Below, one piece after another: positions 1 through 33,520 of a stretch of DNA of 33,520 nucleotides. Position 1 is the first letter of the stretch. The number at the start of each line of letters is the position of its first letter. Both the position numbers and the translations under genes were made by a program. Source of the stretch: Candidatus Polarisedimenticolaceae bacterium (lineage in GTDB: Bacteria > Acidobacteriota > Polarisedimenticolia > Polarisedimenticolales > DASRJG01); assembly GCA_036376135.1 (NCBI GenBank), contig DASVAW010000133.1:1-33520 (forward strand), read 5' to 3'. The notes under the pieces are model-generated. The model worked only from the letters and a program-made list of their open reading frames with translations, was not told where the DNA came from and did no database searches.

Positions 1-19
1 GAGCTCAGGCTCCGGGTCT

Positions 20-63
20 GGGACAAATGGTTGCTGTCCCCATTTACGGAATACGGTGACCGT
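20..63. repeat. REP-like double palindrome
   Basis: Two short palindromes lie side by side just past the stop of the YjbQ-family gene. GGGACA at 20-25 pairs with TGTCCC at 35-40 across a 9-nt loop, and ACGGT at 53-57 pairs with ACCGT at 59-63 around a single base. The phrase with gggaca/tgtccc and cggtgaccgtcccc resembles the high-copy extragenic palindromes linked to RAYT (IS200-like Y1) transposases; that resemblance is from memory. It could equally be a terminator of the minus-strand gene, although no T-run follows. The remainder of 1-69 holds nothing I can call. Confidence 0.45.
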
Positions 64-69
64 CCCCAA

Positions 70-489
70 TCACTCCCCCAGCACGTGCGCGGCGACGCTG
101 CGGCGATGGGGGCGCGTGCGGTGCTCGTAGAGGTAGATCCCCTGCCAGGTGCCCAGCGCCGGGCGGGAATCCAGGATCGGGAGAGACAGCGTGGTCGTCG
201 TCAGCGCCGCGCGCACGTGAGCGGGCATGTCGTCGGGCCCCTCGCTCCGGTGCTCGAAGAGCGGATCCCCCGCGGGAACGAGCCGGCGGAAGAACCGCTC
301 GAAGTCGCGCCGCACCTCGGGGTCCGCGTTCTCCTGGATGAGCAGTGAAGCCGAGGTGTGCCTCACGTGGAGCGTCAGCAGTCCCGTCTCGATCCCGGTC
401 GACTCGACCCACGAAAGGACGTCGTCGGTGAACTCCCACAGACCCGGCCCGCGGGACTCGACGAGGAAGGTGTGCACGAACTGACGCAT
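70..489 (-). CDS. YjbQ-family protein (secondary thiamine-phosphate synthase fold)
   Basis: A 139-residue protein, about the usual size of the YjbQ/UPF0047 family. The family signatures are present: HTSASL at residues 44-49, NADPEVRRDFERF at 54-66, and GTWQGIYLYEHR at 113-124, which holds conserved active-site positions. Family members are cytoplasmic trimers, some with weak thiamine-phosphate synthase activity, whose physiological role is unsettled. The ATG at 489 was chosen because homologues start just before this VHTFLVES-like strand. The open frame continues upstream, but that part is low-complexity Arg/Ser/Pro and antisense to the next gene. It is divergent from the YdbH-like gene across a 44-bp gap. 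Confidence 0.85.
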   Translation of the reverse strand: MRQFVHTFLVESRGPGLWEFTDDVLSWVESTGIETGLLTLHVRHTSASLLIQENADPEVRRDFERFFRRLVPAGDPLFEHRSEGPDDMPAHVRAALTTTTLSLPILDSRPALGTWQGIYLYEHRTRPHRRSVAAHVLGE

Positions 490-533
490 CCCGGAGAGTA
501 TGCCGCGACCGCGATCGCTGGCACCATAAGAGG

Positions 534-3500
534 GTGAAGCGTCTCCGGGTCGCCGCTGTCGCGCTGGTGATCGTCGTCGCCCTCGTCGCCGCGGCGGCGT
601 GGTGGTGGCGGGACCTCCCTCGACGCAGGGTCGAGGCCGCACTGGAGGGGAAACTCTCCGCAGAGGTCCGGCTCGGAAGGCTCGAGATCCGCGGCCTCGA
701 CCGCTTCGTCCTTCACGACCTCGAGGTGCGGCGAGTCGCGGGACAGCCGCGTCTCGTGCACGCCGTCGTCCGACGCCTCGAAGCCGACGGCGGTGCCCGC
801 GCGATGCTCGAGGGGCGCTTCGACCGTCTCGGCCTTCGCGGAGCGGAGGTCCGGCTCGGCCCCCCCGACCCTTCGATCCCGCCGCCGCCACCCGGCCCTC
901 CCGCGAAGATCGCCGCCGGGGTACTGACGCTCGCCGAAGGTCGCCTCGTGATCGCGACGGAGGGGGGCGAGACCGCGCTGGACGTCGACGCCGACCTAAG
1001 CGACTTCGGGGGCACGACCTCGGGGACGGCGCACGCCGTCGCGGACACGCTCCCGCTCGCCCCGTTCGGCGTCCGGGCCGAGCTCCGTGACGTCGCGACG
1101 ACGGCCAGGTTCTCGGGGAACGAGGTGGCGCTCGACGCCGTCGCCGTCGCCGACGGCACCACGAGGATCGCGGCGAACGGCACGATGGACCTCGTGACGA
1201 TCCGGCTCCTCGACGTCGACGCCGAGGTTTCCGGGATCGACGTCGCGCGCTGGCTTCCCCTCGTGCCGGGGCGACCGGAAGGACTCGAGGTTTCGGGCCG
1301 GGTCGACCTCCGGGCGCGCATGCCGCGAGGGGCGCCGCTCGCCTGGACGCTCGAGGCGCGCCTCGACGAGCCCCCCGGCGAAGCGAGCCTCGCGGGGACG
1401 CTCGACGCCGTGGATCTCCTCGCGGGCGGAGCCGTCCGGGGAACGCTGACGGCGGAACCGGCGTCGATCCCGATCGTGCTCGAGCTCGACGGCAACGTGA
1501 CGCTCCGCCCCGAGGCGCGCTACGAAGGGACCGCCACCGCGCGGATCGAGGCCCTTCCACCCGTCGCCGTCTCCGGCCACGCGACGCCCAGGCAAGCGGC
1601 CGCGACGTTCGCGTGGGAGGGAGCGGCGATCGACGCCCTCGTGCCGCTCGCCGCCCGCCTCGGCGTGACGCTCCCCGAGTCCCTGACGATCGACGGCGCG
1701 CTCACGGGGCGGGCGCGCGTCGCGTGGCCTGCCGTGGACCACTTCCTCGATGCCGACGTGACCGTCGCCCGGCTCGCGGCTCGGTGGGGCGAGACCATGC
1801 GGCTCGATGACGCGACGTTGCGTGCGAAGCTGGCGACCGCGGCGATCGGCGCTCCCTGGATCGTTCGGGAACTCGCCCTCTCGGGCCGGGCGCAATCTCC
1901 CCCGCTCGCGGCCGTGACGCTGACGCTCGGAGGCATGGCGACGGTCGATCCGGCGACCGCGTCGTGCCGCGACGCCTCGCTCGCCTTCACCGCCGGCGAC
2001 CTCGCCCGCGGAACGATCGCCGGCGCCTGGGACCCGCGCACGGGCGGAGCCGCCGACGTGGAGGTGCGCGGCCTCGAGGCGACGCGGTGGCAGGGCTTCC
2101 TGCGCCCCCTCATCGGCGACCCCGCGCCGGGATTCGCCGCGAAGGGCGCCGCGACCGCGACCCTGCGCGTCGCGCTCGATCCCTCGTTCGCGTGGTCCGC
2201 GACGGGCACCGCGGCGATCGTCGGCAGCGGCTTCGCCTCCGACGACGGCGGGCGCGTCCTCGAGGGGCTCGACACGCGGTGGGCGCTCGCCGGTTCCGGA
2301 TCCGGGTCCGCCGTGCGCGCGACCGCGACGGCGGAGGTCGGCGGGTTCCAGGCCCTCTGGGGGAGCTTCTTCGCCGACTACTCCGGACTTCCCTCGACGC
2401 TCGCGGCGGATGCCGCGGTCGACGGCGCCGCCTGGACGGGCTCTTTGCGCTGGGCCTGGCCCGGCGGCCCGCTCCTTCAGGCCCGGGTGACGGACGGGGC
2501 GGGGAACGGCCGGATCGGCTACGGCGTCACGCTCGAGATCGAGGACCTCGGCTCGACCCTGTCGCGGTACCTGCGCGAACCGCTGGGATCCACCGTCCCC
2601 TTCTTCGAGAAGATCGGGGGGCGGGGGGCGTTGCGCCTCGAGGCGGGGGGCACCTTCGGCGACGACGCGATCGTCGCCGCAGGAAGCGTGCGCTCCAGCG
2701 GACTGTCCGTCGCGGGCACGCAGGGCGTCGTGGAGGTGGAGGGGCTCGAGCTCGATCTGCCGTTCGATCTCCGCTGGGGGCCACCCGGGCCGGGCGGGTC
2801 GCGGCCGCTCGACGGACGGGAACGGGAGGGGTCCCTCCGCTTCTCTCGGTTCGCCGCCGCGGGGATGGAGATCCCGGAGACCTCGACCGGGCTGCGCATC
2901 CGGACCGACAGCGTCGAACTGGTCGAACCGTTGGCGGTGCCTCTTCTCGACGGCCTCGTCGGTTTCGAGCGCCTCACCCTGACCGAGTTCGCACGCCCGT
3001 CGCGACGCCTCGAGATGGCGATGCTGCTTTCGAAGATCGACCTCGCGACGGCGTCGAAGGCGTTCGGGCTTCCTCCGCTGACGGGATTCGTGGACGGGTA
3101 CTTCCCCAAGGTCGTCGTGACCGGTGCGTCGTTCCAGGTCGACGGCGGCGGGGAGGTCGGAGTTTTCGGCGGCAAGGTGAGGATCGGCGGGATCTCCGGC
3201 GAGGACGTGCTGACGCGTTTCCCCAAGATCCGCCTGTCCGCCGATTTCGAGGAGATCGACCTCGCCCTCGTCACCAGGACCCTCGACTTCGGCGACATGA
3301 GCGGGATCGTCCGGGGCCACGTCCACGACCTCACGTTGTTCCGGGGGGTCCCGACGTCGTTCGAGGCGCGCCTCGAAACCGTCGAGCGCGAGGGGGTCCG
3401 CGGCCGGATCAACCTGAAGGCGGTGAACAACCTCGCGATCCTGTCGACCGGGAGTCCCGGCCTGCTCGACCGCGGGATCCAGAAGTTCATCGACGCGTTC

Positions 3501-3728
3501 ACCTATCAGCGCCTCGGGATCGAGTTGTCGCTCGCCAACGACGTCTTCCTGATGCGCGGCCTCGAGAAACGCGGCGACCGGGAGCTGTTCGTGAGGGGGC
3601 GGCTTCCGTTCCCCATCGACATCGTGAACGCCCAGCCCGGCAGGACCGTCTCCTTCCGCGCGATGCGCGAGCGGATCGGAAACGTGGATTTCAAGGTCGG
3701 AGGCTCGGGCCCGCCGCGGAAGCGGTAG
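534..3728 (+). CDS. YdbH-like / AsmA-type intermembrane lipid transport protein
   Basis: A 1064-residue protein with one N-terminal membrane segment (about residues 5-24, then WWWRDLPRRR) and otherwise long, beta-rich, weakly repetitive sequence, as in AsmA/TamB/YdbH proteins. These form a hydrophobic groove across the periplasm and are thought to carry phospholipids between inner and outer membranes. Identification as YdbH-like rests on the overall build, on a C-terminal region (about 860-1055) resembling the YdbH C-terminal domain, and on the gene immediately downstream, which encodes a YdbL (DUF1318) domain. It is longer than E. coli YdbH (about 880 residues). The GTG start is placed by the transmembrane segment; AGAGG lies directly against it, so spacing is poor. 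A general AsmA-family label is the safer alternative. Confidence 0.7.
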   Translation: MKRLRVAAVALVIVVALVAAAAWWWRDLPRRRVEAALEGKLSAEVRLGRLEIRGLDRFVLHDLEVRRVAGQPRLVHAVVRRLEADGGARAMLEGRFDRLGLRGAEVRLGPPDPSIPPPPPGPPAKIAAGVLTLAEGRLVIATEGGETALDVDADLSDFGGTTSGTAHAVADTLPLAPFGVRAELRDVATTARFSGNEVALDAVAVADGTTRIAANGTMDLVTIRLLDVDAEVSGIDVARWLPLVPGRPEGLEVSGRVDLRARMPRGAPLAWTLEARLDEPPGEASLAGTLDAVDLLAGGAVRGTLTAEPASIPIVLELDGNVTLRPEARYEGTATARIEALPPVAVSGHATPRQAAATFAWEGAAIDALVPLAARLGVTLPESLTIDGALTGRARVAWPAVDHFLDADVTVARLAARWGETMRLDDATLRAKLATAAIGAPWIVRELALSGRAQSPPLAAVTLTLGGMATVDPATASCRDASLAFTAGDLARGTIAGAWDPRTGGAADVEVRGLEATRWQGFLRPLIGDPAPGFAAKGAATATLRVALDPSFAWSATGTAAIVGSGFASDDGGRVLEGLDTRWALAGSGSGSAVRATATAEVGGFQALWGSFFADYSGLPSTLAADAAVDGAAWTGSLRWAWPGGPLLQARVTDGAGNGRIGYGVTLEIEDLGSTLSRYLREPLGSTVPFFEKIGGRGALRLEAGGTFGDDAIVAAGSVRSSGLSVAGTQGVVEVEGLELDLPFDLRWGPPGPGGSRPLDGREREGSLRFSRFAAAGMEIPETSTGLRIRTDSVELVEPLAVPLLDGLVGFERLTLTEFARPSRRLEMAMLLSKIDLATASKAFGLPPLTGFVDGYFPKVVVTGASFQVDGGGEVGVFGGKVRIGGISGEDVLTRFPKIRLSADFEEIDLALVTRTLDFGDMSGIVRGHVHDLTLFRGVPTSFEARLETVEREGVRGRINLKAVNNLAILSTGSPGLLDRGIQKFIDAFTYQRLGIELSLANDVFLMRGLEKRGDRELFVRGRLPFPIDIVNAQPGRTVSFRAMRERIGNVDFKVGGSGPPRKR

Positions 3729-3734
3729 CGCGGC

Positions 3735-3740
3735 TACAAT
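3735..3740 (+). promoter_or_regulatory. possible -10 box before the DUF1318 lipoprotein gene
   Basis: TACAAT lies in the 37-bp gap after the YdbH-like gene, 26 bp before the next ATG, and a strong GGAGAAGGAG Shine-Dalgarno sequence follows. No good -35 is visible at the right distance, so this may be chance and the gene may simply be cotranscribed. Confidence 0.2.
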
Positions 3741-3765
3741 CCACGCCGAGGGAGAAGGAGCCGCC

Positions 3766-4383
3766 ATGAACGCACGCGCCCGGGTTCTCGCACTCTCGCC
3801 GGTCCTGCTGACCGCAGCCTGCTTCACGATCAACGTCTATTTCCCGGAAGCCGCGATCCAGGACCTCTCCAACAAGATCGAGGAGCAGGTCGTCAAGGAG
3901 GCCGCGGCGAAGGCGGCCGCGGCATCCGACGCCCCGCCGCCGTCCGAGCCCGTGGAGAAGCCGAAGGAGTCCTCGAGCGTCCTCGACCTGTTCCTGGGCA
4001 CCTCGGTGGCCCACGCCGACGAGGTCGTCGCCCCGGAGGTCTCGAGCCCGGCCATCCGCAAGATCATCGACTCGCGCGCCGGCCGCCTGGACCAGCTGAA
4101 CGACCTCAAGGCCAAGGGGGTGATCGGCGAGAACAACCAGGGTCTGGTCGAGGCACGCGCCCTCGAGACGCTCGCCGACCTCAAGGCGCGCGCCGACGTG
4201 CAGCGCCTCGTGAAGGCGGAGAACATCGACCGCGAGGAGCTCTACAAGGAAGTCGCCGCCGCGAAGGGAGTGGATCTCGCGCAGCTCCCGAAGATCCGCG
4301 AGACCTACGCCGAGACGCTGCGCGATCGCGCGAAGCCGGGCGAATGGATCCAGGGCCCCGACGGCGGTTGGAAGCGGAAATAG
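3766..4383 (+). CDS. DUF1318 lipoprotein (YnbE-like N-terminus joined to YdbL domain)
   Basis: A 205-residue lipoprotein. The signal peptide ends in LLTAAC, so Cys19 should be lipidated. It is followed by FTINVYFPEAAIQDLSNKIE, which recalls the short strand-forming region of E. coli YnbE. A linker rich in Ala, Pro and Glu (about 45-90) leads to a C-terminal DUF1318/YdbL domain (about 100-205) ending in RAKPGEWIQGPDGGWKRK, very close to the E. coli YdbL C-terminus. In E. coli, YnbE is an outer-membrane lipoprotein that partners YdbH, and YdbL is a separate periplasmic protein affecting that interaction. Here both parts appear in one chain, 37 bp downstream of the YdbH-like gene. The DUF1318 call is firm; the YnbE equivalence is inference. 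Confidence 0.8.
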   Translation: MNARARVLALSPVLLTAACFTINVYFPEAAIQDLSNKIEEQVVKEAAAKAAAASDAPPPSEPVEKPKESSSVLDLFLGTSVAHADEVVAPEVSSPAIRKIIDSRAGRLDQLNDLKAKGVIGENNQGLVEARALETLADLKARADVQRLVKAENIDREELYKEVAAAKGVDLAQLPKIRETYAETLRDRAKPGEWIQGPDGGWKRK

Positions 4384-4393
4384 ACCGAGTCCC

Positions 4394-5281
4394 GTGCCCA
4401 CCTATCGCATGACCGTCGAGTACGAAGGCACCCGCTACCACGGCTGGCAGGAGCAGAAGAACGCGCGCTCCGTCTCCGGGGAGCTGCACCGCGCCGCGCG
4501 GGCGGCGGGGGCGGAGGTCGTCGAGATCGGAGGCTCCGGGCGGACCGACGCGGGAGTCCACGCCTCCGCGCAGGTCGCCCACCTCCGGCTGCGGGCCGGG
4601 GTCGATCCGGGCCGCCTGCGCCTGGCCATGAACGACGCGCTCCCGCCCGACGTCCACGTGCTCTCCCTCGAGCCGGCGCCGGACAAGTTCCACGCGCGCC
4701 ACGATGCGATCCGCCGCACGTACGTCTACCAGATCGCGCGGCGTCGCACGGCCTTCGCCAAGCGATACGTCTGGTGGGTCAAGCGCGCTCTCGACGCCCG
4801 CCGGATGCAGGAGGCCGCGGCGTGCCTGGAGGGTCGTCACGACTTCAAGCTGTTCTGCGAGGCGCCGTCCCGTCAGGAGAGCACGCTCGTCGTGGTCGAG
4901 GAAGCGCTCGTCGTCGAGGACGGGGGGCTGCTCCTGCTGCGATTCACCGCGTCGCACTTCCTCTGGAAGATGGTCCGTCGCGTCGTCGGCGCCCTCGTCA
5001 AGGTCGGCGCGGGGGAGCTGTCGGTCGCGGAATTCCGCCAGCTCGTCGACGGGAACCCGATCCCCGGAATGAAGGACGGCACGGCGGCCTGGACCGCCCC
5101 GCCCTCGGGGCTGTTCCTCGCGAAGGTGGCCTACCGCGGGGATCTTCCGGAGGGCCCGGTCATTCGGCCGGTGGTGCCGGTTGCGGCGGAGCCGGCGACG
5201 GCCCGGGCTCCCAGCGAACCCGAAAGGTCGTCTCGGGACGCAACGCCTTCCGGAACGCGGCGACGACCTCCGCGTCGGTAG
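4394..5281 (+). CDS. truA: tRNA pseudouridine synthase A
   Basis: TruA converts U38-U40 of the tRNA anticodon arm to pseudouridine. The N-terminus (YEGTRYHGWQEQ, residues 10-21) and the catalytic loop GSGRTDAGVHA with Asp52 as nucleophile are clear, and later family motifs FLWKMVRRVVG and GLFLAKVAY are present. It starts at GTG 10 nt after the lipoprotein gene. The family normally ends soon after the GLFL motif. Here about 45 further residues follow, rich in Pro, Ala and Arg and ending RRRPPRR, and they overlap the 3' end of the convergent lipoprotein gene by 122 bp. The tail is probably not needed for catalysis. Confidence 0.95.
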   Translation: MPTYRMTVEYEGTRYHGWQEQKNARSVSGELHRAARAAGAEVVEIGGSGRTDAGVHASAQVAHLRLRAGVDPGRLRLAMNDALPPDVHVLSLEPAPDKFHARHDAIRRTYVYQIARRRTAFAKRYVWWVKRALDARRMQEAAACLEGRHDFKLFCEAPSRQESTLVVVEEALVVEDGGLLLLRFTASHFLWKMVRRVVGALVKVGAGELSVAEFRQLVDGNPIPGMKDGTAAWTAPPSGLFLAKVAYRGDLPEGPVIRPVVPVAAEPATARAPSEPERSSRDATPSGTRRRPPRR

Positions 5282-6242
5282 GCGGGGACTTCGAGACGAC
5301 CCGGATTCTCGGGGCGAACGCCTCGAGGTCGAGCTCACCCCCGTCCCTCGCGCGCCACGACTCGACGAGGAGGTCGGGGGCGACCCAACGCCCCTCGATC
5401 GAGCGGAACGCGGCCCAGGCCCCCAGACGGGGGACCGCGAGCGCCGCGTCCGGACCGTCGACGAACCCCTCGCGCTCCAGCACGCGGCCCGCGACCACCA
5501 CCGACAACTCGGTCGGAAACGGATCGAAGAGGCGCTGGATGCGCTCGTCCAGCGTGTCCTCGCGATCGGCGGGCACCTGGAGCGCGGCCAGCACGCCGTC
5601 CCGGGCTTCCGACATCGCGGAGGCCAGCGCGCGCTCGTCGGCGGTCAGGTCGTTCCCCTCCCCGGAGCCGTTCGCCCGCTCCAGGCACGGAACCGCCCTG
5701 GACGGATTCGCGAGGAGATAGCCGTAGAGGGCGTGTTCGGCTCGGACGAATCGGGTGACCTCCGCCGCCCATGCTTCCAGCTCCCGAAGTCCGCGACGCT
5801 CGTCGGGGGTGCGGGCGGTCCCCCCTTCGGGAACGGTCAGCGTGAACTCCCGCCAGGCGCCGTCCGGGTCCTCGGCGTAGTGCGCGGAGACCGGCGAACC
5901 GGAAAACAGCCGCTGCAGGAGCGACGGGTCGTCGATGCGCGCGATCCGCTCCGCCTCGACCACCGCCCCCTTCTCGCGGCGGACGGTTTCGTCGTCCCCT
6001 TCGGGCTCGAGCGCTTCGATCCGACGGGTCGAGGCGTCGGTCCGGTCGAGGATCTGGCGCGCCCACCGGTCGATCCGCTCGGCGGCCGGACCGCTGTCGT
6101 AGTCCCCCCGGTTGAGCCGGACGAGGGAGGTCACCCGGACCTCCTCGTCCCCGAACCGGATCTCGACCGACTCCGTGACCGGAGGATCCAGACACGCCGC
6201 GGCGGCGACGAGGCACGTCGCGACCGCGAGGAGCCGCCTCAA
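5160..6242 (-). CDS. predicted lipoprotein of unknown function
   Basis: A 360-residue protein with a basic, hydrophobic signal peptide (MRRLLAVATCLVAAAAC); Cys17 is the likely lipidation site, though the -3 residue is Ala rather than Leu. The mature part is acidic, probably alternating helices and strands, and ends in a Pro-rich tail. I do not recognise a domain. Its TTG start overlaps the TGA of the response-regulator gene as TTGA, so it is very likely translated in coupling with the LytS/LytTR pair and may be an accessory or target of that system. Its 3' end overlaps truA by 122 bp tail to tail. Confidence 0.7.
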   Translation of the reverse strand: MRRLLAVATCLVAAAACLDPPVTESVEIRFGDEEVRVTSLVRLNRGDYDSGPAAERIDRWARQILDRTDASTRRIEALEPEGDDETVRREKGAVVEAERIARIDDPSLLQRLFSGSPVSAHYAEDPDGAWREFTLTVPEGGTARTPDERRGLRELEAWAAEVTRFVRAEHALYGYLLANPSRAVPCLERANGSGEGNDLTADERALASAMSEARDGVLAALQVPADREDTLDERIQRLFDPFPTELSVVVAGRVLEREGFVDGPDAALAVPRLGAWAAFRSIEGRWVAPDLLVESWRARDGGELDLEAFAPRIRVVSKSPPTDAEVVAAFRKALRPETTFRVRWEPGPSPAPPQPAPPAE

Positions 6243-7069
6243 CTCGCCGCCTTCACCATCTGCCGCAGCTTGTCGCGGCGGGAACGGCTGAGCTTGAGCT
6301 TGACGCCGTCGCGGAGCACGACCGTGCAGTCCCCGTGCGCGGAGGCGCGGATCTCGGAGACGCGCTCGACGTTCACGATGGCGGAGCGGTGGATGCGCAG
6401 GAAACGTTTCGGATCCAGGCGCGTCTCGAGCTTGGCCATCGCCTCCCGCAGGAGGTGGGCCTTCCCGCCCACGTGCAGCTCGACGTAGTAGTCCGCGGCC
6501 CCGATCCAGTCGATCTCCTCCACCTTGAGAAAGACGATGCGCCCCGACGACTTGATCGCGAGGCGCGCGAGCCAGCGCCCGCCGTCCGCCTCGGTGGACT
6601 CGATGCTCCAGCCGCCCTGGGCGCTGGGAGCCCCCTCGCCGCGGAAATGGTCGAGCAGCTGGAGAAGCTTGCGGTTGAGCTCCCCGGCCTTGTGGCGCCG
6701 GAGCTGCGACTTCGCCCGGGAAAGCGTCTTCTCGAATCGCTCGTCGTCGAACGGTTTCAGGACGTAGTCGAGCGCGGAGCGCTCGAAGGCGCGGATGGCG
6801 TACTGGTCGTGGGCGGTGACGAAGACGACGACCGGCGGCACGTCCCCTTCGAGGCGGTCGATCACCTGGATGCCGTCGAGGCCGGGCATCTGGATGTCCA
6901 GGAACACCACCTGCGGGTGCAGCGCGCGGATCGAGCGCAGCGCGGCGTTCCCGTCGGCGGCCTCGCCGACCACCTCGATCTCCGGGTCGCGCTCGAGCAG
7001 GAGGCGGACGCCCTCCCGCGCGAGCGGCTCGTCATCCACGATCAGGGCTCGGATCTTCTCGGTACTCAT
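6239..7069 (-). CDS. LytTR-family response regulator
   Basis: A 276-residue cytoplasmic regulator. The receiver domain (about 6-125) has the acidic pair Asp12/Asp13, phosphoacceptor Asp58 in FLDIQMPGLDG, Thr85 and Lys105 in the LKPF motif. The C-terminal LytTR DNA-binding domain (about 165-270) shows EEIDWIGAADYYVELHV and FLRIHRSAIVNVERV. Such proteins bind direct repeats upstream of targets after phosphorylation by a LytS-type kinase. ATG at 7069 is preferred to the TTG at 7075, since AGAGG lies at a usable distance from it. It overlaps the kinase gene by 38 bp upstream and the lipoprotein gene by 4 bp downstream. Confidence 0.93.
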   Translation of the reverse strand: MSTEKIRALIVDDEPLAREGVRLLLERDPEIEVVGEAADGNAALRSIRALHPQVVFLDIQMPGLDGIQVIDRLEGDVPPVVVFVTAHDQYAIRAFERSALDYVLKPFDDERFEKTLSRAKSQLRRHKAGELNRKLLQLLDHFRGEGAPSAQGGWSIESTEADGGRWLARLAIKSSGRIVFLKVEEIDWIGAADYYVELHVGGKAHLLREAMAKLETRLDPKRFLRIHRSAIVNVERVSEIRASAHGDCTVVLRDGVKLKLSRSRRDKLRQMVKAAS

Positions 7070-8198
7070 GGGCAACCTCTTGACGGACGTCTTCTTCGAA
7101 ACGCAAGGGGATCTCGAGCACCGCCTCGGTGCCGCGGCCGCGGCCGGGAAGCAGCTCGAGCCGGAACCGGTCGCCGTACAGCTGGCGCAGCCGCTCGCGC
7201 GTGTTGCGGAGGCCGACGCCGCCCCCCGCGCGGACGGAGGGCGTCCCGTCGACGCCGGCGCCGTCGTCGAGGACGCGCAGGCGAAGCGTGTCCCCGAGGA
7301 CGTCGGCCCGGATGTCGAGCCGCCCGGCGCCGGGCTCGGGCGCGATGCCGTGGCGGATCGCGTTCTCGACGAGCGGCTGGAGGACGAGGTTCGGAACGCG
7401 CGCGTCGAGCGCGTCGCGGGGCACGTCGACGCTGACGCGCAGCCTCTCGCCGAAGCGGATCTTCTCGATCGCGAGATACCGATCGAGGAAGTGCATCTCC
7501 TCCTCGAGGGTCACCTCCTGCGCGCCGGAATTGTCGAGCGCGAGGCGCAGCAGGTCGCTCAGCCCGGCGATCATCCGCACGGCGGCCTGGTTCTCCCCCT
7601 TGCGCACCAGCACGCTGACGGCGTTCAGGGTGTTGAAGAGGAAGTGCGGGTGGAGCTGCATCTTGAGCGCCTCGAGCTTCGCGTGCGCGAGTCTGGCCTC
7701 GAGCTGTGCCTCGCGCACCTCGCGCCGCCGCGCCTGTCGGTAGTAGTCCACCGCCAGCGAGAATCCGAGGATCGCCCAGTAGACGAGCAGCTCGACGTGG
7801 AACCAGAAATAGAGCCGTACCTGGAAGAACGCCCCGAACGTGGGGGCGGAGCGCCCCGCGGGATCGGTCATCCAGGCCAGCGACAGGCTCACGAAGAGGT
7901 GGACGAGGGCGATGACCACGCTCCCGAAGACGTGGAGCGCCGCGTTGCGGACGGCGTGCGGGCGCTGGATCGGGAGACGGCGCCCGGCCCAGACGATCAT
8001 CGGCGTCAGCAGCGCCCACATCCACCATTCGGGGAGTGCGTAGGCGGCCGCGCGCCAGAAGGCGACGGGCCGCTCGCTCAGCCGTTGGCCGAAGTAGTAC
8101 TGGCTCGAGTCGACGATCGCGACGAGCGTGAACACGGAGAACACCGCGAGGGCCGCGAGCGTCCCGTGGGAGCGGCGAGGGTGTCCGAGCTCCTTCAA
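7032..8198 (-). CDS. LytS/YehU-type sensor histidine kinase
   Basis: A 388-residue inner-membrane kinase. Four hydrophobic segments (about 13-30, 55-70, 88-108, 128-150) precede a helical linker and the His_kinase domain. The H-box QLHPHFLFNTLNAVS starts at residue 181, the N-box is LQPLVENAIRHGI, and the G-box region GGGVGLRNTRERLRQLYG closes an HATPase_c domain. It should sense an envelope signal, autophosphorylate and pass phosphate to the overlapping LytTR regulator. The start is uncertain: TTG at 8198 is the first plausible in-frame start ahead of the first membrane segment and has only a weak GGAAAA ahead of it. Confidence 0.88.
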   Translation of the reverse strand: MKELGHPRRSHGTLAALAVFSVFTLVAIVDSSQYYFGQRLSERPVAFWRAAAYALPEWWMWALLTPMIVWAGRRLPIQRPHAVRNAALHVFGSVVIALVHLFVSLSLAWMTDPAGRSAPTFGAFFQVRLYFWFHVELLVYWAILGFSLAVDYYRQARRREVREAQLEARLAHAKLEALKMQLHPHFLFNTLNAVSVLVRKGENQAAVRMIAGLSDLLRLALDNSGAQEVTLEEEMHFLDRYLAIEKIRFGERLRVSVDVPRDALDARVPNLVLQPLVENAIRHGIAPEPGAGRLDIRADVLGDTLRLRVLDDGAGVDGTPSVRAGGGVGLRNTRERLRQLYGDRFRLELLPGRGRGTEAVLEIPLRFEEDVRQEVAHEYREDPSPDRG

Positions 8199-8226
8199 GG
8201 TTTTCCGAGTATGCCACCGGGACGAT

Positions 8227-8323
8227 GGGGCGGGAGCGGGAAGGGCCCGCCGACCCGCAGCGGAGGCATGACCAGTGCGACGCTTCGGTTTCTGCGCCGA
8301 CGGGTCCTTCCCGCTCCCGCCCC
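8227..8323. repeat. long near-perfect inverted repeat between receptor and kinase genes
   Basis: Arms at 8227-8249 and 8301-8323 match at 22 of 23 positions, the one exception forming G-U in RNA, around a 51-nt loop. The outer arms contain ggggcgggagcgggaagg. On the minus strand the hairpin begins about ten bases after the receptor stop codon and ends about 29 nt before the kinase start. It may act as a GC-rich terminator or mRNA 3'-end stabiliser; there is no T-run. It fills most of the 134-bp gap 8199-8332, which otherwise holds nothing I can call. Confidence 0.8.
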
Positions 8324-8332
8324 GGACCTCGC

Positions 8333-11290
8333 CTACCAGGTCACCGCGAACTGAACTTGGTACGTTCGGGGATTCTGGAAGAACCCCTGATATGCCGTCG
8401 GGGAGCCGAAGGTGTAGTTCGTCTCGAGCTGTGCGTTGTCCCCCGCCGGATTCTCGAACCACGAGCTCGACACCGCGGTGGGCCGTTGCTGATCGGTCAC
8501 GTTGAACACCTCGAAACGCGTCTCGAAGTTGGTGTTCTTCGCGAACCGGAACCGGTACACGAACGAGAGGTCGATGTTGTAGGTGCTCGGGCCGCGGTGG
8601 CTGCCGCGAGGCTCGAAATAGGCGACGAGGCTCTCGGTCTGGTCGTCGTCGAGCGCCTCGTCCCCCGGGGTCCCGAGAGGGCTGTCCTGCTCGCCGTCCG
8701 GGCCCGGTCCGACCACCGTGTTCCTCGTGCCGTTGTTCCTCGCGTAGGGGAGGCCGCTGAGGAACTGACCGACGGTGCCGACGGTGAGCCCGTGCCGCGC
8801 GCTGCGCAGCGGAATCTGGTAGTAGCCCTGGAACTTGAACGCGTGCGGCGTATCCCAGTCCAGGCGACCGTAACGGTTCTCGGTTGTTTGCGGGACGTCC
8901 GGATAGATGTTGAACGAGTCGAAGCTCTCGTCGGACAGGACGTTGCCGATCGCGCGCGACCAGGTGTAGGTCGCGTCGAACGAGAAGTTGTCGGCGAAGC
9001 GCTTCTGCGCGCCGAGGACCAGCGCCTCGTATTTCCGTTTGGCCGCGGGGTTGTTCCGGAGGGTCGTGATCTTCTCGGGAATCCCCGACGCGTAATCGTA
9101 CCGGCCCTGGTTCATCAGGATGTTCGACCAATCCCGCGAGATCGCCCTCGCGGAGAGTCCGAACGTCGGGTTGAGCAGGATCTCGTACGACAACGTGTAT
9201 TCGTCGATCGACTGCGGCTTCACCTTGGGAGCCGCCTGCGCCGACGATTCGGCCCGAACGCTCGTGATCAGCAGCCACGAGTCGGTGTCGGCCGGGTTCC
9301 CGGGATCGGGCGAGGTATTGAAGTAGACGTCGTAGGAGGCCGTGCCTCCGGCAAGACGCGTGAACGGCCCCAGGGTCGTGATGTTGATGCCGGCGAGGTA
9401 GCGGGCCGCCGTTCCCTTGACCACGTGTTTCCCGTCGCCGCGCACGTCGAACGAGACGCCCAGGCGCGGCGCGAACCCGGTGTCCTTGATGATCGTCTCG
9501 CCGATGTCGGAGACGTTGTTCGACTTCTCCCAGCGGACCCCGAGGTTGAAGGCCCAGTTGGCGTTGAGCTGCCACTCGTCGTTCAGGTAGACCGCCGTGT
9601 ATTCGTTCCGGGGCGTGGAGTTGTTCGGGAGCACCGGGAAGTCGACCCAGAGGTAGTAGAAACGATTGTCGACGTCGTAGGGGTCGGGGCCGGCGCCCGC
9701 GAAGAAGTAGAAGATCGAGTTCCCCTGGATCGCGGTATTCCCGGGGTTGTCCATCTCCTGATAGTCCGCGCCGATCTTGATCGTGTGGGAGCCGAGCTTG
9801 TCGGTGTCGAGGAACTTCGTCACGGTCGCTTCGTACTGCTCCCGGTTCCGCGCCTCGGGGAACTCGTCGAAGATGTTGGCGTCGAAGGTCTGGAGCGTCG
9901 ACAGCTCGATCGCCGGCGCGATCTCGCCGCTCGAGCTCCGGGGGATCCCCGGGATGTCCTCGATCGGCGTCAGCGGCGAGATCTGGAAGGTGTTCTTGAA
10001 CCGCGCGATCTTCACGTTGGAGATCACCGTCGGGGACCACGTCGCGTTCCAGTCTCCGATCCACTCGAACCCGCCCTGCTTCTGGTTGTCGACGTTGCGC
10101 GTGTCGAAGCAGGGTCCCGTGAAGAAGATCTGGCCGTAGCAACGCGTGGTCGTCGCCGGGTCCTCGCTGAAGCTGTACATGAACCGCTGGTTGTTCGTCG
10201 CCTGCCAGGTGAGCTTCAACGATCCGATGTCCCCGTCGAACGTGTCGATGAACGACCCGTTGCCGCCCGGCCCCCCCTGGGGGTTCCCCAGGAAGTCCGT
10301 CGCCGTCGTCTCGATGCGGTCGTAGGCGAGGAAGAACCATGCGTTGTCCACGACGACCGGCCCGCCGAGGGTGACGCTGAGCTGATCGGCCTTGTCGAAA
10401 TCCGCGTCGGTGCGGGTCGGAAGGTCCGGTCGCCCGTAGACGAGGGGGCCCCCTTCCGGATCTTCCGGATCCACGGTACCCGGGATGGGCCCTTCCGGGG
10501 CGAACCACTGCCGCGCCTTGTCGGCGTAGAGCCGCGTCCACGAGGGCGCCGAGATCACGTCGCGGAACGAGCCGGTGAATTCGTTCCCGCCGGACTTGAG
10601 GATGACGTTGCTGATGCCGCCCTGCGTCTGGCCGTACTCCGCGGAGATGCCGGTGAGCTTGACGTCGATCGTCTCGATCGCGTCGTAGTTGAGGTTCCGG
10701 CCGAAGGTGCCCGTCACCGGGTCCTTGGAGCTGACGCCGTCCACGAGATAGTTGTTGCTGTTGGACGTCCCGCCGAGGAAGTTGGCGTTCCCGTCGCCGT
10801 CGGGGTCGACGACGCCCGGTGCGAACGTCAGCAGCGACAGGTCGCTTCGGGGCACGGGGAGCTGCTCCGTGAACCCCTTCTCGAGGGTGACCGACGATTC
10901 CGTGTTGGTCTTGTCCACGATGGGGCGCTCGGCGGTGACCGTCAGCGTCTCGGTGAGCTCGCCTTCCTTCAGCGTCACCGAGAGCGGTGTGGTCTTGTCC
11001 ACCTCGATGTCCGTGGAGAGCTCGACGGTGATGTACCCCTCGAGCTTCGCGATCACCTTGTAGTCGCCCGCCGGGAGCCCCGGCGCGAAGAATCCGCCCT
11101 GGGCGTCCGTGAGCACCACGCGCTCGCGGATGAGGGCGGGCGAATGGATCGAGATGAGCGCGCCGACGACCGGCTCGCCCTTGGAATCGAAGACGGTGCC
11201 GCGCAACGTCCCGGTCTGCGTGGAACCCGCCCACGCGGCGAGGGGGACGAGGACCGCGAGCACCAGCGCCCGGAGTCGCTTGCCGTACAT
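8333..11290 (-). CDS. Oar-like TonB-dependent receptor with carboxypeptidase-regulatory-like domain
   Basis: A 985-residue outer-membrane protein. A signal peptide (about 1-21) is followed by a carboxypeptidase regulatory-like beta-sandwich (about 25-105; GTLRGTVFDSKGEPVVGA, GGFFAPGLPAGDYKV). Next is a TonB-box-like TLTVTAERP, a plug domain (NNYLVDGVSSKD, DVKLTGISAEYGQTQGGISN) and a long beta-barrel with many aromatic-rich strands, ending in the outer-membrane signature ...QVQFAVTW with a terminal aromatic residue. This build is typical of the large Oar-like receptors abundant in Acidobacteria, whose substrates (peptides, glycans) are mostly unknown. The ATG is backed by a full AGGAGG at 11297-11302. 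The gene stands alone, upstream of the LytS/LytTR cassette and divergent from the glycan operon. Confidence 0.9.
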   Translation of the reverse strand: MYGKRLRALVLAVLVPLAAWAGSTQTGTLRGTVFDSKGEPVVGALISIHSPALIRERVVLTDAQGGFFAPGLPAGDYKVIAKLEGYITVELSTDIEVDKTTPLSVTLKEGELTETLTVTAERPIVDKTNTESSVTLEKGFTEQLPVPRSDLSLLTFAPGVVDPDGDGNANFLGGTSNSNNYLVDGVSSKDPVTGTFGRNLNYDAIETIDVKLTGISAEYGQTQGGISNVILKSGGNEFTGSFRDVISAPSWTRLYADKARQWFAPEGPIPGTVDPEDPEGGPLVYGRPDLPTRTDADFDKADQLSVTLGGPVVVDNAWFFLAYDRIETTATDFLGNPQGGPGGNGSFIDTFDGDIGSLKLTWQATNNQRFMYSFSEDPATTTRCYGQIFFTGPCFDTRNVDNQKQGGFEWIGDWNATWSPTVISNVKIARFKNTFQISPLTPIEDIPGIPRSSSGEIAPAIELSTLQTFDANIFDEFPEARNREQYEATVTKFLDTDKLGSHTIKIGADYQEMDNPGNTAIQGNSIFYFFAGAGPDPYDVDNRFYYLWVDFPVLPNNSTPRNEYTAVYLNDEWQLNANWAFNLGVRWEKSNNVSDIGETIIKDTGFAPRLGVSFDVRGDGKHVVKGTAARYLAGINITTLGPFTRLAGGTASYDVYFNTSPDPGNPADTDSWLLITSVRAESSAQAAPKVKPQSIDEYTLSYEILLNPTFGLSARAISRDWSNILMNQGRYDYASGIPEKITTLRNNPAAKRKYEALVLGAQKRFADNFSFDATYTWSRAIGNVLSDESFDSFNIYPDVPQTTENRYGRLDWDTPHAFKFQGYYQIPLRSARHGLTVGTVGQFLSGLPYARNNGTRNTVVGPGPDGEQDSPLGTPGDEALDDDQTESLVAYFEPRGSHRGPSTYNIDLSFVYRFRFAKNTNFETRFEVFNVTDQQRPTAVSSSWFENPAGDNAQLETNYTFGSPTAYQGFFQNPRTYQVQFAVTW

Positions 11291-11341
11291 GGTCTGCCTC
11301 CTGCGGACACTCGGGGGGACTGCCCGCAGCGGAGGGTTTAA

Positions 11342-11390
11342 CGGCGCGGGAGCGCCGCGGCGGCGACGGTTCCGGAGGACGGTCGCCGCC
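11342..11390. other. two adjacent hairpins in divergent intergenic region
   Basis: In the 152-bp gap 11291-11442 between the receptor and aminotransferase genes, CGGCGC at 11342-11347 pairs with GCGCCG at 11352-11357 around a GGGA (GNRA-type) tetraloop, and GGCGGCGAC at 11359-11367 pairs with GTCGCCGCC at 11382-11390. They could be leader RNA structures of either gene. In DNA this GC-rich, hairpins of such size also arise by chance. No convincing promoter is visible in the gap. Confidence 0.35.
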
Positions 11391-11442
11391 CGCAGCGAGA
11401 CCCGTCCGCCGTGCAGCCAACCGCTGCTATCCTCGGCCCGCC

Positions 11443-12591
11443 GTGTTCTCGCGACGCATTCCGTCCGATCTCGAACCGAACGCGCTCGCCCGGGCGCGGG
11501 AGGCCGCGGGTCCCGGCGTCCTCGACCTCACGATCTCGAACCCGACCGCCTGCGGGCTCGACGACGACGCGGGCCTCCTCGCGTCTCTGGCCGACCCGCG
11601 CGGGGCCCGGTACGCGCCGCATCCCCTCGGCCTGCGGTCGGCGCGGGAAGCGATCGCCGCAACGTACGCCGAGCGCGGGGTCGCGGTGGAGCCCGGCCGG
11701 ATCGTTCTCACGGCGTCTTCGAGCGAGGCGTACGGCTTCCTCTTCCGGACCTTGTGCGACGCCGACGACGCCGTCCTCGTCCCGATTCCGTCCTATCCGC
11801 TCTTCGAGCACCTCGCCGCGCTCGACGCCGTGCGGGCCGTCCCGTGGCCGCTCGACCCCCACGCCGACTGGCGGCCCCGCCTCGATCCCGACGCCGCCCG
11901 GCGCGAGCGGGCGCGCGCGGTGGTGGTCGTCCATCCGAACAACCCGACCGGCTCGGCGGTTTGCGCCGAGGCGGCGGACGCGCTCGCGCGCGGGTGCGCC
12001 GACGCGGGGCTGGCGCTCGTCGTGGACGAGGTCTTCCTCGACTACCCGCTCGCCGAGGGGGAGCGGTTCGACACCTTCGCCGCGCGGAACCGGGCGCTGA
12101 CCTTCACCCTGGGCGGCCTGTCCAAAAGCGTCGGTCTCCCCCAGCTCAAGCTCGGCTGGATCGTCGTCGGCGGTCCTCCTCCCCTGGCCGACGAGGCGGT
12201 TCGCCGGCTCGAGTTCGTGGCGGACAGCTACCTCTCGGTCGGAACGCCGGTGCAGTGGGCGCTTTCGACGCTCCTGCGCGAGGGCCGTCGCCGCCGCGAG
12301 GCGATCCTCGCGCGCTGCCGGCGGAACCTCGCGGCCCTCGCGATGGCGTGCGTCGGGACGCCCGTCAGCCTCGAGCGTCCCGCCGGCGGCTGGAGCGCGG
12401 TGCTCCGCTACCCGGCGGTGGAGGACGAGGAAGCCTTCGCGCTGGGCCTGCTTGAGCGGGCGCGTGTCGCCGTCCAACCGGGCTACTTCTTCGATTTCCC
12501 CGGACGGGGCCGGATCGTCGTGAGCCTGCTGACGCCCGAGGCGGACTTCGACGAGGGGATCACCCGCCTGCTCCGCGAGGTGGAGCCGTGA
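11443..12591 (+). CDS. PLP-dependent class I/II aminotransferase
   Basis: A 382-residue fold-type I aminotransferase. SNPT at residues 32-35 is the substrate-side loop, HPNNPTG at 164-170 and VVDEVFLDY at 193-201 hold the PLP-contacting Asn and Asp, and Lys228 in GLSKSVG should form the Schiff base. The substrate cannot be read from sequence; relatives are usually annotated as aspartate or aromatic aminotransferases. It starts at GTG and is the first gene of a run of eight that overlap or nearly touch, the next gene starting inside its stop as GTGA. Whether it makes an amino-sugar precursor for the glycan genes behind it or is an unrelated passenger is open. It lacks the sugar-aminotransferase (DegT/WecE) look. 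Confidence 0.9.
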   Translation: MFSRRIPSDLEPNALARAREAAGPGVLDLTISNPTACGLDDDAGLLASLADPRGARYAPHPLGLRSAREAIAATYAERGVAVEPGRIVLTASSSEAYGFLFRTLCDADDAVLVPIPSYPLFEHLAALDAVRAVPWPLDPHADWRPRLDPDAARRERARAVVVVHPNNPTGSAVCAEAADALARGCADAGLALVVDEVFLDYPLAEGERFDTFAARNRALTFTLGGLSKSVGLPQLKLGWIVVGGPPPLADEAVRRLEFVADSYLSVGTPVQWALSTLLREGRRRREAILARCRRNLAALAMACVGTPVSLERPAGGWSAVLRYPAVEDEEAFALGLLERARVAVQPGYFFDFPGRGRIVVSLLTPEADFDEGITRLLREVEP

Positions 12592-14183
12592 AGAACGCCG
12601 GAGTCGCGGCGATCCTCGCGCTCGCGACGGTGGTCGTCTTCGTGCCGTCGCTCGGCCACCCGTTCGTGATGTACGACGACCCGGCGTACGTGACGGACAA
12701 CCCCCAGGTGCTCCGCGGACTCACGGCGGACGGCGTGCGATGGGCCTTCGCCGAGGGGGCCGAATCGAACTGGCACCCGCTGACGTGGCTGTCCCACATG
12801 GCCGACGTCTCGCTTTTCGGCGTGACGCCCGCGCCGATGCGCTTCGTGAACGTCGCGATCCACGCGGCGAGCGCGGCGCTGCTGTTCCTCGTGCTCGCCG
12901 CGGCGACGGGCTCGCGGGGGTCCGCGGCGTTCGCCGCCGCGTTCTTCGCGATCCACCCGCTCCGGGTCGAATCGGTGGTCTGGATCTCCGAGCGCAAGGA
13001 CGTGCTCTGCGTCCTGTTCGTGCTCCTCGCGGCTTTCGCGCACGTGAAGTACGCAAAAGCGCCCGGTCCCGGTCGTTATTGGACGGTCCTCGCGGCGTCC
13101 GCCTGTGCGCTGATGTCCAAGCCGATGGCGGTCACGCTCCCGGTGCTGCTGCTCCTGCTCGACCTGTGGCCCCTGGGCCGCAGGGAGCGGGGAGCGAAGG
13201 CGCTCCTCCTGGAAAAGGCCCCCCTCGCGGTCCTCGCGGCGGCTTGCGCGGTCGTCACCTACCTCGTGCAGCGCGAAGGGGGGGCGATGGCGCTCCTGGG
13301 CGACCTTCCGCTCGGCGTGCGGGTCGCGAACGCCGTCGTCGCCGTCGCGACCTACGTCCGCGACACCGCCTGGCCGTGCGGCCTGGCCGTGATCTACCCG
13401 TACCCGCCCGGCGGACCCGGCGCGCTCGCCGTCGTGATCGCGTCCGCGCTCGTCGCGGCGGCGACCGGATCCGCGATCGCGCTCCGGCGCCGGATGCCGT
13501 CGCTCGCCTTCGGATGGGCGTGGTTTCTCGTCGCGCTGCTCCCCGTCCTCGGCTTCGTGCAGATCGGCGGGCAGTCGCACGCCGACCGCTACACCTATCT
13601 CCCCGGCATCGGCCTCGCGGTCGCGATCGCTTGGATCGGAGGCGCGGTCGCGGGACGCTCACCCGGAGCCGCGCGCGCGGTCGCGGGAGCCGGGGCGGCG
13701 GTGCTGGTCGCCCTCGGCACCGCGACCGTCGTCCAGCAGCGCCACTGGCGCGGCGACGACGCGTTGTTCCGCCGCGCGGTCGAGGTCACACGGGACAACT
13801 ACGTCGCGCACCACAACCTCTCCGTCGCGCTCGCGCGGGAGGGCCGGTTCGGGGAGGCCGTTCCCCACCACCTCGCGGCGATTCGCGCCGGAGCCGGGTA
13901 CGGAGACGCCTTTAAGTTCCACCGGGCGTTTGCGGACACCCTCGTGCGCCTCGGCCGGATCGGCGAAGCCGCGGCGCAGTACCGCGAGGCCCTCGCCCTC
14001 GAGCCCGGCGATGCCCGCTCGATGAACGACCTCGCGATCTGCCTCGGGCGCCTGGGGGACCTCGACGGAGCCGTCGCGGTCTACGAGAGGGCGGTGGCGA
14101 TGCACCCCGACGATGCGAAGCTCCGGGAGAACCTCGCCGCGGCCCGCGGGATCCGGGAGCGCGTCCGCGCGGGCCGCGAGTGA
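12588..14183 (+). CDS. TMTC-like GT-C membrane glycosyltransferase with TPR tail (first copy)
   Basis: A 531-residue multi-pass inner-membrane protein. After the first membrane helix, the periplasmic loop carries the acidic pair Asp30-Asp31 (FVMYDDPAYV), the usual catalytic position of GT-C transferases. Further marks are NWHPLTWLSH (61-70), FVNVAIHA (87-94) and HPLRVESVVWISERKD (123-138), which match the pattern of eukaryotic TMTC1-4 O-mannosyltransferases. About ten hydrophobic helices end near residue 380. About 130 C-terminal residues form TPR repeats (AVPHHLAAIRAG, AAAQYREALALEPGDARS, AVAVYERAVAMHPDDAKL) that would lie in the periplasm. GT-C enzymes use polyprenyl-phosphate sugars. Donor and acceptor here are unknown. 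The GTG start overlaps the aminotransferase stop. Confidence 0.8.
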   Translation: MKNAGVAAILALATVVVFVPSLGHPFVMYDDPAYVTDNPQVLRGLTADGVRWAFAEGAESNWHPLTWLSHMADVSLFGVTPAPMRFVNVAIHAASAALLFLVLAAATGSRGSAAFAAAFFAIHPLRVESVVWISERKDVLCVLFVLLAAFAHVKYAKAPGPGRYWTVLAASACALMSKPMAVTLPVLLLLLDLWPLGRRERGAKALLLEKAPLAVLAAACAVVTYLVQREGGAMALLGDLPLGVRVANAVVAVATYVRDTAWPCGLAVIYPYPPGGPGALAVVIASALVAAATGSAIALRRRMPSLAFGWAWFLVALLPVLGFVQIGGQSHADRYTYLPGIGLAVAIAWIGGAVAGRSPGAARAVAGAGAAVLVALGTATVVQQRHWRGDDALFRRAVEVTRDNYVAHHNLSVALAREGRFGEAVPHHLAAIRAGAGYGDAFKFHRAFADTLVRLGRIGEAAAQYREALALEPGDARSMNDLAICLGRLGDLDGAVAVYERAVAMHPDDAKLRENLAAARGIRERVRAGRE

Positions 14184-14184
14184 C

Positions 14185-15678
14185 ATGCGAGGCGCGTTTC
14201 CCGCACTGTCGTTGCTGGCTCTCGTGCTCGCGGTCTACGGCGCCGGCCTCGGCCACGCCTTCGTCTGGGACGACGAGGCGATCGTGGTCGGCGACCCCGA
14301 CACGGCGAACCTCCGCGCGATCGGCGGGGTGCTTCTCTCCCCCGACGAGGTCGCTCCCTACTACCGCCCGCTGAACCGCGCCTCGTACCTGATCGACCAC
14401 GCGCTGTTCGGCATGGACCCCCGCGGGTTCCACGCCGTGAACCTCGCGCTGCACGCCGCGTCGGTCCTCGCCCTGTACGCGGTCGGCCGGAGGTTGTTCG
14501 CCGACGTCGCCGCGCCGTGGACCGCGGCGGCCCTGCTCGCCGTCCATCCGATCCACGCCGAGGCGGTGAACTTCGTCACCGCCCGCAACAACCTCTTCGC
14601 GCTCCTGTTCTCGCTGCTCGCGTTCGCCGCCTTCCTCGACGCGGACCGGGACGACTCGCGGGCGAGTTCGGTCTTCTCCGCGTGCGCCTTCCTGCTGGCC
14701 CTCGCTTCGAAGGAGCCCGCCCTGATGGTCCTGCCGCTGATGGCGGCGTGGCCCCGGCTGCGGGGGATGCCCCCGCTCCCCTCGGTCCGGCGGTCGGCGA
14801 CGCTGCTGTGGCCCCACGCGCTCGCCCTGCTCGTCTACCTCGCCGCACGCGCGATCGCGCTCGCCGGCGCGACCGCCGCCGCGACGGGCGGAGCGGGCGT
14901 TCTCCGGCGACTGTCCTGGAACCTCGTCTCCATTCCGCGCTACCTCGGGCTCGTGGTGTTCCCGGGGGATCTCACCGTGTTCCATCCGACGTTGCCTTCC
15001 GCGGGCGACGCGCTCGCCTGGGTGGTGCCGTCCTGGATCGCGATCGGCATCGCGGCGATCTTCCTCTCCCGCCGGGCCTCGATCCCCGTGAAGGTCGGCA
15101 CGGCGTGGTTCGTCCTCCAACTCGTGCCGATCGCGCATCTCGTCCCGATCCCGAGCGCCGCCTTCGCCGAGCGGTACTTCCACGCCGCCGCCGTCGGGAT
15201 CTGGATCGTCGCCGCGGACCTCGCGAGGCTCCTCCCCGGCTCGTCGCGCGTCCGGGCCGCGACCGTGGCCGCGGTGCTCCTCCTGCTCTCGGCCCGATCG
15301 GCGGTGCGCACGCTCGACTGGCGCGACGACGTGAGCCTGTTCCAGGCGGCGGTCGCGGTCGACCCGCGCTCGGCGGTCGCGCTGGAGAACCTCGGCACGG
15401 CCCTCAAGGACCGGGGCGACCTCTCCGGCGCCCGCTCGGCCTGGGAGCGGGCCCTGCGCGCCCAGCCCGGTCGACCGACGACGCTCGTCCAGCTCGGCAC
15501 CCTCGCCGCGGTCTCCGGCGATCTCGCGGAAGCCGAGCGCCTCTACCTCGAGGCCCTCCGGCGGGATCCGGCGATCGCGGACGCGTGGCTGAATCTGGCG
15601 CGGGTCTACGAGAGGACCGGCCGCCCCGCCGAGGCGGCGCGGGCACGGGCGCGTGGAGGTTCGGGCCCCTCCCGCTAG
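14185..15678 (+). CDS. TMTC-like GT-C membrane glycosyltransferase with TPR tail (second copy)
   Basis: A 497-residue paralogue of the preceding gene, starting 1 nt after it. The GT-C acidic pair is Asp29-Asp30 in HAFVWDDEAIVVGDP. The TMTC-type signatures are clearer than in the first copy: YYRPLNRASYLID (59-71), FHAVNLALHAASVL (82-95) and HPIHAEAVNFVTARNN (121-136). About ten membrane helices run to roughly residue 390. TPR units follow (AVALENLGTALKDRGDLSGA, EAERLYLEALRRDPAIADAW, ARVYERTGRPAEAARA). The ATG at 14185 is preferred over in-frame starts inside the previous gene because it sits directly before the first helix. The two tandem copies differ throughout, so they may act on different acceptors or add successive sugars. 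Confidence 0.82.
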   Translation: MRGAFPALSLLALVLAVYGAGLGHAFVWDDEAIVVGDPDTANLRAIGGVLLSPDEVAPYYRPLNRASYLIDHALFGMDPRGFHAVNLALHAASVLALYAVGRRLFADVAAPWTAAALLAVHPIHAEAVNFVTARNNLFALLFSLLAFAAFLDADRDDSRASSVFSACAFLLALASKEPALMVLPLMAAWPRLRGMPPLPSVRRSATLLWPHALALLVYLAARAIALAGATAAATGGAGVLRRLSWNLVSIPRYLGLVVFPGDLTVFHPTLPSAGDALAWVVPSWIAIGIAAIFLSRRASIPVKVGTAWFVLQLVPIAHLVPIPSAAFAERYFHAAAVGIWIVAADLARLLPGSSRVRAATVAAVLLLLSARSAVRTLDWRDDVSLFQAAVAVDPRSAVALENLGTALKDRGDLSGARSAWERALRAQPGRPTTLVQLGTLAAVSGDLAEAERLYLEALRRDPAIADAWLNLARVYERTGRPAEAARARARGGSGPSR

Positions 15679-15679
15679 A

Positions 15680-16573
15680 ATGCGCCCCGTGCACAAGGGG
15701 ATCGTTCTCGCCGGCGGCAGTGGCACGAGGCTGCACCCGCTCACGCACGCCGTGAGCAAGCAGCTGATGCCGATCCACGACAAGCCGATGGTTTATTACC
15801 CGCTGACCCTGCTCATGCTGGCGGGGATCCGCGAGCTGCTCGTGATCACGACCCCCCACGACGAGGAGGCCTTTCGGCGCCTGTTCGGCGACGGCTCGCA
15901 GTGGGGAATCCGCATCGACTACGCCGCGCAGCCCCGCCCGGCAGGGATCGCCGAAGCGTTCCTGATCGGGGAGAGATTCCTCGGCGGCGCCCCGTGCGCG
16001 CTCGTCCTCGGGGACAACGTCTTCTACGGACAGGGACTCTCCCGGCGCCTCCAGGCGGCGACGGAGCGGACGACCGGCGCGACCGTGTTCGCCTACCGGG
16101 TGAGCGACCCGTCGCGGTACGGGGTCGTCACCCTCGACGACACGGGGCGGCCCGTCGCGATCGACGAGAAACCGAAGGCCCCGCGTTCGCCGTACGCCGT
16201 GACGGGGCTCTACTTCTACGGACCCGACGTCGTCGACGTCGCGCACGGGCTGCGGCCGTCGGCCCGCGGCGAGCTCGAGATCACCGACGTGAACCGGGCC
16301 TACCTGGAGCGCGGCACGCTCCACGTCGAGATCCTCGGCCGCGGCACCGCCTGGCTCGACACCGGCACCCACGAAGCGCTCGCCGAGGCGAGCGAGTTCG
16401 TGCGGATCATCGAGACGCGCCAGGGGCTCAAGATCGGCTGCCCGGAAGAGGTCGCCTACCGGATGGGCTTCATCGACCGCGCGCGCCTGGAGAAGCTCGC
16501 CGCCGACCTCGCCAGCTCGAGCTACGGCGCCTACCTCCGGAGCCTGGTCGAGGAGACGGAGCCGCGCGCGTGA
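15680..16573 (+). CDS. rfbA: glucose-1-phosphate thymidylyltransferase
   Basis: RfbA/RmlA makes dTDP-glucose from dTTP and glucose-1-phosphate, the first step of dTDP-L-rhamnose synthesis in the cytoplasm. The 297 residues match the family length. The nucleotide-binding signature GGSGTRLHPLT (12-22) with SKQLMPIHDKPMVYYP just after it, GDNVFYG (111-117), EKP and the late GTAWLDTGTHEAL block are all present. ATG at 15680, 1 nt after the previous stop, is used; a GTG three codons further is possible. It is followed by rfbC with a GTGA overlap. Confidence 0.95.
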   Translation: MRPVHKGIVLAGGSGTRLHPLTHAVSKQLMPIHDKPMVYYPLTLLMLAGIRELLVITTPHDEEAFRRLFGDGSQWGIRIDYAAQPRPAGIAEAFLIGERFLGGAPCALVLGDNVFYGQGLSRRLQAATERTTGATVFAYRVSDPSRYGVVTLDDTGRPVAIDEKPKAPRSPYAVTGLYFYGPDVVDVAHGLRPSARGELEITDVNRAYLERGTLHVEILGRGTAWLDTGTHEALAEASEFVRIIETRQGLKIGCPEEVAYRMGFIDRARLEKLAADLASSSYGAYLRSLVEETEPRA

Positions 16574-17112
16574 AGTTCGTTCCCACCGAGATCCCCGACG
16601 TCGTCGTCGTCGAGAGCCCCGTGCACGCCGACGACCGCGGCTTCCTCCTCGAGGCCTGGAGCGAACGCGCCTTCCGTGCGGCCGGGATCGAGGCGTCGTT
16701 CGTCCAGTGCAACCACAGCCGTTCGCGGCGCGGGGTCGTCCGCGGCCTGCACTACCAGAACCCTTCGGCGCAGGGGAAGCTCGTGCGCGTCACCTCCGGC
16801 GCGATCTGGGACGTCGCGGTGGACCTTCGCCGGACCCACCCCACGTTCGGGCGCTGGGTGGGTGTCCCGCTCGTCGCGGGGGAGCCGCGCGCGCTCTGGA
16901 TCCCGCCGGGGTTCGCGCACGGCTTCTGCGCGACGGAGGACGCCGACGTGCTCTACCTGTGCACGGCCCCGTACGACCCCGCCGCCGAGCGCACGCTGCG
17001 GTGGAACGACCCCGAGCTCGCGATCGCCTGGCCTCTCGCCGTCCCGCCGGTCGTCTCCGCCCGCGACGCCGCCGGAGTTCCCTTCTCCGCGGCGGACGTG
17101 TACGGGACGTGA
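16570..17112 (+). CDS. rfbC: dTDP-4-dehydrorhamnose 3,5-epimerase
   Basis: RfbC/RmlC epimerises dTDP-4-keto-6-deoxyglucose at C3 and C5. At 180 residues it is the normal cupin-fold length. Family marks are DDRGFLLEAW (21-30), QCNHSRSRRGVVRGLHYQ (46-63) with His61 as the expected catalytic base, WIPPGFAHGF (110-119) and Tyr135 in the CTAPYDPAAE segment as the probable acid. GTG at 16570 overlaps the rfbA stop by 4 nt, and its own stop overlaps the rfbD start by 4 nt. Confidence 0.95.
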   Translation: MKFVPTEIPDVVVVESPVHADDRGFLLEAWSERAFRAAGIEASFVQCNHSRSRRGVVRGLHYQNPSAQGKLVRVTSGAIWDVAVDLRRTHPTFGRWVGVPLVAGEPRALWIPPGFAHGFCATEDADVLYLCTAPYDPAAERTLRWNDPELAIAWPLAVPPVVSARDAAGVPFSAADVYGT

Positions 17113-17993
17113 GAGCCGCCGTGCGCGTCGTCCTCTTCGGCGGCACCGGTCAGCTCGGCCGGGCGCTGCGGGCGAGGGCGCCCGCGGGCGCGACGCTCGT
17201 CGTCCCGGGGCGCGCCGAGGCCGACCTGCGCACACCCGACCGGCCCGCCGCCGTCGTCGCCCGGACCCGGCCGGACCTCGTGATCAACGCCGCAGCCTGC
17301 AACGACGTGGACGGGGCCGAGGCGGACCCCACGGAGGCGTTCGCGGTGAACGCGGAGGCCGTCGGAGCGATCGCGCGCGCGGCGGCGGCGGCCGGCGCGC
17401 GCCTCATCCACGTCTCGACCGACTACGTCTTCGACGGCGAGGGCGGACGGCCGCGCGCCCCCGGCGATCCGACCGCGCCGGTCAACCGCTACGGCGCGAG
17501 CAAGCTCCGCGGCGAGGAGCTGGCGATCGAGGCGCTCGGCGGCCGGACGACGGTCGTCAGGACCTCCTGGCTGCACGGCCCGGGCGGTCGGGGGTTCGTG
17601 CAGGCGATCCTCCGGCGCCTGCGCGAGCGTCGTCTCGTCGACGTCGTGGCCGACCAGATCGGCGTGCCCACGCACGCCTCGGGGCTGGCGGCGGCGATCT
17701 GGCGGCTGGCCGACCGCCCCGAGATCTCCGGGATCCTGCACTGGACCGACGCCGGCGTGGCCTCGCGCTACGACCAGGCCCTCGCCCTCGCGGAGGAAGC
17801 CGAGCGCCTGGGGCTTCTCCAGGGGCCGTGGAGGGTGAGACCGGTGCGCACCGCCGATCGCCCCTCCGCGGCGCCGCGCCCCGCGTGCTCGGTGCTGGAC
17901 GCCCTGGGCACCGCCGACCGACTCGGCCTGCCGGCGCTCCACTGGCGCGAGGGATTGCGGCGGACGCTGGGGGAGGAGCGCGATGGCGCGTAG
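17109..17993 (+). CDS. rfbD: dTDP-4-dehydrorhamnose reductase
   Basis: RfbD/RmlD reduces dTDP-4-keto-L-rhamnose to dTDP-L-rhamnose with NAD(P)H. The Rossmann motif FGGTGQLG is at residues 10-17, VINAAACNDVDGAE at 58-71, STDYVFDG at 103-110, and the catalytic Tyr128/Lys132 pair lies in NRYGASK. The 294 residues fit the family. GTG at 17109 overlaps the rfbC stop; a GTG at 17121 is an alternative start that would keep the nucleotide-binding site. The end overlaps rfbB by 11 nt. Confidence 0.93.
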   Translation: MRAAVRVVLFGGTGQLGRALRARAPAGATLVVPGRAEADLRTPDRPAAVVARTRPDLVINAAACNDVDGAEADPTEAFAVNAEAVGAIARAAAAAGARLIHVSTDYVFDGEGGRPRAPGDPTAPVNRYGASKLRGEELAIEALGGRTTVVRTSWLHGPGGRGFVQAILRRLRERRLVDVVADQIGVPTHASGLAAAIWRLADRPEISGILHWTDAGVASRYDQALALAEEAERLGLLQGPWRVRPVRTADRPSAAPRPACSVLDALGTADRLGLPALHWREGLRRTLGEERDGA

Positions 17994-19074
17994 GCTGCTC
18001 GTCACCGGCGGTGCCGGGTTCATCGGCACGAACTTCGTGCGTTACTGGAGGTCGTCGCACCCCGACGACCGCATCGTCGTGCTCGACGCGCTCACCTACG
18101 CCGGGAACCCGGAGAACCTTCCGCTCGACGACGATCCCGACCGCTTCCGCTTCGTGCACGGCGACGTCACCGACGCGGCGCTCGTCGGGTCGCTGTTCGA
18201 GGCAGAGGCGTTCGACCGGGTCGTCCACTTCGCCGCCGAGAGCCACGTCGACCGATCCCTGTCGGGATCGGCGGCGTTCATCCGGACCAACGTGCTGGGG
18301 ACGCACGTCCTGCTCGAGGCGGCGCGCCGGGCGACGTCGCTCGATCGTTTCCACCACGTCTCGACCGACGAGGTCTACGGCTCGCTCGGCCCGGACGACC
18401 CTCCGTTCCACGAGGGAACCCCGTACGCCCCGAACTCCCCCTATGCGGCGAGCAAGGCGGCGTCGGACCACCTCGTGCGCGCCTACCACCACACCTACGG
18501 CCTGCCCACGACGATCAGCAACTGTTCGAACAACTACGGTCCGTACCAGTACCCCGAGAAGCTGATCCCCCTCGCGATCGTGCGGGCGATCTCGGGAGAA
18601 TCGATCCCGATCTACGGCGACGGGCGCAACGTCCGGGACTGGTTGCACGTCGAGGACCACGTCCGCGGCATCGAGCGCATCCTCGAGCGGGGCCGCGTCG
18701 GCGAGGTCTACAACCTCGGCGGGAGCGCCGAGCGGGCGAATCTCGACCTCGTGGAGATGCTGTGCCGGGCGATCGACGCCCGCTTCGCGGCCGACCCCGC
18801 GCTCGCCGCGCGATTCCCGAGCGCCCCCGCCGCACGCGGCGCGACGACCGGCTCCGCGATCGCCTTCGTGACGGACCGGCCCGGGCACGACCGCCGCTAC
18901 GCGATCGACGCGCGCAAGGCGCGCGCGGAGCTCGGCTTCGCGCCGACGCACACGCTGGAGAGCGGGATCGCCGAGACCGTGGCGTGGTATCTCGGCCACG
19001 AGGCGTGGTGGCGGCGCGTGCAGGACGCGGAGTACCGCGCGTGGATCGACCGCCACTACGGGGAGAAACGATGA
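17983..19074 (+). CDS. rfbB: dTDP-glucose 4,6-dehydratase
   Basis: RfbB/RmlB converts dTDP-glucose to dTDP-4-keto-6-deoxyglucose with bound NAD+. It has TGGAGFIG at 8-15, [10 protein letters not shown] (83-92), the catalytic triad residues Thr128-Asp129-Glu130 in [12 protein letters not shown], Tyr154xxxLys158 in SPYAASK, and [16 protein letters not shown] further on. At 363 residues it is slightly longer than most; the extra length comes from an Ala/Arg-rich insert near residues 265-295, ahead of the [15 protein letters not shown] block. The ATG lies within the end of rfbD. The order A-C-D-B completes the rhamnose set. Confidence 0.96.
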
Positions 19075-19835
19075 TCCTCGGGCGACGGCTGGCCGTCGTG
19101 CTTCCGGCGTACAACGCGGAGCTCACCCTGGAACGCACGGTCGCCGAGATCCCGCGGGACCTCGTGGACGACGTGATCCTCGTGGACGACTTCAGCCGCG
19201 ACGGCACGGTGGAGCTCGCGCGGCGGCTCGGGATCCGGGTCGAGCGGCACGAGCGCAACCTCGGGTACGGCGCCAACCAGAAGACCTGCTACCGCGCCGC
19301 GCTCTCCCGGGGCGCGGACATCGTCGTCATGGTCCACCCCGACTACCAGTATTCGCCCAAGCTCATCGCCGCGATGGCGTCGATGATCGCCTCCGGGGAG
19401 TTCGACGTCGTGCTGGGCTCGCGCATCCTGGGGATCGGCGCGCTCGCCGGCGGCATGCCGTTCTACAAGTACGTGTCGAACCGGTTCCTGACCGCGTTCC
19501 AGAACCTGTTCGTCGGGCACAAGCTCTCCGAGTACCACACGGGGTACCGAGCCTGGAGCCGCGAGGTGCTCACGACGCTCCCCCTGCTGCGCAACTCGGA
19601 CGACTTCCTCTTCGACAACCAGATGCTCGCCCAGGCGATCTTCCGCGGGTTCCGCATCGGCGAGATCTCCTGCCCGACCCGCTACTTCCCGGAAGCCTCG
19701 TCGATCAACTTCCGGCGCTCGAGCGTCTACGGGCTCGGCGTGCTGGCCACGTCGGTGAAGTTCCGGCTCCAGCGGTTGGGTCTCAAACGCTTCCCGATCT
19801 TCGCGGACGACCCGTCGGCTCGCCTTCCGGGTTAG
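19071..19835 (+). CDS. family 2 glycosyltransferase, DPM1-like
   Basis: A 254-residue GT-A transferase of the dolichol/polyprenyl-phosphate sugar synthase type. [10 protein letters not shown] (11-20), the first acidic pair Asp39-Asp40 in [11 protein letters not shown], the [12 protein letters not shown] segment (63-74) and HPDYQYSP (89-96) at the metal-binding position are visible. There is no C-terminal membrane domain, as in soluble DPM1-type enzymes. Such enzymes load a nucleotide sugar onto a polyprenyl phosphate, the donor form needed by GT-C enzymes such as the two TMTC-like proteins in the same run. It starts at ATGA overlapping rfbB, and its TAG overlaps the stop of the convergent esterase gene. 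The sugar specificity is unknown. Confidence 0.88.
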
Positions 19836-20650
19836 CCGAGTACGAAGCGGATCGCGTCGGGGAAACGCCGCGCCCAGGCCTGCTCGTCGTGGCGTCCGTC
19901 CGGATCCTCCTCGAACCGGAACGCCGCGACGCGCGACTCCAGGATCCGCGACGCGCGGCGAACGGCTCGGATGTACGGCGGCACCGCGCGGCGCAGGTTG
20001 AGCGCGGGTCCGCGGCGGCGTCCCTCGAGGAACCCGACGTCGACGTACAGGCGACCGTCGCGGCGCGGCCGCCCCTCGACCCACTCCATCATCCCGCCCC
20101 CGGCGAAAAGCAGCGACGGACTGAACGCCATCGCCCCTCCGAACACGTCGCTCCGCTCGAAGAACGCCCAGAGCGAGATCAACCCGCCCAGCGACGACCC
20201 CGCGACGACCGTCGCCCGAGCCTCCGGGCGGGTGCGGTAGCTCGCGTCGACCGCCGGCTTGACGGTGTCGACGACGAATCGCACGTGCGCGTCCGCCCGG
20301 CCTCCGCCCAGTCGGGCGTCGCGAAAGGGGGAGTATTCGTCGATCCGCCGCGCCCCCATGTTCGGGATCCCCACGACGATCGCCTCGAGCCCCTCGGCGG
20401 CGAGCGCCTCCATCGACTCGTCGACGGCCCACTCCCCCGCGAAGCTCGTCGCCGCGTCGAAGAGATTCTGCCCGTCGTGCATGTACACGACGGGGAAGCG
20501 CCGGGTCGGATCGGTGGCGTGCGACGGCGGCAGGTAGACGACGACGTCGCGCTCGTTGTCGAGCTCGGGGCTCCGCACGCCCCGCAGGACGCGCAGGTCG
20601 CCGACGACGTGGTGGCCCGGGTGGAGCTCGCGGTACGGGACTTCGATCAA
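19832..20650 (-). CDS. esterase-family alpha/beta hydrolase (enterochelin-esterase-like)
   Basis: A 272-residue hydrolase of the putative-esterase (Esterase D/Fes-like) family. [14 protein letters not shown] (52-65) is the oxyanion-side strand, GSSLGG (151-156) holds nucleophile Ser153 in a GxSxG motif, and a C-terminal His in the [11 protein letters not shown] segment should complete the triad. No signal peptide is seen, so it is probably cytoplasmic. The TTG start overlaps the TGA of the upstream TerB-like gene as TTGA, which decides this start and suggests coupled translation. The substrate cannot be inferred; members act on siderophore esters, formylglutathione or acyl-xylan. Confidence 0.85.
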
Positions 20651-21246
20651 ACGGCGGGCGTCCCGTCGATCCCCGAGGCGACCTCCTCCTCGAGACGCGC
20701 CGCCTCGACGGGATCGAGCTCGAGCAGCAGCGTGAGCTGGCCGAGCCAAAGCCGTTCCGCGTTGGACACGCCCTCGTCGGCGCGCGCGATGGCGAAGGCG
20801 AGCTTGTAGAGGTCGCGGCGCTGCGCGGGGTCGGTCACCCCCGCGACGACCTCGCGGAGCGGGCGAGGCGAATCGAGCTCGCGCCGAGCGACCTCCTCGA
20901 GGCCGGCGCGGCGCGCCTCCGCGAGCAGGTGTTCCCGTTCGTTCCCGGAGATCTCCCCGTCCGCGCGCGCCGCCGCGATCGCAAGCCGCAGATAACGCAG
21001 GACGGGCTCGACTTCGGCCGGAGGCGGCGGGGGCGCCGACCCGGCGGGCGGCGCCGCCTTCTGCTGCTGTTCCCGTTGCCAGGTCTCGTAGAGCGCCCAT
21101 GCCGCGCCCCCGAGCGCGAGGAGCGTCCCCGCGTTGCGGATCGGGCTGCCGCTCGTGCCGAGCCAGCCGCGTGTCTTGCCGTGCTTTTTCTTGCGGGAGC
21201 CGAGCGCGCCGTTCAGCACGTGGCCCAGGAGTCGCTGCAGGTCCAT
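20647..21246 (-). CDS. TerB-like (DUF533-type) membrane-anchored protein
   Basis: A 199-residue protein. A short N-terminal basic region precedes one membrane helix (about 37-55, NAGTLLALGGAAWALYETW), then a Pro-rich linker and an all-helical TerB-like domain (about 78-195). That domain includes AARADGEISGNEREHLL (92-108), the usual acidic metal-binding helix of TerB/DUF533 proteins, and a repeat-like AIARADEGVSNAERLWL. The family is linked to tellurite-resistance proteins, but most chromosomal members have no known role. ATG at 21246 has GGAGG ahead of it. It sits between the rhomboid gene, 23 bp upstream, and the esterase, which overlaps its stop. Confidence 0.75.
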   Translation of the reverse strand: MDLQRLLGHVLNGALGSRKKKHGKTRGWLGTSGSPIRNAGTLLALGGAAWALYETWQREQQQKAAPPAGSAPPPPPAEVEPVLRYLRLAIAAARADGEISGNEREHLLAEARRAGLEEVARRELDSPRPLREVVAGVTDPAQRRDLYKLAFAIARADEGVSNAERLWLGQLTLLLELDPVEAARLEEEVASGIDGTPAV

Positions 21247-21269
21247 CGGGGCCTCCGGGAGAAAGGCCT

Positions 21270-22211
21270 TCAGGATAGCGGGGGAACCTCGCGACGCGCC
21301 GCCTCGGAGAGGGCGGCGCCCAGCGCCAGTCCCGCGGCGAGCCCTCCGAGATGGGCGGCGATGCTCACGTTCTTGCCGTCGGCGGTGGTCGGGGACAGCA
21401 GCGACGGGAGGACGAGCAGACCCACGCCCACCGTGCGCAGCAACGCCTTGGTCGTGGGCGGCTTGCGACGGGCGCGCCGGAGGGTCCTCGCGAGCCACGC
21501 GCCGAACAGCCCCGCGACCGCTCCCGACGAGCCGACGGTCACGGCGGCCGGCGTCGCCGCGAGGGCGGCGAGCCCCCCCGCGACCCCGGACACGACGTAG
21601 ATCGCGAGCGTTCTGCCGTAACCGAGGGCGACGATGAGCGGCACCGCGAAGGCGAGCATCGACAGCGCGTTCCAGGCGACGTGTTCGACGTCGGCGTGCA
21701 GGACGAGGCTCGTGAGCAGCCGCCAGGGCTGCGTCGTGATCTCCGCGCGGGCGAGCGCACCGACCTCCACGAGGTGCGGGGTCGTGGGGTTCCGGCCCAC
21801 CACCGCGAACAGGACGACGAAATGCGCGAGCACGAGGGCGATCGCGGCCTGGAGGGCGCCCCACGGCGGCGACTCGCGCTCCCGCCGCTCCTCCTCCGTG
21901 TCGGAGGTCTCGAACGGCTCGGGGGAGGCGGTGGCGTCGGGCTCGTCGTCGTCCGCCGTCCCGTCGCTCGCCTCGACCGCCGGGCCGCCCGTTGCCGCAC
22001 GACCGGCCCGGTGACGGCGCAGCGCCGCGTCGACGACCGGCCTGGCCGCATCGACGCGGGACGCCGGCACCGTGAAGACGACCATCGGCGAGGGCTCGAT
22101 CTGCAGCCCCGTGCGGCAGGGAATGCCGGCCGCGCGCAGGGCATCGTCCACCACCGGGATCAGGGCGGGTTTCTCGACGGCCAGCAGGAAGGTCCAGGGC
22201 TCTTCGGACAT
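21270..22211 (-). CDS. rhomboid intramembrane serine protease with N-terminal DUF2007-like domain
   Basis: A 313-residue protein in three parts. Residues 1-65 form a small soluble alpha/beta domain (VFTVPASRVDAARPVVDAAL) that resembles the DUF2007 putative signal-transducing domain. Residues 66-115 are an acidic disordered linker. Residues 118-302 are a six-helix rhomboid core. The catalytic dyad is visible as Ser229 in VGSSGAVAGLFG and His287 in AAHLGGLAAG, together with the conserved His172, His177 and Asn181 of the second helix (HADVEHVAWN). It should cleave membrane-spanning substrates. ATG at 22211 starts the soluble domain cleanly, but only C-rich sequence lies upstream, so there is no Shine-Dalgarno; an upstream in-frame ATG at 22256 would run into the divergent gene. 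Confidence 0.87.
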   Translation of the reverse strand: MSEEPWTFLLAVEKPALIPVVDDALRAAGIPCRTGLQIEPSPMVVFTVPASRVDAARPVVDAALRRHRAGRAATGGPAVEASDGTADDDEPDATASPEPFETSDTEEERRERESPPWGALQAAIALVLAHFVVLFAVVGRNPTTPHLVEVGALARAEITTQPWRLLTSLVLHADVEHVAWNALSMLAFAVPLIVALGYGRTLAIYVVSGVAGGLAALAATPAAVTVGSSGAVAGLFGAWLARTLRRARRKPPTTKALLRTVGVGLLVLPSLLSPTTADGKNVSIAAHLGGLAAGLALGAALSEAARREVPPLS

Positions 22212-22246
22212 GAGGGGGGATTGTACGAGCACGATTCGCGCGTAGC

Positions 22247-23281
22247 ATGCCGTCACGCATCATGAACGCCCCGCTGCTGCTCGCCGTGCTGCTCGCCGGC
22301 GCCGAGCCGCCCGCCGATCCGCTCCCGGCGGGAGGGTCCGAGACGGTGACGGTGCGCCTGCTCGTCGTGGACGCCCTGGTCCTCGACCGGCGGGACCGGA
22401 CCGTCCCGGGCCTGACCGCCGCGGACTTCGAGCTGCGCCTGGACGGCAAGCGCGTGCCGATCGACACCTTCGACGCGGAGTGCACCGGCGAGGCCGTCGC
22501 CGATCCGGCGGCGACCGACCTCGCGTCGACCCCGCGGATCGCGGCCCTCCCGGAAGGGGAGCCGCGACGCGTCGTCCTGGTCTTCGACGAGCGACACCTG
22601 CAGGACTTCCGGACCGATCCCCCGTCGCCCCGCCGTGCGGGGGCGTACGAACAGGCCCGCCGGCTCGTCCGGGAACCCCTTCCTCCGGGTCTCGAGATCG
22701 CGGTCGCCGCCGTCGGCGACGGCGTGCGCTTCGAGGCGGACTTCACGACCGATCACCGTTCCCTCCTCGCCGCGGTCGATCGCCTCGAGGCGGACATGAC
22801 GATCTTCGTCCGGGCGTGGGGGGTCAACGGCATCCAGGGCCTGACCGCGAAGTCCTGGCTCGCCGATCTCGGCGTCCTGCTCCGCCGCCTCGAGCCCCTT
22901 CGCGGACCGAAGAGCGTGGTCCTCTTCTCGGCGTACTCGCGCTCGGTACGGCCCACCGATCTCCAGATGCGCGAGCTCGCCGCAGCCGCCGGGGCGGCCC
23001 GGACGTCGTTCTACCCGGTCGATGCCGCGGGGCTCCTCGCCTCGACGCGGCCTTCGCGGCTGCGCGTGTTGTCGCGGCTGGCCGTCGACACCGGCGGGCG
23101 CGAAACGGTGAACACGAACGACCTGACGCTCGCCGCCGCCCGCGCGTCGAGGGACCTCGGCTGCCGGTACGCCCTCGGGACCTACGTTCGCGGCGCCGGT
23201 CGTCGTTCGGGGAGCATCGTGGTCGACGTCTTCCCGAAGGGTACCCGCGCGCTGCACCCCGCGGGCTACCGGCTGGACTAG
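22247..23281 (+). CDS. exported VWFA-related protein (acidobacterial type)
   Basis: A 344-residue exported protein with an N-terminal signal peptide (MNAPLLLAVLLAGAEP). Its head, VTVRLLVVDALVLDRRDRTVPGLTAADFELRLDGKRV, is typical of the VWFA-related family expanded in Acidobacteria (TIGR03436). A VWA-like domain follows (about 105-300: RRVVLVFDERHLQDF, LEIAVAAVGDGVRFEADFTTD, GPKSVVLFSAYSRS, RTSFYPVDAAGL). The usual metal-ion motif DxSxS is replaced by DERHL, so canonical metal binding is doubtful. ATG at 22247 or 22262 could be the start; the latter gives the tidier signal peptide. It is divergent from the rhomboid gene across 35 bp, and its stop overlaps that of the convergent PQQ-type gene. 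Confidence 0.82.
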   Translation: MPSRIMNAPLLLAVLLAGAEPPADPLPAGGSETVTVRLLVVDALVLDRRDRTVPGLTAADFELRLDGKRVPIDTFDAECTGEAVADPAATDLASTPRIAALPEGEPRRVVLVFDERHLQDFRTDPPSPRRAGAYEQARRLVREPLPPGLEIAVAAVGDGVRFEADFTTDHRSLLAAVDRLEADMTIFVRAWGVNGIQGLTAKSWLADLGVLLRRLEPLRGPKSVVLFSAYSRSVRPTDLQMRELAAAAGAARTSFYPVDAAGLLASTRPSRLRVLSRLAVDTGGRETVNTNDLTLAAARASRDLGCRYALGTYVRGAGRRSGSIVVDVFPKGTRALHPAGYRLD

Positions 23282-25650
23282 GGTCGCCGGCCGAACTCCG
23301 CTGCCAGGATGGCGAGGTCGGCCCCGTCGACGCCGCAATCGCGGTCGAAGTCGACGTCCGGGTCGTAGGCGGACTGCTCGCACGCACTCGCGAACGCGCG
23401 GCCCAGGCGGGCGAGATCGCCCCCGTCCACGCGTCCCGAGAGATCGGCGTCCGCGAGGAACGCTCCCGCCTCGCACGCGTCGCCGCGCCCGTCGCCGTCG
23501 AAGTCCGCCTGCGACGCGTTCGGCGCGGCCGGACAGTTGTCGGTCAGGTCGACGACGCCGTCGCCGTCGGAGTCGACGCCCGAGCAGTTCGCCACGCAGC
23601 GGAAACTCGCGGTGTACGTCGTGTTCGCGGGGGGCGCCGCGATGACGTGATCGCGCGTGCCCCCGTCCGACCACGACACGAACTCCCACGTGACGCCGTT
23701 CGCCGACTGCGGCGACGGCGCGGTGAGCCGGCGCGTGAAGCCCACCACCGAGTGCTTCGACCACGGCGCGACCGCCGCGCTCTGGTCGATGGCGAGCTGC
23801 AACCCGCGCCCGGCGGGACTCGCGGCGACGGTGATCGTCGCGACGTTCGGAACGACGTCGACGAACGACGACGCATCGAGGACGCCGGCGGTGCCGAGAG
23901 GGGCCCCCGAGTCCCGGACGGCCATGTGGATCCTGTAGAAGACGTCCGTGGAGTCCTCGCCGTCCGTCGGGATCGTGAACGAGCCCGAGGCGACGCCGGA
24001 CACCGGGCCGAGGAACGGGTGCGTGTGCGCGTCGTGGTGGAAGACGACGGTCCAGGTATACGCCGACGGCGGCAACGCGCCGTCTTCCGGATCCGTCGCT
24101 CCGCCCTGGTAGGCGATCGTGTCCCCCGCGTCGAAGCGCGTTCCGTTTGCGGGTGCCGCGATCGTCGGGACCGGCGGACGGTTGCCGACCACGATCCGCA
24201 CGGCGTCCGACGTCGCGGACGAGTTGGGCTGGCCCCTCCCGTCGTCCACGGTGAGCGTCGCGTCGTAGACGCCGTTCGACGCGTAGGTGTGCCCCGGATC
24301 CGCGACGCCGGAGGTCCCACCGTCGCCGAAGTTCCAGGCGTAGGTCAGCGCGTCCCCGTCGGGATCGGACGAGTCCGAACCCGTGAACTGCACGTTCAGC
24401 GGGGCGAGGCCGGACGTCGGCGTCGCCGCGGCCGCCGCGGTCGGCCCGCCGTTCGTCGGCGTTCCCCAGCAGACCTCGCGCACACCCGCGCCGGTGATCC
24501 CCACCCAGACGAGGCAACCCGAGGGCGAGACGATGAGGTCGACCACGCCGGTCGCGTCGCCCATGAACAACTGCGGGTCCTGCAGCTTGCCGTCCGCCGC
24601 GATGGCGGCGTGCCGGATCCAGTCGGAGTCGTAATCGCCGAAGAAGTACCGCCCGCGGTACTCGGGGGGGAACGCCGTCGCGCGATAGACGGGTCCCCCG
24701 GTGACGGACTCGCCGACGACGGGCGTCTGGAAGTTGTGGCCGTAGGCGAAGATCGGCGCAACGGCCGCGACGGGCGGCGGGTCGCAGACCCGGAACGGAA
24801 TCGGTCCTTCGAAACACGGATACCCGAAGTCGGCCCCGGGCACTCCGGCATCGATCTCCTCGTAGGTGGCTTCGCCCACGTCGCCGATGTACGGGATCCC
24901 CGTGGCGGAATCGACGGAGAAACGGAACGGATTCCTCAGACCCCAGGCCCAGATCTCCGGGCGCACGCCGGCCTGCCCGACGAACGGGTTGTCCGGCGGG
25001 ATCGTCCCGTCGCGCCGGATGCGGAGCATCTTCCCCCGCAAGTCGGCCAGGTTGCGGGAGTGCGGCAGCGGGAACGCGTCGGAGTCGTTGTCGCCCATGG
25101 AGATGAGCAGCGTCTTGTCGGGGAGGAACCGAACCGTTCCTCCGTTGTGGTTGTTGGCGGAGAGCTCCGGCCCGACGAGGAGTTTCTGTTCGCCGCTCAG
25201 CGTCCCGCCGCTCTCTAGGAATCGGGAAACGGTGTTGAACCCTCCGGTGTCGGATCCCGGAAGGGCGCAGGTGCCGCTGCTGTCCACGTGTCGCGTGTAG
25301 TAGAGGTACACCCAGCGTTGCGGGCTCGTGGGGTGCGCGTAGTCCGGGTCGAAGGCGATGCCGAGCAGGCCGCGCTCGCCGCTGCCGTCGACGCAACTGA
25401 GGCTCAGCGCGATCGTCACCGCGCCCGTCGCCGGGTCCCGACGATAGACCCGGGCCGTCCCGCGGATGGAGCCGTCGCCCTGGTTCAGGATGAAGAGGGC
25501 GCCGGTTCCGGGCTCGTAGGCCACGGCGACCGGCGCCGGGACCTGGGACGTGGTGGCGAGGACCCGTTCCATGAAACCCGGCGGAGGCGTCCCGGCCCAC
25601 GCCGACGTCAGCACGAAGGCGAGCGGCAGGAGAAAACGGGGACGCACCAT
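23278..25650 (-). CDS. secreted PQQ sugar-dehydrogenase-like protein with PKD, TSP3 and dockerin-like modules
   Basis: A 790-residue secreted protein. After the signal peptide (1-20), a six-bladed soluble glucose dehydrogenase (GSDH/HHIP-like) propeller spans about 25-395: ERGLLGIAFDPDYAHP, NNHNGGTVRFLPDKTL, ISMGDND, EIWAWGLRNPFRFS, GRYFFGDYDSDW. A PKD domain follows (about 400-490; TYAWNFGDGGTSG), then two further beta-rich modules, a thrombospondin-type-3 Ca-binding stretch (DSDGDGVVDLTDNCPAAPN, DFDGDGRGDACE) and a C-terminal dockerin-like pair of Asp-rich repeats (SGRVDGGDLARLGRAF and DRDCGVDGADLAILAAEFG). The propeller class oxidises aldose sugars with PQQ, but homologues of this multi-domain type are untested. 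The other modules suggest cell-surface or matrix binding. Confidence 0.88.
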   Translation of the reverse strand: MVRPRFLLPLAFVLTSAWAGTPPPGFMERVLATTSQVPAPVAVAYEPGTGALFILNQGDGSIRGTARVYRRDPATGAVTIALSLSCVDGSGERGLLGIAFDPDYAHPTSPQRWVYLYYTRHVDSSGTCALPGSDTGGFNTVSRFLESGGTLSGEQKLLVGPELSANNHNGGTVRFLPDKTLLISMGDNDSDAFPLPHSRNLADLRGKMLRIRRDGTIPPDNPFVGQAGVRPEIWAWGLRNPFRFSVDSATGIPYIGDVGEATYEEIDAGVPGADFGYPCFEGPIPFRVCDPPPVAAVAPIFAYGHNFQTPVVGESVTGGPVYRATAFPPEYRGRYFFGDYDSDWIRHAAIAADGKLQDPQLFMGDATGVVDLIVSPSGCLVWVGITGAGVREVCWGTPTNGGPTAAAAATPTSGLAPLNVQFTGSDSSDPDGDALTYAWNFGDGGTSGVADPGHTYASNGVYDATLTVDDGRGQPNSSATSDAVRIVVGNRPPVPTIAAPANGTRFDAGDTIAYQGGATDPEDGALPPSAYTWTVVFHHDAHTHPFLGPVSGVASGSFTIPTDGEDSTDVFYRIHMAVRDSGAPLGTAGVLDASSFVDVVPNVATITVAASPAGRGLQLAIDQSAAVAPWSKHSVVGFTRRLTAPSPQSANGVTWEFVSWSDGGTRDHVIAAPPANTTYTASFRCVANCSGVDSDGDGVVDLTDNCPAAPNASQADFDGDGRGDACEAGAFLADADLSGRVDGGDLARLGRAFASACEQSAYDPDVDFDRDCGVDGADLAILAAEFGRRP

Positions 25651-25694
25651 GCCGGGAGTCTAACCCCGGTTCCGCCGACGAAGGCGGGGTGGAT

Positions 25695-27491
25695 TCAGTC
25701 CAGGTGCGCCCGGGCCGAATCCCCCATCTCGACGCCCCCGGACGGGAAGTACTCGTTCCATCGCCGGCCCACGAGCTCCGCCGTCGGCGCGTCGCAGAAA
25801 AGCTCGTCGGGGAAGCCCGGCTTGAGGCGCGCGTCGATCACGACGGGGCCGCCGTAGGCGATGTGGTTGTGGTGGATCGTCTTCGAGGCGGCGTGGATGT
25901 CGGACCCCGGATTGAAGCGCGTGAACGTCGTCCAGAGGAAGTTCATCGGGGACGCCGCCGCACGCTCCGGGGTGTCGCTGACGACGACGAGCGGCCAGCC
26001 CGACAGCGAAGGGTGCGCCGCGAAGCGCGCGGCCGCGCCCGGCTCGGCCGCGTACGCCGGGCCGCCCACGACGAGGCATCCCCCGCAGAACACGCGCGGG
26101 TCCCGAAGGCCCGCCGGGAGCTCCGCCGCCGCGAAGTCGCGCGGAAGCTCGCGGACGGGATCGCCCAGCCCGAGCCAGACCCCTTTCGAGCCCTCGTTGA
26201 CGACGGGGGTGTTGTAGTCGAGGGTGTCCATCGACACGTTCGCGAAGACGTAGAGGTCGGTCTCCGGGCGGGTGCGCGCGAGCACGTGCTCGAGGGTCGC
26301 CTTGAAGTCGCGCAGGTCGACCTTGCGGTCCACGACGAGCAGGAACTTCGTGAGCGACAGCTGCCCTTCGCCCAGGATCCGGAACGCCGACGCCATCGCC
26401 TCGCGGCGGTAGCGCTGCTTGACGACCGCCCCCGCCAGCGCGTGGTACCCCGTCTCGCCGTAGGACCAGAGATCCTCGACGGCGGGCATGACGAGCGGGA
26501 ACAGCGGGGAGAGCAGCTCCTGCAGGAGATCGCCGATGAAGAAATCCTCCTGGCGCGGCTTGCCGACGACCGTGGCCGGGAAGATCGCGTCCCTCCGGTG
26601 GGCGAGATGGGAGATCTCGAAGACCGGATAGTCGTGCCGGAGCGAGTAGTACCCGTAGTGATCGCCGAACGGCCCCTCGGCCCGACGCACGCGGGGAGGG
26701 ACGGACCCGACGAGCGCGAACTCCGCGTTCGCGATCAGGTCGTGCGCTCCCGGCCCCGGACACGTCGCGATCCGCTCGCCGGCGATCAACGAGGCGAGCA
26801 TCGTCTCGGGCACGTTCTCCGGAAGGGGCGCGATCGCGGCGAGGATCAGCGCGGGAGGTCCGCCGAGGAACACCGTCACCGGGAGCGCTTCGCCGCGCGA
26901 CTCGGCGACGGCGTGATGGAAGCCGCCCCCCTTTCCGATCTGCCAGTGCATGCCGGTCGTGCGGCGGTCGTGCACGTGCAGGCGGTACATCCCGAGGTTG
27001 GGCGCCCCGGAGTCGGGGTGGCGCGTGAATACGAGCGGCAGCGTGACGAACGGGCCGCCGTCCTTCTCCCACGTCGTCAGCACGGGAAGCCGCGAAAGAT
27101 CGACGTCCGGGGTCACGACCTCGGTCACCGGCCCCGCGCCCCGCCGCTTCATCCCGATCCGCATCGCTTCGAGGAGGACGTCGCGCGCCCCCCAGAGCTT
27201 GCCGGCGGTGGGCGGGAGCAACGTCTCGGCGAGCTGCACGATCCGGCGGATGAGCCGCTGAGGGCGGCGACCGAAGGCCAGCTCCGCGCGCCGCGGGGTG
27301 CCGAAGAGGTTCGTGACGAGGGGGAAGGAAGCCCCCTTCACGTTCGTGAACAGCATCGCGGGACCGCCCGCGGCGATGACGCGCCGGTGGATCTCGGGCG
27401 CCTCGAGGCGGGCATCGACGGGGGCTTCCACGACGACGACGTCGCCGTCGCGGCGAAGCTGCTCGAGAAACGATCTCAGGTCGGTGAACAA
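25695..27491 (-). CDS. UbiD-family decarboxylase (menaquinone-type)
   Basis: A 598-residue UbiD-family enzyme; the family uses prenylated FMN to decarboxylate aromatic or unsaturated acids. Marks include the N-terminus DLRSFLEQLRRDGDVV, PVLTTWEKDGGPFVTLP, MHWQIGKGGGFHH, EGPFGDHYGYYS with the conserved Glu region, and FNPGSDIHAASKTIHHN near the end. The length exceeds that of E. coli UbiD (about 497) and fits the menaquinone-type group that includes the futalosine-pathway decarboxylase. That assignment is from length and general look only. No mqn, ubiX or other quinone gene is nearby. The TTG at 27491 is the start, since an in-frame TAA lies four codons upstream. Confidence 0.9.
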   Translation of the reverse strand: MFTDLRSFLEQLRRDGDVVVVEAPVDARLEAPEIHRRVIAAGGPAMLFTNVKGASFPLVTNLFGTPRRAELAFGRRPQRLIRRIVQLAETLLPPTAGKLWGARDVLLEAMRIGMKRRGAGPVTEVVTPDVDLSRLPVLTTWEKDGGPFVTLPLVFTRHPDSGAPNLGMYRLHVHDRRTTGMHWQIGKGGGFHHAVAESRGEALPVTVFLGGPPALILAAIAPLPENVPETMLASLIAGERIATCPGPGAHDLIANAEFALVGSVPPRVRRAEGPFGDHYGYYSLRHDYPVFEISHLAHRRDAIFPATVVGKPRQEDFFIGDLLQELLSPLFPLVMPAVEDLWSYGETGYHALAGAVVKQRYRREAMASAFRILGEGQLSLTKFLLVVDRKVDLRDFKATLEHVLARTRPETDLYVFANVSMDTLDYNTPVVNEGSKGVWLGLGDPVRELPRDFAAAELPAGLRDPRVFCGGCLVVGGPAYAAEPGAAARFAAHPSLSGWPLVVVSDTPERAAASPMNFLWTTFTRFNPGSDIHAASKTIHHNHIAYGGPVVIDARLKPGFPDELFCDAPTAELVGRRWNEYFPSGGVEMGDSARAHLD

Positions 27492-27499
27492 GCGCCGGG

Positions 27500-27505
27500 A
27501 TTATG
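27500..27505 (-). promoter_or_regulatory. possible -10 box of the UbiD-type gene
   Basis: Read on the minus strand, CATAAT ends 8 nt before the TTG start, with no Shine-Dalgarno between. If used, the transcript would begin at or within a few bases of the start codon. No clear -35 is seen. Confidence 0.25.
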
Positions 27506-27527
27506 CACGTCCGGTCCCGTTCGCCGC

Positions 27528-27549
27528 AGGGGCCCTTCTCCGGGCCCCT
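27528..27549. other. perfect 8-bp GC hairpin between divergent genes
   Basis: AGGGGCCC at 27528-27535 pairs with GGGCCCCT at 27542-27549 around a 6-nt loop. It lies in the 101-bp gap between two gene starts, so it is not a terminator. It could be an operator or a leader structure of the plus-strand gene. A TAGGAT at 27560-27565 could be that gene's -10. Confidence 0.3.
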
Positions 27550-27592
27550 CCCGGGGGCGTAGGATCCGGGGGTTTCCCGCAAGGAGGTTCCC

Positions 27593-28102
27593 ATGAAGCT
27601 CGCGATCGCGTTCGCCTCGCTCCTTCTCGGCGCGCCCGCCCCGGCCGGCGAGCACGAACATCCCGCCCCGTCGGCGACGAACCCCGCCTTCGAGCAGCTG
27701 AAGTCCCTGGCCGGAACCTGGACCGGCAAGGCGATCTCGGAGGACGGTCCCGGCTCGGACGCGAGCGTCGTGTTCAAGGTGGTCGCCGCCGGAAGCGCGG
27801 TGCACGAGACGATGTTCCCCGGCACGCCCCACGAGATGGTCAACCTCTACCACCTCGACGGGAGCGACGTCGTCGTGACCCACTATTGCGCCGGAGGGAA
27901 CCAGCCCCGGATGAAGCTCGCGTCGGCGGACGGGAACGTCCTCGCCTTCAGGTTCGCCGGCGGCACGAACATCCCCAAGAAGGGGAGCTACATGCACGCG
28001 GTGACCCTCACCCTCGACGGCGGGAAGCTCGTCGAGTCCTGGGAGTCGGTCGACGGCGGCACACCCGTCGGGACGGCCCGGTTCGAGCTCACCCGGCGGT
28101 AG
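27593..28102 (+). CDS. small exported beta-rich protein of unknown function
   Basis: A 169-residue protein with a signal peptide (MKLAIAFASLLLGAPAPAGE) followed by His-rich EHEHP. The body looks like a small beta-barrel of the lipocalin/DUF1579 type: FEQLKSLAGTWTGKA opens it, and alternating strands follow (MVNLYHLDGSDVVVTHYCAGGNQPRMKL, then repeated hydrophobic strands to the end). Proteins that begin this way are common in Acidobacteria, Planctomycetes and Gemmatimonadetes without an assigned role. One Cys sits in the HYCAGGNQPRM motif, the best candidate for a ligand site. AAGGAGG lies 5 nt before the ATG. It is divergent from the UbiD-type gene and is followed by the Kazal-like gene 88 bp later. 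Confidence 0.7.
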   Translation: MKLAIAFASLLLGAPAPAGEHEHPAPSATNPAFEQLKSLAGTWTGKAISEDGPGSDASVVFKVVAAGSAVHETMFPGTPHEMVNLYHLDGSDVVVTHYCAGGNQPRMKLASADGNVLAFRFAGGTNIPKKGSYMHAVTLTLDGGKLVESWESVDGGTPVGTARFELTRR

Positions 28103-28146
28103 GGCTTCCTCCCGGAACGGCTCTTGTGGTATCAACTCGTGGCACG

Positions 28147-28169
28147 GTGCCGGGCAGGACGCCCGGCGC
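28147..28169 (+). other. GC hairpin in the leader of the Kazal-like gene
   Basis: GTGCCGGGC at 28147-28155 pairs with GCCCGGCGC at 28161-28169 (nine pairs, one G-U) around AGGAC. It is followed by an A-rich stretch and a G-rich ribosome-binding region 2-10 nt further on. The ATG is at 28191. It may terminate the upstream gene, though T residues are missing, or influence translation of the small protein. Confidence 0.4.
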
Positions 28170-28190
28170 AACCCACAAAAGGGGGGTTTC

Positions 28191-28439
28191 ATGAAGAAGC
28201 TCGCGATCCGGTTCGTTCTCGGTGCGTTCGTCCTCGGCGCGATCGCGGTCGGTACGACCGCCCTGGCCGGCAAGAGGCCGGGCGGCGGGGGCGGCGGCGA
28301 CATCGTCTGCCTCGACGTCTGGGATCCCGTCGTCTGCGCGGACGGCGTGACCTACTCGAACCAGTGCTACGCCGACCGGGCCAAGGCCCCGAAGCCCTGT
28401 TACCCCGGCGACGGCGGCCCCGTCGAGGCCCGTCAGTAG
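28191..28439 (+). CDS. small secreted Kazal-like protein
   Basis: An 82-residue exported protein: signal peptide (about 1-26, ending TTALAG), a Gly-rich spacer, then a compact domain with four cysteines (40, 49, 59, 70). The segment VCADGVTYSNQCYADRAK matches the core of Kazal-type serine-protease inhibitors (C-x-DGxTYxNxC). A full Kazal domain has six cysteines; here only four remain, so two disulfides are possible. Kazal proteins occupy the active site of trypsin- or subtilisin-like proteases, and in bacteria they are usually small secreted proteins of unproven target. A G-rich ribosome-binding site (AAAAGGGGGG) precedes the ATG. No protease gene adjoins it. Confidence 0.75.
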   Translation: MKKLAIRFVLGAFVLGAIAVGTTALAGKRPGGGGGGDIVCLDVWDPVVCADGVTYSNQCYADRAKAPKPCYPGDGGPVEARQ

Positions 28440-28460
28440 TTCCCGCACGTCGGACGGCGC

Positions 28461-28490
28461 GTCCCGGCCGTGGGATCCCGGCCGGGGCGT
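28461..28490. terminator. probable bidirectional terminator hairpin
   Basis: CGTCCCGGCC at 28461-28470 pairs with GGCCGGGGCG at 28481-28490 (ten pairs, one G-U) around a 10-nt loop. It lies between the convergent Kazal-like and TMTC-like genes, the expected place for a shared terminator. There is no T-run on either side, so intrinsic termination is uncertain. Confidence 0.5.
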
Positions 28491-28516
28491 GTCGTGGCGC
28501 GGCCGTAGCGGGGTCC

Positions 28517-30127
28517 TCAACGGCCGAGGCGCTGTTGGCCTCCGCGCAGAACCGAATCCAGGTCCTGCAGCGCGGACGGATCTTGCCGGGCCAGCGCCTG
28601 CCGCTGATCCTCGATGCAAGCCGTATCCCGCAGTGAAATGCACGCATACGCGAGGTTGAGCCGGACGCCGGTTGCGTCCGGATTCAACTCGAGAGATCTG
28701 CGGAACGCGATCACCGCGAGATCCGGACGCCCCAGGCGTCGGAGTGCGATCCCGGCGTCGTTGTGGTACGCGGCGTCGGCGGGCTCGAGTGTCACGGCCC
28801 GGTCGAATGCCGCGAGTGCCTCGTCGTAGCGCTGCTGTTTCAGCCTCACCTGACCACGCATGTCCCAGGCGAGCGCCGCCCCCGGCGCCTTCCGGACGAG
28901 ATCCTCGGTCAGGACGTCGTCATTGGCCCACACCCCGGCGCGAACGAAGGACACGACGGCAAAGGCAACGACGACCGCGGATCCGACGGCGATCGTCTCG
29001 CGAGGCCGGCGCGCGACCCCCCACGAAAACGCCGCACCCGCCAGGATGCACAGACCCACGGACGGGAGGTACAGATACCGCTCCGCGATCACGACGGTCG
29101 TGTCCGAAGGCACCGCGAGCACGGGGAGCAGGAACAGCAGGAGGCACGGCGCCGCCAGCCAGGCAACGCGAACGCCCTTGTAACGGAAAGGCGTCAGATG
29201 GACTCCTGCGGCCAGCAGGCCGACGATCGCGGTCGTAACCGTGACATCCAGTTGGTCCCGCGTATAGAGCGCGTTGTGCGGCCAGGGCGCGGCGAGCAGC
29301 CGGCACATCCAGAGGAAGCCTCGTCCGGCCAAGCCCGGTTCGGCCAAGGCGAGCGGCGTCCAACCTTCACCAGCGCCGGTCCCCCCGACGGCCCAGGCGC
29401 GAAACGCCAGTACCGCCGCGAGACCCGGGAGCATGCACAACGCCACCAGGCCGGCTCGTCGCGCCCGATCGAGCGGACGCGCCGCCGATCGGGGCGACGA
29501 TGCGAAGGACCACGTCATCACCAGAATCGGCAGAAGGACGACGACTTCCTTGGCCAGGCATCCCGCCGCGTACAGAACGACCGAACCACAAAGCCACGCG
29601 ACGCGTCGAAACCCACTCACGGCGGATCCGGCGGCGTACCAGGCCAGCAGCGATCCGAACCCGAACACGGCACCCCAGAGATCGGTTCGAGCAGACACGA
29701 ACGCCACCGATTCCACGTGAACGGGCAACACGGCGAAGAGCGCTGCGGCGGCCGCTCCCGCGACCGCATCCGAGAAGATCCGGCGCACGAGACCGAACAC
29801 GAGAAGGCATGCCACCACGTGAAGGAGCAGGTTCGTGACGTGAAAGGGCCACGGCGCACGATCGGCAACGCGTGCGTCCGCGAGGAAGCTCAGGTTGACG
29901 ATCGGCCGGTAGTAGACGGCGGCCACGTCCGGATCGGAGAGGAACGGCGCCTTCCAGACGCCGGTTACTCCGTCACGCGCGTAGGCGTCCTCGACTTGGG
30001 AGACCACGTAGTGGTCGTCCCAGACGAGATCGTGCGTCAGGGTTCGCGCGAATGGAACGATTCCCAGTGCGATGGGGAGTGCCATCATCGCAACTCGGAA
30101 TCGCCTGGATTTCGCGCTCGGGAGCAA
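28517..30127 (-). CDS. TMTC-like GT-C membrane glycosyltransferase with TPR tail (third copy)
   Basis: A 536-residue multi-pass protein with the same plan as the two copies at 12588-15678. The GT-C acidic pair is Asp37-Asp38 in HDLVWDDHYVV, followed by VYYRPIVNLSFLAD (71-84), FHVTNLLLHVVA (95-106) and LPVHVESVAFVSARTD (134-149). About ten helices follow, then TPR units (RGQVRLKQQRYDEALAAFDRAV, NDAGIALRRLGRPDLAVIAFRRSLELNP). The TTG start is backed by GGAGGG six nt upstream; ATG codons at 30088 and 30085 are alternatives. It lies 60 bp downstream of an O-antigen-ligase-like gene, suggesting a second, separate glycan locus. Confidence 0.8.
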   Translation of the reverse strand: MLPSAKSRRFRVAMMALPIALGIVPFARTLTHDLVWDDHYVVSQVEDAYARDGVTGVWKAPFLSDPDVAAVYYRPIVNLSFLADARVADRAPWPFHVTNLLLHVVACLLVFGLVRRIFSDAVAGAAAAALFAVLPVHVESVAFVSARTDLWGAVFGFGSLLAWYAAGSAVSGFRRVAWLCGSVVLYAAGCLAKEVVVLLPILVMTWSFASSPRSAARPLDRARRAGLVALCMLPGLAAVLAFRAWAVGGTGAGEGWTPLALAEPGLAGRGFLWMCRLLAAPWPHNALYTRDQLDVTVTTAIVGLLAAGVHLTPFRYKGVRVAWLAAPCLLLFLLPVLAVPSDTTVVIAERYLYLPSVGLCILAGAAFSWGVARRPRETIAVGSAVVVAFAVVSFVRAGVWANDDVLTEDLVRKAPGAALAWDMRGQVRLKQQRYDEALAAFDRAVTLEPADAAYHNDAGIALRRLGRPDLAVIAFRRSLELNPDATGVRLNLAYACISLRDTACIEDQRQALARQDPSALQDLDSVLRGGQQRLGR

Positions 30128-30133
30128 GGTCAG

Positions 30134-30139
30134 CCCTCC
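30134..30139 (-). promoter_or_regulatory. Shine-Dalgarno sequence deciding the TTG start at 30127
   Basis: Minus-strand GGAGGG lies six nt before the TTG codon, an ideal distance, and favours that start over the ATG codons 39 and 42 nt further in. Confidence 0.65.
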
Positions 30140-30187
30140 GGGTGACGGAGTATCCCGAGTTGCGGCTTCCGCGCACTTGACATCGGC

Positions 30188-32716
30188 TCATCGAGGCAAC
30201 GACTCGAGAACGCGCCGAGCGGGCTCGAACCCAGGGTCCGCGAGCAGGATTGCTTCCAACGCCGTCCGACAGGAGGCCACTTCCCCCCAGTCGCAGTCCA
30301 CCATGGCCAGGGCGAACGACGCCTCGGGGCCCTTCCCGGCAAGGCGCACGGCCGCAGCGGCGTAGTCCCCCGCCACCCGCCGAAGCGCCGCCGCCTCGTC
30401 GACCCGACCGCGAAGCCGTCGCGCCACCGCCGCGCGCATCAAAGTCCTGGAGGCGTCGAGCCTCACACGCACCGCGAGTTGCGCGTCGTGCGCCGCAACC
30501 GCCGCAAGTGCGACATCGGCGTCACCCGACCGATCCCGGATTCGACACAACGCGAGATAGTCCGCCGCGACGGCGCGCGCGTTCGGGGTCACGCGCAAGG
30601 ACTCGCGGTAGGCCAGCAACGCCTCCTCCGCCTCCGTCTCCACGCCGAGGAATTCGTAGCGAATCCACCGGAGGCGAGCCTCCCCGGCCCACGCATAACC
30701 TTCCGCGGGATTCAGCTCCGTCGCTCGCCGGTATGCGGCGACGGAGCGGTCCATCCACGGCGACTCTTCCCCGGATCGGAGGAACACCGTGGCGAGCGCG
30801 GCCTGGTGGTCTCCCAGTGTCCTCCAGTAGCGGGGCTGGCCGGATCGCGTGCCGACGGCGTCCGCCTCGCGGGCGACGGCCACCAGGAGCCAACCGATCT
30901 CCCCGACTCGGTGGAGGAATTCGTCCTGTCCGACCGTGACGGGCCGTCCCCCGGGATTCGTGCGCAGCCACGTGCTGCCCGCGGATTCGAGGTGCCCGGC
31001 GAGCGAACGAATCTCTGCGTCCGACGAGAGGCGCAGCCGCGCGAGCTCGTCCATGAGCTCGGGGAGGTGCGCGGCGGCACCCCCGTCCCGAGTCGCCGCA
31101 CGCGCCGACCTGCCGGCGGCCTCGACGGCACGCGCGTGACGGACGTCCGCCCCGATCCAGGTGCCGGCGACCCAGGCTGCGGCGAGCGGGCAGAGGACCG
31201 CCGCGATGGCCCACGCGGCGCGAAGGGGACGGCGGACCGGCGCTCGAGCTTGCGTCGTCGAGTCGGATCCGAGCGCGGACGCCGACCCCAGCAACGCCCA
31301 CCACCATCCACGAAGCGGAGGCGTCGCGATCCCGAGCAGCAGGTAGACGAGGTAACCCGCCCCCGCCGCGAGTACGGCCACCGCGGCGGCGCGGTCGATC
31401 CCCTCGGCGCGTGCTGCCACAATGGCCGGCCACGCCCGACCTGCGAGGAGCGCCAGCCCGATCGCCGCGCCAACGAGGCCGAGCGTCGCCAGGACCTGCA
31501 GCATCTCGTTGTGCGCCGATTGCCCCACGCGATCGTCGACGGAGTCTTTGGATCGCCGGGTCGCGAGGTGAGCTGCATAACGCGTCATGTACATGTCGGC
31601 GCCCTGGCCTGTCAGCGGACGCTCCCTCCACATCGACGCCGCCGCCGACCAGAGGTCGAGCCGGGAATCGACGATCGCGGCCAGCGGACGGGACGCCGAG
31701 TCGACGAGGCGCGCCCCCCCGGCGGATCGTCCGGCGATCACCACGAGGACCAGCGCACCGACGATCGCCAACCCGATCGCTCGAACCCCCGGCGCGAGGC
31801 GCCCCCCCCGCGCCATCCGGAAGGTCAGGCCGACCGCGACGGCAGCCGCCGCGCCGAGCAGCGCGCCGCGGCTGCCGGTGTCGACGAGGGCCCGCACCGC
31901 GAGCGCGCTCACCCCGAAGAGCCATGCGCCCCGCGCCCCGCGGTCGCGGCCCCATCGTGCGAGCAGGAGGGAGGCCGTTCCACCGATCAGGAACGCGAAC
32001 GGTCCGACAGCGGCGAGCGAGAGCTCCGCCGGCGGCGCCGCCCGCGAGATCGAGAGGACGGTCCACGTGACCAGCGCCGCCGACCCGACGCCGCAGAGGA
32101 CGGCGACCTCGCGGCGCACACGCCGGGCGTCGCCGGAGAGCGCGAGCCCCCAGGCCAGAGGGATGACGAACGCGACGGCCGCACCCGCCGCCAGTGGGTT
32201 GGCCATGGCCGCCGAGAAACGCCCCTGGGAGCCGAACAGCGACAGGCGGGCGAGCGCGTCGATCCCCGCCGACTGGCAGGCGACGATCATCGCGGTCACG
32301 AGTGCCCCCGCCGTGAGCCCGAGCAGGAGGACTCGGACGTCCTCGCGCGACCTTACGTTCCAGCGAGCGACCAGGTACAGCGACACGCCGGTGACCTGCG
32401 CCAAGGCGCCGTCGAGGTGGTCGTATTCCCCCCAGAGACTCACCGCAGGGCTCCCCGACCACACGACGCTCGCGCAGGCCCATACCGCCCAGGCGATCGC
32501 AGCGACGTCGCTCCAGTGCAATCCGGGGCCAGCCTCCCCTCGCGCCATGCGCCAGAGCGTCAGACCGGCGAGCAAGCCCGTGCCGGCGACGAGCAGGGCG
32601 AACTGCGGGAGGAGGAACGGGTCGTAGGCGCGCGTCGCGAGCGTCAGCGGAAGCGCGGCGAGCAGGAGGGCGAGGAGGAGGACGATCGGGCGCCCCCCGC
32701 CCTCACGAGAGTCCAT
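30188..32716 (-). CDS. O-antigen ligase-like (Wzy_C) membrane protein with C-terminal TPR region
   Basis: An 842-residue protein with about twelve membrane helices in the first 490 residues and a soluble, TPR-like second half. The Wzy_C region shows TGSRGALLG (280-288), LWSAAASMWRERPLTGQGADMY (355-376) and AHNEMLQVLATLGLVG (401-416), the pattern of O-antigen ligases and polymerases that transfer undecaprenyl-linked glycans in the periplasm. The C-terminal part (AVAAYRRATELNPAEGYAWAG, ALLAYRESLRVTPNARAVAADYLALC) adds TPR-like repeats. Fusions of this kind are found among both lipopolysaccharide ligases and protein O-oligosaccharyltransferases, so either role is possible. Its start overlaps the sigma-54 activator gene by 14 bp; the TMTC-like gene follows. 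Confidence 0.85.
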   Translation of the reverse strand: MDSREGGGRPIVLLLALLLAALPLTLATRAYDPFLLPQFALLVAGTGLLAGLTLWRMARGEAGPGLHWSDVAAIAWAVWACASVVWSGSPAVSLWGEYDHLDGALAQVTGVSLYLVARWNVRSREDVRVLLLGLTAGALVTAMIVACQSAGIDALARLSLFGSQGRFSAAMANPLAAGAAVAFVIPLAWGLALSGDARRVRREVAVLCGVGSAALVTWTVLSISRAAPPAELSLAAVGPFAFLIGGTASLLLARWGRDRGARGAWLFGVSALAVRALVDTGSRGALLGAAAAVAVGLTFRMARGGRLAPGVRAIGLAIVGALVLVVIAGRSAGGARLVDSASRPLAAIVDSRLDLWSAAASMWRERPLTGQGADMYMTRYAAHLATRRSKDSVDDRVGQSAHNEMLQVLATLGLVGAAIGLALLAGRAWPAIVAARAEGIDRAAAVAVLAAGAGYLVYLLLGIATPPLRGWWWALLGSASALGSDSTTQARAPVRRPLRAAWAIAAVLCPLAAAWVAGTWIGADVRHARAVEAAGRSARAATRDGGAAAHLPELMDELARLRLSSDAEIRSLAGHLESAGSTWLRTNPGGRPVTVGQDEFLHRVGEIGWLLVAVAREADAVGTRSGQPRYWRTLGDHQAALATVFLRSGEESPWMDRSVAAYRRATELNPAEGYAWAGEARLRWIRYEFLGVETEAEEALLAYRESLRVTPNARAVAADYLALCRIRDRSGDADVALAAVAAHDAQLAVRVRLDASRTLMRAAVARRLRGRVDEAAALRRVAGDYAAAAVRLAGKGPEASFALAMVDCDWGEVASCRTALEAILLADPGFEPARRVLESLPR

Positions 32717-33520
32717 AGGTCTTCATCTTGTAACGCAGCGCGTCCCGGCTGATGCGCAGCAGCCGGGCCGCGCGCGTCTGGTTCCCGCCGGTACGCTCGA
32801 GCGCCTGGCGCACGAACTCGCGCTGCAGGTCGCGCAGCGACACCCCTTCCTCCGGAAGCACGAACAGCCCCGACGCCGACAGCGCCGCGCCGACCGCACC
32901 TTCCGCCGCCTCGTCGTCGCCTCCCTCCCAGCCCTGGACGATCTCCTCGGGAAGGTCGGTGACGTCGATCTCCTCCCGGTTCTCGAGGATCATCACGCGC
33001 TCGATCACGTTCTTGAGCTCGCGCACGTTCCCCGGCCAGTCGTAGCGGACGAGGCAGCTCATCGCCTCGGGGGTGACGCGCTGGGTGTTCTTGCGGAACT
33101 CGCGGTTGAAGACCTCGACGAAGTGGCCGACGAGCTCGGGGATGTCCTCCTTCCGCTCGCGCAGCGCCGGAAGGTAGATCGGGACGACCTTGAGGCGGTA
33201 GTAGAGGTCCTCGCGGAACGCCCCCGACTTCATCGCCTTCTCGAAGTCCTTGTTCGTCGCCGCGATGATGCGCACGTCCACGCGGAGGTCCATGTTGCCG
33301 CCGACCCGCTTGAACGCCTTCTCCTCGAGGAACCGGAGCATCTTCGACTGGAGGGTCATCCCCATGTCGCCGATCTCGTCGAGGAACACCGTCCCGCCGT
33401 TGGCCAGCTCGAGCAGCCCCTTCTTGAGCTGCTTCGCGTCCGTGAAGGCGCCGCGTTCGTGGCCGAAGAGCTCCGACTCGAGCAGCGTCTCGGGGAGCGC
33501 CGTGCAGGTGATGTTCATGA
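32703..33520 (-). CDS. sigma-54-dependent transcriptional activator, partial
   Basis: The C-terminal 271 or more residues of an NtrC-type activator; the N-terminus, with any receiver domain and the Walker A box, lies beyond the window edge, so the ATG at 33518 is internal. Visible are ESELFGHERGAFTDA (L1 loop), Walker B GGTVFLDEIGDM, the sensor-I region RIIAATNKDFE, an arginine-finger segment FREDLYYRLKVVPI, YDWPGNVRELKNVIERV and a C-terminal Fis-type helix-turn-helix (GGNQTRAARLLRISRDALRYKMKTYGL). The L1 motif is GAFTDA rather than GAFTGA. It overlaps the ligase gene by 14 bp and is probably cotranscribed with it, so it may regulate the glycan genes. Confidence 0.92.
   Translation of the reverse strand, partial: MNITCTALPETLLESELFGHERGAFTDAKQLKKGLLELANGGTVFLDEIGDMGMTLQSKMLRFLEEKAFKRVGGNMDLRVDVRIIAATNKDFEKAMKSGAFREDLYYRLKVVPIYLPALRERKEDIPELVGHFVEVFNREFRKNTQRVTPEAMSCLVRYDWPGNVRELKNVIERVMILENREEIDVTDLPEEIVQGWEGGDDEAAEGAVGAALSASGLFVLPEEGVSLRDLQREFVRQALERTGGNQTRAARLLRISRDALRYKMKTYGLS

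Follow-up and report, generated by a model that had tools for sequence, protein, structure and literature searches.

The second gene of a two-gene ydbH locus in a Candidatus Polarisedimenticolaceae bacterium encodes a lipoprotein in which a small N-terminal anchor peptide is fused to a YdbL domain. At the junction, fused proteins of this type keep a hydrophobic stretch ending in A-x-A which, judged from sequence, resembles a signal peptidase I site and appears to be new. The analysis showed the two genes, a YdbL domain, conservation of the site, and naturally split forms that have it at the same position. We tentatively favour, at a little short of an even chance, the reading that the fused protein is a precursor, lipidated and then cut after Ala84 by signal peptidase I, rather than a permanent tether. 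Neither a YnbE-YdbL fusion nor an internal site in DUF1318 lipoproteins was the subject of any paper listed in literature searches; Kumar, Davis and Ruiz (PNAS 2024) may mention one.

The window, i.e. the whole stretch of 33,520 nucleotides that was analysed, contains two adjacent open reading frames separated by 37 bases in the ORF listing (Table 1). A preliminary description of this DNA had proposed a two-gene ydbH module whose lipoprotein ends in a YdbL domain, and this is borne out by both frames and by the match of the lipoprotein to DUF1318 (PF07027), which scores 69.6 bits against a curated cut-off of 27. Residues 125-205 also match E. coli YdbL by sequence (crystal structure, PDB 28oj; 2.1e-6), and the best Foldseek match of the domain modelled for the relative L022 is again 28oj (E 3.9e-4, TM 0.82 by target length). 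The lipobox cysteine followed by a TINVYFP-type sequence, proposed in the same description, is present as well: Cys19 (3820-3822) follows LLTAA and TINVYFP occupies residues 21-27, with Cys19, Asn23, Phe26 and Pro27 invariant in 12 aligned proteins (the window lipoprotein and 11 relatives). Lipidation at Cys19 is predicted. The next gene downstream, at 4394, is truA, and a search of a plasmid collection with the lipoprotein sequence gave no match.

Table 1. Features of the two-gene ydbH locus (positions in the window)
Feature	Position	Strand	Description and basis
YdbH-like AsmA-clan protein	534..3728	+	1064 aa, GTG start; N-terminal membrane anchor; ORF, Pfam matches of relatives, profile
YdbH C-terminal tail PIDIVN..VSFRAMRERI	3612..3725	+	type seen beside TINVYFP lipoproteins
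Lipoprotein precursor (putative): anchor peptide, junction site and YdbL domain	3766..4383	+	205 aa, ATG start; ORF, PF07027
Lipoprotein signal peptide	3766..3819	+	LLTAA at end, before Cys19; sequence
Cys19 (predicted lipidation) and conserved CFTINVYFP anchor motif	3820..3846	+	residues 19-27; alignment
Junction element SVLDLFLGTSVAHA	3976..4017	+	residues 71-84; predicted signal-peptidase-I-like cut after Ala84 (base 4017)
DUF1318/YdbL domain	4090..4380	+	residues 109-205; PF07027 3.3e-19; 28oj by sequence, by fold for relative L022

The product of the first gene has no Pfam match, including to YdbH (PF11739) and the AsmA families. Among 38 aligned YdbH-like proteins, the window protein and E. 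coli YdbH included, matches at E <= 0.1 were to DUF748 (16), AsmA (7), TamB (5), YhdP (4) and PF11739 (4, E. coli included), and a profile of 18 such proteins aligned with residues 421-770 of E. coli YdbH at E 1.8e-4 with a probability of only 48%. Taken alone, the label YdbH-like for this gene is thus the weaker assignment. In the relative L022, the C-terminal 400 residues of the YdbH-like protein are modelled by AlphaFold mostly as long strands, and TamB structures match the L022 model weakly (9xdc_B, E 0.3; Foldseek). A ydbH gene lies within 2.5 kb upstream of the fused gene in 72 of 80 loci, 36 of the 80 belonging to the search model. In gammaproteobacterial fused or split loci most YdbH frames span about 670-760 codons when counted from their first start, with a maximum of 917, and E. 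coli YdbH has 879 aa; on these lengths the idea that a longer YdbH makes a YnbE stack unnecessary was dropped.

The C-terminal tail of YdbH goes with the type of lipoprotein encoded beside it, a tail pattern being present in 44 of 68 fused-type loci vs 0 of 33 ynbE-type loci from two samples that had not been used in writing the pattern. By Pfam-drawn sample these are 26/44 and 18/24 fused loci with an upstream frame, together with 2/2 split loci, and 0/13 and 0/20 ynbE-type loci; the loci of the contig scan gave 65/72 (31/36 among those outside the search model). The recount replaces a first count of 49/51 vs 0/14, which was biased: a similar tail pattern had partly guided the choice of the 51 loci, and the tails had been inspected before the pattern was composed. 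Many of the misses are near-matches by eye (e.g. PRIDVKGFNRRVDW), and some are unrelated upstream frames.

The junction was counted in 118 non-redundant fused proteins, obtained by reducing 162 (89 found by searching the phylum and contigs, plus 48 and 25 from the Pfam-drawn samples) to less than 70% identity, with some loci sharing a genome. Position -1 is Ala in 118/118, under a counting rule that sought this Ala first and no more than two residues off the aligned column, and position -3 is Ala in 109, Val in 6, Leu in 2 and Cys in 1. Position -2 is variable, +1 is Gln in 51, Ala in 40, Glu in 12 and never Pro, Pro is frequent at -5/-4, and the region from -15 to -6 is rich in Leu. In 500 rounds of shuffling the linkers of the 118 proteins, a strict AxA was obtained on average 11.7 times (maximum 22) and a looser pattern of small residue, x and Ala 37.9 times (maximum 55). 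Within the linker, conservation is highest at -1 and -3 (4.3 and 3.8 bits vs 0.3-0.9 at -25 to -16). Two samples counted separately had Ala at -1 in 69/69, after removal of three split proteins and of two duplicates among the loci, and in 43/43; one of the searches for relatives took in 30 of 39 matches. For the latter sample an aligned count was used in place of an earlier one by regex, which put some sites off register and from which two loci in which no intact frame was found (L163 and L169) had been excluded. In the L022 model the motif (residues 486-488) sits within a disordered part (458-495, pLDDT < 50; AlphaFold), and folding is therefore no explanation for its conservation. The stretch before the site reaches a maximum mean hydropathy over 8 residues of 1.55 on average (lowest -0.06), compared with 0.48 for the rest of the linker, 2.3-3.3 for the signal peptides of the three free YdbL proteins and 2.74 for those of the lipoproteins, and position -9 is charged in 39% (Asp in 32/118), unlike the core of a classical signal peptide.

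The fused form is widespread rather than rare, with at least 505 relatives in one scan, and the fused gene has been retained across many phyla. Three loci are naturally split, with a separate TINVYFP lipoprotein and a ydbL gene in Methylobacillus (L093), Methylotenera (L086) and a MAG (L082), and in all three the end of the free YdbL signal peptide aligns with the internal AxA site of the fused proteins. With a support of 99 they cluster with fused Rhodanobacteraceae, within the part of the tree occupied by fused proteins, and the split forms seem to derive from fused ones and not the reverse.

It is the conserved junction motif, together with the split genes in which a signal peptide ends at the aligned place, that leads us to favour a precursor over a tether. 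The locus would encode, in two genes, a form of the inter-membrane lipid bridge built on YdbH, in which the first gene may provide an inner-membrane-anchored AsmA-type beta-groove protein and the second a two-signal precursor, with a lipobox directing lipidation at Cys19 and a signal-peptidase-I-like site between A84 and D85. After lipidation, signal peptidase I would most likely cut at the latter site. The first product would be a 66-residue lipopeptide (19-84) with TINVYFP, anchoring the YdbH C-terminus at the outer membrane. The second would be a free periplasmic YdbL domain (85-205), equimolar with the anchor and acting on it in the way presumed for YdbL of E. coli. Lipidation, cleavage, the contact with YdbH and the role of YdbL are the steps that we infer here. 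In the preliminary description, the fusion was expected to tie the outer-membrane anchor to the modulator of the bridge, a claim put in doubt by a motif of this kind at every one of the non-redundant junctions.

One rival reading is a permanent tether. The protein would then stay whole, with YdbL acting on the outer-membrane anchor in cis, and the hydrophobic stretch with its Pro and AxA would be a short linear motif binding YdbH, the anchor strand or lipid. We consider this possible but rather unlikely. In its favour, the segment falls short of a signal peptide in hydrophobicity and frequently has Asp at -9, as an amphipathic binding motif might, and the fused gene has persisted over many phyla. 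Against it, one would not expect a binding motif to show the -3/-1 pattern, with -2 free to vary and Pro absent from +1, or to fall exactly where the signal peptide ends in the split genes. The short and weak hydrophobic stretch, when set beside free YdbL signal peptides, and its position exactly at that of the ydbL signal peptide could alternatively mark the decayed remnant of a once separate ydbL, retained by descent with no present use. Such a remnant should decay evenly, yet -1 and -3 are the most conserved linker positions in many phyla, and the fused form seems to have given rise to the split one, not the other way round, which makes this explanation improbable.

A further possibility, advanced in the preliminary description, is that the anchor is a true shortened YnbE, whose TIN strand would be added to the YdbH C-terminus exactly as in YnbE; we regard it as very unlikely. 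The anchor has a lipobox, and a free small lipoprotein is found in the three split loci, so that position, lipobox and size make this part YnbE-like. The place in the operon and the TIN triplet are shared, the split lipoprotein of Methylobacillus measures 42 residues from the Cys vs 45 in E. coli YnbE, and the YdbH tail type tracks the lipoprotein type. Homology to YnbE is nevertheless not supported by sequence comparison. PF13617 (YnbE) matches neither the window lipoprotein nor its N-terminal 49 residues nor the split lipoproteins L093 and L086, a profile-profile comparison (hhalign) gives a probability of 2% with the TIN strands unaligned and 2 of 100 column shuffles equally good, and Pro breaks the strand after six residues. 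A search for a separate ynbE in the window's own genome gave no PF13617 match at E <= 10, a weak negative with this insensitive profile, as did, at E <= 0.1, a search of 13 genomes that carry the fused or the split arrangement; a genuine ynbE from the phylum (L014) reaches only E 0.11 and was missed in its own genome by the same search. The contact of the strand with YdbH was addressed with a tethered single-chain AlphaFold model of L022, in which TINVYFP is disordered without a strand and pLDDT is below 50 up to residue 430. The control, the canonical YdbH and YnbE of L113, likewise left YnbE disordered (pLDDT 26-40), with YnbE in only two of the 14 rows of its alignment; other control alignments were set aside, MAFFT having placed the YdbH tail strand onto the YnbE strand. 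The tether model was discarded as a contact test because its own control failed.

The E. coli ydbH-ynbE-ydbL operon (NC_000913) has in the same order an AsmA-type bridge gene, a small lipoprotein and a YdbL domain, the last with the same fold as in the L022 model (28oj), but it consists of three genes rather than two. TINVYFP comes right after the Cys here, whereas the PITINMNVKIEHEI strand lies 12 residues further on in E. coli; YdbL here has no signal peptide with a start of its own, and the YdbH tail differs. The split loci share the anchor motif, the YdbL subfamily and the YdbH tail type with the fused ones, and differ by a stop codon in the linker and by a complete YdbL signal peptide whose end falls where the fused proteins have the internal AxA. 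In Bradyrhizobium, the cytochrome b/c1 precursor (FbcH) is a single chain divided at an internal signal peptide, as is proposed here from sequence, but in FbcH this signal has a full hydrophobic core, and the first of the two products is an integral membrane protein instead of a lipoprotein.

The outer-membrane anchor of the YdbH bridge and YdbL may, in many phyla, be made as one precursor, lipidated and processed by signal peptidase II at the front and cut in the middle by signal peptidase I, the lipid anchor taking the place of the weak hydrophobic core, a generalization to which we give somewhat less than even credence. If the two-signal precursor is true, the 1:1 ratio would be fixed and YdbL handed to its client at birth. 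If the fused form is cut by signal peptidase I, YdbL must leave the anchor to work and both are supplied equally, as would suit a chaperone; if no cut is ever made, YdbL acts in cis on the anchor. A second, signal-peptidase-I-like site that is strongly conserved in a lipoprotein would also broaden the known range of signal peptidase substrates.

The YdbH-like gene and the lipoprotein gene of the preliminary description were confirmed in the window at the positions listed below. The lipoprotein precursor, P0002, begins with a signal peptide that stops just ahead of Cys19 and has the sequence TINVYFP at residues 21-27; beyond a linker comes a DUF1318 domain matching PF07027 at residues 109-205 (69.6 bits, cut-off 27). 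Its assignment as YdbL was right, as P0002 matches E. coli YdbL (PDB 28oj) by sequence (2.1e-6) and the YdbL domain model of a relative, L022, matches 28oj by fold (TM 0.82 by target length). The upstream protein, P0001, matched no YdbH or AsmA model in Pfam; across 38 aligned proteins, which include P0001 and E. coli YdbH, matches at E <= 0.1 were to DUF748 (16), AsmA (7), TamB (5), YhdP (4) and YdbH-like (4) families, and a profile from 18 of the 38 matched residues 421-770 of E. coli YdbH (E 1.8e-4, probability 48%). The modelled C-terminal 400 residues of the L022 upstream protein form long strands for the most part, the next structural match being a weak one to TamB (E 0.3). P0001 can be placed in the AsmA clan with good confidence and considered a YdbH orthologue with moderate confidence.

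Features of the window discussed in the text
Feature	Positions	Strand	Description
P0001	534-3728	+	YdbH-like AsmA-clan protein, 1064 aa
P0002	3766-4383	+	Fused lipoprotein precursor, 205 aa
truA	start 4394		3' of the lipoprotein gene
ORF	5160-6242	-	Predicted lipoprotein-like (LVAAAAC-LDPP); overlaps the opposite-strand 3' end of the truA frame; no Pfam match above cut-off

Alignment of the fused proteins revealed a junction motif absent from the preliminary description. Numbered relative to the candidate cut, position -1 is Ala in all 118 non-redundant fused proteins (Ala at -1 being looked for first, at most 2 residues off the aligned column), position -3 carries Ala in 109 and otherwise Val (6), Leu (2) or Cys (1), and position -2 is variable. 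Pro never occurs at +1, where Gln (51), Ala (40) and Glu (12) are the usual residues; it is frequent at -5 (37%) and -4 (28%). Positions -15 to -6, approximately, make up a Leu-rich stretch. With the same tolerance, 500 rounds of shuffled linkers gave a strict AxA in a mean of 11.7 proteins (maximum 22) and a looser pattern in 37.9 (maximum 55). Separately counted samples concur, with Ala at -1 in 69/69 and 43/43 proteins; the two Pfam-drawn samples were selected independently of likeness to P0002. In the window the element reads SVLDLFLGTSVAHA (residues 71-84), followed by DE. The prevalence of Gln at +1 is reminiscent of the Q-rule reported for signal peptidase I substrates of Bacteroidetes (PMC5837995).

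Signal peptidase I requires small residues at -3 and -1, leaves -2 free and does not accept Pro at +1. Since the junction fits this rule, and since its conservation is not explained by folding, the L022 element (model residues 486-488) lying inside a stretch that AlphaFold leaves disordered, the junction is a candidate working site. Tentatively, and at slightly less than even probability, the precursor would be lipidated at Cys19 first and later cut at the predicted site after Ala84. In the main rival reading the protein remains whole and the element serves as a binding motif. Two features count against cleavage: the pre-junction hydrophobic core is weak (mean 1.55 versus 2.3-3.3 in split forms), and Asp is frequent within it. 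Under cleavage, the weak core might be offset by the lipid, which would already hold the chain at the membrane.

Natural split forms bear on the same site. The linker is interrupted by a stop codon in L082, L086 and L093, and YdbL starts anew there with a full signal peptide, whose predicted end coincides with the fused site (SLA/AADLEVNTPAI in L093, AYA/QADLNISTPAI in the fused L100). In a midpoint-rooted YdbL-domain tree of 120 columns and 150 rows, with many forks open, these split forms cluster with three fused Rhodanobacteraceae (support 99) on the side that contains all 117 fused rows; because they nest among fused rows, the split form looks derived from the fused one. The other side (support 95) holds 16 YdbLs of ynbE-type loci and 8 for which no lipoprotein was found, and the long branch that carries L008 and L014 is placed with the fused rows.

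The identity of the N-terminal part with YnbE, proposed in the preliminary description, is unproven. It shares with YnbE the operon place, a lipobox, a similar length once split off and TIN, but PF13617 (YnbE) did not match it, and profile comparison gave a probability of 2% with the TIN strands not aligned to each other. Multimerisation of YnbE is reportedly limited by YdbL, according to a PNAS paper of 2024. Among the papers listed in the literature search, none describes a YnbE-YdbL fusion or the junction site. In published work a plasmid carrying ydbH-ynbE-ydbL suppresses a growth defect of the tamB yhdP double mutant (PMC8593681), YdbH is one of three redundant AsmA-like transporters (PMC12800296), YnbE is placed together with YdbH (PMC11784454) and their interaction is reported (PMC12977461); YdbL is labelled 'probable chaperone-like' in its PDB entry. 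Among loci of the two Pfam-drawn samples with the upstream frame present, a YdbH tail pattern occurs in 44/68 fused-type versus 0/33 ynbE-type loci, an earlier count of 49/51 versus 0/14 being inflated by preselected loci. This difference in tails between lipoprotein types suggests that the YdbH tail and the lipoprotein meet, regardless of ancestry. When the lipoprotein was modelled, in a single model, as a tethered read-through of the YdbH C-terminus, TINVYFP was disordered; YnbE was disordered too in the YdbH-YnbE control, so that the disorder speaks neither for nor against contact. The last YdbH strand of ynbE-type loci (L104-L121; PVHLNVNVEEN type) and the YnbE strand (PITINLNVKIEHE) are similar enough for MAFFT to have repeatedly placed one on the other; YnbE may copy this last YdbH strand.

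The fused arrangement is real and widespread. The window's genome has a single DUF1318 match, P0002, and no PF13617 match at E <= 10; with the window's genome counted, 6 of 41 related genomes have a P0002 homologue. Among 199 genomes of the phylum, DUF1318 was matched in 15 at E <= 0.01 and in 13 above the cut-off. A genome-contig scan gave at least 505 relatives, with contig titles naming Acidobacteria, Deltaproteobacteria, Thermodesulfobacteriota, Nitrospirae, Methylomirabilota, Binatia, Tectomicrobia, Aminicenantes and Proteobacteria. Among the best 80, 36 of which belong to the search model, 72 have a ydbH-type frame within 2.5 kb upstream; for 6 of the remaining 8 the upstream sequence extends to 600 bases or more. 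Fused lipoproteins with no such frame up to 2.5 kb upstream were seen at L028, L030, L049, L054, L059 and L095. In the Pfam-drawn sample taken from the class to which Methylobacillus belongs, 77/274 genomes match (78 loci), and the 76 classifiable loci comprise 48 fused, 15 separate ynbE-type, 11 with no lipoprotein found and 2 separate TINVYFP, of which one (L124) is the Methylobacillus locus over again and the other (L152) is apparently frame-broken next to its fused sister L138. Two further phylum samples (37/148 and 19/118 genomes matching) yielded 25 fused and 24 separate among 49 fetched loci. Both arrangements are present in the window's own phylum, where L008 and L014 carry ydbH-ynbE-ydbL; their YnbE is divergent (HITVDVRIKIDRELE), with PF13617 giving E 0.11 or no match. 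Two DUF1318 matches were seen in each of G530, G567 and G310, the last with one fused (L125) and one separate copy (L134).

The part worth following is the conserved junction site. The fate of the tether is possibly the opposite of that proposed in the preliminary description, in which fusion would tie the outer-membrane anchor and the modulator together.
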